Part shown: positions 1 through 64,000 of the stretch, piece by piece
Layout: every line of letters starts with the position of its first letter
Numbering within the stretch: the stretch's first letter is position 1
Assembly: GCA_017433825.1 (NCBI GenBank)
Contig: JAFRGL010000016.1
Location: 62,001 to 126,000 of the forward strand
DNA length: 64,000 nucleotides
Origin: Eubacterium sp.
GTDB lineage: Bacteria; Bacillota; Clostridia; Lachnospirales; Lachnospiraceae
Reading direction: 5' to 3'
Notes under the pieces: model-generated
The model's database searches: none
Seen by the model: only the letters and a program-made list of their open reading frames with translations
What the model was told of the DNA's origin: nothing
Made by a program: the position numbers and the translations under genes

Positions 1-3000
1 GATAGTTCTCTGCTCTCATCCAGTCCAATCCAGTATTCCATACTGTTTATGTCGTAATCTAAGCCTTCAATATAAACCTGAAGATTAGTATATACGTACT
101 CTTTCCAAACAGCATAAAGCTGCATGTCGCCGTTTACGATAATGTTGTCCATCGGAGCAGTCGCATATCTATCAGTTGACCAGCCAAGGAATTGATAACC
201 TTCTATTTCCATATTGGGCTGATACTCCCAGTTTCTGATTTCACTTCCTTGCAAAAGGATTTCACTGCGATTTGTCACAGGAACATCCGTTTGCTGATCT
301 TCATCCCATACATAACCATAATTTGCATACGGATGGTTCGCATCGAAAGTCACTGTATATTGAGGTTTCCAAATAGCATATACTGTTTTTGCGGAATCAA
401 TTGTTATACTGTCAAACGGCTCTCCGTTAGGCTCCAAAGCCCAGCCGGCAAAGCCTAAACTGCTGTTGTTTTGGCTAGGAGCATAACCTAATTCCTGTCC
501 GTACAGTACACTGTCTTCCTCAAAAGTATTTGTTACAGATGCATCATCGATTATCCATACATTCTCTTCCCAGTGACCTCTATAATAAGCGTTATCATCA
601 TTCGCATGGAACGTTACTTCATACAAGTTTTTCCATACTACATAAAAGTCCTTATTGTCCTCGCTAACAATCGGATCCTCTGTATCTTCAGCGTCCGCTT
701 TCGTAGACCAGCTCGAGCAATTAACAGAACTGTCATCAATGGCAGGCCAGGTCCAAGGACTAAATGATTCACCTAACGCCATTAATCTGGAGACTTCCGT
801 AACACCAGGCTCACCAAAATATGCACCATCCCGGTTTGCATGGAAAGTTACTAATACAGCATCAATTTTTGAAACCGAACAATTACAGGTGATTACAGCA
901 TTATCGTCAGCCATCAACTGGAAATAGAAAGTCTCTCCTTCGTTGAGTACGAAGTCACTATGCCAGTCTCCGCCGACCCATGTCGAACATGAATCACAAT
1001 CAAACAACACGGAACCATATGAAGTATCGTAATCCCACTCTGTGAGCTTTATACGATACAGACCTTCCTCCGAAGGCGTAAACTCATACAGTCTTTCATC
1101 ATTATTCTGTATGCTGACAGCAATAGTTTCTCCAAGCGAGAGAGGCTGAACTTCGACAGTGTCAATAATTACATTAATTAAATCTTCATTATATGCCCTT
1201 AGCTTAAAGTAATATGTATTATCTTGGGCCTTAAGTATTCTGCTGTATTCTTCTATCCAGCTATTTGAATACAGTGTGTTAAAACTCTCATCATACAGAG
1301 TAATCTCACACGCGCTGTCCGAAAAAGTGAAGCGGTATTTCCCGGTTGACGCAGGAGTTAATTTATACCACTCTGCTTGACCTGAACCATCACTATTAAA
1401 ACTGAATGATGTCTGACCGGTGATATCAGTTACATTATCAGCAAGATAGACATAGAACCAAACGGTACATTCATGACCAAATCTATCATAGACATCACAG
1501 TGGTACTCTTTCTGTTCCGTAACAGTCACCTCATAGGCACTTGTATCTTCAGCAATCAGATTTCCTTCGTCATCATACCAGTAATACCTCATGCCGGTAT
1601 AATCTATAGCCTGAACAGATACAGACAGATTAACAGATACTCCCGAATTAACAATAATGTATTCTTCGCTTGTTAAAGTATTCGTAGAACAAGCTGAAAA
1701 GTTATTGTCTATGCCGATATGGAACCATACATTTGTACTGTTTCCAAATACATCAGCAACCTCACAATAGTAGATTTTGTCTGAAGTAATGTTATCTACC
1801 GTACAGGTTTCATCTGTATAATTTGTCATCAGAACATCGTTACTGTTGCTTTCTCCGGTATCAGGGTCATAGATAATAGTTCTTTCATACCATGCATAGG
1901 TAATATCATTCGTAATGATTGTACTTGAACCTACAGCAACCGCCATCGTAACGCTGTCACCGGAAGCCACAACGAATTCATCAGTTCCATCTGCTTCAGC
2001 AGAGAAATAATTGAGAACATATATCGGGAATTCGACAGTACAATCATTTCCATATCTGTCACAAACCTTGCATGAATAGTTCGCCGGAGCAGTAAAAGGT
2101 GCGGTAGTATATGATTTCTGATCTGCACCTTCGATAACCGTACCATCAACATACCAGATATAGGTTATTCCATCCGGGTCGTTAGCTGTAACATCTACCG
2201 TCAGCTGTGCAGACGTATTTGCATCAACCGAATAAGGGTATTGTGGAGTAGCGCTCAGATTGTTTTCAGTTGTCTCATATTGAACGGTAACCCCTGACGA
2301 AATGGCTCCGTCAGCAACTTCCACTTCGTCCCATTTTTCTGCGTTTCCTTCATATTTTACGGTACTCAAAGCGGACTGCATAAACGCAGCCTCTCCAATG
2401 GACTGTACTGTAACAGGGATCGTCGCATTACTTAATGCAACCGTATTCTCAAAAGCATGGCTGCCGACAGTGGTTACGCCATCCTCAATAATAACGGAAC
2501 TAATCTGGTCACGATAATCGGCCCAGGGAAGCTCTGTTGAAGAAGTCCTTGAAACACCTTTAATACTGTTTCTGGTCGGTGCAGCGGCAAAGTTCCACAT
2601 TTCACCGGTACCGTAAACCGTCAGCACGTTGTTTGTATCAATAACCCAATCCAGGTTGTCACCGCACTGGCCTCCTGCCTGCTGATAATGTATATTTGCG
2701 ATACGCAGAGAAGCATTTCCGTCGTTAACAATGGAAATGATGCTCCATGCATCGGGAGTACCGTTGAAATAAACATCTTTCAGCATTCCACAATTAAAGA
2801 ATGCAGCAGTGTCCACACTTTGCAGACCAGAACCTATATGCAAGGCTCTCAGTGATGAACAATCGTAAAAAGCATTGCTTCCGATACTCGTAACACTATC
2901 CGATAATGTCAGGGATCGAATTCTGGTTCCTGTAAACGCATAATTGCCAATAGATGCAACAGAGTTTCCGACTACAACTGAAGTCAAGTTACCGCAGCAT

Positions 3001-6000
3001 TCAAAAGCGGAATCTCCAATAGATGTCACACTGTCAGGAATTACTACAGAAGATATCGAACTCCTGTCAAAGGCATGCTCGCCAATCGTGATCATCGTGT
3101 TCGGAATGATCACTTCCGAAAGACTGGAACTTCCATAAAAAGCTGACTTTCTAATCGTTGTTGTTCCGACCGGAATCTCATATACAGAATCATTCCGGCC
3201 ACCCGGATAGGAAACAAGCTCCGTTTCCGCTTTGTTGAACAGTACACCATCAATACAGCAAAAGTATTGATTGTTCTCATCAACAGTAAAGCCCTGCAAA
3301 TGGCTGTCAAACAGATAGAATGCCTGTTCACCGATTGTCTGTACATCTGACGTCAGTGTAACAGTTTCCAAATCATTACACCAATAGAATGCACCGTTTC
3401 CAATGGTCTTTGCGCCGATAGATACACTGGCCAAATAATAACAGCTGTAAAAAGCATTTTCTCCAATTGACTGTACCCCAGAGGGAATTGTCAACTCTGT
3501 CAGAGAACTGCAGTAAGCAAATGCATAATCTCCGATTGTCTCCAGATTCGAGGGAAGAACAGTTATTCTCGGTCCTCCTCCCATCATGGTTGCGTTGAAT
3601 GCGTAATTACCGATTCTTTCCAAACTGTCCGGAAGCTGGATATCAAATGCCCTCTCACATCCATTAAAGGCATAATCTCCGATTGACGTAACACCTTCTT
3701 CGATAATTACCGAAATATCCCCTGCATAATTGGTAAAATAGTTTCTCCAGGGAGCCATATTTCCATTGTAATAATCCCCGTAATCATACATTTCTCCTGT
3801 CCCGGAGATCTTTAGTATATTGCTATTATCGGTACTATAAACGCCCCAGGTCAAATTGTCTCCACAGAAACCGGAGGCGTAAGCCTCCTCATCTGTGAAC
3901 AACCAGTTTGCCTGAGAAAGGGAATCGTTGTTGTTATCCAATGTTATATTGCATTGTGCTTCTGAACCAAGAAAATGGACATTGGTCAATCCTGAACAAC
4001 CATCAAAAGCATATTCCCCGACTGATGTCAAAGAAGCAGGTAATTCAACAACCTTCACACAGATGTTCTGAACAAAGGCATATGCTCCTAAAGAGGTTAC
4101 ACCTTCATTTACTCTTATCGTAGTAATCTCTTCTTCACTGCCGGCCCACGGTGCAGGAGAATCTAATGAATAATCCGTCATTGCCCCGCTTCCGACAATT
4201 GTCAGAATTCCGTTACTCAGATCCCACGTAAGGTCCTCGCCACAGGTTCCGGAATTTACAGGTTCATCGCTCTGTCCGAGGAAATGCTTGGTTGCATTTG
4301 CTAAAGCCTCATTGCAGAAAAATGCAGAACAATCAACATTTATTGCATTCCACTGCGACTCTGAACCAGCATAATACACATCAGCGAGATTGTCACAAGC
4401 AGCAAAGCAGTAATTTCCGATTGTATTAACGCTTACAGGAATAAAAATGGTCGCAAGTGAAGAGCATCCTGAAAAGGCACCCATGCCAATATTGGTTACA
4501 CCTTCAGGCAATTCAATACTGGTTAAAGAAGCACATCCACTCAAACCATAAAATCCTATGGATGCTACACCAACAGACAAATTAATCGTCATTAATGCAG
4601 AACAATTACTAAAGCCGGTAATCTCAATAACACTTTCCGGAACTGTGACTTCTGTTAAATATGGGTTTTCAGAAAAGCTGCCTATAGTTGTTACGCTGTC
4701 TGGAATAATATAAGAAGTATCTCTCTTTCCGGCAGGATATGCTATCAAGGTGGTATGGTTTTTACTGAACAGAACGTCATCCATAACATCGAAATTCGGA
4801 TTAGAAGCATCAATACTTATTGTTGTTAATGTGGTGCACCCATCCAGCACGCCATCTATACTTATAACAGTCGCAGGAATAAAAAGTTCCGAAATTTGCG
4901 TACCTGAAAAAGCCCCGGCACCGATTGTTCTTAATCCGTCAGGAAGTGTAATCTGTGTGAGTCCTGTATTTGTAAAGGCTCCAGCGCCTAAATCTGTTAA
5001 TGTAGAAGGTAAAGCAATTGAAGTGATGCCAGTATCGGCAAGAGCACCTCCGCCTAAAATAAGGAGGCCTTCCGGTAATTGTATATTCTGTAAAGCCACG
5101 CAGTTCCAAAAACAACTTTCACCGATTTGGCGCAGGCTCAAAGGAAGAACAATATTATTTAAAGATGTACAATTTCCAAAGCAATATGCCCCTATGCTTC
5201 TTACGCCCTCAGGGATGGCTATACTCTGCAAAGAAAGACAATAATCGAAGCTTGATTCACCGATTATTTCCAAAGTAGAAGGTAGAGACACTGTGACAAG
5301 ATTTGAACATCCGCTAAAAGCCGACTCATCTATTGTTACAACTCCTTCCGGAACAGAAACAGATGTTACATTCGTCAATCCGCCAAAGGCTCTCCGTCCA
5401 ATAGAAGTAATCCCATCCGGAATTCTTATCTCAAATATATAATCTCTGTAATCATACCAGGCAGGCATTCCACCTTCTCCTGGCATGATGCCTGCAATAT
5501 CACCTGTACCAACAAGCGTCAGAACTCCATCTTCAATTGTCCAGGTAATATTGTCTCCCCAATTACCGGAATAAATAACACCTGGTTCCGGCGTTGGTTC
5601 CGGTGTGGGTTCTGGTGTGGGCTCTGGAGTAGGCTCAGGAGTAGTATTGATATAATCTGCCGAAGGGATAGCAAAATAATACTGTGTTGATTCATGCTCA
5701 CCCAAGTTATTTTTTATAACAATAGGATAAGCATATCCGCAGTCATCAATCGGTCGAGTAAATTCAAAACATTCTTCATTCGCAAGCAACTCGAATTCAC
5801 TCCAAGAGGAATCCTCCTGAATGGAACCCCAACAGAAGCTATTAAACGTTGATGTATCCTGAGGATAATAAACTACATGCACAGCATTTTCGGATATGAA
5901 TACAACGGTTTCCTCCCGAGGTGCATATGTATTATAAAGGCTACCATACTCATCAATAATGGCTACCGTTTCGCCATCATAAAGAAAAGGTTGTGCTACT

Positions 6001-6098
6001 TCTGCAGGTTCCGGCTCGCCTTCATCCGCAAACGTATTTGCCGGCACCAGGCTAACCACCATCAGACATGTCATCAATACTGCCAAAAAACGTTTCAT
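1..6098 (-). CDS. Giant BspA-like leucine-rich-repeat surface protein, 3' end outside window
   Basis: One uninterrupted reading frame of about 2,032 codons runs off the left edge, so the C-terminus is missing. It opens with a signal peptide (MKRFLAVLMTCLMVVSLVPA) and a proline-rich TPEP linker near residues 150-170. Long tracts of LRR_5/BspA-type repeats follow (pattern AFxxCxxLxxVxLPxxVxxIGxxAF), separated by linkers of the type WTIEDGVLTLVGTGDI. The later part has Ig-like or pre-peptidase-like segments and at least three InlB B-repeat-like units (VTFxAN...GxxFxGW...AxW). AAAGGA precedes the ATG. Such proteins are usually cell-wall or surface adhesins; a wall anchor cannot be seen here. Specific ligand unknown. 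Confidence 0.9.
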   Translation of the reverse strand, partial: MKRFLAVLMTCLMVVSLVPANTFADEGEPEPAEVAQPFLYDGETVAIIDEYGSLYNTYAPREETVVFISENAVHVVYYPQDTSTFNSFCWGSIQEDSSWSEFELLANEECFEFTRPIDDCGYAYPIVIKNNLGEHESTQYYFAIPSADYINTTPEPTPEPTPEPTPEPTPEPGVIYSGNWGDNITWTIEDGVLTLVGTGDIAGIMPGEGGMPAWYDYRDYIFEIRIPDGITSIGRRAFGGLTNVTSVSVPEGVVTIDESAFSGCSNLVTVSLPSTLEIIGESSFDYCLSLQSIAIPEGVRSIGAYCFGNCTSLNNIVLPLSLRQIGESCFWNCVALQNIQLPEGLLILGGGALADTGITSIALPSTLTDLGAGAFTNTGLTQITLPDGLRTIGAGAFSGTQISELFIPATVISIDGVLDGCTTLTTISIDASNPNFDVMDDVLFSKNHTTLIAYPAGKRDTSYIIPDSVTTIGSFSENPYLTEVTVPESVIEITGFSNCSALMTINLSVGVASIGFYGLSGCASLTSIELPEGVTNIGMGAFSGCSSLATIFIPVSVNTIGNYCFAACDNLADVYYAGSESQWNAINVDCSAFFCNEALANATKHFLGQSDEPVNSGTCGEDLTWDLSNGILTIVGSGAMTDYSLDSPAPWAGSEEEITTIRVNEGVTSLGAYAFVQNICVKVVELPASLTSVGEYAFDGCSGLTNVHFLGSEAQCNITLDNNNDSLSQANWLFTDEEAYASGFCGDNLTWGVYSTDNSNILKISGTGEMYDYGDYYNGNMAPWRNYFTNYAGDISVIIEEGVTSIGDYAFNGCERAFDIQLPDSLERIGNYAFNATMMGGGPRITVLPSNLETIGDYAFAYCSSLTELTIPSGVQSIGENAFYSCYYLASVSIGAKTIGNGAFYWCNDLETVTLTSDVQTIGEQAFYLFDSHLQGFTVDENNQYFCCIDGVLFNKAETELVSYPGGRNDSVYEIPVGTTTIRKSAFYGSSSLSEVIIPNTMITIGEHAFDRSSISSVVIPDSVTSIGDSAFECCGNLTSVVVGNSVASIGNYAFTGTRIRSLTLSDSVTSIGSNAFYDCSSLRALHIGSGLQSVDTAAFFNCGMLKDVYFNGTPDAWSIISIVNDGNASLRIANIHYQQAGGQCGDNLDWVIDTNNVLTVYGTGEMWNFAAAPTRNSIKGVSRTSSTELPWADYRDQISSVIIEDGVTTVGSHAFENTVALSNATIPVTVQSIGEAAFMQSALSTVKYEGNAEKWDEVEVADGAISSGVTVQYETTENNLSATPQYPYSVDANTSAQLTVDVTANDPDGITYIWYVDGTVIEGADQKSYTTAPFTAPANYSCKVCDRYGNDCTVEFPIYVLNYFSAEADGTDEFVVASGDSVTMAVAVGSSTIITNDITYAWYERTIIYDPDTGESNSNDVLMTNYTDETCTVDNITSDKIYYCEVADVFGNSTNVWFHIGIDNNFSACSTNTLTSEEYIIVNSGVSVNLSVSVQAIDYTGMRYYWYDDEGNLIAEDTSAYEVTVTEQKEYHCDVYDRFGHECTVWFYVYLADNVTDITGQTSFSFNSDGSGQAEWYKLTPASTGKYRFTFSDSACEITLYDESFNTLYSNSWIEEYSRILKAQDNTYYFKLRAYNEDLINVIIDTVEVQPLSLGETIAVSIQNNDERLYEFTPSEEGLYRIKLTEWDYDTSYGSVLFDCDSCSTWVGGDWHSDFVLNEGETFYFQLMADDNAVITCNCSVSKIDAVLVTFHANRDGAYFGEPGVTEVSRLMALGESFSPWTWPAIDDSSVNCSSWSTKADAEDTEDPIVSEDNKDFYVVWKNLYEVTFHANDDNAYYRGHWEENVWIIDDASVTNTFEEDSVLYGQELGYAPSQNNSSLGFAGWALEPNGEPFDSITIDSAKTVYAIWKPQYTVTFDANHPYANYGYVWDEDQQTDVPVTNRSEILLQGSEIRNWEYQPNMEIEGYQFLGWSTDRYATAPMDNIIVNGDMQLYAVWKEYVYTNLQVYIEGLDYDINSMEYWIGLDESREL

Positions 6099-6183
6099 CT
6101 CTCGTGTTCCTTTGCTTCTTTATTTAGTCTCTCGTTACGCACTTTACCTTCCTTCCGGTAAGAAGGCATAGTAAATCAGAATT

Positions 6184-6212
6184 ATTATAGTGATTTATCC
6201 TCTATTTGGCAA
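6184..6212 (-). promoter_or_regulatory. Sigma-A-type promoter of the LRR protein gene
   Basis: On the minus strand the sequence reads TTGCCA (6212-6207), 17 bases, TATAAT (6189-6184). This matches the vegetative consensus at 11 of 12 positions with ideal spacing, and would give a leader of about 80 nt before the ATG. One CTCTAT hexamer (6200-6205) lies in the spacer between the two boxes. Confidence 0.7.
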
Positions 6213-6433
6213 TAGCGGAATATGCTCTATTCTACTTCTCTATTGTATGCAATTTATGAATATTTGAATTACAAAGTAGCAAACTATTTCAATATCATTT
6301 CGAATATTCTTGCGTAAGTTATCGATTTCTATTATGATAGTTTAAAAGTATAGCGTTTATTACTCTATTATATAGTAGTGCAATCCACTCTATTATATGA
6401 TATTTGAAGCTACTCTATGGTATTTTGCTCTAT
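6200..6433. repeat. CTCTAT hexamer array in the 406-bp divergent intergenic region
   Basis: Seven exact CTCTAT copies start at 6200, 6225, 6238, 6363, 6388, 6413 and 6428. Several are exactly 25 bp apart, and two of those extend to CTCTATTATAT. The tract is AT-rich, lies between the LRR gene and the XRE regulator, and one copy sits inside the LRR promoter. This looks like a set of direct-repeat operator sites, but no cognate regulator is proven. Confidence 0.45.
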
Positions 6434-6504
6434 GTCTGGTGACACACGACGGACAGAATTTTTGACTGGATAGGTGCAAAAGTTTTATTTCGAAGGTGAA
6501 AGAC

Positions 6505-6768
6505 ATGAGCAGAATTCGAGTTGATTATAATGATCACGATCTGACACTGTATGCCCGCCGTATCCGGGAATTGCGCGAGGACCATGACCTGATGCAGGCT
6601 TCCGTGGCCAAGCTCTTAAATGTGGGCCAGCGGACTTATGCGGATTATGAACTGGGCAAGATCCGAATCCCGATAGACTCGCTTATCATTCTCGCCAGGT
6701 TTTATGATACAGACATGAACTATATCTGCGGTACAAGCGCCCGTAAAAATGAGTTTCCAAAAGAATAA
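6505..6768 (+). CDS. XRE-family helix-turn-helix regulator, 87 aa
   Basis: A small cytoplasmic DNA-binding protein with a single HTH_3 domain: the recognition region around QASVAKLLNVGQRTYADYE (about residues 32-50) is typical of Cro/CI-type repressors. A GTG lies three codons upstream at 6496, but GAAGGTG at 6492-6498 is a well-placed ribosome site for the ATG at 6505, so the ATG is preferred. It is transcribed away from the giant LRR gene and is followed at once by a strong terminator, so it is a single-gene unit. It could control its own promoter and the divergent surface gene; that is inferred only from position. Confidence 0.85.
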   Translation: MSRIRVDYNDHDLTLYARRIRELREDHDLMQASVAKLLNVGQRTYADYELGKIRIPIDSLIILARFYDTDMNYICGTSARKNEFPKE

Positions 6769-6781
6769 TGAACCATAACAG

Positions 6782-6809
6782 GCCGTCCGGGTTCCCCGGA
6801 CGGCTTTTC
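6782..6809 (+). terminator. Rho-independent terminator after the XRE gene
   Basis: A 10-bp perfect GC-rich stem (6782-6791 pairing with 6795-6804) closes on a 3-nt loop and is followed by TTTTCTT. Confidence 0.9.
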
Positions 6810-6924
6810 TTATACTGTCCCACAAACTCAATTATTCCGCTTATTCTCTTCCGTATTGTCTTTTCCCCGTCTTCCATTTACAATGGATTTGTAATGCAGT
6901 TTATTATTCCATGGAGGTTCAATC

Positions 6925-8484
6925 ATGCAAGACATACATCTGATAAACGGACTTTTTGAAGCCGCAACGCCGGAATCCGTCGGAATCCCGTCCGGTGCAA
7001 TCGCGGACTGCCTGGAAGCCATTATCAAATCCGACAGAAATATCCAGAGCCTGCACATATTCAAGGACGGAAAACTTGCCGCCGGAGGAAGCGCCAAACC
7101 CTTCACGGATACCAGCAGACGCAGGGTCTATTCAACAATGAAATCCGTCATTGCCCTGGCCGTACTGTTCCTTGTCCAGGAAGGAAAGCTTTCTTTTGAA
7201 GACAGAATCGTGGATTATTTCCCGGAGGACGTTCCGGAGGACTGCTCCGAACTGATGAAAAATCTCACACTGCGCAATATCCTGAACATGTCAGTCGGGC
7301 AGGAAAAGGATGCGCTTTCCATCTTCCACGCCTCCAGCTTCGGTGAGGAAATGATTCCCTTAAACCAGCGCGGCAAGGATTTCGGTCTTTCCTTCAATCC
7401 CAAAGGCATGACACTGGAGCAGATTTTCTTCCGCCTGCCCACGGATTATGTGCCGGGAAGCCGGTTCCACTATGTAAATACGGTGCCTGAGCTCCTTATC
7501 CGTCTGATTACCAAGGCCTCCGGTACCGACTTCATCCATTATCTGAAGCCCCGGCTTTTCGATTATCTCCACACAGACGTCTTCAACAGTCAGGAAACCA
7601 CCGACCCTTCCTGGTCTCCTGAGAAGCCGCACCGTCATGCGGATGATTTCGTAAAGACCTACCTGGATGGGTCGACAACCGTTACGTCTTCTTACGACTT
7701 GTGCAAATTTGCACTTTTCTACCTGCAGAGAGGTTCCTGGGAAGGAAAACAGCTGCTGGACCCGGCTTTGATTGACGAAGCCACCTCCATGCTGATTCCG
7801 ACCGCGGATTTCGCGGCAAAAACGGGCCAATCCGACGACAATGCCTACGGCTACGGCATGCAGATCTGGCGCAACAGCTATGGCGGTTACCAGATGCTGG
7901 GAGGCTGCGGCCAGACAGCCGTAATCGTACCGGAAATGAACCTTGTCATGGTCTGGTGCGCGTTTGATCCGGCTTACCACGACGGCGGAACAGCCGCCCT
8001 GGTCCGGGACCATATCTTCAAGGCAATGCGCAGGCACGCAATTCCCGAAAACCCGGAAGATTACGAAAGACTGCAGGCCGTCCTGAAAGGCTGGACCATT
8101 GCGCCTCCGAATCTCACCTCGGATTTCGAAAGCTGCAGTATCAGGCCCGGAAAATACGCTCTTGCGAAAACGCTGGACGGCATCGGCGCCGTAGAATTCA
8201 ACTATAAGGAAAAGTCTGCCGTCATTTACCAAAATGGCAGTGCCGTAAACCTGGATTTCGGCCTCTGCGGAAGCTTCGTGCGTAATGCAAAAGGCCCGGA
8301 ACGCAGAATTGACGGTTATTCCTGTGTATATGAAAATGATATGAAAGCTGTCTGGGCAGCCTGCGGCACCACAGGCAGGGATACTCTTCTGCTCCAGCTG
8401 CAGTACGAAGGAGAAATGCAGCCGGTGCGGTATTATTTCTCCCCTGCGGGAGAAGGTGTTCTCCGCTGTGAAAAAAGGCGGTAA
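6925..8484 (+). CDS. Beta-lactamase-fold serine hydrolase, 519 aa
   Basis: A member of the class C beta-lactamase / penicillin-binding-protein-like family of serine hydrolases. The catalytic S-x-x-K tetrad appears as STMK at about residues 71-74, and the Y-x-N motif as YVN in RFHYVNTVPELL. A C-terminal extension of about 130 residues follows the hydrolase domain. There is no signal peptide, so it is probably cytoplasmic and acts as an esterase or peptidase rather than a resistance enzyme; the substrate is unknown. GGAGG sits 8 bases before the ATG. It stands alone and converges on the PepSY lipoprotein gene with a shared terminator between them. Confidence 0.85.
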   Translation: MQDIHLINGLFEAATPESVGIPSGAIADCLEAIIKSDRNIQSLHIFKDGKLAAGGSAKPFTDTSRRRVYSTMKSVIALAVLFLVQEGKLSFEDRIVDYFPEDVPEDCSELMKNLTLRNILNMSVGQEKDALSIFHASSFGEEMIPLNQRGKDFGLSFNPKGMTLEQIFFRLPTDYVPGSRFHYVNTVPELLIRLITKASGTDFIHYLKPRLFDYLHTDVFNSQETTDPSWSPEKPHRHADDFVKTYLDGSTTVTSSYDLCKFALFYLQRGSWEGKQLLDPALIDEATSMLIPTADFAAKTGQSDDNAYGYGMQIWRNSYGGYQMLGGCGQTAVIVPEMNLVMVWCAFDPAYHDGGTAALVRDHIFKAMRRHAIPENPEDYERLQAVLKGWTIAPPNLTSDFESCSIRPGKYALAKTLDGIGAVEFNYKEKSAVIYQNGSAVNLDFGLCGSFVRNAKGPERRIDGYSCVYENDMKAVWAACGTTGRDTLLLQLQYEGEMQPVRYYFSPAGEGVLRCEKRR

Positions 8485-8532
8485 ACAAATGCATACAGGC
8501 CGGCCGAAACACCGGCCTGCAAGACGCAAACA

Positions 8533-8567
8533 GGCCGGAATCCTCATTTTAAGGATTCCGGCCCGTT
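8533..8567. terminator. Bidirectional terminator between convergent genes
   Basis: GGCCGGAATCCT (8533-8544) pairs with AGGATTCCGGCC (8551-8562) and is followed by CGTTTTTCTTT on the plus strand. It can end both the hydrolase and the PepSY gene transcripts. A second inverted repeat, CAGGCCGG/CCGGCCTG, lies just upstream at about 8496-8519. Confidence 0.85.
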
Positions 8568-8589
8568 TTTCTTTCATATGTGGTTATTA

Positions 8590-9315
8590 TCAGTCGTCGA
8601 TATCGATATCTGCATCCAGGATTGCACCGGTCATGTCGATATCATAGCTGTATTCGGTACGGCCCACATGGATTTCCACGTCGTAAATCTCTCTGCCGTA
8701 GTCTTTTTCATACTCGCGTTTTACTTCGGTGTAGGTAATATCCGACTCCGCAACGCCGGCTGCTTTTTTCGCAATCTGCAGTGCCTGCTCTTTGGTAATC
8801 TCACCGCCGGTCTGTGGTTCCGAAGCCGCGTCTGCAGTACCGTTACCGTACATTTTCCATTCCGTCTTCAGGACAGCGCCGGTCTGTACGTCAATATCGT
8901 ATTCATACTTTACATCGCCGGCAATAAACTCTACTTCGTACTTCTCAATGCCGTCATCGAAGCCTCTTTCCACCTTGATAAAAGTGACATCTTCTTCCCC
9001 GATGGGCTCGGCATACCGAAGCGCAATCTGCTTGGCTTCTTCTTCCGTAATCGGTCCGGTAATCACGGCAGGCTCTGCCGCCTGACCGGGCTGCACCGCT
9101 TCTGATGCGGAAACTGCTTCAGGTACGGTCTCTGTCTCCGGTACGGACACTGCTTCAGGTACAGATACGGATTCTGACCCGGAAACCGTTTCCGCCGTCT
9201 GTGTTGTTTCGGATTTTGCCGATGTCTGCGGCTGTTCCTCCTTTTTGCTGCATCCCGCAAACAGCGAAACTGCCATAACCATTACAACTGCAGCTGCAAA
9301 AATTCTTTTTTTCAA
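8590..9315 (-). CDS. Lipoprotein with two PepSY domains
   Basis: The N-terminus is a lipoprotein signal (KKRIFAAAVVMVMAVSLFAGC, lipobox LFAGC), so the protein should be anchored outside the membrane. A low-complexity linker rich in Ser, Val, Pro and Glu (SVPEAVSVPETETVPEA) leads to two PepSY domains, each built on an E-E/Q-A-K/L-Q-I-A helix and a Y-D-I-D strand. PepSY domains are known as inhibitory or interaction modules of extracytoplasmic enzymes; no partner protease is adjacent. AGGAGG lies 5 bases upstream of the TTG at 9315, which is chosen over another TTG at 9336 that would place the ribosome site inside the coding region. Confidence 0.85.
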   Translation of the reverse strand: MKKRIFAAAVVMVMAVSLFAGCSKKEEQPQTSAKSETTQTAETVSGSESVSVPEAVSVPETETVPEAVSASEAVQPGQAAEPAVITGPITEEEAKQIALRYAEPIGEEDVTFIKVERGFDDGIEKYEVEFIAGDVKYEYDIDVQTGAVLKTEWKMYGNGTADAASEPQTGGEITKEQALQIAKKAAGVAESDITYTEVKREYEKDYGREIYDVEIHVGRTEYSYDIDMTGAILDADIDIDD

Positions 9316-9358
9316 AATAACCTCCTGTATTGCCAAGGTCTTTATTTACTCAAACAGG

Positions 9359-9390
9359 GTTTCCCCTGCAGAAACTCCTGCAGGGGAAAC
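9359..9390 (-). terminator. Hairpin downstream of glycyl radical enzyme 1
   Basis: A perfect 13-bp stem, GTTTCCCCTGCAG (9359-9371) with CTGCAGGGGAAAC (9378-9390). The T-tract after it is short, so it may be a weak terminator or an RNA-stabilising stem between the enzyme gene and the PepSY gene. Confidence 0.5.
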
Positions 9391-9441
9391 CGAACAAAAT
9401 ACGCATATAATCTAATTAAGTTTATCCAGGGTGTACAGGTA

Positions 9442-11868
9442 TTATACGCTCATCTCGGTACGTCTGATGAGGTCATCCCGCGCCTCTTTGTATACTTCTA
9501 CGAAGTATGCGGAGAAGCCTGCGATACGGACTACCAGATCCTGGTAGTTCTCGGGATGCTCCTGGGCGTCCTTAAGCTGTTCCACGGAAACAACGTTGAT
9601 CTGCAGCTCCATGCCGCCGCCTGCGAAGTAGGTCTCCATAACCGCACGCAGCTTCTTGTCGCCTTCCGGTCCCTGTAATGCTGTGGGATGGAACTTCATG
9701 TTGCACAGAGTGCCGTTCCTGTAGGCAGCCTGGTCAAATTTCAGGATGGAGTTGATGGTCGCAAACGGGCCGTTCTTGTCCATGGACTGTACGGGAGAAA
9801 TACCATCGGACAGGGGCTCGCCGGCCTTACGTCCGTCAGGTGTGGCAATAACGAATCTGCCGTAGGTTACGTTCATGGTTACAGGCCAGCTGCCGGCTGT
9901 CCACTGTCCGCCTCTGGGGTTCATGCCCTTGCTCTGGATCTCCGTTGAATAGGAATCCCCTACAAAGCTGGTGAACTGGTCAGCCTGCGGATCGTTGTTG
10001 CCGAAGTGTACGCACTTGCCGAGGATGTACTGGCGGAGCTCTTCATAACCTTCCCAGTTGGCCATCAGGGCATCATACATTTCCCTGGTGGTAACTTTCT
10101 TCTCCACGAAGCAGAGCTGGTTGATGATATTTAAGGAATCAACAACCGTGCCGTGTCCGATGGAGGAGTTGCCGGTGCCGTTGTACTTCGCGCCGCCCCA
10201 CATAACGTCGAGGCCGCTCTCCATACATCCGCCCATGGTAGCGGAAAGGAAAGGCAGGGGCATAACGTTGGAGTATACGAACTCCCACATATTTACATTG
10301 TTGACATGCAGTCTGGTGAAGAGGTTCAGCTGTGCCCTGTAAGCATTCAGAACATCCTGCATGGTTTCCATCTCATAGAGATAACCTGTCGGAAGGCCGG
10401 TCTGCTGGGGTTCAGGCGCGCCGGGGAATCTGAAGGGATTCACGCCGTTGTTGATGGCCTGCCAGAAGATAACCGGAAGGCTGGTGTAGGCAGCGCCGCC
10501 GCCGTCACCGCCGGAGCAGGCAAAGTCATTGCCGCATACGCAGGGCTCTACGCAGCCGATCAGGCAGTAGTTTCTGGCTTCCTCAATCGGAATGCCCCTG
10601 TTAAGCAGTCCGGGGATTACCATGTCGTCGTTCTCGAAGATCGGTACGCCGCCGACAGCCTTGGTGCACTCTTCCGCTGCTTCCCAGAGTTCATCGGGAG
10701 TACCCTGATGAATACGAAGGGAGATGGGCGGGTTGTGGAGCAGCAGTCTGTGGGAAGACTGAAGGATCATATAGGTGGCCTTGTTGGTGGAGTCTGTGCC
10801 GTCCGCATTCTGACCGCCTACGGTAATCATCTGGCCGGAGGTATAGCCGGGGATGTTGCGGGCTACCATCTCGGGGCCGACTTTGTTGTTCTCGGCAACC
10901 TTAAGGATGAAGCTGTCCATGATTTCCTGGGCAAACTCTTCGGTAATTCTGCCGGCAGCCAGATCGGCTTCCAGGTATTTGCCTACATACATGTCCACGC
11001 GGCCGAATGTGATGCCGTGCAGCTGTCCGTCAAGGATGTGGCCGAGCTGATAGAAATATACAGCCTGAACAGCTTCCCAGTAGGTACGGCAGGGTTTGTC
11101 AATAATCCAGTTCATGCTGTCTGCAATCTGCTCCAGCTCCGCTTTCCTCTTGGGATCGGTGCATTCGGCAGCCTGGCGGGCAGCTTCCGCAGCGTAACGC
11201 TTCGCATAAGTGATAGCGCCTTCGCATACCAGGGAAATAGCATAGTAGAAAACGTACTTGCGGTTGTCGTTGCCGTAAATGCCGTTCTTTTCCATGTTTT
11301 CCATCTTGGCAAGGGCTTCATCACGGATGGCGCCGAAGCCTTTGTCCACGACCTTGGTGAAATCACCGCAGAAATGGCCGATGGGGCCGCCGCTGTTGCC
11401 TCTTACGTTCCAGGAGTTAACGCCATTGCCTGCATGGTTGGCAATGAAGTTTCTGGGCATATGGGCGTCTGTGGAAGCGCCTACATAGTTCTTGTCCCAG
11501 AATTTGATGGTGCTGCGGATATATTCCTTGGTCTCTTCGTCAATGATATAGGGGTCTACTTCACGGGTGGAAATGGTATCCATCTCGTTCATCAGCCATC
11601 CGAGACCAACTTCGGGCTGAAGAGCGGTGCAGCGATAGGTCTCGCCCGGGAAACCGACGATCAGTTCGTCCTCGAAGATGGGGGTAGGCATATTCTCAAA
11701 GAGGTTCTTCAGGTTGAGGGCTCTCTTGAGAATGCCGAAAAGATGAGGATTGTCCATATAAAACTCGGTAACGAGTTTATAACGGTTCAGGTCAATCTTC
11801 GGGGTCGTGGTGCGGTATCTCTTACGGATACGTGCGATACGATCGGTTACAGGTACTTTTTCATACAT
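9442..11868 (-). CDS. Glycyl radical enzyme of the pyruvate formate-lyase / diol dehydratase family (GRE 1)
   Basis: An oxygen-sensitive cytoplasmic enzyme that carries a backbone glycyl radical near its C-terminus (RIAGFSAYF) and the thiyl-radical cysteine in GCVEP; the GCVE form is shared by dehydratases and C-N/C-C lyases of this superfamily rather than by pyruvate formate-lyase. AAAGGAG lies 10 bases before the ATG at 11868, giving 808 residues; an ATG 17 codons upstream (11919) has no good ribosome site. With the shorter start, the catalytic cysteine is about residue 439 and the glycine about 784. The radical-SAM activating enzyme normally encoded beside such genes is not next to it or anywhere in the window. 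Substrate not assignable. Confidence 0.9.
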   Translation of the reverse strand: MYEKVPVTDRIARIRKRYRTTTPKIDLNRYKLVTEFYMDNPHLFGILKRALNLKNLFENMPTPIFEDELIVGFPGETYRCTALQPEVGLGWLMNEMDTISTREVDPYIIDEETKEYIRSTIKFWDKNYVGASTDAHMPRNFIANHAGNGVNSWNVRGNSGGPIGHFCGDFTKVVDKGFGAIRDEALAKMENMEKNGIYGNDNRKYVFYYAISLVCEGAITYAKRYAAEAARQAAECTDPKRKAELEQIADSMNWIIDKPCRTYWEAVQAVYFYQLGHILDGQLHGITFGRVDMYVGKYLEADLAAGRITEEFAQEIMDSFILKVAENNKVGPEMVARNIPGYTSGQMITVGGQNADGTDSTNKATYMILQSSHRLLLHNPPISLRIHQGTPDELWEAAEECTKAVGGVPIFENDDMVIPGLLNRGIPIEEARNYCLIGCVEPCVCGNDFACSGGDGGGAAYTSLPVIFWQAINNGVNPFRFPGAPEPQQTGLPTGYLYEMETMQDVLNAYRAQLNLFTRLHVNNVNMWEFVYSNVMPLPFLSATMGGCMESGLDVMWGGAKYNGTGNSSIGHGTVVDSLNIINQLCFVEKKVTTREMYDALMANWEGYEELRQYILGKCVHFGNNDPQADQFTSFVGDSYSTEIQSKGMNPRGGQWTAGSWPVTMNVTYGRFVIATPDGRKAGEPLSDGISPVQSMDKNGPFATINSILKFDQAAYRNGTLCNMKFHPTALQGPEGDKKLRAVMETYFAGGGMELQINVVSVEQLKDAQEHPENYQDLVVRIAGFSAYFVEVYKEARDDLIRRTEMSV

Positions 11869-12000
11869 GCGTGGGATGCTCCTTTCAGGGTTTATAATTT
11901 TTGTATAAGTGATTTTCATTTCTTAACCAAATGCATTCTATCACATATGGTGAAAAAAGGAAAATGAAAATTTTATTAAATTTGATAATAATTATTGTTA

Positions 12001-14088
12001 TTATTTCTCATGAACCGGATTCTGGAAGAAATGAATGGCGTTTTCGTTTTCCGAATACTCTGCCAGGACAAATCCGAATGGCGCTGTATTAAAATAATAG
12101 CACGACGTTATGTTCCCGGGCTCATCGAACACCTCTTCCCTTCCGTTATACGGCCTTGCCACACGTTTCCAGGAAATGCTGAGAACCCTTATGGAAGGAT
12201 ACAGGCTCTTCAGTACGGCATCCTCTGCCGCGCTGCCGTCTTCCAGATAAACCGTACAGCCGCCTCCCTCTTCCAGCGTATCAATCCTGATGGCGGAAAC
12301 GCCGGGCTGTAAGGGCTGCTCTTCTGTCTTCCCGAACTGTCCGGCAGAGCCGGCCAGAGAAGTCATTTCCGTATCATACTGGTATCCGGCCGGTTCCTGT
12401 TCTGTGGCAAGACTGATTCTGCCGCTGTTCCTGATAATGGTATATGTCAGTGGCTCCTTCGAATACAGGAAATGTTCGTCGGTTTCCCAGGAAAACAGCT
12501 CGGTCAGTCCTTCAGGCCCGGAAGCTGCGGCTACATCGGCAGGCAGGTTCTTCAACGATGCTAAAATGCTGCCCGAGTCTTCTGCTTCCGGTATGATTTT
12601 AAGCCTGCTGCCCTGGATGTAATATTTTCCTGTTACGGCGTACAAATGCCCGGTTTCGTCCGGATAAATCAGGTAAATGCCTGCCTCCCCGGTACCCATG
12701 GGAAAACAGAAAAATGCGTAAGGAAGGTCTGTTACCGTATACAGGGTTTCATCGTCGACGTTAAGCTTCCGCAAAGCGCAGTTTCCGGCGAATTTCATGA
12801 TTTCATTTTCTGCTTTCCGTGTACCGTAGAAAAGCGCTTCCCCCGCCTGTGCGATGATGTAGTCCACTGTCTCTTCTTCTGCCGCTTCGCTGTTTTCTGC
12901 TGCCGCAGACTGTTCCGCCGTGCTTTCAGATGATGTACTTACGGCCTCCGCACTTTCAGTTGACGTACTTTCCGCTTCCGGATTTTCAGATACTGTACTT
13001 ACCTCATCCGTACTGCCTGATACAGTACTTTCAGCAGAAGCTGTATCTGATCCGGTGTTCATTCCGGGGTCCGGCTTGTTCGAGAGGATTACCCCTGCTA
13101 TGACTGCGGCCGCAACAACGGCGGCAATAACACCGATAATGATGCCCTTCCTGCTTTTCTTCCCTCCTCTTTCCTCTGGCGGTTTTTCCGTCTTTGCTTC
13201 TTCAAAAGCTTTCTTAAGCTCTTCCACCGACTGGTATCTGTCCGCCGGCCGGATGGAAAGGCCCTTCATCAGGACATTTTCGGCTTCCGGACTGATGTCG
13301 ATACCCAGCTCCGAAGGCTTTTTCAGCTCATCCAGCAGCATCCGCTGCAGCGAGTCTTCCGGCCGCATCCCGGTAATCATCCGGTAAAGCGTGGCGCACA
13401 GGGAGTACACGTCCGTCCAGGGTCCCTGCTTCTCGCTGCCGATATACTGCTCTTCCGGCGAATACCCCGGCTTTAAAAGCATGGACATGGTTCTCTCCCC
13501 GTCCCTGGAGATTGCCCTGGCCGCGCCGAAATCCATCAGCTTTACCCTGCCGTCCAGGCCCATCTGGATATTGTCGGGGCTCACATCCCGGTGAATCAGT
13601 CCTTCCGCATGGATTTTCTCCAGTGAATCCATTACCGGCAGAAGGAGATCATAGCTTTCATCGAAGGACATCGTCCCCTTCTTCGTCAGGGCTTTCCTTA
13701 AGTTTTCCCCGGAGAGGTACTCCATGACGATATAAGCGGTATTGTTCTCCGAAAAGAAATCATATACCGACACGATGCCCGGGTCGTTTTTGAACTTTGC
13801 CAGGGTCCTGGCTTCCTTTAAGAAACCGTCCCTGCCTTTTTCATACTGCTCCGCATCTTCCTCCGACCAGGTGCTTACAGTGGACGATACCGTAACGGTC
13901 CGGGTGGCAATATCCGCGGGATAGTACTCTTTTACCGCCACTTCCGTATCCAGCACTTCATCCCGGCCCGCGTAAGTGATGCCGAAACCGCCTTCCCCGA
14001 TGACCGCCAGGATCCGGTAACGCTCCCTCAAAAGGGTGCCTTCAGGAAGTATGTATTCTTTTTTCCTGCCGCGGCCTTCTGTCGCCAT
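12001..14088 (-). CDS. Membrane-anchored Hanks-type serine/threonine protein kinase, 695 aa
   Basis: The N-terminal kinase domain (about 20-290) has the glycine loop GEGGFG (31-36), the ATP-binding lysine in EVAVKEYY (about K53), the catalytic loop HRDVSPDN and a DFG motif in MDFGAAR. In the catalytic loop the usual lysine (HRDxKPxN) is serine. A single membrane helix (KGIIIGVIAAVVAAAVIAG, about 315-335) is followed by a Ser/Thr/Glu-rich linker and an extracytoplasmic C-terminal domain with no PASTA repeats. The stop of the upstream unknown gene overlaps this ATG (TAATG), so the two are translationally coupled. Likely a sensor kinase for an outside signal; targets unknown. Confidence 0.9.
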   Translation of the reverse strand: MATEGRGRKKEYILPEGTLLRERYRILAVIGEGGFGITYAGRDEVLDTEVAVKEYYPADIATRTVTVSSTVSTWSEEDAEQYEKGRDGFLKEARTLAKFKNDPGIVSVYDFFSENNTAYIVMEYLSGENLRKALTKKGTMSFDESYDLLLPVMDSLEKIHAEGLIHRDVSPDNIQMGLDGRVKLMDFGAARAISRDGERTMSMLLKPGYSPEEQYIGSEKQGPWTDVYSLCATLYRMITGMRPEDSLQRMLLDELKKPSELGIDISPEAENVLMKGLSIRPADRYQSVEELKKAFEEAKTEKPPEERGGKKSRKGIIIGVIAAVVAAAVIAGVILSNKPDPGMNTGSDTASAESTVSGSTDEVSTVSENPEAESTSTESAEAVSTSSESTAEQSAAAENSEAAEEETVDYIIAQAGEALFYGTRKAENEIMKFAGNCALRKLNVDDETLYTVTDLPYAFFCFPMGTGEAGIYLIYPDETGHLYAVTGKYYIQGSRLKIIPEAEDSGSILASLKNLPADVAAASGPEGLTELFSWETDEHFLYSKEPLTYTIIRNSGRISLATEQEPAGYQYDTEMTSLAGSAGQFGKTEEQPLQPGVSAIRIDTLEEGGGCTVYLEDGSAAEDAVLKSLYPSIRVLSISWKRVARPYNGREEVFDEPGNITSCYYFNTAPFGFVLAEYSENENAIHFFQNPVHEK

Positions 14089-15449
14089 TATTCCCCTCCT
14101 GTCAGCTTTTCGAGATCTTCATAGTAACTGGAAGAATTCCTGTAGAAATAATACAGATAGAAATTCTCATTATCCAGCGCGTAATTGGTCACTTCCTGAA
14201 TCAGGTATTCGGCCTTGTCCTCCGCATCCAGATAGCCAAGCACAAACAAATCAAAATCGTCGGTCATCCGTAAGCCCGGAAATCCGCAGGAAAGCAGGAT
14301 TTCGGTAAGCCGGTCCGGCGTAATCTTCATTTCTTCCGGAAGGTCCGCCCGTTCGTCAAAATACAGGAGGAAGCAGACCAGCGTGGTGCGGTCGATATCC
14401 AGGGTGCCCTTGATGTATTTGCGGATGGTGTTTTCCCCGGCCCGGTTCTTCTGGTAGCCCCTGCCCTTGCTGTCCAGGGCATAGGCTTCGTCTTCTTTTT
14501 CTTCTTCCTCGTCCAGCTCCTGCTGTCTGCTGCGGATAATTTCTTCATCCGGCATGCCTTTGTATTTCTTCGGAAACTCCCTTTTCAGGGCTTCCGCCGC
14601 CTTTGCCTTTTCCTTCTTCGGCATTTCCGGCAGGCTTCCGTAATACTCCGCCAGCACCTGCACCCAGTCGAGGGAGACATATTCAAAGAAGAAATAGCTG
14701 AAATCATCAAACACGGCACCGCAGGAAATTCCGCAGCCGTCCAGAAAAGCTTTCCGCTCCTCTAAGGTCATTTTCTTCCGTACAAGGGGGGTAATGCCTT
14801 TAAACAGCGTCAGATACTGTGCCGCCGCTTCCGGTGTACTGCCGTCCTCCAGCGCGGAAAGATAACGTTCTTCAGCCGTTTTCAGCGCGAAATACAGATA
14901 TTTGCAGAAATAATACCTGGTTTTCTCCCGGACGTTCGAAAAGGCCCGGATATTCTCTGTCAGGAACGCTTCGAACCCGCCCCGGCCGGTGGCTGCTTCC
15001 GCAATACGCGCCTCCAGCACCCTGGTCAGATGCAGTGTGGCAAGTTCAAACTCCTCATCCTCCGAATTGGCGTACACATAAGCCTTAAGCCCGTCCATTC
15101 CTACGGATGCGCTTTTGAAGAAACGGTCCTGGTTTTCTGCCGATGCGCGGATTTTTCCGCATTTTTCCTGCAGATGCTTCCATTCTTCATAGGAAAGCCT
15201 GTGCAGGAAGGCATAGATAAGGCCGGCCTCCAGCATGCTCCTGGCATAAAGCCTGGCGCAGCCGTTTTCTTCCAGTTTGCCGTTCAGCTCATCCAGCGTC
15301 ATCCTGCGGACAAAACCCAGGGCTATGATCCGGTAGCGAAGGGGAATCCTCCCCATGGAAGACGCGTCAAACCGAAGGCTTTCCGCCAGCATTTCGGCGC
15401 CTTTTTCGTCCGCCATCAGTCCGGATATGATATGGTCAAATGCGCTCAT
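14088..15449 (-). CDS. Unknown 453-aa protein coupled to the kinase
   Basis: I do not recognise this family. The protein is mostly helical and charged, with no signal peptide or membrane segment. It has a Lys/Glu-rich stretch near residues 275-315 (EMPKKEKAKAAEAL and QQELDEEEEKEDEA) and a tyrosine-rich end (FYLYYFYRNSSSYYEDLEK). Its stop shares a base with the kinase start, implying co-expression in fixed ratio, so it may be a regulator, substrate or adaptor of the kinase. Start chosen at the ATG that opens the frame; the upstream ribosome site is weak. Confidence 0.7.
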   Translation of the reverse strand: MSAFDHIISGLMADEKGAEMLAESLRFDASSMGRIPLRYRIIALGFVRRMTLDELNGKLEENGCARLYARSMLEAGLIYAFLHRLSYEEWKHLQEKCGKIRASAENQDRFFKSASVGMDGLKAYVYANSEDEEFELATLHLTRVLEARIAEAATGRGGFEAFLTENIRAFSNVREKTRYYFCKYLYFALKTAEERYLSALEDGSTPEAAAQYLTLFKGITPLVRKKMTLEERKAFLDGCGISCGAVFDDFSYFFFEYVSLDWVQVLAEYYGSLPEMPKKEKAKAAEALKREFPKKYKGMPDEEIIRSRQQELDEEEEKEDEAYALDSKGRGYQKNRAGENTIRKYIKGTLDIDRTTLVCFLLYFDERADLPEEMKITPDRLTEILLSCGFPGLRMTDDFDLFVLGYLDAEDKAEYLIQEVTNYALDNENFYLYYFYRNSSSYYEDLEKLTGGE

Positions 15450-15555
15450 TTCCCGGTACCGCCTTTATGTATAATTCCTCAATATAAGTATACATCCCGG
15501 CAGGGTAAATTACCAGTAGGAAGAAACGCCATCTGCAAAGAATTGCGCAAAAAAA

Positions 15556-15579
15556 GAGCCTTCCGTTAAGGGAAGGCCC
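15556..15579 (-). terminator. Terminator after the broken YD-repeat gene
   Basis: On the minus strand GGGCCTTCC and GGAAGGCTC pair around CTTAAC, followed by TTTTTTT. It separates the pseudogene from the kinase operon. Confidence 0.85.
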
Positions 15580-15636
15580 TGTTCTTTCTTCCGGAGAAGC
15601 CGGGCGGCACAGCCGCTTAAGGTTATCATTCAGTTA

Positions 15637-17184
15637 TCAGTGGTTTCCGGTCAGGTAGTTTTCAGCCCATGTATAGAAATCCGCTGTTTCCCCGCTTCCG
15701 GGAATATATACATAATTAAACTCATCGGCCGTATGTTCGTCATCCCTTCCGTCATAATAATCTGCGCGGATGCGGTTTCCGTCTTCATCGTAAATATACT
15801 CTTCCGTGTACAGGTACACTTTGCCTTCATCGTCATACACGTTTAATGTTCTTTTGATCTCATCGCCGTTTTCGTTTAAGGAAACCGAACCGTTTAAATA
15901 CAGCCTGCCGTCCCAGTAGATAACGACTGAATACAGGGAATTCTCATCATCGTACACATAATCGCGGGTCTGCACGTCTTCCACATGTTTGCCCTGGTAA
16001 TCCTGATAGTATCCGCTCATTTCGTAAACCAGACGGCCTTTGTCATCATAACGGTATTCCTGAGCCTGACAAAGTTCGCCGTTTTTGCTGTAGCTTTCAT
16101 GCTTGATTTCACGGCCTTCGGCATCGTATTTATAAACCTCATAACCGCTGTATTCCAGCTCTTCAGTATCCCAGTTTTCCGGTTCATACCAGGTTACGGT
16201 TTTCGAAATTACGCTGCCGTCCCGGCCGTATTCGTATTCCGTAAGGTCACGGCCGGAAAGTTTATCATAAGAATAGGTTGTCTCACAGGTACAGTTTCCG
16301 TAACTGTCATACTCGTACAGAACCTCTTTCCAGGGGCTTTAGGCTTCAATGTAAGAGACCGTCTGCCGGACAGGATTGCCGTCCGCGTCATATTCCCACC
16401 TGGTAACCTCTCCCGGGACATCCGCTCTCTGATCTGCCTCACGGGAAGTATGCGTTACGCTTAAGATTCTGCCGTCTTTGTCATATGTGTACGTATAATC
16501 TTCATAACTGTATCCTTCGGGTCCCCACCAGGTTATATGCGTCGGATTGCCGAAGCTGTCATATTCGCGTTCAACAGACTGCCTCATTTCACCGTCTGCG
16601 TCATACTCGCGTTTTGCGCTTTCCAGCCACTGTCCTTCCGATGCGGCTGCATCCAGGCTTTCATACGCTTCAATCATTTCCTCAAAGGTGCGCAGCCATT
16701 TTGCCTTTTCCCTGATTTCCAGCAGGAGGTATTCCTTTCCGGACGACATCTGCATGGAATAATCTTTGCCGTCGGTCTGCAGGCAGAAGCTCTTCTCATC
16801 GAAACTGCCGCCCGTGCCGGTATAATACCATCCGTCGGTTCCGTTGTATACGTATTCCGAACCGTCCCAGTAATCGGAATTCGGATAGACAAATACCACT
16901 ACCCTGTCGGTAATCCGCATATACCACTGCAGTTCTTCCGTCTGTGTGTCACAGACTTCTATCCAGTGTGAGAAGAAACCTTCATCCGCATTGCCGCTGC
17001 CGTAGCCGTAACCGGACCGTACATGCTCCTGCGCCTCAGACAATACATGTGCGGTTTCCGTGCTGACAATTGTGCTGCTTTTCATTTCACCTGGTTCCGC
17101 GCCGGCGTTTCCCGACACGCCGCAGGCAGCCGTTACAGAAAGCAGTAAAAGGGCTGCAATACTCATCATCCATTTCTTCATCAT
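15637..17184 (-). pseudogene. YD-repeat (RHS-like) lipoprotein split by one in-frame stop
   Basis: The first part (17184-16339) begins with a lipoprotein signal (SIAALLLLSVTAAC) and then YD/RHS-type units such as REYDADGEMRQSVEREYDSFGN. It ends at a TAA at 16341-16339. The same frame continues without another stop to 15637, still as YD-type repeats (VLYEYDSYGNCT, YEYGRDGSVISK, YKYDAEGREIKH, YIYDEDGNRIRA). A single base change such as CAA to TAA would explain it. Without the stop the protein would be about 515 residues. Either a recent pseudogene or a shortened but functional 281-residue lipoprotein. Function of the intact form unknown. Confidence 0.75.
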
Positions 17185-17308
17185 GTATTCCTCCTTATCC
17201 GGCAGCAGTCCTGCTGTAAGACTGCGTCTTCTGTGTCCGTTTGTATTTCTTATGATGCTATCCTAACATACCGTTTCTGCAGATTTGTTAGCATTGCCGG
17301 ATGGTTCT

Positions 17309-18844
17309 TCATTTTTTGAATGTAAAGATATTATCGTAAGGTTTCACAGCCGTACGGGTGTCCAGGATATCCTGCACGAAAGCCTGCTCTTCTTCAGACA
17401 GAAGAGCGGTATCCACGGTAAACTCATAGTTGTAAGCCTTATAAAAATCATCAAAAGCCCGGTACAGCTCCTTCGAAGGAATACCGGTATCCTCTGACAC
17501 CAGTTCAAAAAAAGCTTCCTGTATGGCGGTATAGCCGTCCACAAACCGGTCTGTCCTCTCCTTCGTACCGTATTCGTAGGAACTGTTCATCATGTTCACG
17601 CCCACCCGGTTCAGGTCGGCTTCTTCCAGAACCAGCATGACAAACAAATCCCGCAGGGTGATATCTTCCGCTGTCTTCAGTTTACCCGCCAGTGTCCGGT
17701 AGAAGCTCTTCGCCATCGTCAGCGCGGATGCCGCGCACACTTCCCTCCGGTAGACTTCCCTGTCTTCCACGCCTGCCTCTTTATAGAAATCCTTTGCCTG
17801 CGGCAGGTTCTTATTTGTACTGTTGGCGTCATAGACCAGATTGTAGCCGTACAGCATATTGATGATTTCCGCTTTTTCCCCGTCTGTTTCCGCGTCAAAC
17901 AGTTCAAAAAGCCGGTTCAGATCGCCCTGGCAGTTCAGTTCCGGGATTGTGATGCCTTCCACCGCATCATCCAGTATGACGGCCAGCGTCATGGAATCCT
18001 GTGTTTTTACAAACTCCCTGTACATATCCTTTTTCTTATCCCGGTCCGGATTGTCCAGCTGTGACAGTTTTTCGGCGCTGGCCTCAATCAGCCAGTTATT
18101 ATACAGGGGATTGTATTTCAAATCCGACCAGCCGTACTGCATGCCTGTGTTCAGGTCGTAGCCTTCCGCTTCCTTCTCCTCAATGCTGCAGTATCCGGCC
18201 AGATGGCTGGTTTCGTGGGAAACGGTGGAGATAATCTTCGCTTCACCGTTCACATTCCGGCAGGCCTTCAGATTGACGGTCATCATGATTTCTTCATAGG
18301 TTACCGCGCCCATATAAGAATTCGTGGTGTTTAAAATGGTAAGCCTGGAAAGATTGTCATCCAGCTGCTGCAAATCCACGACATGCATCCTGTTGTTTAA
18401 GGTTTCCACAAGCGTTGAAAAAACCAGGTTGAAATCCTTGTCGGACATTTTCGTGTATCTGGAGCCGTACGAATGCGCGGCCAGCAGCGCGGCATTATTT
18501 TCCTTAACCTGTTTTCTTCAAGCCGTTTCTTTAATTTTTCCTTTTTCGATAAACTGCAGTTTCCCGGCGGATTCGTATTCCTGCATCTCAGCATACCGGG
18601 CCAGGGCTTCCTCCGTTCCGAAAAGGTCGGCGTGCGGATAAACAGGCTTCTGTTCCCTGATAACTGTCAGAAGCGGTTCAATGTCCAGATCCGCAAAAGA
18701 TACTTCCGTATCCAGTATATCTGTTTCGGTTCCTGCCGTTTTTTTCTGTCCCGCATTTACCGGAACCGAAGCCGAAAAGCCTGCACCTGATACCACACAT
18801 GCTGCGGCCAGGACAAAAGCCGCCGCGGTTTTTAAAACACCCAA
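17309..18844 (-). pseudogene. Secreted HExxH-type putative metalloprotease split by one in-frame TGA
   Basis: AGGAGG lies 8 bases before the TTG at 18844. The first 108 codons encode a signal peptide (MGVLKTAAAFVLAAACVVSG) and a charged region ending GKIKETA, then TGA at 18520-18518. The same frame resumes as RKQVKENNAALLAAHSYGSR and runs open to 17309. The second part holds VSHETSHLAGYC, which fits the HExxH zinc motif of metallopeptidases (about 80 residues into the downstream part). A CGA to TGA change would account for the stop. The downstream part alone could start at 18448 but would lack the export signal, so loss of function is likely unless the stop is read through. Confidence 0.7.
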
Positions 18845-18985
18845 AAGTTTTACCTCCTAAAGTTGATTACAGCTTAACTCTAACAGGACAAAAATGCAAA
18901 TTTGTTGTAGAATAAAGTCGTATATTGACCGCAGGATACTATATCGGTAAAATGAGATCGAAATCTGTTCTTTTAGGAGGAAATT

Positions 18986-19828
18986 ATGCAGCACGTAAAA
19001 AGATGGTTCCGCAAATGGAATCTTGATTTGACGAAAGAGGAAGTCATTGCAGCGGTAAATAAAAACAAAAGCGACCCGTCCAAATATACGCCCAGCCCCT
19101 TTGACGGCCCGTACGCCCCGGAGGATTCGGAAGATTTCAACGGCAAAACCGTCATTTTCCGCGGTGAAGGCAAAATCTATCAGTTCCGCGTGGAGGACAC
19201 CAACACCACCTGGTTTTCCTGCGACGGTTCCGAAGAAGAAAAATGCTTCTGCAAAATCCGCACCATGGAAAAGGAAATGTATGTTTTCAACATGATCGTG
19301 CCCTCTTACGAAACTGCGCGCCAGGTTACCCTCATTGCGGATACGGTTAACGGCGCTGCCACGGTGGTGGACGCCCATATCGGCACCCCGAACTGCACCC
19401 GTGACGTGGACAGGGAATTCATCTTCGGCCGGATTGACGGGGATTACGCGGAAGAAGCGCCGCTGCACCATTTTACCGATGAGATGACCGGCAAGGCCAT
19501 CATCTGGGATTACGGCGCGGGCTTCACCCAGGTCAAGCACATTTACAATTCCAACCTTTTCTATACCTACTCCATGAACACGGAAGCCGGCCCCTGGATG
19601 GCCACGAATCCCGCCGACTACGTCAAGGTCCGTGACAACGTATATATCTTCTCCTTCGTGGAGGAGCGTCAGCCCGGTCTGCAGATGCTGCTGCTGATAA
19701 ACCTTGAAACCATGCATGATATCGGCTGCTGCTTCGGCGTAGATGAAAACCGCGGCATGTCCTCCGGCTGTGTAGGCGGACACGGCACCTTCGCGGATAT
19801 CTGCACCGTATATGATCTGAAGATTTAA
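18986..19828 (+). CDS. MoaF-like (calycin-fold) protein, 280 aa
   Basis: The protein resembles the MoaF family, with an N-terminal barrel domain (GKTVIFRGEGKIYQFRVED) and a C-terminal domain with WDYGAGFTQVKHIYNS. MoaF proteins are named from a molybdenum-cofactor operon, but their biochemical role is not settled and no Mo-cofactor genes occur here. There is no signal peptide. TTAGGAGG lies just before the ATG. It is followed 33 bases later by RidA and both converge on glycyl radical enzyme 2, suggesting a shared metabolic setting. Family assignment is from memory of the motif pattern and is moderate. Confidence 0.55.
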   Translation: MQHVKRWFRKWNLDLTKEEVIAAVNKNKSDPSKYTPSPFDGPYAPEDSEDFNGKTVIFRGEGKIYQFRVEDTNTTWFSCDGSEEEKCFCKIRTMEKEMYVFNMIVPSYETARQVTLIADTVNGAATVVDAHIGTPNCTRDVDREFIFGRIDGDYAEEAPLHHFTDEMTGKAIIWDYGAGFTQVKHIYNSNLFYTYSMNTEAGPWMATNPADYVKVRDNVYIFSFVEERQPGLQMLLLINLETMHDIGCCFGVDENRGMSSGCVGGHGTFADICTVYDLKI

Positions 19829-19861
19829 ATACCATCCACGGAAAAGAAAGGATTCCATATT

Positions 19862-20239
19862 ATGGCAAATAAAGTCATCAACACCGCCGGCGCCCCGGCA
19901 GCCATCGGCCCTTACGTACAGGCAGTCCGGGCGGGAAATATGCTCTTTTCCTCCGGACAGCTGGGTCTTGTTCCCGAAACCGGCGAACTGCCGGAGAGTA
20001 TCGAGGCGCAGACCCGTCAGTCCCTGGCCAACATCGCGGCCATTCTGGAAGAAGCCGGTTTTGAAAAATCTGATGTGGTGAAAACCACCGTATTTATCAA
20101 GAACATGGGGGATTTCGGTAAGGTAAATGAAATCTACGCCGCCTTTTTCGGCGACGCGAAGCCTGCCAGGTCCTGCGTGGAAGTTGCCGCCCTGCCCAAA
20201 GGCGGACTGGTGGAAATAGAGTTTGTCGCAGTTAAATAA
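19862..20239 (+). CDS. ridA: RidA family enamine/imine deaminase
   Basis: A 125-residue protein covering the full RidA/YjgF/YER057c fold. The signature near the C-terminus, PARSCVEVAALPKGGLVEIE, contains the conserved arginine that holds the carboxylate of enamine/imine substrates. RidA proteins hydrolyse reactive 2-aminoacrylate-type intermediates released by PLP enzymes, freeing ammonia. It sits just after the MoaF-like gene, preceded by AAAGGA, and ends at a strong terminator facing glycyl radical enzyme 2. The partner enzyme making the reactive imine is not evident. Confidence 0.92.
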   Translation: MANKVINTAGAPAAIGPYVQAVRAGNMLFSSGQLGLVPETGELPESIEAQTRQSLANIAAILEEAGFEKSDVVKTTVFIKNMGDFGKVNEIYAAFFGDAKPARSCVEVAALPKGGLVEIEFVAVK

Positions 20240-20256
20240 CATCGTATGCGAAAGAA

Positions 20257-20286
20257 GCGCCTCCCTTATACGGGAGGCGCTCTTTT
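20257..20286. terminator. Terminator between ridA and glycyl radical enzyme 2
   Basis: GCGCCTCCC (20257-20265) pairs with GGGAGGCGC (20272-20280), followed by TCTTTTCTTT on the plus strand. Adenines before it allow use from the minus strand as well. Confidence 0.85.
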
Positions 20287-20315
20287 CTTTATTAAAGCTT
20301 ATCCTGATGAAACGT

Positions 20316-22769
20316 TTACAGTGATGCGTTCTCCGTCCGTTCAATCAGTGAATTCTGGCAGTCTGTGGTCAGTTCCACGAAGTAAGCGGAATAGCCTGCA
20401 ATTCTCACCACCAGGTCCTTGTAATCATCCGGATTCTCCTGGGCGTCCTTCATGGTCTGGGCGGATACAATATTGAACTGTACCTCCGCACCGCCCTGCT
20501 CCATGTAGGCTTTGATGAGGTTCGCCAGCTTTTCATTGCCGTCCTCCCTTTCCAGCGCCTTCGGATGGAACCTTAAGTTCAGGCATACGCCGTCCATGAA
20601 TTTACCATGGTCATAGCAGCATGAGGAATTCAACACAGCCGTCGGGCCGTGGGTATCCCTGCCGGGTCCCGGTGAAGCGGAGTCGGCGATGGGTGTTCCG
20701 GAAAGCCGTCCATCCGGGGTGGCCCAGGTCACATAGCCCTGGTGCACATGGTCTGCCGCGCCGTACAGGCCTGCGCGGTAATAATCGCAGAACTTGCTGG
20801 TGAACTTCATGCACATGTCGTAATAGCTGTGGGTGGCAAAGGTCATCCATTTATCCGCGTAAGGATCGTTGTTGCCGAAGTGTGGAACGTCCCTGATGAG
20901 CTTCTGCTGCAGCTCTTCATATCCCTGCCAGTTGGCCATGACAGCGTCATAAAGCTCCCTTGTGGAACAGATCTTCTTGTCGAAGCAGGCATATTCAATG
21001 GTGGAGAAGGAATCCGCCACGGTGGCAAGGCCTGTGCCGGTGCCGCCGAAATGATTGTATTTTGTGCCGCCTTCCACGATATCCAGCCCCCTTTCCATAC
21101 AGTTGTCCATGGAAATGGACAGGATGACGTGCGGCGTGAATTTCTCTATGACGTACTCGCCAAAGCAGTTGACGTTGACCATCCGCTGCATGACGTAGGT
21201 GGCTATTTTGATATAGGCTTCCTTCACCTCTTCGATGCTCTTCATATCATAGAGATAACCGGTGTGAATCTCACACTGTTCACCGTTGAACGGGTTTTTG
21301 CCGTCATTGATGGCCATGTCCAGACATACGGAGAAGAATACGCTGCCATTGGGCGGAACGATGCCGTTGCACTGGGCGTTTTCATTGCCGGAGCCGGTAA
21401 TCTCCTGGCAGCCGATCAGCGCGTAATCCCTGGCGTCTTCCAGGGTCATGCCCAGTTCTCTCTGCACTGCCGGGATGACCACTTCGTCATTGTAGTACAG
21501 CGGGATGCCGCCGCAGCGTTTCGTGGTCTCAATGGCGCACTCCACCAGGCTGTCCGGGATATCCTTATGCATCCTTAATGTAATTGTGGGATCATGCCGG
21601 CCCATTCTTGCCATGGTTTCCAGCACCATGTAGGTAACGGTATTGGTGGCGTCTTTGCCGGTCTTCGGATCAGTTCCGCCGATGGTGGTATGCATGTAGG
21701 TATTGCCCATGCCCAGGATGGAAACGGCCGCGGGCGGCGTACCTCCCCAGCCCCTGGAAATATTTAAGAAGAAGTTATCGGTGATTTCCTGGGCTTCATC
21801 CAGCGTAATACTGCCCTCCGCAAGCTGTTTTTCCAGATACGGGCCGGTAATCTGGTCAAAACGGCCGCAGGAAGAAATTGCGCCGATATTGCACATGACT
21901 ATCATCTGCAGGTACAGAAGCTCCAGCTGGCAGGCCTCCCGGTATGTCCTTGCGGGATTCACGGAAATCCAGTCCAGGCCGTCCGCCATGGATAAAAGCT
22001 CTGCCTTCCTGTTCTCATCCTCCGTCTTCTCCGCTTTTGCCCGGCAGGCTTCCGCATAACGGCGGATGAGTCTTTCCGCACCGTCGCAGACGATAACCAC
22101 GGCGGAATAGAATACGTATTTATCCATCTTTCCGCCGTCCAGGGTCAGTCTGTTTTCATCCAGCCAGTCCTTAGCATATTTACGGATGGCTCCGAAGCCG
22201 CCGTCCACAATTTTCTTATAGCCGGGTGTGGTATGCCCGGTTACGCCGGAAATACTGAAATAGTCTCCCGTCAGCGCATGGCCTACACCCAGACGGGCCA
22301 GTTCCCGCAGGTCGTCCGGGAACCACGCATTGGTGATATCGGAATAGGTTTTCCCCTTCCAGTATTCGCCGACTGCCAGAAGCTTCTGATAGTCTTCCTC
22401 GGAAATACACATCGGGATGCCGTCGGAATCCGGATTGTGGTACAGACCGTCCTCCCGCTTCGTCCATTCCCCTTTCATAACCATAAAGGGCACCCAGCCC
22501 ATTCCGCCGTAATCCGGATTATGGGAACTGCCGCAGAAATGCGCGGCCATATTTCCCACAAGCACGTCTTCGTCTTCCACCAGGCAGGTCACCTTGTCGC
22601 ACATCGCATAAAAGGTCTTTGCCCTGCGTATATGCGGAACCGCCATTCCCCACTGCGTGTGGGCTTCTGTAATAATCTCCGCCCGTTCCGCGTCAAACTG
22701 AATAACACGGTCGCGGATGCGCTGATGCAGACGCATCATCCTGTCGCTGACTTTTCTGAACTGGTACAT
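20316..22769 (-). CDS. Glycyl radical enzyme with an atypical GCQE active site (GRE 2)
   Basis: An 817-residue member of the pyruvate formate-lyase superfamily. The glycyl radical site is RIAGYSAYF (glycine about 792). The thiyl cysteine lies in ALIGCQEITGSGNENAQC (about C454); the residue after it is Gln, where dehydratase and lyase relatives usually have Val or Ile before the catalytic Glu. The N-terminal half has the usual barrel landmarks (TGHTTPGY, GGFGAIRKYA). No activating enzyme is encoded in the window. It faces ridA and the MoaF-like gene and is divergent from a UroD-fold methyltransferase. AGGAG precedes the ATG. Substrate unknown. Confidence 0.88.
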   Translation of the reverse strand: MYQFRKVSDRMMRLHQRIRDRVIQFDAERAEIITEAHTQWGMAVPHIRRAKTFYAMCDKVTCLVEDEDVLVGNMAAHFCGSSHNPDYGGMGWVPFMVMKGEWTKREDGLYHNPDSDGIPMCISEEDYQKLLAVGEYWKGKTYSDITNAWFPDDLRELARLGVGHALTGDYFSISGVTGHTTPGYKKIVDGGFGAIRKYAKDWLDENRLTLDGGKMDKYVFYSAVVIVCDGAERLIRRYAEACRAKAEKTEDENRKAELLSMADGLDWISVNPARTYREACQLELLYLQMIVMCNIGAISSCGRFDQITGPYLEKQLAEGSITLDEAQEITDNFFLNISRGWGGTPPAAVSILGMGNTYMHTTIGGTDPKTGKDATNTVTYMVLETMARMGRHDPTITLRMHKDIPDSLVECAIETTKRCGGIPLYYNDEVVIPAVQRELGMTLEDARDYALIGCQEITGSGNENAQCNGIVPPNGSVFFSVCLDMAINDGKNPFNGEQCEIHTGYLYDMKSIEEVKEAYIKIATYVMQRMVNVNCFGEYVIEKFTPHVILSISMDNCMERGLDIVEGGTKYNHFGGTGTGLATVADSFSTIEYACFDKKICSTRELYDAVMANWQGYEELQQKLIRDVPHFGNNDPYADKWMTFATHSYYDMCMKFTSKFCDYYRAGLYGAADHVHQGYVTWATPDGRLSGTPIADSASPGPGRDTHGPTAVLNSSCCYDHGKFMDGVCLNLRFHPKALEREDGNEKLANLIKAYMEQGGAEVQFNIVSAQTMKDAQENPDDYKDLVVRIAGYSAYFVELTTDCQNSLIERTENASL

Positions 22770-23042
22770 GATTTTTCTCCTTTAAAATGTTCCTGCTGCT
22801 GTCTATTATATTCCTTCCATAATAATACTGCCCGGTGGCTTTGAATAAGCCGTCAGGAATGAAGTTTCTTTTGTCAATTGTAACAAATACAGCTGTTCTT
22901 TTTAATTATTTTACAACATTATGCACACAGGATCAACCATGTAATGCAGGCGAATCTTATGCATAACTGCGATTGAAAACGATCCGCCGTACAGTTATTT
23001 TTATAGTAGGAAAAAGAATAAGATACAGCAGGAGAAATAAAT

Positions 23043-24092
23043 ATGGCAAAAATAACACCGAAAGACAATTATCTGAAGTTAGTAAACGGCGGCCATCCGG
23101 AATATGTTCCGTATTATACCATGATGGGCGAAGAATACATGGGCGAGGCAGCCACCAAAATGATGATGGCCAATATTTTCCCCAGTGACGGCTTTGTGGA
23201 CGGCGGCAAGGATATGTGGGGCGTACCGCATAAGGCAGACCGTACCATGGGCATCGCCATGCCGGACACCAGCATTACGATTCTGGAAGACATCTTCGAC
23301 TGGCGGGACGTGATAAAATTCCCGGAACCGGTTCCGAATCTGGACCTGCACAAACAGTATGAGGACGGCCTCAGGATGTTCAATATCGACAGGGAAAAAT
23401 CCGCAGTAACCTTAAGCCCGGGCTTTTCTCCTTTTCAGGAGCTGATGGGCCTGATGGGGTTCACCGGCGGTCTGATTGCCATCATGGAGGAACCGGAAGA
23501 GGTCTCTGAAATGCTTAATGCGATGATTGACCACATCGAACCCTACTTTGATAAAATACTGGATGAATTCAAACCGGATATCTGGTACCTGGTGGACGAC
23601 ACCGCGGCCCGCCAGACGCCCTTCTTCTCGCCGCAGGTTTATCATGATCTGTTCCTGCCGCTTTACAGAAGGCTGGCAAAACCCGCAAATGACCGGGGGA
23701 TTCCGATCCAGTTCCACAACTGCGGACGGTGCGAGGACTTCCTGGATGACATGATTGATTACGGCGTAACGCTCTGGGATCCGGCACAGGAAACCAACAA
23801 GCTTCTGGACATCAAGGAGAAATACAAAGGAAAGCTGTCTATAATCGGTGCCTGGGACTGGGATATCCACATGCCGAAGAATTATCCGGAGTACTCTGAA
23901 GAGGAACTTCGGCAGTCCATCCGCGACTGTATCGACACGTACGCGCCGGGCGGCGGCTTCGGCATGATCTGCTGGCCCATCAGCTACAAGGGCGACCCGG
24001 TCATCAAGGAAGTAAACCGCATCATCAGGGATGAATGCCACTGGTATGCCAGGGAATTCTACGGATACACGGCCGACGGACCCAGACCGTAA
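23043..24092 (+). CDS. UroD-fold methyltransferase, stand-alone (MtaA/MtvB-like)
   Basis: A 349-residue protein of the uroporphyrinogen decarboxylase superfamily, of the kind that moves methyl groups between a methyl donor and a corrinoid protein. The HxC zinc motif is seen as FHNCG (H225, C227), supporting methyltransferase rather than decarboxylase function. CAGGAG precedes the ATG. It has its own terminator and no corrinoid protein next to it, so it would have to use the corrinoid protein at 52.3 kb or another elsewhere. It shares its fold with the enzyme at 51.1 kb but the two are clearly diverged. Methyl donor unknown. Confidence 0.82.
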   Translation: MAKITPKDNYLKLVNGGHPEYVPYYTMMGEEYMGEAATKMMMANIFPSDGFVDGGKDMWGVPHKADRTMGIAMPDTSITILEDIFDWRDVIKFPEPVPNLDLHKQYEDGLRMFNIDREKSAVTLSPGFSPFQELMGLMGFTGGLIAIMEEPEEVSEMLNAMIDHIEPYFDKILDEFKPDIWYLVDDTAARQTPFFSPQVYHDLFLPLYRRLAKPANDRGIPIQFHNCGRCEDFLDDMIDYGVTLWDPAQETNKLLDIKEKYKGKLSIIGAWDWDIHMPKNYPEYSEEELRQSIRDCIDTYAPGGGFGMICWPISYKGDPVIKEVNRIIRDECHWYAREFYGYTADGPRP

Positions 24093-24106
24093 ATAAACCT
24101 TTTCAA

Positions 24107-24148
24107 ACATGAAAAAAGCGCAGTCACAAGGCTGCGCTTTTTTCATGT
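24107..24148. terminator. Bidirectional terminator between convergent units
   Basis: A long symmetric hairpin, ACATGAAAAAAGCGCAG (24107-24123) with CTGCGCTTTTTTCATGT (24132-24148). It carries A- and T-runs that serve both strands. Confidence 0.9.
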
Positions 24149-24156
24149 TTCAGTAT

Positions 24157-24771
24157 TCAGGCAAAGGCCTTCATGGTCATGAGGCCCAGGATGTATTCGC
24201 AGACCACCACGCGGTCTTCACCGGAGAAGGCTTTCGGGAAATTGTCCGAAAACAATATCTGGGCTGAAGCCGGAAATTCATCGTCACCCTCCCAGAGGAT
24301 AAACTGCAGGGACAGTCCCGGCATGAATTCAATTTCATATGCCGTGCCGGAGCTCTTTACCGTTTTCCCGCCCAGTGCTTCACAGCCTTTGCGGAACGCT
24401 TCCGGTTTGGTGCCGAAGGTCCCTGCCAGGCGGTTAATGCACCGCTGGGTAAATTTGGCGTTGTACAAATCCCCGTTCGGAAGGTTCCTGTATGCCGCAA
24501 ATACATTTGAGGTTCCTGCGGCCCTGCCCTCCAGAAGATACCGCAGAAATAAGATTCTGTCCTTGTCCCGGAATCCTTCATTTTCAAAGTCGGGCCAGGT
24601 TATCTTTTTCTCATTCCCGCAGACTGTGAGGGTAAACGTATTTTCTTCGGGCGTCAGTCCGCACCGCGCGGCGATTTCCTGCACGTCGGCTGCCCGGAAA
24701 AGCTCCCTGTAATGCGCCAGCGGCAGTTCCGTCAGGTTATTTGCGCCGTAAGGCGGCTTTTTATTTTCCAT
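24157..24771 (-). CDS. DUF3786 protein at the end of the Wood-Ljungdahl maturation block
   Basis: A 204-residue soluble protein matching the DUF3786 pattern (LAHYRELFRAADVQEIAARC near the start, LRYLLEGR in the middle, VVCEYILGL at the end). The family is often found with CODH/ACS and corrinoid genes of anaerobes, but its role is unknown. Its ATG overlaps the end of the corrinoid activator gene by 11 bases, which argues for tight co-translation and a role in corrinoid or metal-centre maturation. It is the last gene of its unit. Confidence 0.75.
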   Translation of the reverse strand: MENKKPPYGANNLTELPLAHYRELFRAADVQEIAARCGLTPEENTFTLTVCGNEKKITWPDFENEGFRDKDRILFLRYLLEGRAAGTSNVFAAYRNLPNGDLYNAKFTQRCINRLAGTFGTKPEAFRKGCEALGGKTVKSSGTAYEIEFMPGLSLQFILWEGDDEFPASAQILFSDNFPKAFSGEDRVVVCEYILGLMTMKAFA

Positions 24772-26695
24772 ATTCCACCTCTACCGACGGGAACAGGCTC
24801 GCATCCGTATGCGGAAGGAAGCAGGCTGCGATGAATTCATCCATGTAGCCCGGTTCATTGGAAAGCTCCACGTAGGTCATGTTGTTGGCAAGCTCTTCCG
24901 TCTTCTCTTCGGCAGTGCGGGACAGTACCATGGCATAGGCGCCGGCCAGGGAGGAGTTGCCGATATAGCTGTATTTTGCTTCGTCGATGTCCGGGAACAT
25001 GCCGATGGTCACCGCGTTTCGGAAATTGATGCCGCTTCCGATACCGCCCGCGATAAGAAGGTGGTCCAGGTCATCCGGCTCCATGCCGATCTGCCGAAGC
25101 ATCAGCAGGGTTGCGGAGAATACCGCGCCCTTGGCACGGACGAAGTTGTCGATGTCCACTTCATTGATGGTTACGTCACGGCCGGAGGCGGATTCATTCG
25201 CAAACGCGATGACATAGCTTCCCATGCCGTATTCGTCATGGCGGATCCGCTCGCCTTCCCGGTGCATCTTTCCGCGGGAATCGATGATGCCGGTGCGGAA
25301 CAGTTCCGCAACGATATCGATAATGCCGGAACCGCACAGGCCTGCCGGCTTCTGCCCTTCCCCGCCGATGATATCCATGGTGGGCACCATGGTATCCACG
25401 TCGATTTTAATGGCCTGGATTGCGCCGTTGGTGGCACGCATGCCGCAGGAAATCTCACCGCCCTCGAAAGCCGGTCCCGCAGAGCAGGCGCAGGTAAACA
25501 TGTATTCATTGTTGCCCAGCACGATTTCTCCGTTGGTACCCAGGTCGATGAAGAGGGTCATCTCTTCGCTGTCCCAGAGTCTTCCCGCCAGTACGCCTGC
25601 GGTGATATCGCCGCCCACGTAACTGCCCGTATTCGGTGCCAGGATGAGGGAGGCTTCCGGGTTCAGTCCCGGGAACACGTCAGCTGCCCGCATTTCCTCC
25701 ACATCGAAGAAGGAAGGAATGAAGGGCTCCATCCTTACCGGGTCGGAAAACAGTCCCAGAAGCAGATGGCTCATGGTGGTATTTCCGGCACAGCATACAT
25801 GGAAAATACGGTCCAGCGGAACGCCGGACTGGTGTACCAGCTCGTCGATGAGCGGAATGATGGTCTCTTCCACAACCGCCTTGCGCAGTCTCTGCCTTCC
25901 GCCGTCTTTTACGGATTCGATAATCCGGTTGATAACATCCGCGCCGTAGCGTATCTGGCCGTTGCCTGCAGAAGCCCTGGCCAGAAGCTTTCCGCTTTCC
26001 ATATCCGCAAGGGCTGCCGTCACGGTAGTGGTACCGATATCAATGGCAAGGCCGCAGACGGGATATTCGTCCTCCGGTCCGAAAATATCCAGTATACGGA
26101 CCGAATCCCCCATATCCTCCAGAATGCAGCGCACGGAAAAGTCGTGTTCCCGCAATACGGCTGCCAGCTTCCTTAATGCCTGGAATGAAAGCTTCGCTTC
26201 TTTGCCGCAGGCGGCGGAAACGGCATTCTTAATCCGTTCATTGTCCGGCATGGTATCATCCAGGGTAGGCTCGTCCATGGTTACATTGACGGAACAGGCC
26301 GCCGGTCTTCCGGAAATGCCTGCCTGCGCAAGCCCGGTTATTACATCGTCAAAGGCCTGGCGCACCTTCGGATCGGATAAATCCGCGGTACGGATATCCG
26401 CCTTGAATGCGGAAGCTGATTTCGGTACTTCGATGACCACGTCCTCGACAACCGAAGACTGGCAGGCCAGACACCATCCGTCTTCAAATTCTTCATCCGT
26501 CAGATGTCTGGATTTTTCCGCATGCAGAGCACCTTCTGCTACACGCATCCGGCATTTGCCGCAGGTTCCGTTACCGTTGCACGGCGCGTCCACATCCACG
26601 CCTGTTCTCTTGGCGATGGCCAGAAGATTGTCTTCAAATCTGGCTTCAGCTGTTACCTGTTTCCCGTCTTCAAACGCAAATGTTACTTTCGGCAT
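24761..26695 (-). CDS. acsV: RACo: ATP-dependent reductive activator of the corrinoid iron-sulfur protein
   Basis: A 644-residue protein that reduces the inactive Co(II) corrinoid of the Wood-Ljungdahl corrinoid protein (AcsCD) back to Co(I), using ATP and electrons from a [2Fe-2S] cluster. The N-terminal ferredoxin domain has cysteines C39, C45, C48 and C75/C78 (DAPCNGNGTCGKC, WCLACQ). A linker domain spans about 96-210. The ASKHA-type ATPase domain begins near LAIDIGTTTVTAA and includes FIDLGTNGEIVLG and AGGIGSGINFRNA. Length fits the family. It lies downstream of the nickel factors and is coupled to DUF3786. Confidence 0.93.
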   Translation of the reverse strand: MPKVTFAFEDGKQVTAEARFEDNLLAIAKRTGVDVDAPCNGNGTCGKCRMRVAEGALHAEKSRHLTDEEFEDGWCLACQSSVVEDVVIEVPKSASAFKADIRTADLSDPKVRQAFDDVITGLAQAGISGRPAACSVNVTMDEPTLDDTMPDNERIKNAVSAACGKEAKLSFQALRKLAAVLREHDFSVRCILEDMGDSVRILDIFGPEDEYPVCGLAIDIGTTTVTAALADMESGKLLARASAGNGQIRYGADVINRIIESVKDGGRQRLRKAVVEETIIPLIDELVHQSGVPLDRIFHVCCAGNTTMSHLLLGLFSDPVRMEPFIPSFFDVEEMRAADVFPGLNPEASLILAPNTGSYVGGDITAGVLAGRLWDSEEMTLFIDLGTNGEIVLGNNEYMFTCACSAGPAFEGGEISCGMRATNGAIQAIKIDVDTMVPTMDIIGGEGQKPAGLCGSGIIDIVAELFRTGIIDSRGKMHREGERIRHDEYGMGSYVIAFANESASGRDVTINEVDIDNFVRAKGAVFSATLLMLRQIGMEPDDLDHLLIAGGIGSGINFRNAVTIGMFPDIDEAKYSYIGNSSLAGAYAMVLSRTAEEKTEELANNMTYVELSNEPGYMDEFIAACFLPHTDASLFPSVEVEYGK

Positions 26696-26780
26696 GATTC
26701 TTCTCCTTTTTACGCAGTATACAGACCGTCCGCCGTATGCTGCGGCAAACAGTCTGCATAGATCGTTTCGTGTAAATGAA

Positions 26781-27551
26781 TCAGAGCTTCATTTCATCAA
26801 AAATCCTGTAGAGTTCCGTCTTGAAATGATTCTCCTTCGGGAGTTCGGCAGTGGGTTTCCCCTCACCGTCGTACTCAAAAAGCTCTTCATCGTGGGGAAG
26901 GACTCCTGCCAGATCCATTCCGCACTCTTTAACCGTATCAAGTACGGTTGCTGAAGCACCCGACGCGGGTGCCCGGTTGATAATCAGTTTGATTTCCTTT
27001 GCTCCCAGATCCAGCTCCTTGGCCAGATCGTAAATCCTTCCGGCGGTCATAACGCCGCGGCGGGAACAGTCGGATACAATAATCACCACATCCACTTTCG
27101 GCAGCACGCCTCTGCTGATGTGCTCCATACCGGCTTCATTGTCCACAACCACATATTTGTAGTTGCCGGCATACTTTGCCACTTGTGAAGACAGAATGCC
27201 GTTGACGAAGCAGTAGCAGCCCTTGCCCTGGGTACGGCCCATGACAAGGAGATCGTAATCGTCTCCTTCCGAAAGGGCGTCCGCGAACTTCATTTCCGCA
27301 TACTCCTGCTTGGTCATGCCTAAGGGAATGGGGCTTTTCGGCTCCAGCTCGGCCCGCGCCATTTCCTCCCGGATGGAACCTAAAGTATCTTCGATTTCCA
27401 TACCAAGGACTTCATTCAGGTTCTCATTCGCATCGGCATCCACTGCCAGAATGGGTCTTTTATTGTGTTCGGCCAGGTATTTGATCAGCATGCCGCAGAT
27501 AGTGGTTTTCCCCACACCGCCTTTACCGGCCAGCGCAATTGTTTTTGCCAT
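26781..27551 (-). CDS. cooC: CooC-type nickel-insertion ATPase (copy 1, maturation block)
   Basis: A MinD/ParA-like P-loop ATPase of 256 residues with the deviant Walker A motif GKGGVGKTT at residues 9-17. The C-x-C pair in GKGCYCFVN is the dimer-interface metal site of CooC proteins, which load nickel into the CODH C-cluster or the ACS A-cluster. It sits between CooT and RACo. A second, quite different CooC lies between acsA and acsB at 33.5 kb, so one copy may serve CODH and the other ACS. GGAG precedes the ATG. Confidence 0.9.
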   Translation of the reverse strand: MAKTIALAGKGGVGKTTICGMLIKYLAEHNKRPILAVDADANENLNEVLGMEIEDTLGSIREEMARAELEPKSPIPLGMTKQEYAEMKFADALSEGDDYDLLVMGRTQGKGCYCFVNGILSSQVAKYAGNYKYVVVDNEAGMEHISRGVLPKVDVVIIVSDCSRRGVMTAGRIYDLAKELDLGAKEIKLIINRAPASGASATVLDTVKECGMDLAGVLPHDEELFEYDGEGKPTAELPKENHFKTELYRIFDEMKL

Positions 27552-27566
27552 TTCCTGCTCCTTTTT

Positions 27567-27785
27567 TTAAATCTCCGTCAGTGAATATATCGTGGGGATA
27601 CCCTTAGCCCTCACCGTATAACGGATGCCGCCGGGAATGTCTTCCCTCTCATAGCTGTCCGCATACGGTTCCTGCTGCCTGATCCATTTATCCGGATCGT
27701 CGGTTTCGATTTCCTCGAAGAAAACATCCCTCATGGTATTATTCTTGCACTGATTCTTGATATCTCTGATTACTTCGTATTCCAT
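27567..27785 (-). CDS. Unknown 72-aa acidic protein in the nickel block
   Basis: Not recognised. A small soluble protein that is acidic in the middle (FFEEIETDDPDKWI) with a C-terminal strand-like part (GGIRYTVRAKGIPTIYSLTE). Its ATG follows the CooT stop by one base and cooC follows 15 bases after its stop, so it belongs to the same transcript. Position suggests a role in CODH/ACS metal-centre assembly. It has one cysteine and no histidines, so direct nickel binding is unlikely. Confidence 0.65.
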   Translation of the reverse strand: MEYEVIRDIKNQCKNNTMRDVFFEEIETDDPDKWIRQQEPYADSYEREDIPGGIRYTVRAKGIPTIYSLTEI

Positions 27786-27786
27786 G

Positions 27787-27975
27787 TCACTCCGTTGCCA
27801 GGACTACGGTGCCGCCGGTCAGATCCACGAAGGAAATATGGCCTTTGATCTTCATGTCCATACCCATTACGTCTGTGAGGGTAACCTCGTCTCCGTCAAC
27901 CCTGATCTCCGCCACATAACGGGCAGCTACCTTATCCTCTTCTTTTTCATTTAAATACGCGGTTGAAAGACACAT
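27787..27975 (-). CDS. cooT: CooT-family nickel-binding protein, 62 aa
   Basis: Begins with the diagnostic Met-Cys (MCLSTAYL), the cysteine being the nickel ligand known in CooT of Rhodospirillum rubrum. The rest is a short all-beta protein (YVAEIRVDGDEVTLTDVM, ISFVDLTGGTVVLATE), matching the family in length and pattern. CooT takes part in nickel handling for CO dehydrogenase. AAAGGAG precedes the start. It lies just after the histidine-rich protein gene and is read with it and cooC. Confidence 0.88.
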   Translation of the reverse strand: MCLSTAYLNEKEEDKVAARYVAEIRVDGDEVTLTDVMGMDMKIKGHISFVDLTGGTVVLATE

Positions 27976-27987
27976 ATCATTTCTCCT

Positions 27988-28524
27988 TTATAACAGTTCC
28001 AGCACTTTCGCCAGCTCTTCATTGCCCTTGCGGATGGTCTCCACCGCATTTTTAATCTGCGCCTGCGCTTCCGCGGAAAGTGTTCCCGCTACCTGCTCCA
28101 GCTCGGTCAGATGGCTGCGGTTATGCTCCACCATATAGTTCAGCAGCGCTTTCGGTGTTACTTCCTGCTGATGCGGATGCTCGTGGGTGTGTTCATGACC
28201 ATGGTCATGGGTATGCGGGTGCGCATGTGAATGTTCCTCATCATGTACATGCTCATGAGGAGCGTCGTGTTCATGAAGATGTTCATGACTGTGGGGATGT
28301 TCATGTTCGTGGGTATGCTCATGCACATGCCCGTGGCTGTGGACGGTGCCGTCCGCATGCGTATGCTCATGTGTATGTTCGTGCTCATGGCAGTGCTCAT
28401 GCTCGTGATGGTGTTCATGATCATGGTGATGTTCATGGTCATGATGTTCGTGCTTTTCGCAGCAGCAGCTTTCCTGCTCTTTTACTTCTTCCTCATGTAC
28501 ATGAGGTTCTCCGGTTTCATGCAT
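27988..28524 (-). CDS. Histidine-rich nickel-binding protein, CooJ-like in composition
   Basis: About 178 residues with roughly 50 histidines. Between residues 12 and 125 nearly every second residue is His, alternating mostly with Glu, Asp, Thr or Ser (HEHEHTHEHTH type), with a CCCEK cluster at the start of the tract. The last 55 residues form an ordinary helical domain (LLNYMVEHNRSHLTELEQVAG). CooJ, a His-tailed nickel chaperone, is encoded with CooC and CooT in R. rubrum; here the His tract comes first. AGGAGG lies 9 bases before the ATG at 28524; a TTG eight codons further up (28548) would swallow that site. Nickel storage or delivery is inferred. Confidence 0.82.
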   Translation of the reverse strand: MHETGEPHVHEEEVKEQESCCCEKHEHHDHEHHHDHEHHHEHEHCHEHEHTHEHTHADGTVHSHGHVHEHTHEHEHPHSHEHLHEHDAPHEHVHDEEHSHAHPHTHDHGHEHTHEHPHQQEVTPKALLNYMVEHNRSHLTELEQVAGTLSAEAQAQIKNAVETIRKGNEELAKVLELL

Positions 28525-28785
28525 GTTTTTCGTTCCTCCTGTATTCAAAAGTCATAGTAATCCACTCTCTCCAGCGTATTCTACCACACTTCTTATGATT
28601 GTGCAATTATTAACAATCTAAAATTACGGCAACCTGTTTTCAATAAAATACAATCCGGTTTTGCGATATACAATTGCGTCCTTTGCCGGTTATGCTGTAT
28701 ATTGAAATAAATAACCGGGAAATGCCTTCCTGCTTTCCCGGTGTGCGCAAACCGGTTATAAATATACGAAAAAAGGACGGAAAAA

Positions 28786-29586
28786 ATGACTGATTCTCTT
28801 ACTGTTCTGGGGACACGGGGTTCCATCCCCTTAAGCGGCCCGGATTATACAGCCTACGGCTGTGCAACCACCAGCTTTCTGGCGGTTTTAAATGATACGC
28901 CCATCCTTCTGGACGGCGGCAGCGGCCTCATGAACGTTCCGGAGGAAATCCTGGAAAAGACGCAGCTTACCCTCCTGCTCTCCCACCTCCATCTGGACCA
29001 TATTATCGGGCTTTCCATGTTTCCCTATCTGTTCCGGAAAGATGTGAATCTTTCGGTTTACTACCCGGATTATTACGGCTCGGAAACGGACATGTGGCAT
29101 GAAAGGCTGTTTTCACCGCCGCTGTGGCCGGTGGGCCTTAACGGACTGTCCGCGAACGTAACCTTCGGACCGCTTCCCGACAGCTTTACCGTGGGAAATG
29201 TAAGGATTGACACGGAAGACGGGGAACATCCCGGCGGCGTGAAGGTCATCCGGCTTATGACGGAAACCAGGAAAATCATCTTCGCGACGGACTGCACCCT
29301 CACCGATGAAGTCAGCCGGCGCCTTACGGGCTTTGCCTATAACTGTGACCTCCTTCTTACGGACGGCCAGTTCTTCCCGGAGGAATGGGAGGGGCATGAG
29401 GCTTCCGGGCACAATACTTATGCCGCAGCAGCCAATTTCGGCAATATTTGCCATGCGAAAAAGGTGCGTATCATACACCACAGCCCCTGGCATACGGACG
29501 AAATGATGGACAAAGAAACAGCCCGGCTGGATAGAATCCATCCGGACTGCGCATTCGCCCGCGAGGGGGAAATAATCACGTTTTAG
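28786..29586 (+). CDS. MBL-fold metal-dependent hydrolase, 266 aa
   Basis: A metallo-beta-lactamase-fold protein with the metal motif SHLHLDH (about residues 66-72), the second-site aspartate in FATDC and a late histidine in IIHHSPWH. The opening LGTRGSIPLSG resembles the RNase Z / phosphodiesterase-like branch of the superfamily. Substrate unknown. It is divergent from the nickel block and has its own terminator. Nothing links it firmly to the Wood-Ljungdahl genes around it. Confidence 0.85.
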   Translation: MTDSLTVLGTRGSIPLSGPDYTAYGCATTSFLAVLNDTPILLDGGSGLMNVPEEILEKTQLTLLLSHLHLDHIIGLSMFPYLFRKDVNLSVYYPDYYGSETDMWHERLFSPPLWPVGLNGLSANVTFGPLPDSFTVGNVRIDTEDGEHPGGVKVIRLMTETRKIIFATDCTLTDEVSRRLTGFAYNCDLLLTDGQFFPEEWEGHEASGHNTYAAAANFGNICHAKKVRIIHHSPWHTDEMMDKETARLDRIHPDCAFAREGEIITF

Positions 29587-29592
29587 ATAATG

Positions 29593-29620
29593 CGGGCTGC
29601 CGTAAAAATTCGGCAGCCCG
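29593..29620. terminator. Terminator between convergent MBL and aldo/keto reductase genes
   Basis: CGGGCTGCCG (29593-29602) pairs perfectly with CGGCAGCCCG (29611-29620) around TAAAAATT. The following T-tract is short, TTTCC on plus. Confidence 0.75.
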
Positions 29621-29626
29621 TTTCCG

Positions 29627-30820
29627 TCAATGCGGTATGCCCTGGGATTTGTCGGACAGAATGCCGGCAAACTCTTTCATGATATCGGGAATCGCGATGT
29701 TCTGCGGGCAGATGGCCATGCAGGCTTTGCAGCCGACACATCGTCTCGGATCCATGGACGGTTCAGCCTTGTCCGGGTCGTACCAGGTCATGAAATCACC
29801 GTTCTTCAGGCCGTTATAGGCGCTTAAGATTTTCGGGATTTCCAGCTGCATCGGGCAGCCTTCCGTACAGTACCGGCAGGCGGTGCAGGGCACCCAGCTG
29901 AGCATGGAGTCGGCAACTTCCGCAAGGACCGCCTTCTCTTCTTCTGTCACCGGATCGGGTTTATCGAAGGTTTCCACATTTTCGATAACCTGGTCCATGG
30001 TGGTCATGCCTGACAGCACAACGGCGATATCCGGCAGGCTCTGCAGCCAGCGGAAGGCCCAGCGGGAGGCGGAATCCTCGGGGCGTAGCGCTTTAAGCTT
30101 CGCCATCTGCGCTTCCGGAAGGACAGAGAGCTTGCCACCTCTGACACCTTCCATGACGTTGATTTTAAGTCCGTGTTTACGGATAACCTCCACCTTTGTT
30201 TTCGCGTCCTGCAGCTTCCAGTCCAGATAATTCAGCTGAAGCTTTACAAATTCAAATACGCCTTCATACCGGGTCAGGAATTCATCGATTGTTTCCGGAT
30301 AAACTGCATGGCAGGAAAATCCCAGGTGGCGGATTTTCCCTTCTTTTTTGCGTTCCAGCAGATAATCGATGAGGTTGATTTCCGGATCGGTATAGAAGGG
30401 AATGGACTTCTCGGACACATTGTGCAGAAGGTAGAAATCGAAATAATCCACCTGGCATCTTTCCAGCTGGTCATGAAAAAGCTTGTCCACCGTGGTATCC
30501 GGACGTCCGGCCAGCATGCCGGTAAAGCCGAATACGCCGCCTCCCTTCTTCTCCATCATATGTCCCGGGAATTTGCTGGCAATCACAAAGCTTTCCCTGG
30601 GATATTTCTTCAGGGCCTGCCCGATGAAGATTTCGGACATGCCGCCGTGATAACGGTAGGCGGTGTCGAAGTAATTGATGCCGTGGCTGATGGCGTAGTC
30701 GATGATTTCCTGGGCTTTTTCAAAATCGATATTCGCTTCATTTCCGTCGGTGGTGGGAAGACGCATGTTGCCCATGCCGAGGGCGGAAACCTTTACACCG
30801 GCAAGATCCTTGTAGTACAT
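29627..30820 (-). CDS. Aldo/keto reductase with C-terminal 2[4Fe-4S] ferredoxin domain
   Basis: Residues 1-290 form an aldo/keto reductase barrel: YFDTAYRYHGG holds the catalytic Asp/Tyr region, VIASKF the lysine and YLLHNVS the histidine. Residues about 315-375 carry two four-cysteine clusters, CTACRYCTEGCP and CVGCKACMAICP, for two [4Fe-4S] centres. Such fusions are common in anaerobes and are thought to couple ferredoxin-level electrons to an NAD(P)H or carbonyl site; the real substrate is unknown. It lies between the two halves of the Wood-Ljungdahl region but has its own upstream region. Confidence 0.9.
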   Translation of the reverse strand: MYYKDLAGVKVSALGMGNMRLPTTDGNEANIDFEKAQEIIDYAISHGINYFDTAYRYHGGMSEIFIGQALKKYPRESFVIASKFPGHMMEKKGGGVFGFTGMLAGRPDTTVDKLFHDQLERCQVDYFDFYLLHNVSEKSIPFYTDPEINLIDYLLERKKEGKIRHLGFSCHAVYPETIDEFLTRYEGVFEFVKLQLNYLDWKLQDAKTKVEVIRKHGLKINVMEGVRGGKLSVLPEAQMAKLKALRPEDSASRWAFRWLQSLPDIAVVLSGMTTMDQVIENVETFDKPDPVTEEEKAVLAEVADSMLSWVPCTACRYCTEGCPMQLEIPKILSAYNGLKNGDFMTWYDPDKAEPSMDPRRCVGCKACMAICPQNIAIPDIMKEFAGILSDKSQGIPH

Positions 30821-30957
30821 AGATTCTCCTCCTGATGAGTGTTATTTGCTGTAATTTCTTCTTTTCTGATAGAATTGCGTTTTGTCTGAATCAATTGTAC
30901 TGAAAAAGCCGATGTTTGTCTATGACCTATTATGGACAGTCCGGAAATATCATTTCA

Positions 30958-31188
30958 CGCAGAAGCCTGAAAGTCTGTATTGTCAGTCATTTCTCCCCTT
31001 TTGATGAAAATCCGTGAATCAGGCAGAAGGATTCCTTTTTGTTTTCTTTTCCGTTTCTACCCTGTTGTTATAAATCAAATGTATGGGTAGAAAAACCGAA
31101 ACGAATTGAGGCTTATGATTCTACCCTCTTGATGTAAATTTACTATTAAGGTAGAAATGTCAGAGGAAACACCATCTGTATCTTCTCC
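30958..31188. repeat. Array of inverted-repeat units with exact 64-bp period
   Basis: Left arms TTCT(A/C)CCCT start at 30991, 31055 and 31119, with a decayed one (TTCTCCTTT) at 31183. Right arms GG(T/C)AGAA start at 31022, 31086 and 31150, with a decayed CGCAGAA at 30958. Every step is 64 bp. Each left-right pair spans 38 bp and can fold as a stem-loop; inner positions are partly conserved (TTGATGTAAAT), and units 2 and 3 agree at about 70% of positions. The array fills most of the 545-bp gap between the aldo/keto reductase gene and acsB. I see no credible gene here. Confidence 0.6.
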
Positions 31189-31263
31189 TTTATGAAGGAA
31201 ATATGATAAATGGATAAAATCCCAATCGTCAAACTCGAAAAGCGCGGCGTTCCGCCGCCAATT

Positions 31264-31367
31264 AAAACAGCGAGGGATAATCCCTCGCTGTTTTGCTTTT
31301 CTCGTTAAAGCTTCGGAAAAAACAAATACTTCGCTTCGCTCGTGCTTGTTTTTTCCTTGCAAGCTTT
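31264..31367 (-). terminator. Double hairpin terminating the acs operon
   Basis: Two stems follow acsB. The first pairs AAAGCTT-C-GGAAAAAACAA (31307-31325) with TTGTTTTTTCC-TTGC-AAGCTTT (31346-31367) and overlaps the acsB stop codon. The second is a 15-bp perfect stem, AAAACAGCGAGGGAT (31264-31278) with ATCCCTCGCTGTTTT (31280-31294). The second has the form of an intrinsic terminator whose T-run lies in the stem's distal arm. Confidence 0.75.
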
Positions 31368-33510
31368 AGATCATCGGATCCATGGCTAAAGCCGGATGGC
31401 CTTTTTCTGCCAGGAAGTCGATCATGGTTTCCAGATCATCGGCAGTAGCCGCGATGGTTTCGTCGCAGATCATATCGGTGAAGTTCTCGATGCCGTACAT
31501 CTCTTCCATGGTCTTGTTCAGAGCGTCGCCTACGGCGTCTTTCAGCATCTTGGGCATCCATACGATACGCTGGGCACCGCCCTCAGCCCTCATGAACTTC
31601 TTGGAAGAAATGAAGTGACGGCCGTGGCCCATGAAGCCCGGGGTCTGCTCGCCGCCGCCGGTCATGGAGGCCAGCTCTGCGAAGGACATACCGATAGGTG
31701 TGGAACCGGAATACTCACGGTTTACGATTACCACGCCGTTGGTGGAGGGCTCCAGACCGCAGATGCATTCGAAGCAGCCGCAGCTGGTCATCGGGTCGAT
31801 GATAATGGAGTACAGCGTTACGCTCTCAAGAGCGCCCTGGGAGTACTCATTAACCGCACGGTTAACATCAGGCCAGATACCGATTTCTTCATCGATAACA
31901 CCTTCCTTGGAAACGATCTGGCAGGGACCGTTCGGATTCAGCTGGTTGGTAGCCTTGGCATCCAGCCATGAAACGGCACCGCACAGGCCCAGACGTTCGG
32001 GTGTTACGATACATACATGAGAGGGTGAGAAGGACTGGCACATGGTGCAGGTGTAGAATACATCCGCAGCTTCGTCCGTAAGGTTGGCCAGACGGGCATC
32101 ACGCGCATCATAAACCGGGGTAGCCAGCTCATGACGAAGACGTGTGCAGTCTTCCGGATTCAGGTAAATGGTCACTTCACACTTGTCAACAACGGCTTCG
32201 TAATCGCTCTTCAGCTTGGCGTAAATCATCTCGCCCAGGTGTTTCGCACGGAAGCCGGCTTCAAAAGCAGCCTTGGATACACGGATACGGATCAGGTCTC
32301 TCTGACCGGTATGCATGATACCTTCCAGGCAGTTAACCCAGGAGTGGAACTTACGCTCGAATACAGGCTCGAAGTCTGTCTGCATGGTCTTGCCGCCAAC
32401 GGTGGCAACAACAGCCATCTGAATCTTGGAACCGGCGGGAACTGTGTCAAAGTCAGGTCCGATAACTTCAATCTTATGGTCTTCGATGTCACGCACATCC
32501 TTGGTCTGAACCAGCTCGAAGCAGTCCATACGGGAGCCGTCGACTTCGATCTGCATATCGCCCCGGCGGATGATTTCGCCTTCGAATGCGGAGTTGAAGG
32601 AAATCGGGATATCCATCTGGGTAACTTTGATCTTGACGTCTCTGGCTTCCAGGGAGGTCTCGATCCAGTCCTTGGTATCCTCCTGGATAATCAGGGACTT
32701 CGGTACACGCCACATATCCTCGGTATCATTGGTGATAACCGGGAAGCCCAGGCCGATGGCGCCGCCGCCGCAGGCAACGGTAAGATCGTCAACAGGCGCA
32801 TAAGCGTTTACGAAAGCGAAGATTCTTTCCAGGGTGTAGGTGTTCATTCCCCAGTAATCCAGAGGCTGGATGTTGCCGAAAATCATGCCGGCACGCATAA
32901 CCAGGGAAATAACATGGGCTACGCTCCAGATATCGGGGCCGACCTCAACGATACGGACCTTGAAGCCCATGGAAATGCCCATGGATTTCGCCTGATCGAT
33001 GATGCCGCCGATAAGGAATACGAAGATACCTCTCTGCTGATAGCCTTTGATGGTATCGCGGGCTTCTTCTGCTGAGGGAGCCGGTCCGATAAGTACTACG
33101 AAACCGGGAATGTCTCGGGTAACCAGGGGAAGACCCAGTTCACGAACCTCGGGGTCGGTCATGTGGCCATGGTACTCACCCTTGTAAGGATCGGTATCTT
33201 CCACATACTTGCAGGCCTCGATAACCTCGGCTGCCATAGCGGTGGCAAAGCCGGAGGTGAAAACATCATGCAGACGTTTTTCTCTGGTCATGAAGTCCTT
33301 GATCGGTCCGTCAAGGGCTTCCTTTAAATGGGCAAGTTTGGTAACTTTAATGCCGGTATACTGTAAGATACAGGCACAGTTATATGCGGTATCCGGGAAT
33401 GCAAACGGATGGTCGGCACCATACTTTGCAATCGCTTCGTCAAGATCTTTGACAGCTTTTGCATACATCTGGTCATTTCCGGAAAACACTCTGTCAAATA
33501 AGCGTCTCAA
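31366..33510 (-). CDS. acsB: Acetyl-CoA synthase (CODH/ACS beta subunit)
   Basis: Condenses the methyl group from the corrinoid protein, CO from CODH and CoA into acetyl-CoA. The A-cluster ligands are complete: C488, C491, C500 and C510 for the [4Fe-4S] cubane (YTCTMC...HVC...GLC) and the Cys-Gly-Cys motif C577-G-C579 that bridges the two nickel sites. The 714-residue length is close to that of other acetogenic AcsB proteins, including the N-terminal CODH-contact domain. Translation starts at TTG, with AGGAGG 7 bases upstream. It is the last gene of the acsD-C-E-A-cooC-acsB unit. Confidence 0.97.
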   Translation of the reverse strand: MRRLFDRVFSGNDQMYAKAVKDLDEAIAKYGADHPFAFPDTAYNCACILQYTGIKVTKLAHLKEALDGPIKDFMTREKRLHDVFTSGFATAMAAEVIEACKYVEDTDPYKGEYHGHMTDPEVRELGLPLVTRDIPGFVVLIGPAPSAEEARDTIKGYQQRGIFVFLIGGIIDQAKSMGISMGFKVRIVEVGPDIWSVAHVISLVMRAGMIFGNIQPLDYWGMNTYTLERIFAFVNAYAPVDDLTVACGGGAIGLGFPVITNDTEDMWRVPKSLIIQEDTKDWIETSLEARDVKIKVTQMDIPISFNSAFEGEIIRRGDMQIEVDGSRMDCFELVQTKDVRDIEDHKIEVIGPDFDTVPAGSKIQMAVVATVGGKTMQTDFEPVFERKFHSWVNCLEGIMHTGQRDLIRIRVSKAAFEAGFRAKHLGEMIYAKLKSDYEAVVDKCEVTIYLNPEDCTRLRHELATPVYDARDARLANLTDEAADVFYTCTMCQSFSPSHVCIVTPERLGLCGAVSWLDAKATNQLNPNGPCQIVSKEGVIDEEIGIWPDVNRAVNEYSQGALESVTLYSIIIDPMTSCGCFECICGLEPSTNGVVIVNREYSGSTPIGMSFAELASMTGGGEQTPGFMGHGRHFISSKKFMRAEGGAQRIVWMPKMLKDAVGDALNKTMEEMYGIENFTDMICDETIAATADDLETMIDFLAEKGHPALAMDPMI

Positions 33511-33535
33511 TTGTAAACCTCCTGTAGAATTTGGA

Positions 33536-34303
33536 TTATGAGATGGAATCTATCTTATCTTTGATGCGGCGGATTTCTTCCACTGCATCATCTGCAATAT
33601 CATAAGGTGAAGCACACTGCCGGTCAGCATCCGCAACTTTGTCGGACAGATGAATGAATCCTAAGAGCGCGTCTTCGGGAACGCTGTCCCTGATGAAGGC
33701 TTCGTCTTTCTCATCCCTGACTTTGTTGCCTACCACGCTGACATGCGTAATGCCCAGGTCGGCCGCCAGCCTTTTCACGCTGTTGTAGGTCTGAATGCTT
33801 CTTGCGCCGGGTTCCACCACCACGATAAACTGGTCAACCCAGTCCGTGGTACCTCTGGCCAGATGCTCAAGGCCCGCTTCCATGTCCATGATGACCACGT
33901 CTTCCCTTCCGATAATCAGATGGGTGAGCAGCCTTTTTAAAATGACATGTTCCGGACAGACGCATCCGCTGCCGCCGGTTTTAATGGTTCCCATCAGAAG
34001 CAGCCTGACGCCGTTTTTCTCATGGGCAAGCATTTCCGGAAGATCATCCACTTTGGGATTGAGCTTGAAGAATTTCTCAAACTCGTCCGCGTGGGTTCTC
34101 TCCTTGATGAGTTCCTTCATCTCGGTAATCGGCGTGATGGCAGCAAGCTCTTCCTCGGAAAAGCCTAAGGCCAGTCCCAGATTGGCATCCGGGTCTACAT
34201 CGGCACAGATGACTTTCTGGCCTTCATCCGCATAGAGTCTTGCCAGAACCGCCGCAAATGTTGTTTTTCCTACTCCACCTTTTCCGGTGACGGCTATCTT
34301 CAT
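33536..34303 (-). CDS. cooC: CooC-type nickel-insertion ATPase (copy 2, between acsA and acsB)
   Basis: A 255-residue MinD-like ATPase with GKGGVGKTT at residues 8-16 and the CooC C-x-C metal motif in GGSGCVCPEH (about residue 113). The Walker B-like region is VVIMDMEAGLEHLARGT. Its gene lies 2 bases after acsA and 25 bases before acsB, so it is made with the two nickel enzymes it should mature. It is clearly diverged from the other copy at 26.8 kb, whose C-x-C context is GKGCYCFVN. Confidence 0.93.
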   Translation of the reverse strand: MKIAVTGKGGVGKTTFAAVLARLYADEGQKVICADVDPDANLGLALGFSEEELAAITPITEMKELIKERTHADEFEKFFKLNPKVDDLPEMLAHEKNGVRLLLMGTIKTGGSGCVCPEHVILKRLLTHLIIGREDVVIMDMEAGLEHLARGTTDWVDQFIVVVEPGARSIQTYNSVKRLAADLGITHVSVVGNKVRDEKDEAFIRDSVPEDALLGFIHLSDKVADADRQCASPYDIADDAVEEIRRIKDKIDSIS

Positions 34304-34305
34304 AA

Positions 34306-36201
34306 TCAGATACCTAAAGCTTCACGCTTAGCTTCAATACCGTCGATCATCGCCTGTACCAGCTGGTCGGGATCGGTATTGATGATGTATCCGGCGCCAA
34401 CCCATTTTCTGGTGCCTTCGGTAATCAGTTCAACCATCTGGTCGGAACCGTAAACCTGCGGCTGGATGCCAAGATAGGTATCAATACCGGTGGAAACAAC
34501 ATAGTTGGCGATGGAAACGGCTTTCTCACTCATCCATTCGGGAGCGCAGCCTACAACCGGAAGCTGTGTGGTATCAATGCCCCAGTCTTTGGCAATGCCG
34601 TTAACCAGAAGCATCATACGGCTGATATCTACGCAGGAACCCATATGCAGTACAGGCGGGATGTCGGCCAGGGTGCAGACTCTGCGGAGACCTTCGCCGC
34701 AGATTTCCTTGGCTTCCTTCTCCATGAAGCCGGCTTTCGCGGCAACCTGCGCGGCACAGCCTGTGGCTACTACAACGATATCATTCTCCAGGAGTTTCTT
34801 AATGATCTCCCAGTGTGAGAATTCGGGACGTACCTTCGGGTTGTTGCAGCCTACGATGGCTACGGCACCGCGGATAACGCCGGATTTCACACATTCGATC
34901 AGAGGTTTGTAAGTATCGAGTTCATCAAGATGGCTGTTGGTAACGGTATCCAGCCTGCTCTTGATGCCTTCGCAGGAATATCCGGCCCACATTTTTCTCT
35001 TCTGTTCGGGCAGGAAGATCTTGCTTTCGTCACGGTTCTGGAAATTCTCGCAGGCTTCCATGATAATCTTCTTCGCCACTTCGCCGGCGTTCTCGCTGGT
35101 CAGCTCCAGGTATTCGCTCTTCGGAATACGGGCAATGGGGGAAGTGGTATAGAATTTGGTATGGAAGCACTCGGAAACCGGTCCCAGGTTCGGGAAAATA
35201 CACTGTACGTCAACAACAAGGGCTTCCACGACGCCGGTCAGGATTGCATTTTCCTGCTGCAGGAAGTTGCCCGCAACCCTGATGCCGTGACGCATAACCA
35301 TTTCATTACCGGTACAGCAAAGGCCCGCCACGTTGATGCCCTTCGCGCCGAAGCTTCTGGCGTATTTCACCATCTCGGGATCCTCGGAGTAGCGGATAAT
35401 CATCTCTGAAACTGCCGGGTCATGGCCGTGACAGATAACGTTTACATAATCTTTTTCCAGAACGCCCAGGCCTGCTTCGCTTTCGTTGGGCATGGGGGTT
35501 CCGTACAGGATATCGGACATCTCGGTACCGGCCATGGATCCGCCGTAACCGTCTGCCATACCGGTACGCAGCGCCTGTTTTACCAGCGCTTCCGCATCGG
35601 CGGTGTTGCCCATGTGGGTCATATGCATGGCGGTAACAACCTCACGGTCTACCGCACGGGGAAGCACACCGTTTTCAAGCCATGCTTTCTGGCGTTCTTC
35701 GGTGGCTCTTTCGGTCCATCTCTGATAGCCTTTGATCTTGCCGTACTCGTTCAGGCCGATTTCGGCAACTTCATGGGCAATATCATAGATATCGCGGTCT
35801 TCTGTTTCAACGCCCCATTCCTTTGCGAGGTTAAGGAGCTTCTTGGTATCTGTTACATGATAGTAGCCGTCTTCGCTGGAATCATAAAGCTTCCATACGC
35901 ACTCACGTCCGTGATCGGAATGGGTGGCGGCGCCGCCGGCTGTGCTGCGCAGATAATTACGGCCTGCAATGGCGTGGGCATCGGCACCGCAGATGCCTTT
36001 AGGCGCATTGGGGGTAATACGGCAGGGGCCCATGGAACAGATATGGCAGCAGATGCCTTTTTCACCGAAGAGACAGTGAGGCGTCTGGTTCTTTACTCTG
36101 TCCTGGTATACGTCAACACCGACCTTCTGCGAGGTTTCGTAGAGGCGGGCATTGTCGACTTCTATCTGGTCAATAGAAGTTGCAACGAAATGTTCACTCA
36201 T
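34306..36201 (-). CDS. acsA: Anaerobic Ni-Fe carbon monoxide dehydrogenase catalytic subunit
   Basis: Reduces CO2 to CO for acetyl-CoA synthesis, or oxidises CO. The N-terminal cluster motif CLFGEKGICCHICSMGPC holds the B-cluster and adjacent D-cluster ligands. C-cluster ligands lie in GLCCTGNE, VDVQCIFPNLG, VAIVGCNNP, VVATGCAAQ and MGSCVDISRM. Its 631 residues equal a typical CooS/AcsA protein. It is the core of the operon, followed 2 bases later by cooC. Ferredoxin is the likely electron partner; none is encoded in the window. Confidence 0.97.
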   Translation of the reverse strand: MSEHFVATSIDQIEVDNARLYETSQKVGVDVYQDRVKNQTPHCLFGEKGICCHICSMGPCRITPNAPKGICGADAHAIAGRNYLRSTAGGAATHSDHGRECVWKLYDSSEDGYYHVTDTKKLLNLAKEWGVETEDRDIYDIAHEVAEIGLNEYGKIKGYQRWTERATEERQKAWLENGVLPRAVDREVVTAMHMTHMGNTADAEALVKQALRTGMADGYGGSMAGTEMSDILYGTPMPNESEAGLGVLEKDYVNVICHGHDPAVSEMIIRYSEDPEMVKYARSFGAKGINVAGLCCTGNEMVMRHGIRVAGNFLQQENAILTGVVEALVVDVQCIFPNLGPVSECFHTKFYTTSPIARIPKSEYLELTSENAGEVAKKIIMEACENFQNRDESKIFLPEQKRKMWAGYSCEGIKSRLDTVTNSHLDELDTYKPLIECVKSGVIRGAVAIVGCNNPKVRPEFSHWEIIKKLLENDIVVVATGCAAQVAAKAGFMEKEAKEICGEGLRRVCTLADIPPVLHMGSCVDISRMMLLVNGIAKDWGIDTTQLPVVGCAPEWMSEKAVSIANYVVSTGIDTYLGIQPQVYGSDQMVELITEGTRKWVGAGYIINTDPDQLVQAMIDGIEAKREALGI

Positions 36202-36257
36202 ACACTAATACCTTCCTTAATATTTGTACTTTGCGTAAAAATCCACTTTAGTGCTGA

Positions 36258-37043
36258 TTACATGTCAAGGAATGAATCGAAATACAGGATATTGTTCTTG
36301 ATAATATCGCAGGATTTGATGGTCTCCATCATCCGGCGGTCACAGGGATTCAGGATGGCGGAAGTAAGGCCCGCTTCCATGGACATGGCGATCATGGCAG
36401 CGTCTACGATCGGACGTACGTCCTTGGGCATGCCGTTGGATACGTTGGAAAGGCCGCCGGTGGATTTCAGGCCCATATCGGTCAGCATACGGATGAACTC
36501 CAGGATATCCATAATCTTGTCCTGCATGCCGTTGATAACCAGGAACAGCGGGTCAAACCACATGTCGTCGGATTCCATGCCCATCTCCATGCCTCTTTCC
36601 AGAAGCGTCTGGCAGTAGGTCATACGCTCGTCATTGTCACCGGGAACGCCGGCTGCGGAGCAGAGAGCCAGAACGATGGCGTCATTATCCGCAGCAAGGT
36701 CGATGTTGGTGATTCTGTCGCCGGCATCGGCGGAGTTAACGATGGGTTTGCCCTTTGCACGGTTGTAAACGGAGATACCGGCAACGATAGCTTTCTGGTT
36801 TGCGGTATCCAGTGCGATCGGAACGTTGTCGAATTCCTTCTGAAGAAGCTGTACTGCCCAGGGCATAAGCTCTTCGCCGTCTGCTTCCGCAGGTCCGATG
36901 TTCAGGTCGAGGTAGTCTGCGCCGGCATCCAGCTGCTCTTTGGCTCTCTTTAAAATGGGAGCGGGGTCGCGCTCGGCCATGGCCTTACGGATAGCAGGTG
37001 AGATAACATGGATTCTCTCGCCGATGGTAATGAATTTTGCCAT
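36258..37043 (-). CDS. acsE: Methyltetrahydrofolate:corrinoid iron-sulfur protein methyltransferase
   Basis: Moves the methyl group of methyl-tetrahydrofolate to the Co(I) corrinoid of AcsCD. It is a 261-residue pterin-binding TIM barrel with the expected GERIHVI start, YLDLNIGPAEADG (folate-site Asp/Asn) and PIVNSADAGDR. It lies between acsC and acsA. It is related in fold to methyltransferase II of the cluster at 53.2 kb, but each is tied by position to a different corrinoid protein. Confidence 0.95.
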   Translation of the reverse strand: MAKFITIGERIHVISPAIRKAMAERDPAPILKRAKEQLDAGADYLDLNIGPAEADGEELMPWAVQLLQKEFDNVPIALDTANQKAIVAGISVYNRAKGKPIVNSADAGDRITNIDLAADNDAIVLALCSAAGVPGDNDERMTYCQTLLERGMEMGMESDDMWFDPLFLVINGMQDKIMDILEFIRMLTDMGLKSTGGLSNVSNGMPKDVRPIVDAAMIAMSMEAGLTSAILNPCDRRMMETIKSCDIIKNNILYFDSFLDM

Positions 37044-37150
37044 TGTGTTATTCTCCTTTTAAATATTATCTTTTTGTCAGCGGACAGGCATCACGCCTGC
37101 CCGCTGTATTGCACTTTGTTACAACAGGAAACGGTTTCTTCAGGCTGTTA

Positions 37151-38500
37151 TCAGGCCTGGCCTGCCTCCTGCATGTCGCGGAGGAATTTAACCAGCTGTA
37201 CTGCCTCGTTCGGGGCAATGACGATCTTCCAGTCAGGAAGCTTGGCTTCCAGTTCACCCTTAAGGACGGCTACCTTGCCGGGAAGAAGCAGGGTACGGTT
37301 GTTGATCTTGCTTTCAATCTCGTGCTCTTCCACGAACTTCGCGATGGAACCGGCAGAAAGCTTGCCTGCGGCCCATGCAGTCAGTACGGAATAACCGCCT
37401 GCATCGGAGATAAGCAGGTTGACCGGAACTTTGGAACGCTCCATTTCGCCGGAAACCACGAAGTAGGTCAGAGCGAAGTCAACGGTGGTGGCGCAGATGG
37501 AATCAGCGGTGGCGCCGTTTAACGGATAGATGCCGGGCTCAACCTTCATCGGCTTCTGCGGGTCGGTGAAGATGTTCTGGCGCAGGCCGTACAGCGGAAG
37601 GGCTTTGGCATAATCCATCTCGTCCATAATGATAATGGAACCGTAACGGCAGGTAAATACGGAAGCCAGGGCAGCTTCCAGGTACTTGTTGCCCTTGGTC
37701 AGTCTCTGTACATGGACAATGGAGGGATAACCGAAGGTACGGTCATTGTTCTTCAGAGCAGCGCGGCGTACGCGTACGGCCTGTCCGAAGGCTTCCTTGA
37801 TATTCTGGTCATTTACGGAAATGAAAAGGTTCTTGTTGCCCAATCCTTCCAGGGCGGCAATCGTGTCATGCAGCGCATCCAGGTTCGCGGCGGAAACGCC
37901 TAAGGGAACACCGGCGGCAGTGGCAACCTTGCTCATTGCCTCGTAGTTGCTCTCATTGGCGCCGTTTAAGATGGCGGGAATGCCTTTAACAGCTTCCAGG
38001 GCCTTCTCTGCAAGATCGGGATCCGCACAGGCAAGAATCAGGTCGCGGCCGGTGGCCTTTGCCTTCTCTACCAGGGCAAGATACTCGTCAGCACTCTTCT
38101 CTTCGAAATGGTTGACGTTTACGAATTCAACGTACATTCTCTCGCCGATACGCTCATAGTCAACGGCCGGAACCTTGGCCAGCTTCTCTTCCTGTACTTC
38201 CACAGGCATAGCGTCGCAGACATAGGCTGCGTAAACCGGACGGGAAACAAAGGTTTTGTCATGACGGAACATAACAGTCTCGCCGCCGAACTTGTGATCA
38301 CCGACGGTGAGGGTCTTCATGGGCGGTGCAGTTGCCTCGGACAGCTTCGCGATAGCGTCAGCGGACATATGGGGGCACTTCTCAAGGGGAAGGGCGCCCT
38401 GGGCAACCTTCATGCAGAATGCCATACAGGTGGGGCAGCCGCATTCCTTACAGTTGGTCTTGGGTGAAAGTTTAAAAATATCAAGTCCTTTTAATGCCAT
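37151..38500 (-). CDS. acsC: Corrinoid iron-sulfur protein large (gamma) subunit
   Basis: Carries the [4Fe-4S] cluster and binds the corrinoid together with AcsD. The N-terminal cluster motif is seen at about residues 17-43 (TNCKECGCPTCMAFC followed by EKCPH). The central part is a TIM barrel and the C-terminal part is the Rossmann-like corrinoid domain (LLISDAGGYSVLTAWAAGKLS). The 449-residue length matches the family. It follows acsD by 13 bases and is read as one transcript with it. Confidence 0.96.
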   Translation of the reverse strand: MALKGLDIFKLSPKTNCKECGCPTCMAFCMKVAQGALPLEKCPHMSADAIAKLSEATAPPMKTLTVGDHKFGGETVMFRHDKTFVSRPVYAAYVCDAMPVEVQEEKLAKVPAVDYERIGERMYVEFVNVNHFEEKSADEYLALVEKAKATGRDLILACADPDLAEKALEAVKGIPAILNGANESNYEAMSKVATAAGVPLGVSAANLDALHDTIAALEGLGNKNLFISVNDQNIKEAFGQAVRVRRAALKNNDRTFGYPSIVHVQRLTKGNKYLEAALASVFTCRYGSIIIMDEMDYAKALPLYGLRQNIFTDPQKPMKVEPGIYPLNGATADSICATTVDFALTYFVVSGEMERSKVPVNLLISDAGGYSVLTAWAAGKLSAGSIAKFVEEHEIESKINNRTLLLPGKVAVLKGELEAKLPDWKIVIAPNEAVQLVKFLRDMQEAGQA

Positions 38501-38513
38501 TTTTCCGCCCTCC

Positions 38514-39455
38514 TTATACTAATTCGGAGACCATTTCCGCAATGGTCTTCACACTTACGGGATGTCTTAAGAGAACTGCGTCGCTGCCGCTGGCGATACA
38601 GGCTGCCGCGGTAACGATTTCCATCTGGATGCCTCTCTCTTCACGGGAACCCCATTCGGGCATCTCTTCTTCTTCCAGGATAGCTTCCTTAACGCCCCAG
38701 GCATCGTCGCCGATCATGGTTACAACGGGCATCTGCAGCGCAGTATCATTCTGGCCGAGTGCCGCGTTCTTTACACGCTCGATGGTGGAAGCAAGATACT
38801 CAAAGCCGTAGCCTGCAGCCGCGCTGCCGAGGTTCATGACCACGGATGTTCCGGGAACGCCAAGCTGGGTTAAAAGAACGTTCAGCTGCTTTGCAAGGTT
38901 GATATCAACAGCAGACTCGCCGCCTACGATACATCCTGCTGCCAGAACTACGCCGGCACCTACGGTCTTGTAGTTGTCTTCCTTACAGGAAAGAACCATG
39001 ATATTGTTGCCGCGCATGGCATCGGAAACCTTTACGAACAGCTCGGAATCCTTCTCCACGTTTTTGCTGCCGATAACGGCAAGGGGTTTGTCAATCACAT
39101 CGTATACGGCTTTAACGGTTTCCACACAGTCTTCCACAGATTTGTTGTCGCCGTTGGGGTCGGCGGTATCCAGGGAAAGAACGATAAAATCGGCACCTTC
39201 CATGGTGCAGGCGCGTTTCGCGCAGTCAACTGTGTTTTCACAGCCGACATAAAACTCGGCAAGGCCGGGAACAGTGGCGTCAAATCCGCTGTCAGCCACC
39301 ACTACGCCAACCTTGGGCGCATTGGCAACAGGTGCGTCGAAAGAATACAGGGGCAGCGTATTTCCGCCGCCTAATACAACTGATTTCCCTTCCACGCCGA
39401 CGGTAAGAGCATTAATGGATGCTCCGAAAACCTGAGGTTTGTCAGTAAAGGGCAT
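38514..39455 (-). CDS. acsD: Corrinoid iron-sulfur protein small (delta) subunit
   Basis: Partner of AcsC; its TIM barrel caps the corrinoid and docks the methyltransferase. The 313-residue sequence shows the family pattern (VSVKTIAEMV near the end, MNLGSAAAGYGFEYLASTIER in the middle, ALTVGVEGKSVVLGGGNTLP at the start). It is the first gene of the acs operon, with GGAGG upstream, and is divergent from a LysR-type regulator across a 184-bp region containing a nested palindrome. Confidence 0.95.
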   Translation of the reverse strand: MPFTDKPQVFGASINALTVGVEGKSVVLGGGNTLPLYSFDAPVANAPKVGVVVADSGFDATVPGLAEFYVGCENTVDCAKRACTMEGADFIVLSLDTADPNGDNKSVEDCVETVKAVYDVIDKPLAVIGSKNVEKDSELFVKVSDAMRGNNIMVLSCKEDNYKTVGAGVVLAAGCIVGGESAVDINLAKQLNVLLTQLGVPGTSVVMNLGSAAAGYGFEYLASTIERVKNAALGQNDTALQMPVVTMIGDDAWGVKEAILEEEEMPEWGSREERGIQMEIVTAAACIASGSDAVLLRHPVSVKTIAEMVSELV

Positions 39456-39568
39456 TTCCTTTTTCCTCCTTCAAATTATAAAATTTCATGCTTGACATTT
39501 TATTAACAATGTATGCTCATACATAGATTAGTATAAAGTCAAACCGGTAAATAAAAAAGCAAATAAAG

Positions 39569-39597
39569 GGTGCATTGATGCAACTAACAGTTGCACC
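39569..39597. promoter_or_regulatory. Nested palindrome in the acsD-lysR divergent region
   Basis: TGCAAC (39579-39584) and GTTGCA (39590-39595) face each other across 5 bases, inside a wider pair GGTGCA (39569-39574) and TGCACC (39592-39597). The site lies 43 bp before the lysR start. This is the usual position for a LysR-type regulator to control itself and the divergent operon, so it is a candidate operator for acs expression. Confidence 0.5.
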
Positions 39598-39639
39598 AAT
39601 TAAAGATTTGTGTTATCTTTTGCTTGCGAGGTGAACATC

Positions 39640-40527
39640 ATGGAGATTAAACAACTTAGAGCATTTATTGCCGCCGCCAGGTCATCGAGTTTCCTGAAAG
39701 CGGCGGACGAACTGTTCGTCTCCCGGCAGGCTTTAAGCAAAACCATAAGCCAGCTGGAAGCCGAACTGGGGCTGGAACTCTTTTCCCGAACCACGAAGGG
39801 TATCTTTCTTACTTCAGCCGGCGAATTCCTGTATCCCAGGGCCAGGGCCCTGGTCAATGAAATGGACAAGCTGAAGGCGGAAACCATGAACGTGGTCAAT
39901 GCCGCCCTTCCGGTCGTCCGTTTTGTTATGGTACAGGGTGCTTTCGGCATTTTTGCCGACAAGCTGGGTATGTATGCCTACCGCCACCGGGAAGAAATGG
40001 AGCTGAAGATGCGCAGCTGCCTGGATGTGGACTGCGATTCCGTTTTAAGCTCCGGCAAGGCGGACGCACTGATTTCCTTTACGCCCCCCAGCAACAGGAT
40101 AGCGAAGGCGGCTGTGCTCACCGTTTCCCCCTTAGCTTTCCTTATTAATAAGAACAATCCCGCCATCGACCAGGTGCGGGGCAATCCCGAGGCCCTCACC
40201 GCCCTGCCCAAGCTCCTGTATACAGGCGGCAGGGAGAAGTCCTTATGGTGGAAGGAATTTCCCGCAAGGAACGACATGGTCTGCGGGGACCTGGACTATA
40301 CCTTCCAGCTTCTGAACGAGGACAGGGGCATCCTGCCCATCCCGAAGCTTCTGATTCCGAAATACCTGGACTACGCGGAAGCCTACTACCCTTCCGCCAT
40401 GCAGGAATGGATTCCCTTATACTATTCTACGCTGAATGTGGAACATTACAATACGCAGTTATATAATATTATAGAAGAAATCCGCGGGGAGCTTCTGGCT
40501 GCGTCCGCGGAGGAAAGGACAGCATGA
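39640..40527 (+). CDS. LysR-type regulator divergent from the acs operon
   Basis: A 295-residue protein with the N-terminal winged helix (MEIKQLRAFIAAARSSSFLK, SRQALSKTISQLEAEL) and a C-terminal effector-binding domain. GAGGTG at 39628-39633 supports the ATG at 39640 rather than a GTG at 39610. Its stop overlaps the next gene by 4 bases (ATGA), so a Cys-rich small protein is translated with it. By position it probably controls acsD-acsB transcription; the ligand is unknown. Confidence 0.9.
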   Translation: MEIKQLRAFIAAARSSSFLKAADELFVSRQALSKTISQLEAELGLELFSRTTKGIFLTSAGEFLYPRARALVNEMDKLKAETMNVVNAALPVVRFVMVQGAFGIFADKLGMYAYRHREEMELKMRSCLDVDCDSVLSSGKADALISFTPPSNRIAKAAVLTVSPLAFLINKNNPAIDQVRGNPEALTALPKLLYTGGREKSLWWKEFPARNDMVCGDLDYTFQLLNEDRGILPIPKLLIPKYLDYAEAYYPSAMQEWIPLYYSTLNVEHYNTQLYNIIEEIRGELLAASAEERTA

Positions 40528-40865
40528 ACAGCAAGGATACCAAATACTACAGTTTTTTCCAGAATACAAAATGCGAATATTTCCCCTGCCACAAGATTGA
40601 AAACGTGGAGGAATTCAACTGTCTCTTCTGCTACTGCCCCCTGTACGCACTGGGGGAGAAATGCAGGGGCAATTTCACTTATACGGAAAAGGGGATAAAA
40701 AACTGCGTTGCCTGCAACATCCCCCATCGGGCGAAGAATTACGAATACATCCTCTCCCGTTTTCCGGAAATTGCCGAACTGGCAAAAAAGAAGGACGCCC
40801 TTGACGAAAATGATATCGGCAGCAGGTGTATTTACTGTACGCCTAAAAGCGAATTAAAAGATTGA
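40524..40865 (+). CDS. Cysteine-rich small-domain protein, 113 aa
   Basis: It matches the 'cysteine-rich small domain' family (FFQNTKCEYFPCHKIEN, FNCLFCYCPLY, KNCVACNIPHR), with ten or so cysteines likely to bind metal or an Fe-S cluster. The family tends to occur beside cobalamin and anaerobic corrinoid genes, and here it sits directly before the B12 riboswitch. Its start overlaps the lysR stop by 4 bases. It could be a redox- or metal-sensing partner of that regulator; no function is established. Confidence 0.75.
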   Translation: MNSKDTKYYSFFQNTKCEYFPCHKIENVEEFNCLFCYCPLYALGEKCRGNFTYTEKGIKNCVACNIPHRAKNYEYILSRFPEIAELAKKKDALDENDIGSRCIYCTPKSELKD

Positions 40866-40897
40866 TTTTCAGCATATTACATACTATAATTAGTTGA

Positions 40898-40993
40898 TCG
40901 AGGCTGTCTTCTCCGTTTTACGGAAGGCGGAAAGGGGTAAGAACCCGCGGGAAGGCCACTGTGCGGCAATATGCCAAGCCAGATACGTCTTTA
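40898..40993 (+). ncRNA. Cobalamin riboswitch
   Basis: The leader shows the landmarks of a B12 riboswitch in order: GGCGGAAAGGGGTAAGAACC, the core CGGGAAGGCCACTGTG and the B12 box region GCCAGATACGTC (about 40978-40989). The conserved GCCACTG and GCCAG-ATAC elements have their expected spacing. An intrinsic terminator follows about 60 bases on, ahead of the ribosome site of a DUF4430-like lipoprotein. Bound cobalamin is therefore expected to turn the downstream uptake operon off. The exact 5' boundary is uncertain. Confidence 0.85.
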
Positions 40994-41051
40994 GACAGTC
41001 TGATGTTTTCTGCCGGAACCGGAAAGCATCTTCTTAAACGGAAGAAAATGT

Positions 41052-41077
41052 CCCGGCTGAAGGCCGGGCTTTTTTTG
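41052..41077 (+). terminator. Terminator forming the riboswitch expression platform
   Basis: CCCGGC (41052-41057) pairs with GCCGGG (41063-41068), followed by CTTTTTTT. It lies between the riboswitch core and the first gene. Confidence 0.85.
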
Positions 41078-41121
41078 CACCATCCCGTAAGGGAAAACAT
41101 CCTAAAGGAGGATAATGAAAA

Positions 41122-41835
41122 ATGAAAAAATTATTTGCGATTGCAGCTGCAGCCGTACTGGCTTTCAGCCTTGCAGCCTGCTCCGGCGGCGGCGCGGATT
41201 CCGCAGGGGAATCTTCTGCAGCCAAGGAAGAAGGCACCAACGTCTATGTAACGATTGCCTGCGCGGGCGGACTGGTCGTCACCAGTGAACCTGTAGGCGT
41301 CATTGATACAGACGAAGACGGCGCCATTACCGTTCACGACGTTCTGGTCTGCGCCCATGAGAAGTTCTTCGAAGGCGGTGCAGCTGCCGGCTACGCAGAG
41401 GCGGAAACCGACTGGGGCACCTCCATCACCAAGCTCTGGGGCGATGAAAACGGCGGTTCCTATATGTACTACGTCAACAATTCCGGCGCCATGAGCCTTG
41501 CCGACCCGGTTGCTGCTGATGACTATGTTGCCGCTTTCAGTTTCGCCGACCTGGAAAGCTGGTCTGATGTTTACACCTATTTTGATTCCTTCCGCGCAAA
41601 GAACTCCGGAAGCATTGACCTTGTGATGAGCCAGGCCTCCTTTGATGAAGACTGGAACCCGGTTGAACTTCCCGTTGAAGGCGCCACCATCACCATTGAC
41701 GGTGCTCCCACCGAATTCGTAACAGACGCAAACGGTGCCGTAACCGTTACCCTTGAAGCGGGCAGCCACGTTATCAGCGCCACCGCACCGGACGGCATGA
41801 CCATCTGCCCGCCCTCCTGCGTAGTTACTGATTGA
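41122..41835 (+). CDS. DUF4430-like (transcobalamin beta-domain-like) lipoprotein
   Basis: First gene under the B12 riboswitch. It has a lipoprotein signal (AVLAFSLAACSGGG) and then a domain of about 120 residues with the DUF4430 pattern: an opening strand VYVTIACAGG, a middle ITVHDVLVCAHEKFF and a late MYYVNNSGA. DUF4430 is related to the C-terminal domain of animal transcobalamin. A C-terminal Ig-like domain (ATITIDGAPTEFVTDANGAV) follows. AAAGGAGG lies 10 bases before the ATG. Probably an outside B12-binding or docking protein for the ECF transporter downstream; cobamide binding is inferred from family and context. Confidence 0.7.
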   Translation: MKKLFAIAAAAVLAFSLAACSGGGADSAGESSAAKEEGTNVYVTIACAGGLVVTSEPVGVIDTDEDGAITVHDVLVCAHEKFFEGGAAAGYAEAETDWGTSITKLWGDENGGSYMYYVNNSGAMSLADPVAADDYVAAFSFADLESWSDVYTYFDSFRAKNSGSIDLVMSQASFDEDWNPVELPVEGATITIDGAPTEFVTDANGAVTVTLEAGSHVISATAPDGMTICPPSCVVTD

Positions 41836-41868
41836 TACATATCCGGCAGAATACAGAATTGATAATCC

Positions 41869-41903
41869 GCAGTCCATTGCCTGTTTTAAAGGCAATGGAC
41901 TGC
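41869..41903 (+). terminator. Perfect hairpin between the lipoprotein and the transcobalamin-like gene
   Basis: A 13-bp perfect stem, GCAGTCCATTGCC (41869-41881) with GGCAATGGACTGC (41891-41903). Only a short CTTTTAT follows a few bases on, so it may act as a partial terminator or mRNA stabiliser, letting the lipoprotein be made in excess of the membrane genes. Confidence 0.55.
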
Positions 41904-41927
41904 CATGTGCTTTTATAAAGGAATTAA

Positions 41928-43490
41928 ATGTCAATGAAAAAACTTCTCCGCATCCTGGCCGCAGCGCTTGTCTGTACGCTTCTTGGAACCTCCGCTGCAG
42001 CCTCAAGTGCCGATTATTCTGATAATTTACAGGAAGTCAAGGATACTATCCTGCAGAAAGTGACGGAAAGTTCCGGCACATCTTCCGTGCAGGACTGGCT
42101 TGACAATATTCTGGCCGCGAACCCGGGAACCGGAGAAGAATGGTATATTATCGCCATGCGCCAGTCTGACATGGAGCTGGATTATTCCGTATACCGCACT
42201 GCACTGGAGAAAAAGGTTTCGGAAGACCGTATCGTAAGCGCCACCTCCAGGCAGAGGATTGCCCTCTGCTTCCAGGCAATCGGCGGCGGTGAGGATTTTG
42301 TCGCTTCCACACTGAATGATTCCATCGGCAAACAAGGGCTGATGAGCTGGATTTACGGCCTTCACTTGCTGAAAAACGGCGGAAAAAGCGATGCAGTGAC
42401 CGAACAGGAAGTGCTGGACCGGCTCCTTTCCGAGCAGAAGGAAGACGGCGGCTGGTCAATCTTAGGCGACTACAGCGACGTGGACGTAACCGCTATGACC
42501 ATTTCCGCCCTGGCGGGATACCGGGATGACCCGGCCGTACAGGAAGCCATTGACAAAGGCCTTGCCCTCCTTTCCGAAAAACAGCTTGATGATGCCGGCT
42601 ATGCATCCATGGGCATCGTAAATCCCGAAAGCGCACTTCAGGTTTTATGTGCCTGTTCAAATAACGGCATTGACGCGCTTTCTGATTCCCGTTTTGTCAA
42701 AAACGGGCGTACTATTGTTGATTTTGTAAATGATTTCCGTACTTCAGAAGGCCTGTATTCCCACGACAAGGACGGCGAATACAATGCCGTTGCCACCGTC
42801 CAGGTCTTCTACTGCTTCACTGCATACCAGAGGATGCAGGCGGGCAGAAGCTCATTTTATGTTTTTGACGGCCCGCTTACCGAGGTTATGCGGAAGGCTT
42901 CACCCCGTATAAATGTGAAAGCCGTCCTGATGATTGTCATCATCGCCGCCCTGGCAGCCGCTATCATCTTGAATCTTAAAAAGGGACGGAAAAACTACAA
43001 GAATTATCTCTTCCCGGTCATTGTGGCTGTCATTGCCCTTCTGGCCGTCAATTTCATTAAAATCGAAAAGACTTCGGATTATTACGGCAGTAAAACCACT
43101 GCCGGTGATCATCCGGTTACCACATACATCACCATCCGCTGCGATACCATCAAGGATGAGGACAAGGATTATATTCCCAAGGACGGTATTATTCTGGACC
43201 GTACCCCTGTCGTCATCAACGACGGCAGCACCGCCTATGAGCAGCTGGTCTCTGCGGTGAAGGAATACAGCATCCAGATGGAAAACGAAGGCAGCAGCCG
43301 GCAGGCCTACATCTCCGGCATCAACTATATCTATGAATTCGATTTCGGGGATCTGTCCGGCTGGATGTTCTCCGTAAACGGTGAATTCGCCAACGTGGGC
43401 TGCGGCGAATTCAAGCTGCACGAAGGAGACGAGGTGCAGTGGCTTTACACCACCAATCTGGGAAAGGATCTGGGCATTGAGGAGTTTTAA
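41928..43490 (+). CDS. Membrane-anchored transcobalamin/intrinsic-factor-like protein
   Basis: A 520-residue protein in four parts. Residues 1-26 are a signal peptide. Residues about 35-305 form an alpha-alpha toroid of the prenyltransferase/terpene-cyclase and intrinsic-factor type, with the QKEDGGWS motif near 170. Two membrane helices follow at about 330-350 and 361-377, joined by a short basic loop KKGRKNYKN. Residues about 397-509 are a DUF4430 domain (VTTYITIRCD, GWMFSVNGEFANVGC). Animal B12 carriers join the same two domain types, alpha barrel and beta domain. Here a membrane hairpin separates them, putting both outside. The riboswitch upstream and ECF genes downstream support cobamide capture. 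Confidence 0.75.
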   Translation: MSMKKLLRILAAALVCTLLGTSAAASSADYSDNLQEVKDTILQKVTESSGTSSVQDWLDNILAANPGTGEEWYIIAMRQSDMELDYSVYRTALEKKVSEDRIVSATSRQRIALCFQAIGGGEDFVASTLNDSIGKQGLMSWIYGLHLLKNGGKSDAVTEQEVLDRLLSEQKEDGGWSILGDYSDVDVTAMTISALAGYRDDPAVQEAIDKGLALLSEKQLDDAGYASMGIVNPESALQVLCACSNNGIDALSDSRFVKNGRTIVDFVNDFRTSEGLYSHDKDGEYNAVATVQVFYCFTAYQRMQAGRSSFYVFDGPLTEVMRKASPRINVKAVLMIVIIAALAAAIILNLKKGRKNYKNYLFPVIVAVIALLAVNFIKIEKTSDYYGSKTTAGDHPVTTYITIRCDTIKDEDKDYIPKDGIILDRTPVVINDGSTAYEQLVSAVKEYSIQMENEGSSRQAYISGINYIYEFDFGDLSGWMFSVNGEFANVGCGEFKLHEGDEVQWLYTTNLGKDLGIEEF

Positions 43491-44355
43491 GGATTACAAT
43501 CCCATAGCGGTTTTCCTGTTTTTCCTGGGAGTCATCGTACCGTCCATGTTTATCATGGATCCGGTACTTCTTTGCATCTCCTTAGGCGGAGCCTGCGCCC
43601 TTCATTTCACCTTAAACGGCCGTTCCGGCTTCAAGGGCTTCTGGCTTTTCCCTGTGGTTGTGCTTGCAGGCCTTATCCTGAACCCCTTGTTCAACCACAA
43701 CGGCGCAACCGTCCTCTTCGTTCTGAACAACAATCCGGTAACCGCGGAAGCCGCCATGTACGGCCTGACCATGGGCATCATGATTTCCGGCGTCCTTCTG
43801 TGGTTCCGCTCTTTTACGCAGATAATGACCAGCGACAAGCTGCTGTATATTTTCGGTGCGGTATCCCCGAAGCTGGCCCTGATACTGTCCATGGTGCTCC
43901 GCTACATTCCCCTCTTCCGCCGGCAGATAACCAAAACGAATCAGGCACAGAAGGCCATGGGCCTTTACAAAGAGGAAAACACCATAGACAAGCTGAAAGG
44001 CGGCATGCGGATTTTCTCCGTCATGGTAACCTGGGCTTTGGAAAATGGCGTCATAACCGCCGACAGCATGACCGCCCGGGGTTATGGCGTAGGCAGGAGA
44101 AGCCAGTTTGCGCTTTTCAAATGGCGCAAAAGCGATAAAATCTTTCTGCTCGTCACGCTGGCCTGCGTGGGTGTAGTCATCTGGGCGATTTCCGCGAAAG
44201 CGGTCGGATACACCTTCTATCCGAAGCTCATTCCCACAAAAGCATCCGTCCCGGGCTTCTGCGGCTATATCGTCTACGCGGTACTGGCCGTCATCCCGGT
44301 ATTCATCACCGTCAAAGAGGTAAAGCAATGGCAATCCTTACAGTCAAAGATTTAA
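43477..44355 (+). CDS. ECF transporter T component (cobamide uptake)
   Basis: A polytopic membrane protein of about 292 residues, the energy-coupling scaffold between the two ATPase halves and the S component. It has hydrophobic helices and the coupling-helix region RYIPLFRRQITKTNQAQKAMG. The likely start is the TTG at 43477, with AAAGG upstream, inside the end of the previous gene, so the two overlap by 14 bases. It in turn overlaps the ATPase gene by 28 bases. It is distinct from the general EcfT encoded at 61.8 kb, so this is a dedicated transporter. Confidence 0.85.
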   Translation: MRSFKDYNPIAVFLFFLGVIVPSMFIMDPVLLCISLGGACALHFTLNGRSGFKGFWLFPVVVLAGLILNPLFNHNGATVLFVLNNNPVTAEAAMYGLTMGIMISGVLLWFRSFTQIMTSDKLLYIFGAVSPKLALILSMVLRYIPLFRRQITKTNQAQKAMGLYKEENTIDKLKGGMRIFSVMVTWALENGVITADSMTARGYGVGRRSQFALFKWRKSDKIFLLVTLACVGVVIWAISAKAVGYTFYPKLIPTKASVPGFCGYIVYAVLAVIPVFITVKEVKQWQSLQSKI

Positions 44356-45956
44356 ATTTCACATACGCGCTGGGGACAGGCCCTTCCCTCTCTGACATTT
44401 CCTTTTCACTGGATGAGGGGGATTTCTGCGTCATCTGCGGCGCTACGGGCAGCGGCAAATCCACGCTTTTAAAGATGCTCAAAAGGGAGCTTACCCCCAT
44501 GGGGGATCTCACCGGTGAGATCTGCATCGACGGTACGCCGGTTCAGGAGCTGGACGACCGCACCGCCGCTTCTTCCGTAGGCTTTGTCATGCAGCGGCCC
44601 GAACAGCAGCTGGTGACCGACAAGGTCTGGCATGAGCTGGCCTTCGGTCTGGAAAACCTGGGGGTTCCCACCAGCGTCATTCACCGCCGTGTGGCGGAAA
44701 TGGCCAGTTACTTCGGCATCGAGGACTGGTTTGAGAAACCGGTGGACGACCTTTCCGGCGGCCAGAAGCAGCTTTTGAACCTGGCCTCCATCATGGTCAT
44801 GCAGCCGAGAATCCTGATTCTGGACGAACCCACCAGCCAGCTGGATCCGGTGGCCGCCTCCGATTTCATCGCCACTGTCGGCCGTCTGAACCGGGAAATG
44901 GGCCTTACCGTGCTCATCGTGGAACACCGTCTGGAGGAGGCCATTCCCATCGCCAACCGTATGATGGCCATCGAAAAAGGCCGCATCATCAGCTTTGACA
45001 ACCCGCGGAAGGTCTGCGATACCTTAAGCACAAAGCCTGACCTTCTTCTGGCCATGCCCGCCGCGGTAAGGATCTACAATTCCTTCAACACCGGCGACGA
45101 CTGCCCCTTAACCGTGCAGGAGGGTTCCCGCTGGATCAGGAAACACTTTAAAAACGACATCAAAGCCCTCCCGGAAGAGCCTTATACCCACAGCGATGTG
45201 CCTGCCCTGGAGTTTGACGATGTATGGTTCCGCTACGGCAGGAATACGCCGGACATCCTGAAAGGCACCACGCTTACGGTTTACGAACATGAAATTTTCT
45301 GCATCCTGGGCGGCAACGGCAGCGGCAAAACCACAGCCGTATCCAATGCGGCCGCTTTGCTGAAGCCTTACAGCGGAAAGATCCGGGTGTTCGGCAAAGA
45401 GCTGAAGGACTACAAAGGCCAGGAGCTTTATAAGAACTGCCTGACGCTTCTGCCCCAGGACGTGCAGACCGTCTTCCTGCGCAACACTGTAAAGGAAGAA
45501 CTGGAGGACGCGAAAGCTTCCGCAGACATGCTGCCCTACGACCTGACGCCTCTTCTGGACCATCACCCCTATGACCTTTCCGGAGGCGAACAGCAGCTGC
45601 TTGCCCTGGCCAAAGCCCTGGCATCCCGGCCGAAGCTTCTGCTTCTGGACGAACCCACCAAGGGCCTGGATTCCTATGCCAGGAACGGTATCGTCAGCAT
45701 TTTAAAGAATCTCAGGGATGAAGGCATGACGCTGGTCATTGTCACCCACGACGTGGAATTTGCGTCGCTTATCGCCGACCGCTGCGCCATGTTCTTCCGC
45801 GGGGAAATCACCTCCCTGGATACGCCGCACACCTTCTTTGCGGAAAATAACTTCTATACCACCGCCGTTAACCGCATGACCCGGGGCTTTTACGAGAAAT
45901 GCATCACCGTACACGATGCCGTCGCCCTGGCCCGCATGCAGGAAGGAGGCGCCTGA
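44328..45956 (+). CDS. Fused double ATPase of the cobamide ECF transporter
   Basis: Two ABC ATPase domains in one 542-residue chain. Domain one has GATGSGKST, LSGGQKQLLN and ILILDEPTSQLD. Domain two (from about residue 290) has GGNGSGKTT, LSGGEQQLLA and LLLLDEPTKGLD. Both have intact Walker A, signature and Walker B elements. This replaces the separate EcfA1 and EcfA2 of the housekeeping system at the right end of the window. It overlaps the T gene upstream and shares one base with the S-component gene (TGATG). Confidence 0.92.
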   Translation: MAILTVKDLNFTYALGTGPSLSDISFSLDEGDFCVICGATGSGKSTLLKMLKRELTPMGDLTGEICIDGTPVQELDDRTAASSVGFVMQRPEQQLVTDKVWHELAFGLENLGVPTSVIHRRVAEMASYFGIEDWFEKPVDDLSGGQKQLLNLASIMVMQPRILILDEPTSQLDPVAASDFIATVGRLNREMGLTVLIVEHRLEEAIPIANRMMAIEKGRIISFDNPRKVCDTLSTKPDLLLAMPAAVRIYNSFNTGDDCPLTVQEGSRWIRKHFKNDIKALPEEPYTHSDVPALEFDDVWFRYGRNTPDILKGTTLTVYEHEIFCILGGNGSGKTTAVSNAAALLKPYSGKIRVFGKELKDYKGQELYKNCLTLLPQDVQTVFLRNTVKEELEDAKASADMLPYDLTPLLDHHPYDLSGGEQQLLALAKALASRPKLLLLDEPTKGLDSYARNGIVSILKNLRDEGMTLVIVTHDVEFASLIADRCAMFFRGEITSLDTPHTFFAENNFYTTAVNRMTRGFYEKCITVHDAVALARMQEGGA

Positions 45957-46654
45957 TGGTTGTCATTAAAAATGAAAAAGCACGCAGATTCCTGAAAATT
46001 GCCGTGCCCTTCATCTTTATCCCGGTTATTCTGTTTCTGGGCGTGTTCGCCTTCGATGAGAAGAAATTCGCCTGGATTATCCTGGCTGTAACCATCATGG
46101 CCCTGCTGCTCTTCTTCGCAGGCTTTGAAAAGAAGATCATCGGCACGAGAAGGATGGTCATTATCGCCGTGATGACGGCGCTTTCGGTCCTGGGCCGGTT
46201 TATCTTCGCAGTTATCCCCGGCTTCAAGCCCATCACCGCCATTGTGGTGATCACCGCAGTCTGGCTGGGACCGGAATCCGGCTTCCTTACCGGCGCGCTT
46301 TCCGCCGTCATCTCCAACTTCTATTTCGGGCAGGGGCCCTGGACGCCCTTCCAGATGTTTGCCTGGGGCATTATCGGCCTGGTTGCAGGTTACTTAAGCA
46401 ATATTCTGAAGAAGAACAGGCCCGCCCTGGCCGTGTACGGCGTATTTGCCGGTATCTTTTATTCCATGCTCATGGACGTCTGGTCCGTACTCTGGTTCAA
46501 CAACAATTTTGAAATGTCCGTATACCTGGCCGCCCTTGTGACAGCCATTCCCTATACGATATCCTATGCCGCTTCCAATGTCGTCTTCCTGCTCCTCTTA
46601 GGCCGTCCGTTCGGTGAAAAGCTGGAGCGGGTAAAACTGAAATACGGCGTCTGA
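45956..46654 (+). CDS. ECF transporter S component, probable cobamide-specific
   Basis: A 232-residue membrane protein. Two extra N-terminal helices (about 15-55) precede the six-helix ECF substrate-binding core that begins near RRMVIIAVMTALSVLGRF and contains TAVWLGPESGFLTGALSAVISNFYFG. The ATG overlaps the ATPase stop in TGATG. Specificity for cobalamin or cobinamide is inferred from the riboswitch, the transcobalamin-like protein and the following cob genes. Confidence 0.8.
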   Translation: MVVIKNEKARRFLKIAVPFIFIPVILFLGVFAFDEKKFAWIILAVTIMALLLFFAGFEKKIIGTRRMVIIAVMTALSVLGRFIFAVIPGFKPITAIVVITAVWLGPESGFLTGALSAVISNFYFGQGPWTPFQMFAWGIIGLVAGYLSNILKKNRPALAVYGVFAGIFYSMLMDVWSVLWFNNNFEMSVYLAALVTAIPYTISYAASNVVFLLLLGRPFGEKLERVKLKYGV

Positions 46655-46705
46655 GGCAGTACACCATATCTGAACTTACTTAAACACACCAAGGAGGAAC
46701 CGCAG

Positions 46706-47524
46706 ATGAAATTCTTAATCTCAACCATGTCCGACATCATTATGGACGAAGAAGACGGCAAGGACCCCATAATCACCTACAATGACAGTTCGCTGGAAGT
46801 TGCCCGGAAATACGGCTGCGGCATTGAAATCGCGGAATTCTGCATGAATGACAACCTGGATGATCATCTTGCGGAAGTCGAACCCGGAATCTGGCGCAAA
46901 GTCCGCGGGGTTGATTACGTTACGCTGCACGCCCCCTACAATGAGCTGTATCCTTCTGCCATCGATCCGAAATACGCGGATTTTGTGGCATCCCGCTACA
47001 GCCAGGCCCTGGAGGCCGCGGCAAAATACGGCGCGAAGAAGATCATCATTCACGCCGGCTACCTGTCCTCGGTTTATTTCAAATTTTTCTTCATCAACCA
47101 GTCCGTCAAATTCTGGAAAAGATTTCTGGAAAACCATCCGGGCGATTATGAAATCTGCCTGGAGAATGTAACTGAGCCGGATCCCTCCTTTATAATCCCG
47201 ATTATCGAGGGCGTAAACGATCCCAGGATGAAGGGCTGCTTCGACGTGGGTCATGCGAACCTTTTCGACTGTCCTCTGGACGACTGGCTTGACGCTTTCG
47301 CGCCGCACCTCTCCCACCTGCACATCCACAACAACAACGGCAGGCCGGACAACAATCCCTTAGGCGTGCTGGGCGATATCCATGCCCATCCCGGCAACGG
47401 TAAGATTGACATGGTGCATATTCTGGAACGGGTGAAGGAAATCAACCCGGACGCCACGCTCGCCATGGAAACCATGGACATCGAAAACGGTGCAAAATGG
47501 CTGAAGGACAACGGCTATCTTTAA
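46706..47524 (+). CDS. cbiR: CbiR-like cobamide-remodelling hydrolase (AP endonuclease 2 fold)
   Basis: A 272-residue TIM-barrel protein of the xylose isomerase / AP endonuclease 2 superfamily. Metal ligands are visible in LHAPYN, IIHAGY, CLENV, FDVGHAN, SHLHIHNN, DIHAHPG and AMETMD. General annotation would call it a sugar phosphate isomerase. Its place between a B12 importer and cobT-cobU-cobS, however, fits CbiR, the enzyme known from Akkermansia that hydrolyses imported cobamides so that a new lower ligand can be fitted. AAGGAGG precedes the start. The specific call rests on fold plus context. Confidence 0.65.
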   Translation: MKFLISTMSDIIMDEEDGKDPIITYNDSSLEVARKYGCGIEIAEFCMNDNLDDHLAEVEPGIWRKVRGVDYVTLHAPYNELYPSAIDPKYADFVASRYSQALEAAAKYGAKKIIIHAGYLSSVYFKFFFINQSVKFWKRFLENHPGDYEICLENVTEPDPSFIIPIIEGVNDPRMKGCFDVGHANLFDCPLDDWLDAFAPHLSHLHIHNNNGRPDNNPLGVLGDIHAHPGNGKIDMVHILERVKEINPDATLAMETMDIENGAKWLKDNGYL

Positions 47525-47552
47525 AAATAAAAAGAAAACAAGGTTGACTTAC

Positions 47553-48647
47553 ATGGAAAAACAGCTTGCGGAAATCTTAAATGCGATTCAGCCCGCCGAC
47601 GAAAAGGCGCGCATGCTTGCAAAAGAAAGACAGGAGAAGCTGGCCAAGCCTCCTGGAAGCCTGGGCAAACTGGAGGACATCTCCATCCAGCTGGCAGGCA
47701 TCACCGGAAAAGTAAAAAACCACATTGACAAAAAACGCATGATCGTCCTTTGCGCGGACAACGGCGTCGTGGAGGAAGGTGTTTCCTCCTCCCCTGTTTC
47801 CGTTACGGCAGCCCAGGCGGTGAACATGACCCGGCACAAAACCGGCATGTCCTCCATCGCCGCCGCTTCCGGATGTGAAATCCAGGTGGTGGATGTGGGC
47901 ATCAAATGCCCCTACGACTGTGACGCTGTCATCAATGCAAAGATTGCACCGGGCACGAAAAACCTGCATAAGGAACCGGCCATGACAAGGGAACAGGCAC
48001 TTACCGCCATCCTTACCGGTGTGCGTCTGGCCCGGCAGGCAAAGGAAGAAGGCGTGGATATCATCGGCATCGGGGAAATGGGCATCGGCAATACCACCAC
48101 TTCCTCTCTTGTGCTTATGTCTTTAACCGGTATTTCCGTGGAAGCAGCCACCGGCAGGGGCGGCGGCCTGACAGACGAGGCGTTTGCCTTAAAGAAACGC
48201 GTTATCCGGGAATCCCTGGAACTGCACAGGCCCGACTCTTCCGACGTGTTGGACGTGCTTTCCAAAGTCGGCGGCTTTGACATTGCCGCCATGTGCGGCG
48301 TCTTTCTGGGTGCGGCCCTGGAACGGATTCCGGCGGTCATCGACGGTTTTATCTCCGTGGTGGCAGCCTTAAGCGCCGTGAAGCTCTGCCCGGAAGTTAA
48401 AGCATACATTTTCCCCTCCCACGCTTCCTATGAGCCCGGCTACTCCGCCGCCATCGAAGCCCTGGGGCTTTCCCCCTGGCTGATGCTGAATATGCGGCTG
48501 GGGGAAGGCAGCGGCTGCCCGATAGCCTTTGCCGTTATCGAAGCGGCCTGCGCCGCCATGAACGATATGGCGCTTTTCGGGGAAGAATCGGAAATCGATG
48601 ATTCCTACCTGGACGATATCCGCGGAAAGGACAGCTTCAGCATATGA
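47553..48647 (+). CDS. cobT: Nicotinate-nucleotide-dimethylbenzimidazole phosphoribosyltransferase
   Basis: Activates the lower-ligand base to its alpha-ribotide for cobamide assembly. The family motifs PPGSLGKLE (near the start), GIGEMGIGNTTT and MRLGEGSGC are intact. An in-frame TTG lies three codons upstream, but AAGG placed 9 bases before the ATG at 47553 favours that start (364 residues). It overlaps cobU by 4 bases. No genes for making a lower-ligand base are seen here, so the base is probably scavenged. Confidence 0.95.
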   Translation: MEKQLAEILNAIQPADEKARMLAKERQEKLAKPPGSLGKLEDISIQLAGITGKVKNHIDKKRMIVLCADNGVVEEGVSSSPVSVTAAQAVNMTRHKTGMSSIAAASGCEIQVVDVGIKCPYDCDAVINAKIAPGTKNLHKEPAMTREQALTAILTGVRLARQAKEEGVDIIGIGEMGIGNTTTSSLVLMSLTGISVEAATGRGGGLTDEAFALKKRVIRESLELHRPDSSDVLDVLSKVGGFDIAAMCGVFLGAALERIPAVIDGFISVVAALSAVKLCPEVKAYIFPSHASYEPGYSAAIEALGLSPWLMLNMRLGEGSGCPIAFAVIEAACAAMNDMALFGEESEIDDSYLDDIRGKDSFSI

Positions 48648-49183
48648 AAATACTTCTCTCAGGGGGCTGTAAAAACGGTAAATCCACCCTTGCCGAAGAC
48701 TGCGCGGTTAAGCTTTCAGAAAGCGGCGGCGGGCTGTATTATATTGCCACCATGATCCCCCACGACGACGAAGACTTCGTCCGGATTGAACGTCATATCG
48801 CCAACCGGGCCGGCAAAGGCTTCACCACTCTGGAACAGGGTATGAACCTGCCTGACTGCGTTACGGAAGAAAATGCGTGCGGCACCTTCCTCCTGGACTC
48901 TGTGACCGCCCTTCTGACGAATGAAATGTATCATGACGGCATTTATGAAAAAGACGCGCCGGACAAGGTAGTCCAGGACCTTCTTGCCTTTGCGGAAAAA
49001 GTGGAAAACGCGGTATTCGTCAGCGATTTCATCTATTCCAGCGCGGAACAGTACAGTGTTTTTACCGAAGAATACCGGGAAGGACTGGCCCGCTGCGACA
49101 AAGCCCTGGCGCAGATCTGCGATGCGGTCTGTGAGGTCTGCACCGGCTGTATTACCATGTATAAAGGGGAACTTCCGATATGA
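48644..49183 (+). CDS. cobU: Adenosylcobinamide kinase / guanylyltransferase
   Basis: Phosphorylates adenosylcobinamide and then attaches GMP, giving AdoCbi-GDP. The P-loop is SGGCKNGKST (about residues 6-15) and the guanylylated histidine is expected in RIERHIANRAG (near 47). At 179 residues it has full family length. It starts inside the cobT stop (ATGA) and ends the same way in cobS. A second, shorter CobU-like protein is encoded two genes on. Confidence 0.92.
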   Translation: MKILLSGGCKNGKSTLAEDCAVKLSESGGGLYYIATMIPHDDEDFVRIERHIANRAGKGFTTLEQGMNLPDCVTEENACGTFLLDSVTALLTNEMYHDGIYEKDAPDKVVQDLLAFAEKVENAVFVSDFIYSSAEQYSVFTEEYREGLARCDKALAQICDAVCEVCTGCITMYKGELPI

Positions 49184-49917
49184 TACCTTTTTTCATGGCC
49201 TGGGGCATGTTCTTCATGATTCCCTGTCCGTATAAAAAATGGGATTCGTCCAAATATCCCCAGATGCTGAACTTCCTGCCCGCCGTCGGGCTGATGTGCG
49301 GCATCCTGCATGCACTGGCCGCCTTTATCCTGGCGAAGCTTTCCGCCGGGCTTATAGGCGGAGGCATCCTGGCCGTGCTTCCCTGGATTCTCACCGGCTT
49401 CATCCATCTGGACGGCTATATGGACTGCGCTGACGCAGTACTCTCCCGCCGGGAAAAAGAAGAAAGGCTGCGGATTTTAAAGGATTCCCACGTAGGATCC
49501 TTTGCCGTCATCATGATGGTGGTCCTGGGCATTCTCCAGTTTGCCGCCTGCGCAAATTTCTCCCTCTCCGGAAGGGAATACTTCGCCCTGGCCCTCATAC
49601 CGGTTGTTTCAAGGAGCTGCACCTCCGCGGCGGTCCTGAATCTCGCGCCCCTGCCCACCAGCTCCTATGCGAAGATGTTCAGGAAAGGTACGCCGCCTCT
49701 TCTGAAACTGATTCCGCTGATTGTTACTGCGGCAGCTGCCGTCATCGCCCCGGTCCTGTGCGGCAGGAAAGGACTGTGTGTTCTTTTCGGCATTATCGGC
49801 TACCTGCTCACCCTTCTGTATATAAAAAGCGATTTAGGAGGCATGTCCGGTGATATCTCGGGTGCGTCCATTACGCTTTCAGAGCTTGTTGCTTTCTGCG
49901 CGCTGGCACTTTTATAA
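49180..49917 (+). CDS. cobS: Cobalamin synthase (adenosylcobinamide-GDP ribazoletransferase)
   Basis: An integral membrane enzyme that joins AdoCbi-GDP to the alpha-ribotide. The conserved acidic motif HLDGYMDCADAVLSRR is present near residue 86, followed by KDSHVGSFAV. Several hydrophobic helices span the 245 residues. It overlaps cobU by 4 bases. With cobT, cobU and cobC it completes nucleotide-loop assembly. Confidence 0.95.
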   Translation: MIPFFMAWGMFFMIPCPYKKWDSSKYPQMLNFLPAVGLMCGILHALAAFILAKLSAGLIGGGILAVLPWILTGFIHLDGYMDCADAVLSRREKEERLRILKDSHVGSFAVIMMVVLGILQFAACANFSLSGREYFALALIPVVSRSCTSAAVLNLAPLPTSSYAKMFRKGTPPLLKLIPLIVTAAAAVIAPVLCGRKGLCVLFGIIGYLLTLLYIKSDLGGMSGDISGASITLSELVAFCALALL

Positions 49918-49976
49918 CTGAACGAATACAGACTTAATTTTTCAGCACAGATTATACATAACAAAGGAGACATCAG

Positions 49977-50339
49977 ATGCATTTCATTATCGGCGGAGCC
50001 TATCAGGGCAAAGTTGACTATGCAAAAGAAGAATTTCATTTAAAAGATGGCGACATTTACACCTGCAGCAGGGATTCGGCACCGGATTTTTCCGCTCCCT
50101 GCCTGAACCACTTTGAAAACTACATCCTGTACTGCATGCGTCAGGGCACCGCGGACTATACCGCGCATCTGTCCGCTGACGCAATCGTAATCGCGGATGA
50201 TATTTTCTGCGGCGTAGTGCCGGTGGATGAGGAAACAAGGGCATGGAGGGAGGAATGCGGCCGCGCGTTTACCGCCATCGCGAAAGAGGCGGAAACGGTC
50301 ACCCGGCTGTTTGTCGGAATACCGAGGAGGCTGAAATAA
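49977..50339 (+). CDS. Short CobU-like protein with an altered P-loop, 120 aa
   Basis: The C-terminal half follows the CobU end pattern: IADDIFCGVVPVDEETRAWREECGRAF, then VTRLFVGIPRRLK. The N-terminus MHFIIGGAYQGKVDYA is in the P-loop position, but the residue after GK is Val instead of Ser/Thr. The guanylylation-histidine region of full CobU proteins is shortened or missing. Its stop is directly followed by the cobC ATG. It may be a nucleotide- or cobinamide-binding regulatory paralogue, or a decaying duplicate, but the intact frame and operon position argue for use. Confidence 0.7.
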   Translation: MHFIIGGAYQGKVDYAKEEFHLKDGDIYTCSRDSAPDFSAPCLNHFENYILYCMRQGTADYTAHLSADAIVIADDIFCGVVPVDEETRAWREECGRAFTAIAKEAETVTRLFVGIPRRLK

Positions 50340-50948
50340 ATGAGAAACCTGTATCTGATCCGGCACGGTTCCACGGAAGCAAATGAAAAGTGGCTGTACT
50401 GCGGCGCCACGGACATCCCTCTTTCCGTTAACGGCAGGGCTGAGCTGAAACGGAAGAAACGATACGACGATTATCCGGACATGAAAGATGCCCGTATTTA
50501 CACCAGCGGCCTTCTGCGGACGGAGGAAACCCTGAACATTCTCTTCGGCACCCTCCCTCACTATGCGTTCCGGGAATTTGCGGAAACAAATTTCGGCGTT
50601 TTCGAAATGAAAAGCTATGAATCGTTGAAGGAGAACGACGTCTATCAGAAATGGATTTCCGGAGACTACGATGAAAATATCGCCCCCGGCGGAGAAAGCA
50701 GCAATATGATGCGGGACCGCGTCATAAAAAAACTGAATGAACTTCTTGAGGAGGACGGCGATATCCTCATCGTCTGCCATGGCGGGCCGATTGTGGCCAT
50801 TATGCAGTATTTCTTTGCGGAACGGAACCTGAACCGTTATGAATGGCAGCCAAAGGGAGGCGAAGGCTATCATATTATACTCGATGGTACTGAGCCTGTC
50901 AGCTATTCCCCCATTCCGGTAATTCACGAAAAAAGCCCCATATTCTGA
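50340..50948 (+). CDS. cobC: Alpha-ribazole phosphatase, histidine phosphatase family
   Basis: A 202-residue histidine phosphatase with the catalytic LIRHGSTEAN at the start (RHG, residues 8-10) and the second catalytic histidine in VCHGGPI. In this setting it should remove the phosphate from alpha-ribazole phosphate or from cobalamin phosphate as the last step of cobamide assembly. It starts one base after the short CobU-like stop and ends the B12 region at a terminator. Confidence 0.88.
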   Translation: MRNLYLIRHGSTEANEKWLYCGATDIPLSVNGRAELKRKKRYDDYPDMKDARIYTSGLLRTEETLNILFGTLPHYAFREFAETNFGVFEMKSYESLKENDVYQKWISGDYDENIAPGGESSNMMRDRVIKKLNELLEEDGDILIVCHGGPIVAIMQYFFAERNLNRYEWQPKGGEGYHIILDGTEPVSYSPIPVIHEKSPIF

Positions 50949-50953
50949 TTAAT

Positions 50954-50990
50954 AAGGGAAAGTTATTCACAAAAATAGCTTTCCCTTTTT
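50954..50990 (+). terminator. Terminator ending the cobamide region
   Basis: AAGGGAAAG (50954-50962) pairs with CTTTCCCTT (50979-50987), extended by TTATT/AATAG, followed by TTTTTG. Confidence 0.85.
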
Positions 50991-51092
50991 GTTAATTTCT
51001 TGTTCGTACTCAACCTGTACACTTTTTAAGTGAAATGATAATATAAGATATAGTTATTAAATGTTAATAATCATGAAAGGAGTTACCAAAAC

Positions 51093-52142
51093 ATGTTAAC
51101 CGCAAAAGAAAATATGCGCGAAGTCATCAAAGGCGGAAATCCCGACCGTTACGTCAACCAGTACGAGGCTCTGTCCTTCTGTATGCATCCGTTTATGTTC
51201 TTCAACCCCTCCGTAAAGAAGGGCGGCCCGGATATCGTCGATGCCTGGGGTGTTACCAGAAGCTGGCCTGCCGGCGTTCCCGGCGGTTTCCCGGTACATA
51301 CACCTGACAAGGTAGTTATCAAGGATATCGAGGACTGGAAGGAATATGTTCATGCTCCCAGCCTGAAGTTTGACAGCAAAGCCTGGGAAATGGCTGAAGG
51401 CATGGCAGCCGGCATCGACAGGGAGAAATCTTTCGCTACCGCCATGGTTGCACCGGGTCTGTTCGAGAACACCCATCACCTTTCCGGTATGGACAATGCC
51501 CTGCTGTATTATATGATCAATGAAGACGAGATGAAGGATTTCATTAAATATCTTACCGACTGGGAACTGGAAATGGCAGAAGGCATCTGCTCTCATCTGC
51601 ATCCCGATGCCCTTCTTCACCACGTCGACTGGGGCAGCGAACAGAATTCCTTCCTCCGTCCGGAGATGTTTGAGGACTATTTCCTGGATGCCTACAAGCA
51701 GATTTACGGCTACTACCATGACCATGGCGTTGAGTTTATCATCCATCATTCCGACAGCTACTGCGCGAACATCGTGCCGATTATGATCGAAATGGGCATT
51801 GACGTATGGCAGGGCTGCATGCACTCCAACAACAACCCCGAGCTTATCAGGAAGTACGGCGGAAAGATGACCTTCATGGGCGAAATCGACAACAAGTTCG
51901 TTGACTTCCCCGGCTGGACCCCTGCAGACTGTGAGAAAGCCGCCCGCGATGCCATCGCATCCTGCGGCCAGGAAAACAAATACTTCATCCCCTGCATCAC
52001 CCAGGGAGGACCGGATTCCACCTTCCCCGGCACCTATAAAGAGCTGACAGAAGCTATTTATAAAATTAATGAAGAAAAGTTCGGATGGACCCGCGAACAG
52101 CAGGTTGAAGCAGCTCCGCCCATGATTGTCATGTTCGAATAA
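51093..52142 (+). CDS. Methyltransferase I of an O-demethylase-type system (UroD fold)
   Basis: A 349-residue UroD-superfamily protein. The metal-site region is HHSDSYC (H218-C224), a different form from HNC in the enzyme at 23.0 kb. It heads a set with the composition of O-demethylases known from acetogens: methyltransferase I, corrinoid protein, methyltransferase II and activating enzyme. Methyltransferase I takes the methyl group from the substrate, typically a methoxylated aromatic, and gives it to the corrinoid protein. The substrate cannot be read from sequence. AAAGGAG precedes the start. TTATTAA-ATG-TTAATAA (51054-51070) lies just upstream. Confidence 0.83.
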   Translation: MLTAKENMREVIKGGNPDRYVNQYEALSFCMHPFMFFNPSVKKGGPDIVDAWGVTRSWPAGVPGGFPVHTPDKVVIKDIEDWKEYVHAPSLKFDSKAWEMAEGMAAGIDREKSFATAMVAPGLFENTHHLSGMDNALLYYMINEDEMKDFIKYLTDWELEMAEGICSHLHPDALLHHVDWGSEQNSFLRPEMFEDYFLDAYKQIYGYYHDHGVEFIIHHSDSYCANIVPIMIEMGIDVWQGCMHSNNNPELIRKYGGKMTFMGEIDNKFVDFPGWTPADCEKAARDAIASCGQENKYFIPCITQGGPDSTFPGTYKELTEAIYKINEEKFGWTREQQVEAAPPMIVMFE

Positions 52143-52202
52143 GCCAAAATCCGGTCATAATCTATTATTTTGATTATTTGATATAAAAAATATTTAATTA
52201 TG

Positions 52203-52221
52203 TCATAAAAAAAAATTATAA
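52203..52221. promoter_or_regulatory. Operator-like palindrome, upstream copy at the corrinoid protein promoter
   Basis: TCATAA, seven A residues, TTATAA. It has the same TCATAA-N7-TTATnA layout as the sites at 52275 and 55807 and contains the T-N11-A arrangement of LysR-type boxes. It ends 6 bp before the -35 element, a typical activator position. Confidence 0.55.
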
Positions 52222-52227
52222 TAGGTG

Positions 52228-52256
52228 TTGACAACCGAATAAGCCTGTGTTATAGT
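52228..52256 (+). promoter_or_regulatory. Strong sigma-A promoter of the corrinoid protein gene
   Basis: TTGACA (52228-52233), exactly 17 bases, TATAGT (52251-52256). Eleven of twelve consensus positions match. It gives the corrinoid protein its own start within the methyltransferase cluster. Confidence 0.85.
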
Positions 52257-52274
52257 CATACTGAACTTAGGAAG

Positions 52275-52293
52275 TCATAACAAAAAGTTATGA
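52275..52293. promoter_or_regulatory. Operator-like palindrome, leader copy at the corrinoid protein gene
   Basis: GTCATAAC (52274-52281), AAAAA, GTTATGAC (52287-52294): a perfect 8-bp inverted repeat about 10 bp downstream of the expected transcription start. It may be a repressor site or form an RNA hairpin. Confidence 0.6.
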
Positions 52294-52341
52294 CAAAATC
52301 AGTAAAACTTAAAGAAAATAATTTAACAGGAGAAAATTAAA

Positions 52342-52962
52342 ATGATCGAAAGTGTTCAGAATGCAGTTGTCAGCGGAAAGCTTAAATTAATCACCGGTGC
52401 TGTTCAGGAAGCTCTTGACGGCGGTGCTACCCCCCAGGAATGTCTTGATTCCATGACCGCAGCCATGGATATCGTTGGCGCGAAGTTCCAGGCGAACGAA
52501 ATCTTCGTTCCCGAGATGCTTGTAGCTGCCAAGACCATGCAGCGTGGTGTTGGCGTTCTTAAGCCCCTCCTTGGCGAAGGCGGCGCCGGCAAGCTTGGCA
52601 AGTACATCCTCGGTACTGTAGCAGGTGACCTTCATGACATCGGCAAGAACCTCGTTGGTCTGATGATCGAATCCGCCGGTTTCGAAGTTATCGACCTTGG
52701 CGTTGATGTTCCCGCTGAGAAATTCATCGAGACCTTCAAAGCTAACCCCGATACCAAGATCATCGGCTGCTCCGCTCTGCTGACCACCACCATGGATGCT
52801 ATGCGTGAGACCGTTAAGGCTATCAAAGAAGCCGGTATCGAAGTGCCCGTTATGGTTGGCGGCGCTCCCATTACCCAGGAATTCTGCGATGCTATCGGCG
52901 CTGATGCTTACACCACCGATGCTGCTTCCGCTGCTCAGAAAGCTAAGGAACTCGTTGGCTGA
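52342..52962 (+). CDS. Methyl-carrier corrinoid protein of the O-demethylase-type system
   Basis: A 206-residue protein with an N-terminal helical cap domain (about 1-85) and a B12-binding Rossmann domain. The cobalt-ligand motif DxHxxG is GDLHDIGKN (D96, H98, G101), followed by the GCSALLTT and VMVGGAP loops that hold the nucleotide tail. It accepts the methyl group from methyltransferase I and passes it to methyltransferase II. It has its own consensus promoter and its own terminator, and its codon choice is strongly biased, all pointing to high expression. Confidence 0.95.
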   Translation: MIESVQNAVVSGKLKLITGAVQEALDGGATPQECLDSMTAAMDIVGAKFQANEIFVPEMLVAAKTMQRGVGVLKPLLGEGGAGKLGKYILGTVAGDLHDIGKNLVGLMIESAGFEVIDLGVDVPAEKFIETFKANPDTKIIGCSALLTTTMDAMRETVKAIKEAGIEVPVMVGGAPITQEFCDAIGADAYTTDAASAAQKAKELVG

Positions 52963-52986
52963 TATTGTACATAGCAGGATATATGA

Positions 52987-53016
52987 AGGACCGTTTCTTC
53001 GGAAACGGTCCTTTTT
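52987..53016 (+). terminator. Terminator directly after the corrinoid protein gene
   Basis: AGGACCGTTTC (52987-52997) pairs with GAAACGGTCCT (53002-53012) across a TTCG-type loop, followed by TTTTTCTTT. Confidence 0.92.
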
Positions 53017-53155
53017 CTTTCGTTTTTATACTCTTTTTGGAAGATTTTTCCAAGTGAAGGCTTCATGTTTGCTTAAGTTTATTATAGACACAAGGCTGAA
53101 TCTATTGTAAAATGCAATAAAGATGTATTAACTGTGCGAAAGGAGCATATATTAA

Positions 53156-53962
53156 ATGATTATTATTGCTGAGAAGATCAACGGTTCCATCCCCTCCATG
53201 GCGAAAGCTATCGCAGATCATGACGTAGAGCATATCAAAGATATCGCCAGAAGACAGGCTGAAGCCATCGGCGACAACGGCTACATCGACTGCTGCGCCA
53301 GCGTTGACGTAGACGAAGTTGAAACCCTTCACTGGATGATCGACGCTATTCAGGAAGTTACCGACGCCCCCATCGCTGTTGACAGCCCCTCTGCCGAGGC
53401 CTGCATCGGCGCTATGAAGTACTGCAACAAGCCCGGTATGATTAACTCCATTTCCGGCGAAGGCAACAAGATGGAAGTTGTTCTTCCTGTTATTGCCGAC
53501 ACGCCCTGGACGGTTATGGCCCTTCTTTGCGACGACAGCGGTATTCCGAAGGATGCCGAAGGCCGTATCAAGGTTCTCGACCGCATCATGGCTGAATGCA
53601 AGAAGTACGGCATTGCCGAAGACCGTGTATTCATCGATCCCATGGTTGAAATGATCTGTACCGCTGAAGACGGCATCAGCATTGTTCTTGATGTCATCAA
53701 ATACTGCAAGAAGACCTATCCGGAAGTACACATCAGCGGCGCTATCTCCAACATCTCCTTCAACCTGCCCTACAGAAAGATCCTCAACGTTGCATTCGTT
53801 GTTACCTGTATGGCATTCGGCATGGACTCCGGCGTTCTGGATCCCTTAAGCAGAGACCTGTTAGGCGCTATCTACGCTGCAGAGTGCATGAGCGGCGAAG
53901 ACTACTACTGCATGGAATACATCAGTGCATTCCGTGAAGGCCTGTTCGGACCGAAGCAGTAA
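53156..53962 (+). CDS. Methyltransferase II (methylcorrinoid protein:tetrahydrofolate methyltransferase)
   Basis: A 268-residue pterin-binding TIM-barrel protein of the dihydropteroate synthase / AcsE superfamily (MIIIAEKINGSIPSM, IAVDSPSAEACIGAMKY, VFIDPMVEMIC). It should move the methyl group from the corrinoid protein to tetrahydrofolate, feeding it into the Wood-Ljungdahl pathway at methyl-THF. It differs from acsE at 36.3 kb. AAAGGAG precedes the ATG; a terminator separates it from genes on both sides. Confidence 0.9.
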   Translation: MIIIAEKINGSIPSMAKAIADHDVEHIKDIARRQAEAIGDNGYIDCCASVDVDEVETLHWMIDAIQEVTDAPIAVDSPSAEACIGAMKYCNKPGMINSISGEGNKMEVVLPVIADTPWTVMALLCDDSGIPKDAEGRIKVLDRIMAECKKYGIAEDRVFIDPMVEMICTAEDGISIVLDVIKYCKKTYPEVHISGAISNISFNLPYRKILNVAFVVTCMAFGMDSGVLDPLSRDLLGAIYAAECMSGEDYYCMEYISAFREGLFGPKQ

Positions 53963-53985
53963 TTATTTGAAAATATTATTACCAG

Positions 53986-54015
53986 AGGAACCGGTTATGC
54001 CGGTTCCTTTTTTAT
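53986..54015 (+). terminator. Terminator after methyltransferase II
   Basis: AGGAACCGG (53986-53994) pairs with CCGGTTCCT (54000-54008), followed by TTTTTTATTTT. Confidence 0.9.
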
Positions 54016-54124
54016 TTTCCGTCATTTTAACCTGTTTACGATAATAATTATTTTTATTTCCGGACAAATCATGTTATAATCTTTTCAGAAACATTTAATT
54101 ATCAACAATACCGGAGAAGAATAA

Positions 54125-55681
54125 ATGAGCGCTTTTAAACTGAACGTTGTAAGGGACAATGTAATTAAAGAAATAACCGCTTCTGCGGATGAAAGCATCC
54201 TGCATGCCTTAAGGGAAGCGGGTTACACCGAACCCGATGCCCCCTGCGGCGGCAAAGGACTTTGTAAAAAATGCAATGTCAGGGTCACCGGCAAGGTTAA
54301 ATCCGTTGAAACCGGCGAAACAAAAGACGTTATAGAGGAAGAACTGCTCTCCTGCCGTTATGAACCCGCTTCGGACCTTACGGTAATCCTCGCGGCCAGC
54401 ACCCAGATGAACGTCGCTGTCCACGGTGCCGAAGATCTGGATGCCGGCGGAAGCGGCCTGGGATTCGCTGTCGATATCGGCACCACTACCGTCGCCTCCT
54501 TCCTTTATGATCTGGAAACCGGAAAATCCCTGGGCAAGCTGGGCGACCGTAATGCCCAGAGAAGCTATGGCGCAGACGTAATCAGCCGTATCAACGCCTG
54601 CAGCGAAGGCAAACTGCCCGTCCTGGCCAAGGCTATCCGTACCCAGCTGACCGGCATGGCAGGGAAGCTTTGTGATTCCGCCTACCGCTCCACCAGGGAA
54701 ATCACCCAGATAACGGTAGCGGGAAACACCACTATCCAGCATCTTTTCGCGGAGCTTTCGCCCGTCAATATCGGTGTTGCCCCCTTCACACCGGAAAGCC
54801 TCTTCGGCGACCACCGTCCTTCTTCTGAATGCCTGCCGGATCTGGATGCCGATGCCGACGTATACATGACACCGGCAGTTGCAGGCTACGTGGGCGGCGA
54901 CATCACCGCCGGAATGTATGCCTCAGGCTGTGACAAGGCGGAAGGGCTGTGGCTGTACATCGACATCGGAACAAACGGCGAGATGGCCCTGGGCAATAAA
55001 AACGGCTATGTCAGCTGCGCGACAGCTGCCGGACCGGCCTTTGAAGGCGCGGAAATCGCCTGCGGTATGGACGGTTCCCCCGGCGCGATAGACAAGGTCA
55101 AGGTTGCGGACGGTGATGTGGCGGTCCATGTCATCGGTGATATCCAGGCGAAAGGCGTCTGCGGAAGCGGACTTATCGATGCCATTGCCTGCATGCTGCA
55201 GCTCGGCGTTATCGCCGAAACCGGCAGGATGCTGAACGCTGACGAACTCCCCGAAAAGCTGGCAAAGCGTATTTTCAAAACCGAAGACGGCTTCAACGCC
55301 TTTATGCTTAAAGACGGTATCTATATTGCTGCACAGGATGTACGTGAAGTCCAGCTGGCCAAGGCAGCTATCCGGGCCGGCGCTGAAACCCTTCTGGAGA
55401 CCCAGGGAAAGACAGCTTCCGATATAACGGCGCTGGTTATCGCCGGCGGCTTCGGCAGTTATATGGACAAACTGAGCGCCCTGGCCATCGGCCTTCTGCC
55501 TGAAGTAAACCCGGATATCATCCGTCATGTCGGCAATGCTGCCGGTGCAGGTGCTGTCATTGCCCTGACGGAAGACGGCAGGAAAGCGATGGAGGAATTT
55601 ACAAAGGAAGTCGGTTACCTGGAGCTCTCCTCTTCTTCCGAATTCATGGAAAACTACGTCGAATACATGGGATTCGAATAA
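54125..55681 (+). CDS. Corrinoid protein activating enzyme (short RACo-type, 518 aa)
   Basis: Reactivates the Co(II) form of the methyl-carrier corrinoid protein with ATP and a [2Fe-2S] cluster. Cluster ligands are C41, C47, C50 and C77 (CGGKGLCKKC, LLSCRY). The ATPase domain begins at AVDIGTTTVASF (about 117) and includes YIDIGTNGEMALGN and VIAGGFGSYMDKL. Compared with the 644-residue RACo at 24.8 kb it goes almost directly from ferredoxin domain to ATPase domain, lacking the linker domain of about 110 residues. It is the last structural gene of the methyltransferase cluster. Confidence 0.92.
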   Translation: MSAFKLNVVRDNVIKEITASADESILHALREAGYTEPDAPCGGKGLCKKCNVRVTGKVKSVETGETKDVIEEELLSCRYEPASDLTVILAASTQMNVAVHGAEDLDAGGSGLGFAVDIGTTTVASFLYDLETGKSLGKLGDRNAQRSYGADVISRINACSEGKLPVLAKAIRTQLTGMAGKLCDSAYRSTREITQITVAGNTTIQHLFAELSPVNIGVAPFTPESLFGDHRPSSECLPDLDADADVYMTPAVAGYVGGDITAGMYASGCDKAEGLWLYIDIGTNGEMALGNKNGYVSCATAAGPAFEGAEIACGMDGSPGAIDKVKVADGDVAVHVIGDIQAKGVCGSGLIDAIACMLQLGVIAETGRMLNADELPEKLAKRIFKTEDGFNAFMLKDGIYIAAQDVREVQLAKAAIRAGAETLLETQGKTASDITALVIAGGFGSYMDKLSALAIGLLPEVNPDIIRHVGNAAGAGAVIALTEDGRKAMEEFTKEVGYLELSSSSEFMENYVEYMGFE

Positions 55682-55773
55682 AGTACCGGTATGAACAAAA
55701 ATCTTTCTTATAATCCTGCGAAATTTTGTACATTCGTTCAGGTCCTGAAAAGGCTTTTAAAGCCTTTGGATAC

Positions 55774-55925
55774 TTGCATTTTCCGATAATTGATGCTATT
55801 ATAATGTCATAAGAAAAGGTTATGAGTCCATAAGCATTTATGTTTTGGATGCATGCAGGATTTGTTCTATTTGTACACAGCAGGAAAACGGCGGCTGCCC
55901 TTTAAAGGCGGCCGTTCGTTTTATC
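55774..55925 (+). other. Non-coding segment with promoter-like, operator and hairpin elements
   Basis: Within the 391-bp gap before lysR, a TATAAT (55800-55805) with a poorly spaced TTGCAT (55774-55779) is followed at once by the operator-like palindrome. About 80 bp on, an imperfect GC-rich hairpin (55885-55913) precedes TTCGTTTTAT. An A/T-symmetric AAAGGCTTTTAAAGCCTTT (about 55748-55767) upstream may end the activating-enzyme transcript. A short transcript is possible; no gene of any length is evident. Confidence 0.35.
55807..55825. promoter_or_regulatory. Operator-like palindrome upstream of the LysR gene
   Basis: TCATAA, GAAAAGG, TTATGA: the third copy of the TCATAA-N7-TTATGA element, directly after a TATAAT box and about 250 bp before the regulator start. 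It supports self-control by the adjacent LysR protein. Confidence 0.6.
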
Positions 55926-56072
55926 CGCATTTGTCATACCTGCCCGAAAGATCGGCTGTGGATTCTTTCCTTTTTTATATAATCAAAACATTGATTATAG
56001 TATAATTATATGTTATCATTTTTACAATTAGGCTATGATTTGATTATGAACAAAAGATAAGGACAGAATACC

Positions 56073-56954
56073 ATGACCATTATCCAGTTACGTTATTTCA
56101 ATGCAGTATGCCAGTACCTTAATATAACCCGGGCCGCAGAAGCGCTGCAGGTTTCCCAGCCCGCGGTTTCCAACGCCATCCGCGACCTGGAAGAAGAGCT
56201 TTCCGTGAAGCTTTTCTACCGTGTCAAAAAGAAAATGGCTATAACTAAGGAAGGCGAGTTTTTCCTGGACAAATCCATGCAGATTGTATCGGCAGTGGAT
56301 AACCTGTCCGCGTCGATGAAGGAAATGGCGGAAAACAGTTCCCTTATACGGATAGGCATCTCTCCTATCTTCAACACGCTGTACTTCCCGCAGATAATCT
56401 CCTCCTTCCGTTCCCAGTATCCTTCCATCAAACTGTCCATTGAGGAATGCGGTTCCCTGGACTGCAGGGCGAAGGTGCTCAACAATGAACTTGATCTGGC
56501 GATTGCCGTAACGAACGATATTACGTCCCCCAGGCTTAACACCCGGGATATCATCAGCACCCGGCTTGTATACGTGGTTTCAAAAAAGCATCCGCTGGCC
56601 GGGCACACGGTGATTAACGTGGAGGATATCGGTGATTCCCCGATGATTCTCTCCGGCAGCGGTTCATATTCGAACGCGCTTATCAACAACCTCTTCAAGA
56701 GCCGCGGAATGCAGCCCAATGTGATTCTGTATTCCGATCAGGTAACCAGCGTTTTAAGGATGCTGCAGGGCGGGATAGCCGGCGCAGTCACCTACATGGG
56801 CTTCTCTGCCCTGGACGACGACCTTGTGGAGATTCCCTTTGCCCAGGTAGCCCCCTACATCCGTGTGGGCCTGGTGGAAAAACAGGATGAATTCATGTAC
56901 AGCGATATGACGGAATTCATTGATTTCATCAAATTCAATTACGATAAAAAATAA
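56073..56954 (+). CDS. LysR-type regulator of the methyltransferase cluster
   Basis: A 293-residue LysR protein with the N-terminal winged helix (QLRYFNAVCQYLNITRAAEA, SQPAVSNAIRDLEEEL) and a periplasmic-binding-like effector domain (LIRIGISPIFNTLYFPQI). It follows the activating-enzyme gene in the same direction, and the shared TCATAA-N7-TTATGA palindromes make it the best candidate to switch the cluster on when the methyl donor is present. A TATAAT lies at 56001-56006. Effector unknown. Confidence 0.92.
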   Translation: MTIIQLRYFNAVCQYLNITRAAEALQVSQPAVSNAIRDLEEELSVKLFYRVKKKMAITKEGEFFLDKSMQIVSAVDNLSASMKEMAENSSLIRIGISPIFNTLYFPQIISSFRSQYPSIKLSIEECGSLDCRAKVLNNELDLAIAVTNDITSPRLNTRDIISTRLVYVVSKKHPLAGHTVINVEDIGDSPMILSGSGSYSNALINNLFKSRGMQPNVILYSDQVTSVLRMLQGGIAGAVTYMGFSALDDDLVEIPFAQVAPYIRVGLVEKQDEFMYSDMTEFIDFIKFNYDKK

Positions 56955-57018
56955 TAGTGCGTTGTTCTTATTTCTGTGATACAATACACACTAATTACAT
57001 CGAAATAAGGAGAAAACG

Positions 57019-58755
57019 ATGTCCGATGAAAGCTTAAAGGCCATGGAGGCCGAAGCGGAAGAAAATACCAACTTTATCTACAATTTTATCAAAGAGGATA
57101 TTGCGGCCGGGGGCCAGTACGAAGGCATGGCTGTACATACCCGTTTTCCGCCCGAACCCAACGGCTACCTGCACATCGGCCACTGCAAGGCATTGTGCAT
57201 AGATTTCGGTATGGCGGAGAAATTTAACGGCCTGTGCAACCTCAGGATGGATGATACCAACCCCGCCAAGGAAGATACGGAATACGTGGACGCCATCAAA
57301 CAGGATATCCACTGGCTCGGATTTGACTGGGGCGACCGTTTTTACTATGGATCCGACTATTTCCCGCAGGACTACGAATACGCTGTAGAACTGATTAAAA
57401 AGGGCCTTGCCTACGTCTGTGAGCTTTCCCCGGAGGAATTCAAGGCGAACCGCGGCGATACGTCCACGCCGGCTGTTTCCCCCTACAGGGACAGGCCCAT
57501 TGAGGAGAATCTTGCGCTTTTCGAGAAAATGAAAAACGGGGAAATCCCCGAGGGAAAGATGACCCTGCGGGCAAAGATCGACCTGGCCAGCGGCAATTTC
57601 AACATGCGCGACCCGGTTATTTACCGCATCCGGTTCATTAATCATCACCGTCAGGGTACAAAGTGGTGCATTTTCCCGATGTACGACTTCGCCCATCCCA
57701 TCCAGGACGCACTGGAAGGCATCACCCACTCCCTCTGCTCCCTGGAATACGAAGACCACCGTCCGCTTTACGACTGGGTGGTAAGCAACGTGTCCATCCC
57801 CTACCACAAACCCCGCCAGATCGAGTTTGCCCGTCTCGGCATCGACCATACGGTGATGAGCAAGCGCAAACTGCGCAGACTGGTGGAGGAAGGCTATGTA
57901 TCCGGCTGGGATGATCCCCGGATGCCTACGCTCTGCGGCCTGAGAAGACGCGGCTATACCCCGGCTTCCATCCGGAATTTCTGCGAAACCATCGGCGTGG
58001 GCAAAAGCTCAAACATCATCGAATACGCGGAGCTGGAGCGTTGCCTGAGGGACGACCTCAACAAAACCGCCGAACGTACCATGGCGGTCCTGCATCCCGT
58101 AAAACTTACTGTGACCAACTATCCCGAAGGTCAGGTGGAGGAATTCGAAGTGGAGAACAATCCGCTGGATCCGGCTGCCGGTACGCACACCATTACCTTC
58201 AGCCGCAATCTGTGGATTGAAGCGGATGATTTCCTGGAAACGCCCATTCCGAAATACAAGAGGCTGTATCCCGGCAATGAAGTCCGGCTGAAAGGCACTT
58301 ACCTTGTAACCTGCACCGGCTGCGTGAAGGATGAAGAGGGAAATGTGACGGAAGTTCTCTGCGAATATGACCCGGAATCCAGAGGCGGCAATCCGGCTGA
58401 CGGCCGTAAAGTGAAAGGTGCCACCATCCACTGGGTGGATGACGCCGGCTGCACGGAGGCTGAGGTCCGTCTGTATGACAACCTGTTTTCGGACGCACAG
58501 CCCGACGGCCCGGACAAGAATTTCCTGGACTGCCTGAACCCTGACAGCCTGACAGTGCTTACAGGCTGCAAGGTGGAAAAAGGCATGGCTGACATTGCCC
58601 GAGCCTACGACGAAACGGAGAACAAAACGGGCGTCAACGCACCCGCTTTCCAGTTCATGCGGGTCGGCTTCTTCTGTCTGGACAACAAGGACAGTACGCC
58701 GGAACACCTGGTATTCAACCGTACGGTATCCCTGAAAGACGGATTTAAAAAATAA
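57019..58755 (+). CDS. glnS: Glutaminyl-tRNA synthetase
   Basis: Charges tRNA-Gln with glutamine. The class I signatures are intact: PPEPNGYLHIGHCKA (HIGH motif, about residues 40-54) and VMSKRKL (KMSKS motif, about 277-283). The C-terminal anticodon-binding beta-barrels are present, and the 578 residues fit the bacterial enzyme. GGAG precedes the ATG and a strong terminator follows. A single-gene housekeeping unit. Confidence 0.97.
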   Translation: MSDESLKAMEAEAEENTNFIYNFIKEDIAAGGQYEGMAVHTRFPPEPNGYLHIGHCKALCIDFGMAEKFNGLCNLRMDDTNPAKEDTEYVDAIKQDIHWLGFDWGDRFYYGSDYFPQDYEYAVELIKKGLAYVCELSPEEFKANRGDTSTPAVSPYRDRPIEENLALFEKMKNGEIPEGKMTLRAKIDLASGNFNMRDPVIYRIRFINHHRQGTKWCIFPMYDFAHPIQDALEGITHSLCSLEYEDHRPLYDWVVSNVSIPYHKPRQIEFARLGIDHTVMSKRKLRRLVEEGYVSGWDDPRMPTLCGLRRRGYTPASIRNFCETIGVGKSSNIIEYAELERCLRDDLNKTAERTMAVLHPVKLTVTNYPEGQVEEFEVENNPLDPAAGTHTITFSRNLWIEADDFLETPIPKYKRLYPGNEVRLKGTYLVTCTGCVKDEEGNVTEVLCEYDPESRGGNPADGRKVKGATIHWVDDAGCTEAEVRLYDNLFSDAQPDGPDKNFLDCLNPDSLTVLTGCKVEKGMADIARAYDETENKTGVNAPAFQFMRVGFFCLDNKDSTPEHLVFNRTVSLKDGFKK

Positions 58756-58780
58756 AACATATCAAAGCTTAAAAATAAGA

Positions 58781-58822
58781 ACGGCCCCGGCAGAAGGAAA
58801 ACTTCCGCCGGGGCCGTTGTTT
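58781..58822 (+). terminator. Terminator after glnS
   Basis: ACGGCCCCGGC (58781-58791) pairs perfectly with GCCGGGGCCGT (58807-58817), followed by TGTTTTTC. An inner GGAA/TTCC pair extends the fold. Confidence 0.92.
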
Positions 58823-58856
58823 TTCATTTATGCTGTTCAGAAAAGTATACCGTTCA

Positions 58857-59393
58857 TCAGATGAGCACACAGCAGGTGTAGGTCAGTGTACCGGGACCGT
58901 AATAATACTTCACGCCCGAAGCGCCGCATACCTGGCTGACGTTCAGCCCGCAGGCTTCCATGGAAGGCTGTGCCTTGTCCGGGAAACGGCAGGGTGCATC
59001 CGGATAGGTGCATTCCGCGCAGTTCTCACAGGACTCTCCCGCGCCCATAAGCATGCATCTGGTTTCGGAAGCATGCAGCCTGTCTGCCAGAGCGTTAAAA
59101 CGTTCCTTCTGTGTCTGTGCGCCTTCCGCCATTGCCTCAAAATCAAAGCTGTCCTCCAGCTCAACAGTGGTCTGTACAAGCAGGCCCGTGCTGAACTTTT
59201 TCACCTTCTCGGCCATATCTTCCAGTGTGCCGCAGCCGGGCGGGCATGTCCAGCTTCTGCCGTAGTGTGCGCATTTGTTGGCTGCGCACATATCCCGGAC
59301 TTCCGGCTGGAATACGAGCGCATTCATATTCACTTCGCCGAAATGCTCAAATCCGATCTCTTCCGCTGCTTTTTTCAGGTCCTCAATGTTCAT
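58857..59393 (-). CDS. DUF2284 putative metal-binding protein, 178 aa
   Basis: The sequence matches the DUF2284 pattern: CAHYGRSWTCPPGCG near residues 41-55, then a second cysteine-rich part, CENCAECTYPDAPCRFP, and a late SMEACGLNV. The many paired cysteines suggest an Fe-S cluster or zinc. Function unknown; such proteins are common in strict anaerobes. GGAG precedes the ATG. The small acetyltransferase gene lies 24 bases upstream in the same direction. Confidence 0.82.
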   Translation of the reverse strand: MNIEDLKKAAEEIGFEHFGEVNMNALVFQPEVRDMCAANKCAHYGRSWTCPPGCGTLEDMAEKVKKFSTGLLVQTTVELEDSFDFEAMAEGAQTQKERFNALADRLHASETRCMLMGAGESCENCAECTYPDAPCRFPDKAQPSMEACGLNVSQVCGASGVKYYYGPGTLTYTCCVLI

Positions 59394-59417
59394 CTTTGTA
59401 CTCCTTAAATGTATTGC

Positions 59418-59675
59418 TTAATCAACAGGGTGCTTTTCCAGCCATTTCACGGCATACGAACAGGTTGCCGTCACTTTGCCGCCCTTTTCTTTTATGGCAT
59501 CAACAGCCATCTGTGTCAGCTTGCCGGCTATACCCTGACCGCCCATGGAAGGATGCACAAAGGTATGATCGATGCAGAACACGCCGCTCTCCTTCTCCGG
59601 GAAGGTAATCTCCGCCAGCAGGCTGCCGGAATCGTCCGTGCTGTAGATTCTGTTCTCTTCTTTTATGAATTCCAT
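59418..59675 (-). CDS. Small GNAT-like N-acetyltransferase, 85 aa
   Basis: A minimal GNAT domain of the YjdJ/GCN5-related type: FCIDHTFVHPSMGGQGIAGKLTQMAVD carries the acetyl-CoA loop (GGQGIAGKL), and the end CSYAVKWLEKHPV is typical of this short family. Substrate unknown. AGGAG precedes the ATG. Probably co-transcribed with the DUF2284 gene that follows. Confidence 0.85.
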   Translation of the reverse strand: MEFIKEENRIYSTDDSGSLLAEITFPEKESGVFCIDHTFVHPSMGGQGIAGKLTQMAVDAIKEKGGKVTATCSYAVKWLEKHPVD

Positions 59676-59724
59676 ATTTCTTCTCCTTTTTGCCGAACCG
59701 TCTTAAGGGAACGAAAAGCAGGCA

Positions 59725-60387
59725 TTACACCCTTGCCCTTCGAAGCTTTGCCTTGACGATTTCGCAGACAACAAGCACTACGAGTGAAACGATTAGGATT
59801 TTCAGCCAGGTTTCATTTGAAAACACAAATCTCTCACGCATATTCTTGTCTGCTTCGCCTGCCATGCCTTCATCACAGCGGAACTTCCACCTCAGGCCGG
59901 AAAGTCCGGTTTCGAGGATTTCCTCAGAAACATCCGGAATATTGATTGTCATGATGAGAACCGTTTCACATCCCGAATAAATCATTCCCAGCTTAATCTC
60001 ATCGATAACTTTTCCGCTCTTTACCAGAGGCGTCGCAAACATACTGGTCGGCTTTTCCTGCTTGAAGCTGAGCGACATATCGCTCATAAGCAGTCTGGCC
60101 GAATCGTTTTCGCAGTATACCGTAATAAACAGATTCGCCTTAAGGTTCCTGCTTTCATCGTTCTTCAGCAGTATCCTGGCGGTCAGGTCTTTTCCCGGTA
60201 CAGCCTGGGAATAGTCAAACAGCTCCGTCATGGGCTCGCCGGTTTCCGCGTTGTAAAAATAATCGTCTGAAGCGCCTTCGAAAATACACTGACCGGTTTC
60301 ACTCTCCGCATAAACCGAAGACAGATTTCCTGCTGCCGCGGCAAATACTGCCACCAGCAAAATGAAAGTTTTAACAAGCTTTTTCAT
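59725..60387 (-). CDS. Secreted protein with C-terminal membrane anchor
   Basis: Not recognised. After MKKLVKTFILLVAVFAAAAG (signal peptide) comes a soluble domain of about 155 residues predicted to be mostly beta, and then one membrane helix near the C-terminus (LKILIVSLVVLVVCEIV) with a basic tail (KAKLRRARV). It is likely held on the outer face of the membrane. The ATG at 60387 puts the signal peptide at the start and has AAAGG 10 bases upstream; an ATG six codons earlier (60405) is possible. No sortase motif. Confidence 0.75.
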   Translation of the reverse strand: MKKLVKTFILLVAVFAAAAGNLSSVYAESETGQCIFEGASDDYFYNAETGEPMTELFDYSQAVPGKDLTARILLKNDESRNLKANLFITVYCENDSARLLMSDMSLSFKQEKPTSMFATPLVKSGKVIDEIKLGMIYSGCETVLIMTINIPDVSEEILETGLSGLRWKFRCDEGMAGEADKNMRERFVFSNETWLKILIVSLVVLVVCEIVKAKLRRARV

Positions 60388-60454
60388 AACTTTATCGCCT
60401 TTCATTATCGTACCAGGATATTATACTTCCAAATCCGGTTTTCTTCAACTGTAA

Positions 60455-60784
60455 TTATTCTTCTTTTTCACGTCCGGCCGTTTCTTCCCTGAGGGGACGC
60501 AGCCACCTTTCGTTTTCAGCAATCAGGTTATAGATTCCGTCCTCCGACAGAACGCCGCGCTTCAGATCCTGCGGAAACTGACCGGCTTCGTCTGCCTCAA
60601 AATCCTGCTTCCAAAGCGGTCCCGTATAATAGTTTTCCAGTTCTGCCATTTCCGGCTGCAGGTCTGCCCAGGTATTGAATGCTTTGCCAAGTTCAGCAAG
60701 CGCATCCTGCACCTGCTGATAGATGCTTTCGTAATACTGAATTCTCTCCACAGGGCTGTCACCCGGTTTCCGTTTTAAACTCAT
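60455..60784 (-). CDS. DUF4298 protein, 109 aa
   Basis: A short helical protein that fits DUF4298: RIQYYESIYQQVQDALAEL near residues 14-32, then ENYYTGPLWKQDFEADEAGQ and the conserved RGVLSEDGIYNLI. Cytoplasmic, function unknown. GGAGA precedes the ATG. It lies between the tRNA and the membrane-anchored protein and has no evident partner. Confidence 0.8.
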   Translation of the reverse strand: MSLKRKPGDSPVERIQYYESIYQQVQDALAELGKAFNTWADLQPEMAELENYYTGPLWKQDFEADEAGQFPQDLKRGVLSEDGIYNLIAENERWLRPLREETAGREKEE

Positions 60785-60861
60785 CTCTGTCTCCTTATCT
60801 GATCATTTCTGCAATAATCTCCAGTTAAAAATAAAAGGACCGGAATACTCCGATCCTTGCG

Positions 60862-60933
60862 CAGTAGATAGGGGAATCGAACCCCTGTTTCCGCCGTGAG
60901 AGGGCGGCGTCTTGACCGCTTGACCAATCTACC
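60862..60933 (-). tRNA. tRNA-Glu (anticodon CTC)
   Basis: A 72-nt cloverleaf on the minus strand. The acceptor GGTAGAT pairs with ATCTACT (one G-U), with discriminator G. The D-arm is TTGGTCAAGCGGTCAAGAC, the anticodon arm CCGCC-CTCTCAC-GGCGG gives CTC, and the T-arm AGGGG-TTCGATT-CCCCT is perfect. CCA is not encoded. Confidence 0.95.
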
Positions 60934-60982
60934 GAACAAAAAGCATTTTACTATCTGCCGGCTCTTTTGTCAAGCAGATTTG

Positions 60983-61762
60983 CTAAATATTTTCCTTCTG
61001 TAAGCCGGCATCGCTGTCCAGCGCGGGGTATTCGATATTTACCAGCGTCAGTCCGTGGGCCGGGGCGGTAGGCCCGGCTTCTTTCCTGCTTCGGCTTTCC
61101 AGTATTTCCGCCACATGTTCCGGCGGATACTCTCCTTTTCCCACCTCAATCAGTGTTCCGGCAATGATGCGGACCATATTGTACAGGAAACCGTTCCCGG
61201 TGACGGAAAGCGTTATCATGCCGTCCCTTTCCCCGTCAATAGTCAGTCTGTAAATCGTCCTTACCGTGGTTTTCGAGGAATAGCCTGCCGCGGCAAAGGC
61301 CGCGAAATCATGCTCTCCGGTCAGATACAGCCCCGCAGCGCGCATTCTGTCCACATCCAGCCTGCCGTGCAGATGAAGGCTGTAAAGCCTTGTCAGGGGA
61401 TTCTCGAAGGCAGAATGCCAGATTCTGTATTCGTAGGTCTTGATTGTCTCGGTAAACCGCGGATGAAAGGAAAGCGGCACTTCCCTCGAGCCGGTAATCC
61501 GTATATCCGGAGGCAGGGAAACGTTCAAGCCGTAGGCGTATTTCTCACCGGGAATCAGGGTTTCCGTATCAAAGGCGGCGGCATTGCCCAGGGCATGTAC
61601 GCCGGCGTCTGTCCGGGAAGCAGACATGATATGGATATCCTCTTTCAGCCACTCGCTTAAAGTCTCCTCCAGCACCTGCTGGACGGTAATGCCGTTCTTC
61701 TGGAACTGGAAGCCGCAGTAACTGGTGCCGTCATAGGCCACCTTCAGCAGTATTCTTCTCAT
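60983..61762 (-). CDS. truA: tRNA pseudouridine synthase A
   Basis: Makes pseudouridine at positions 38-40 of tRNA anticodon arms. The catalytic aspartate is in SASRTDAGVHALGN (near residue 52). Other family marks are VAYDGTSYCGFQFQKN at the start and NGFLYNMVRIIAGTLIEVG in the second half. Full length at 259 residues. It is the last gene of the ecfA1-ecfA2-ecfT-truA unit, an order common in Firmicutes, and begins 4 bases after the ecfT stop. Confidence 0.96.
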   Translation of the reverse strand: MRRILLKVAYDGTSYCGFQFQKNGITVQQVLEETLSEWLKEDIHIMSASRTDAGVHALGNAAAFDTETLIPGEKYAYGLNVSLPPDIRITGSREVPLSFHPRFTETIKTYEYRIWHSAFENPLTRLYSLHLHGRLDVDRMRAAGLYLTGEHDFAAFAAAGYSSKTTVRTIYRLTIDGERDGMITLSVTGNGFLYNMVRIIAGTLIEVGKGEYPPEHVAEILESRSRKEAGPTAPAHGLTLVNIEYPALDSDAGLQKENI

Positions 61763-61765
61763 AAC

Positions 61766-62569
61766 TCACCAGTGAATCAGGATACGGAAAACAATTACGA
61801 CAGCCAGGTAGCACAGCATTATCAGATACATGATGCCGTCTCTTCGCGCATACTTCAGGGGCTTCATCTGGGTACGGCCGTCACCGCCGTGGTAGCACCT
61901 GGCTTCCATGGCCATGGCCAGGTCCGTTGCCCGCCGGAAAGCGGTGACAAAAAGCGGTACCAGAATCGGGATCATGGCCCGGATTCTGTTCATGAAGCCC
62001 TTCCCCTCGAAATTCGCCCCCCTGGCCATCTGGGCTTTCTTAATCTTCTCGGTTTCCTCCGACAGGATGGGAATGAACCTCAGGGAAATGGACATCATCA
62101 TGGCTATGGAATGCACCGGCACCTTAATCCTGTTCAGAGGCCGGAACAGTCTTTCCATGGCATCTGTCAGCTGGTTCGGCGTTGTGGTCAGCGACATCTG
62201 CGAGATGCCCAGCACCAGGAGAATCAGGCGCACAGCCATCAGGAAAGCCATGGTAAGGCCTTCCGAGGTAATCTTCAGCAGCTTCCACTGCCAGATAATC
62301 GTACCGTCCGTCATGAATACATTCAATACAACGGTGATTACCAGAATGAAGGTAAGGGCTTTCAGTCCCTTGAACATATATTTCAGGGGTATCCTTGAAA
62401 TCCCTATCAGGGTGAAGAGATAGGCTGCGCATACGATGTAGCCGTAATTTCTCACCATGAAAATGGAAACGACATAAACCAGCATGCCGATAAACTTCAC
62501 CCGCGGGTCCAGCCGGTGAATAACGGAATTGGTCGGATAATACTGGCCTATGGTAATATCACCAAACAT
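61766..62569 (-). CDS. ecfT: Energy-coupling factor transporter T component, housekeeping
   Basis: The shared membrane scaffold for group II ECF vitamin transporters. It has 267 residues with several hydrophobic helices. The two coupling-helix motifs with Ala-Arg-Gly are visible as KKAQMARGANFEGKG and AMEARCYHGGDGR. It lies between ecfA2 and truA. It differs from the dedicated T protein of the cobamide transporter at 43.5 kb. Confidence 0.95.
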   Translation of the reverse strand: MFGDITIGQYYPTNSVIHRLDPRVKFIGMLVYVVSIFMVRNYGYIVCAAYLFTLIGISRIPLKYMFKGLKALTFILVITVVLNVFMTDGTIIWQWKLLKITSEGLTMAFLMAVRLILLVLGISQMSLTTTPNQLTDAMERLFRPLNRIKVPVHSIAMMMSISLRFIPILSEETEKIKKAQMARGANFEGKGFMNRIRAMIPILVPLFVTAFRRATDLAMAMEARCYHGGDGRTQMKPLKYARRDGIMYLIMLCYLAVVIVFRILIHW

Positions 62570-62593
62570 TGCAGTTCTCCATGGAGTTTCTTT

Positions 62594-63463
62594 TTACGCT
62601 TCTGTGCCGGAAATGTGCTTTCCGAACACAGAAAGGATGGAGGCTTTCGCTTCCGGAAGGGTGCTGGCAGATTCGTCAACGTCAAACCCCTTCGCTTTCA
62701 GGTCATGCATCAGGTAGGTTACCTGCGGGGCGGAAAGGCCCATCTGTTCAAGTTCCCGGTAATTTTTGAAAACTTCCCGGGGCGTACCGTCATAGGCAAG
62801 GCAGCCGTCATTCATGACGATGAGACGGTCCACGTATTTCGCCACGTCTTCCATGCTGTGGGAAACCAGCACGACGGTAATGCCTCTTTCCCGGTGCAGG
62901 CCGGCTATCAGTTCAAGGATCTCGTCCCGGCCGGCAGGGTCCAGCCCCGCCGTAGGCTCATCCATGATGAGCACGTCCGGATTCATGGCCAGTACGCCGG
63001 CAATGGCTACGCGTCGCTTCTCTCCTCCCGAAAGCTCAAAGGGGGATTTCTTATAATATTTCTCACCGATACCCACGGAGGCAAGGGCAGCTTTCGCCAT
63101 TTCCTCGCATTCCTCTGAAGTATGGCCCTGGTTTTTCGGTCCGAAACACACATCCGTGATCACATCGCTTTCAAACAGCTGGTGCTCGGGATACTGGAAA
63201 ACCAGGCCGACGTGGAACCGGAGGTTCCTGCGGTTGTAGCCATCCTTCCAGATGTCCTCGTCATTGAAATATATCTTTCCCGACGTGGGCTGCATCAGTG
63301 CATTCAGATGCTGGATAAGGGTGGATTTCCCGCTGCCGGTATGGCCGATAAGCCCTACGAATTCCCCGTCATTAATGGTAAGGCAGATATCCTTAATGGC
63401 ATGCTTTTCATAGACCGATCCGGGGCTGTAGGTAAAATACACGTTTTCTAACCTAATTGACAT
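62594..63463 (-). CDS. ecfA2: Energy-coupling factor ATPase EcfA2
   Basis: An ABC ATPase of 289 residues with Walker A GHTGSGKSTL (about 40-49), signature LSGGEKRRVAIAG, Walker B VLIMDEPTAGLDP and H-loop VLVSHSMED. It powers the general ECF module with EcfA1 and EcfT. Its start overlaps the end of ecfA1 by 16 bases. Confidence 0.96.
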   Translation of the reverse strand: MSIRLENVYFTYSPGSVYEKHAIKDICLTINDGEFVGLIGHTGSGKSTLIQHLNALMQPTSGKIYFNDEDIWKDGYNRRNLRFHVGLVFQYPEHQLFESDVITDVCFGPKNQGHTSEECEEMAKAALASVGIGEKYYKKSPFELSGGEKRRVAIAGVLAMNPDVLIMDEPTAGLDPAGRDEILELIAGLHRERGITVVLVSHSMEDVAKYVDRLIVMNDGCLAYDGTPREVFKNYRELEQMGLSAPQVTYLMHDLKAKGFDVDESASTLPEAKASILSVFGKHISGTEA

Positions 63464-64000
63464 AGCGCCTCCACCATCTCTTCCCTGCTGAGTATAACTT
63501 CGGGCAGGGGAAGCCCCGCTTGCCTGAGCTCATAGCCCAGAAGCGTCATCTGGGGTACGTCCAAGCCCAGTGCCTGGAATTCCTCCACCTTTGCGAAAAG
63601 CGTACGCGGTGTTCCTGCCATCACAACGGTGCCCTTGTTCATGACGTACAGCCGGTCGCTGTCAATTACTTCTTCCATGTAATGGGTGATAAGGATAACC
63701 GTAATCCCCAGTTCACGGTTCAGCTGGTGTACAGCTTCCAGCACCTCCCTGCGGCCCACAGGGTCCAGCATGGCCGTAGGTTCGTCCATAATGATGCATT
63801 TGGGCTGCATGGCCATAACGCCTGCGATGGCCACTCTCTGCTTCTGGCCGCCGGACAGACGGTTCGGGGAGTAATCCCGGTAGGCTGTCATGCCCGTTTT
63901 CTCCAGGGCATAATTGACACGCTCCCAGATCTGCTGCGTGGGAACACCCATGTTTTCGGGGCCGAAAGCCACGTCTTCGTCCACTACGGAAGCGATAATC
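63448..64000 (-). CDS. ecfA1: Energy-coupling factor ATPase EcfA1, 5' end outside window
   Basis: The C-terminal 183 or so residues of an ABC ATPase; the frame is open at the right edge (IIASVVDEDVAFGPENMG), so the N-terminus with Walker A is not visible. The signature LSGGQKQRVAIAG, Walker B CIIMDEPTAMLDP and H-loop ILITHYMEE are present. It is the first visible gene of the ecfA1-ecfA2-ecfT-truA unit. Confidence 0.95.
   Translation of the reverse strand, partial: IIASVVDEDVAFGPENMGVPTQQIWERVNYALEKTGMTAYRDYSPNRLSGGQKQRVAIAGVMAMQPKCIIMDEPTAMLDPVGRREVLEAVHQLNRELGITVILITHYMEEVIDSDRLYVMNKGTVVMAGTPRTLFAKVEEFQALGLDVPQMTLLGYELRQAGLPLPEVILSREEMVEALCQLG

Follow-up and report, generated by a model that had tools for sequence, protein, structure and literature searches.

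A conserved gene set of some Clostridia was found that looks like a cell-surface device for the capture of vitamin B12. The member studied here lies in the contig JAFRGL010000016.1 of an Eubacterium sp., in a stretch of 64,000 nucleotides that is referred to as the window, and all five open reading frames that an earlier note had placed at 41122-46654 were confirmed. The operon is real and conserved. It is probably a cobamide capture-and-import operon in which a clamp of an alpha-alpha toroid and a DUF4430 domain binds a cobamide and hands it over to a CbrT-like S component, with remodelling downstream. The observed basis of this reading is the gene content, order and conservation of the operon, the topology predicted by hydropathy and charge, the relationship of the S component to CbrT and the association of the relatives with riboswitches.

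The fused protein, its upstream partner and their conservation

The central gene (41928..43490, + strand) encodes a protein of 520 aa with a signal peptide, an alpha-alpha toroid at about residues 31-320, a membrane hairpin at 330-379 and a DUF4430 domain at 433-508. The description as toroid, two-helix hairpin and DUF4430 had been given before, and two of its parts stand on the single sequence. The DUF4430 domain (PF14478) is matched in Pfam with an E of 4.5e-17, and hydrophobic segments are found at residues 6-24 (the signal peptide), 330-348 and 361-379, the last two being joined by the loop NLKKGRKNYKNY. On the single sequence the toroid gives a weak Prenyltrans match (E 0.0049), but it is clear at the family level, where the profile matches a squalene-hopene-type cyclase chain with an E of 1.8e-17. 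In the 75-row alignment of the family (A8, which includes both L035 and L117, probably one contig under two labels) the DUF4430/SLBB domain is present in all 75 rows, and Pfam finds SQHop_cyclase_C in 37 and Prenyltrans in 29 of the 75 members. Compared with solved chains, the toroid is closest in sequence to class II terpene cyclases, and the matches listed include neither a transcobalamin nor an intrinsic factor chain. The acid motif of class II terpene cyclases is DxDD. In the toroid the motif is not intact and reads DxDV, with D184 in 71, D186 in 75 and V187 in 73 of the 75 rows. Of one outcome that would have refuted the earlier note, a best alignment with true enzymes of this kind and an intact catalytic site, one half was thus observed.

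A fused protein was found in 72 of the 80 named loci, which are the best 80 of 190 relatives; since these loci came from fused queries, the predominance of the fused form is partly a matter of selection. Exactly two helices lie between toroid and DUF4430 in all 72 loci with a fused protein, and the loop of the hairpin is net positive in each of them (72/72). From the two helices and the positive loop it follows that toroid and DUF4430 should both face outward, which is the arrangement put forward earlier, and the signal peptide, hydropathy and charge likewise place both domains outside the cell on a membrane hairpin. In 57 of the 72 loci the next gene after the fused one is a homologue of the T component gene, and in 49, by the rule used, a lipoprotein homologue immediately precedes it; the frames in these counts were taken from stop to stop, so that starts and lengths are upper bounds.

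Nineteen further loci, spread over 18 additional genomes of the order, were chosen among the better matches of a larger match list. T, A and CbrT-like S genes are nearby in 18 of them and a CbiR-like gene in the remaining one, so that in these loci the homologues do not lie mostly away from cobamide genes. Toroid and DUF4430 are encoded by separate genes in 16 of the 19, and in six of these 16 the toroid frame has, close to its end, a hydrophobic segment over the threshold. In a tree of 106 DUF4430 domains, which was built without fused frames of at least 800 aa, without identical domains and without matches of fewer than 85 residues or with an E above 1e-12, the fused label needs four changes, of which at least three are forced. 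Because the genes are split in 16 of the 19 loci and the fused label changes repeatedly on the tree, toroid and DUF4430 behave as one unit. Very large surface proteins that contain additional toroid and DUF4430 parts were also observed in several sister operons.

The first gene of the operon (41122..41835, + strand) encodes a secreted lipoprotein of 237 aa that consists of an unassigned N-terminal domain and a C-terminal CarboxypepD_reg/prealbumin-like domain, the latter below the Pfam cut-off. The earlier view of this protein as DUF4430-like was given up, as both the family search and the profile comparison speak against it: none of 34 family members matches DUF4430 at an E of up to 0.01, and the profile of the lipoprotein compares with DUF4430 domains at a probability of 2.1%. 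A lipid anchor is not a family-wide feature, since only 15 of 65 related open reading frames match even a loose lipobox pattern.

The transporter, the downstream genes and the leader RNA

The next three genes, all on the + strand, form a complete ECF set of T component, two ATPase domains and S component, as had been proposed for a dedicated transporter with a fused double ATPase. The CbiQ-like T component (43381..44355; PF02361, E 3.2e-6) has an uncertain true start near 43480. It is followed by an ATPase of 542 aa (44328..45956) with two fused domains, in which two ABC_tran stretches are found and TIGR04520 is over its cut-off. The S component (45956..46654) has 6fnp_A (CbrT) as its nearest solved chain, with an E of 1.1e-11 alone and 1.8e-16 by family profile, the next chain for the profile being 4hzu_S at 0.0011. 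It carries two extra N-terminal hydrophobic segments, which recur in 26 of 27 members of the family (hydropathy threshold 1.5). CbrT is a demonstrated S component for B12 and cobinamide that is reported to bind both and, with its ECF module, to transport both, and purified ECF-CbrT of Lactobacillus delbrueckii has been described to move B12 in liposomes (PMC5997447). Since the purified complex alone transports B12, the S component can work without an extracellular partner.

Four genes for cobamide metabolism follow on the same strand. A CbiR-like TIM-barrel protein with a possible role in cobamide remodelling is encoded at 46706..47524 (NF041277 at 37.7 bits, below the cut-off of 105), CobT at 47544..48647 (TIGR03160 at 408 bits, over the cut-off), a CobU-like protein at 48644..49183 (PF02283, E 7e-26) and CobS at 49180..49917 (PF02654, E 6e-41). 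Together with the CbrT-like S component and the riboswitch leaders before the relatives, these genes bear out the proposal of a dedicated operon for cobamide uptake. A corrin-pathway cluster with CbiC and nine further corrin-pathway genes was found on contig C7 of the host genome. Scavenging is therefore not forced on the host, the notion that it must scavenge B12 was given up, and the cluster suits salvage or remodelling better than simple scavenging.

Cobalamin riboswitches precede most of the relatives' operons examined. At the gathering cut-off, RF00174 was found in 9 of 18 loci of other genomes of the order and in 12 of 20 named loci. A model made from 10 short RF00174 matches (R1) matched 51 of the 72 named loci searched, always on the strand of the operon; eight of the 80 (L095, L114, L115, L119, L121, L122, L129 and L130) were outside this search. 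Seven of the 51 had been used to build the model, and L132 probably makes an eighth, which gives 43 of 64 as the independent count. The distance to the riboswitch was measured for 49 of these loci, the other two (L098 and L133) being not fused.

The cobalamin riboswitch claimed earlier for the window itself did not hold up as an RF00174 match, but a divergent element with other support was found in its place. RF00174 has no match in the window at the gathering cut-off (Rfam), none in 40500-41960 at an E of up to 5, and none at the place of the leader at an E of up to 10 in a search of the own genome, in which 150 of 231 first-look candidates were scored. The congener ortholog L141, six further relatives and an element on contig C6 of the own genome also score below the gathering cut-off, and neither R1 nor a sequence-only nhmmer profile found the window leader. 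A candidate aptamer of divergent cobalamin-riboswitch type was nevertheless placed at 40900..41005 on the + strand by comparison of leaders, by a second model (R2) and by covariation. The core of the leader is conserved in L141. R2, which was built from the leaders of the window, L141 and L152, finds related elements before other DUF4430, toroid and ECF genes, and in 813 kb searched its matches land exactly on known RF00174 or R1 riboswitch places in L082 (E 0.002) and in L034/L132 (E 0.35; probably also one contig under two labels). It recovers the riboswitch place in three of 47 riboswitch loci searched, two of the three being probably the same contig, and misses it in 44. By eye, the layout of the leader group agrees with that of known riboswitches. 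Covariation among 11 sequences of the group scores 0.631 against 0.199 when shuffled, in an alignment (A12) that was fitted to its own structure and includes the three source sequences of R2. The window leader thus belongs to a strongly covarying group that is only weakly tied to known cobalamin riboswitches.

An early version of the leader pattern brought in a related element of one genome (G536) among 299, which is followed by a protein of 2,272 aa that has no toroid or DUF4430 match; the corrected pattern matched the own genome alone among 383. Another member of the leader group in the own genome precedes genes that by eye resemble an oligopeptide/nickel-type ABC transporter. Between the aptamer and the first gene, a hairpin resembling an intrinsic terminator with a T run is seen in the sequence at 41052..41076 (+ strand). 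This hairpin is predicted to fold with pair probabilities of 0.80-1.0 whether the closing stem of the aptamer is present or blocked, so that no antiterminator/terminator switch was seen in the in-silico folding of the leader.

Proposed capture and hand-over, and alternative readings

In the proposed mechanism, toroid and DUF4430 of one membrane-anchored protein would be held side by side outside the cell by the two-helix hairpin. A cobamide would be bound between them, as in animal transcobalamin and intrinsic factor, and would be passed to the adjacent CbrT-like S component in the membrane, perhaps where the hairpin touches the two additional S helices. We infer both B12 as the ligand of the domain pair and the geometry of the clamp. 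Import would be powered by the fused double ATPase and the T component. With plentiful cobamide, the cobalamin-riboswitch-type leader would turn the operon down, the ligand and the switching of the window leader being assumed, and the CbiR-like, CobT, CobU and CobS products probably remodel the imported cobamide.

The operon may import cobamides without toroid and DUF4430 clamping B12, the S component alone binding B12 and the outer domains fishing cobamides from other proteins, debris or polymers, or docking the large surface proteins of the sister operons. The reported binding and ECF-dependent transport of B12 and cobinamide by CbrT (PMC5997447) and the further toroid and DUF4430 parts in those surface proteins are in its favour. 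We nevertheless regard it as unlikely, as the fused protein is constant, with the T gene as its immediate downstream neighbour in most of the loci, and the same pair of domain types is described to sandwich B12 in transcobalamin (PMC1796856).

A ligand other than a cobamide, such as another tetrapyrrole or a metal compound, with riboswitch control matching the supply of cobalt or tetrapyrrole, is quite improbable. Although Burroughs et al. granted that the clade may have a broader set of ligands (PMC1796856), and the leader-group member before the oligopeptide/nickel-type transporter genes would suit such a reading, the S profile is far closer to CbrT than to the next chain, and CobT, CobU, CobS and the CbiR-like gene lie downstream. 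An active terpene-cyclase or prenyltransferase-like enzyme with an incidental neighbourhood of B12 genes, for which the toroid's alignment with class II cyclases would argue, can be set aside as very improbable, given the incomplete DxDV motif, the predicted extracellular position of the domain and its travelling with ECF genes.

A cobamide clamp that serves an importer remains the preferred reading. More tentatively, the fused protein might be a standing subunit of the ECF transporter, a tethered clamp whose hairpin packs on the extra helices of S and which loads S directly, its parts having been split or fused several times and its expression controlled in part by a cobalamin-riboswitch group that lies outside Rfam so far. 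Such a design, an ECF importer equipped with an extracellular binding module of its own, would be unusual among transporters. The candidate system is uniform, and two soluble domains and one transporter suffice for direct testing. If the domain pair binds B12, it would be an extant bacterial equivalent of the B12 carriers of animals and would bear on the proposal that animals acquired these carriers from Gram-positive bacteria (PMC1796856).

Comparison with known systems

The core idea is not new, because Burroughs et al. (2007) already predicted bacterial B12 scavengers with a toroid and a DUF4430-type (SLBB) domain beside CbiO/CbiQ genes, and also proposed their transfer to animals (PMC1796856); the layout and the unusual candidate RNA switch are new details. 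Common to their proteins and ours are a toroid fused to a domain of the transcobalamin C-terminal type, secretion or surface binding, often a second paralogous surface protein, and an operon with a CbiO-like ATPase and a CbiQ-like protein (PMC1796856). Their group is further marked by a beta-hairpin inserted behind the helix. In contrast, toroid and DUF4430 flank a membrane hairpin here, a feature that the parts of that paper drawn on do not mention, and their bacteria are usually without key B12 enzymes, whereas the present host has corrin-pathway genes (PMC1796856). Here, in addition, the S component was identified as CbrT-like with two extra helices, and the riboswitches were mapped.

With ECF-CbrT of Lactobacillus delbrueckii (PDB 6FNP) the operon shares a homologous S component, a T component and two ATPase domains, but it differs in having its own fused ATPase, the two extra segments of S and the extracellular toroid/DUF4430 partner (PMC5997447). 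Transcobalamins are reported to end in a DUF4430 domain (PMC4350170). Like the fused protein, intrinsic factor, transcobalamin and haptocorrin of animals have a toroid followed by a domain of the DUF4430 type. The animal carriers are soluble and are not known to have a membrane hairpin, and the surface B12 lipoproteins of Bacteroides have unrelated domains and belong to TonB-type outer-membrane transport. Surface capture of B12 would be common to the Bacteroides lipoproteins and the present system (PMC6143338). Finally, BtuF-BtuCD likewise joins extracytoplasmic capture to an ATP-driven importer, and differs by its periplasmic binding protein and non-ECF permease (PMC5997447 for the outline, the details being general background).

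Putative capture protein and operon architecture

All five genes that the earlier note had placed in 41122..46654 are present as described: a lipoprotein gene (41122..41835), the gene of the 520-aa protein (41928..43490) and, downstream, the claimed ECF transporter with a CbiQ-like T component, two ECF ATPase domains joined in a single chain (A) and an ECF S component. Out of the two domains claimed for the 520-aa protein, DUF4430 is clear (residues 433-508, Pfam E 4.5e-17) whereas the toroid signal is weak, being limited to a Prenyltrans match (Pfam E 0.0049). Hydrophobic segments were found at residues 6-24, 330-348 and 361-379, the last two being separated by the basic loop NLKKGRKNYKNY. 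Class II terpene cyclases, which carry the acid motif DxDD, are nearest to the toroid by sequence. The concern that it might best match true catalytic enzymes is thus borne out for the nearest relatives but not for the acid motif, which is not intact and reads DxDV at this position in the family of the 520-aa protein.

The toroid-hairpin-DUF4430 and ECF gene set is a conserved operon. Four fused proteins were used as queries and 190 relatives were found in named genomes, from which the best 80 were kept, many of them labelled as Clostridia of herbivore guts. Toroid and DUF4430 share one reading frame in 72 of these best 80 loci. All 72 fused loci have exactly two hydrophobic segments between the two domains and a loop of net positive charge between these segments (mean +3.8, versus about 0 and -1.5 for the two outer flanks). 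The positive-inside rule, applied to this hairpin and its positive loop, places both domains outside the cell, as had been proposed. A homologue of the window lipoprotein lies directly 5' of the fused gene in 49 of the fused loci and a T homologue directly 3' in 57, while same-strand T, A and S homologues were found in 63, 58 and 57 respectively, with less than 3.5 kb of downstream sequence available for 16 of the 72. Among 392 sampled genomes of the order, 106 have a match of some kind to the 520-aa protein with E no higher than 1e-5, in many cases covering a single domain.

A second set comprised nineteen loci from eighteen other genomes of the order, chosen from the better matches to the 520-aa protein. 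T, A and S genes lie nearby in eighteen of them and the remaining locus has a CbiR-like gene, so these chosen homologues do not occur mostly away from cobamide genes. Three loci have the window's fused toroid-DUF4430 arrangement, and in the other sixteen the two parts are separate genes. The neighbouring DUF4430 protein starts with a hydrophobic segment in 15 of the 16 split loci, and a hydrophobic segment ends the toroid frame in six (at the threshold used); the membrane hairpin is therefore the expected product of joining the two genes in cases with both segments. On a tree of 75 fused and 31 split DUF4430 domains (106 in all), four changes between the fused and split states are needed compared to 27 with shuffled labels, at least three of the four being forced by supported branches, and this count is rough as many forks are unresolved and the bootstrap is not settled. 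A history of several such joinings or separations suggests that toroid and DUF4430 function together. Five loci (L041, L048, L049, L050 and L052) have frames of 1,474 to 2,726 aa ahead of the ECF genes with extra toroid and/or DUF4430 parts, and these are probably surface proteins.

Importer type and host physiology

Sequence comparison assigns the predicted importer to the B12 type. Among solved chains, 6fnp_A is the nearest to the S component (E 1.1e-11 with the single sequence), and a family profile of 27 sequences matches the same chain at 1.8e-16 with the next chain at 0.0011. 6FNP is ECF-CbrT, for which transport of cobalamin and cobinamide is described as demonstrated (PMC5997447). Homology to CbrT starts near residue 60 of the window S component and is preceded by two extra N-terminal hydrophobic segments (window 45956-46140), which 26 of the 27 sequences show when the hydropathy threshold is set to 1.5. 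At ten loci (L038, L040, L041, L042, L046, L048, L049, L050, L052 and L143) and in the genome G879, the double ATPase and S component share a single frame, 807 to 982 residues long.

A CbiR-like gene (37.7 bits against a cut-off of 105), CobT, CobU, CobS and a short CobU-like gene follow the S gene on the same strand. The last of these (49977-50339) encodes 120 aa and its match is limited to the C-terminal part of the family. An inability to make corrin rings is probably not the reason for the operon, since the same genome has clustered genes matching CbiC, CobQ, CbiA, CbiJ/E/T (one chain), CbiH, CbiG, CbiF, CbiL, CbiD and CobD, where CbiG and CobD score below curated cut-offs and CbiC over the Pfam cut-off. 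The CbiR-like, CobT, CobU and CobS genes adjoining the importer make it more likely that the operon serves to remodel foreign cobamides or to recover those that were lost. Genes around the operon were read by eye as Wood-Ljungdahl and methyltransferase genes; both systems are heavy corrinoid users.

Leader RNAs

RF00174 was detected at gathering threshold in 9 of 18 loci of the order set and 12 of 20 of the best 80. A model built from ten short RF00174 elements (R1) found an element in 51 of the 72 best-80 loci searched, every one on the operon strand, or in 43 of 64 when the loci that supplied the model are excluded. Measured at 49 loci, the distance from the end of the element to the first detected frame is at most 600 bases in 46, and in the other three the element lies 1.1 to 1.3 kb ahead of that frame. 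One operon is preceded by a tandem pair of riboswitch-like elements (L062:7362-7663), the second being weak (26 bits).

The cobalamin riboswitch claimed for the window operon is missed by RF00174, but a divergent candidate element at 40900-41005 (+) is conserved and covarying. This leader had no match by Rfam, R1 or sequence profile. Of six congeners, a single one has a match to the 520-aa protein with E of 1e-20 or less, and the core of the element is kept in it (L141). A search with a model (R2) built from the elements of the window, this congener and another genus covered 50 loci (813 kb). Its best match lies 5' of a second DUF4430 cluster in the window's own genome (5.9e-7). Next come already known riboswitch positions, in L082 (0.002) and in L034/L132 (0.35), while two other matches (1.7 and 4.1) are chance-like. 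As 44 of the 47 loci in this set that have an RF00174 or R1 element are missed by R2, the tie to known cobalamin riboswitches appears real but thin.

Over 299 genomes of the phylum, R2 found nine places in seven genomes. Four of the eight besides the window lie ahead of genes showing toroid, DUF4430 or ECF matches (G879, G704, G678 and contig C6 of the window's own genome, where two regulator genes stand between leader and matched genes). The others, read by eye, are ahead of surface proteins, a permease and an ABC transporter, the weakest (G811) being probably chance. Rfam at gathering, applied to seven of these places, matched none of them: L053:1105-1237, L167:11031-11144, L168:2977-3086, L169:2878-2989, L170:8403-8523, L171:3108-3220 (own genome C4:133107-133219) and one in L172. 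In 11 aligned elements, with the alignment fitted to the structure, all eight closing-stem pairs show changes on both sides and the covariation score is 0.631 compared to 0.199 shuffled and 0.10-0.15 slid. Together, the R2 matches, gene context and covariation indicate that this candidate group probably consists of divergent cobalamin-type riboswitches.

The C4 leader lies, by eye, upstream of an oligopeptide/nickel-type ABC transporter that could serve cobalt uptake. The C6 cluster (about 1-30 kb; L053, L156) encodes a protein with a transglutaminase core, a DUF4430 protein and toroid proteins that end in a hydrophobic segment. Matches to T, A or S were not seen in it; a window-type leader and a histidine kinase gene stand ahead of it.

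Relation to known B12-binding systems

Solved intrinsic factor or transcobalamin chains were not among the matches, and the link to the animal B12 carriers rests on the type and order of the domains. Transcobalamins are reported to carry DUF4430 at their C-terminal end (PMC4350170), and Burroughs et al. (PMC1796856) describe, on the basis of the crystal structure, how this domain sandwiches B12 together with the toroid at the N-terminus. Bacterial toroid-plus-SLBB proteins, secreted or surface-bound, were proposed there as B12 scavengers, often accompanied by CbiO and CbiQ genes and by another SLBB protein of the cell surface (Burroughs et al. 2007, PMC1796856). No experimental test of such bacterial scavengers was found among the open-access literature matches listed. 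The kind of system as such is thus already known, by prediction. New, as far as we have seen, are the hairpin layout and how widely it is conserved, an S component of the CbrT type bearing extra helices in such operons, the riboswitch map including the group that Rfam misses, and the occurrence of such an operon alongside corrin-making genes.
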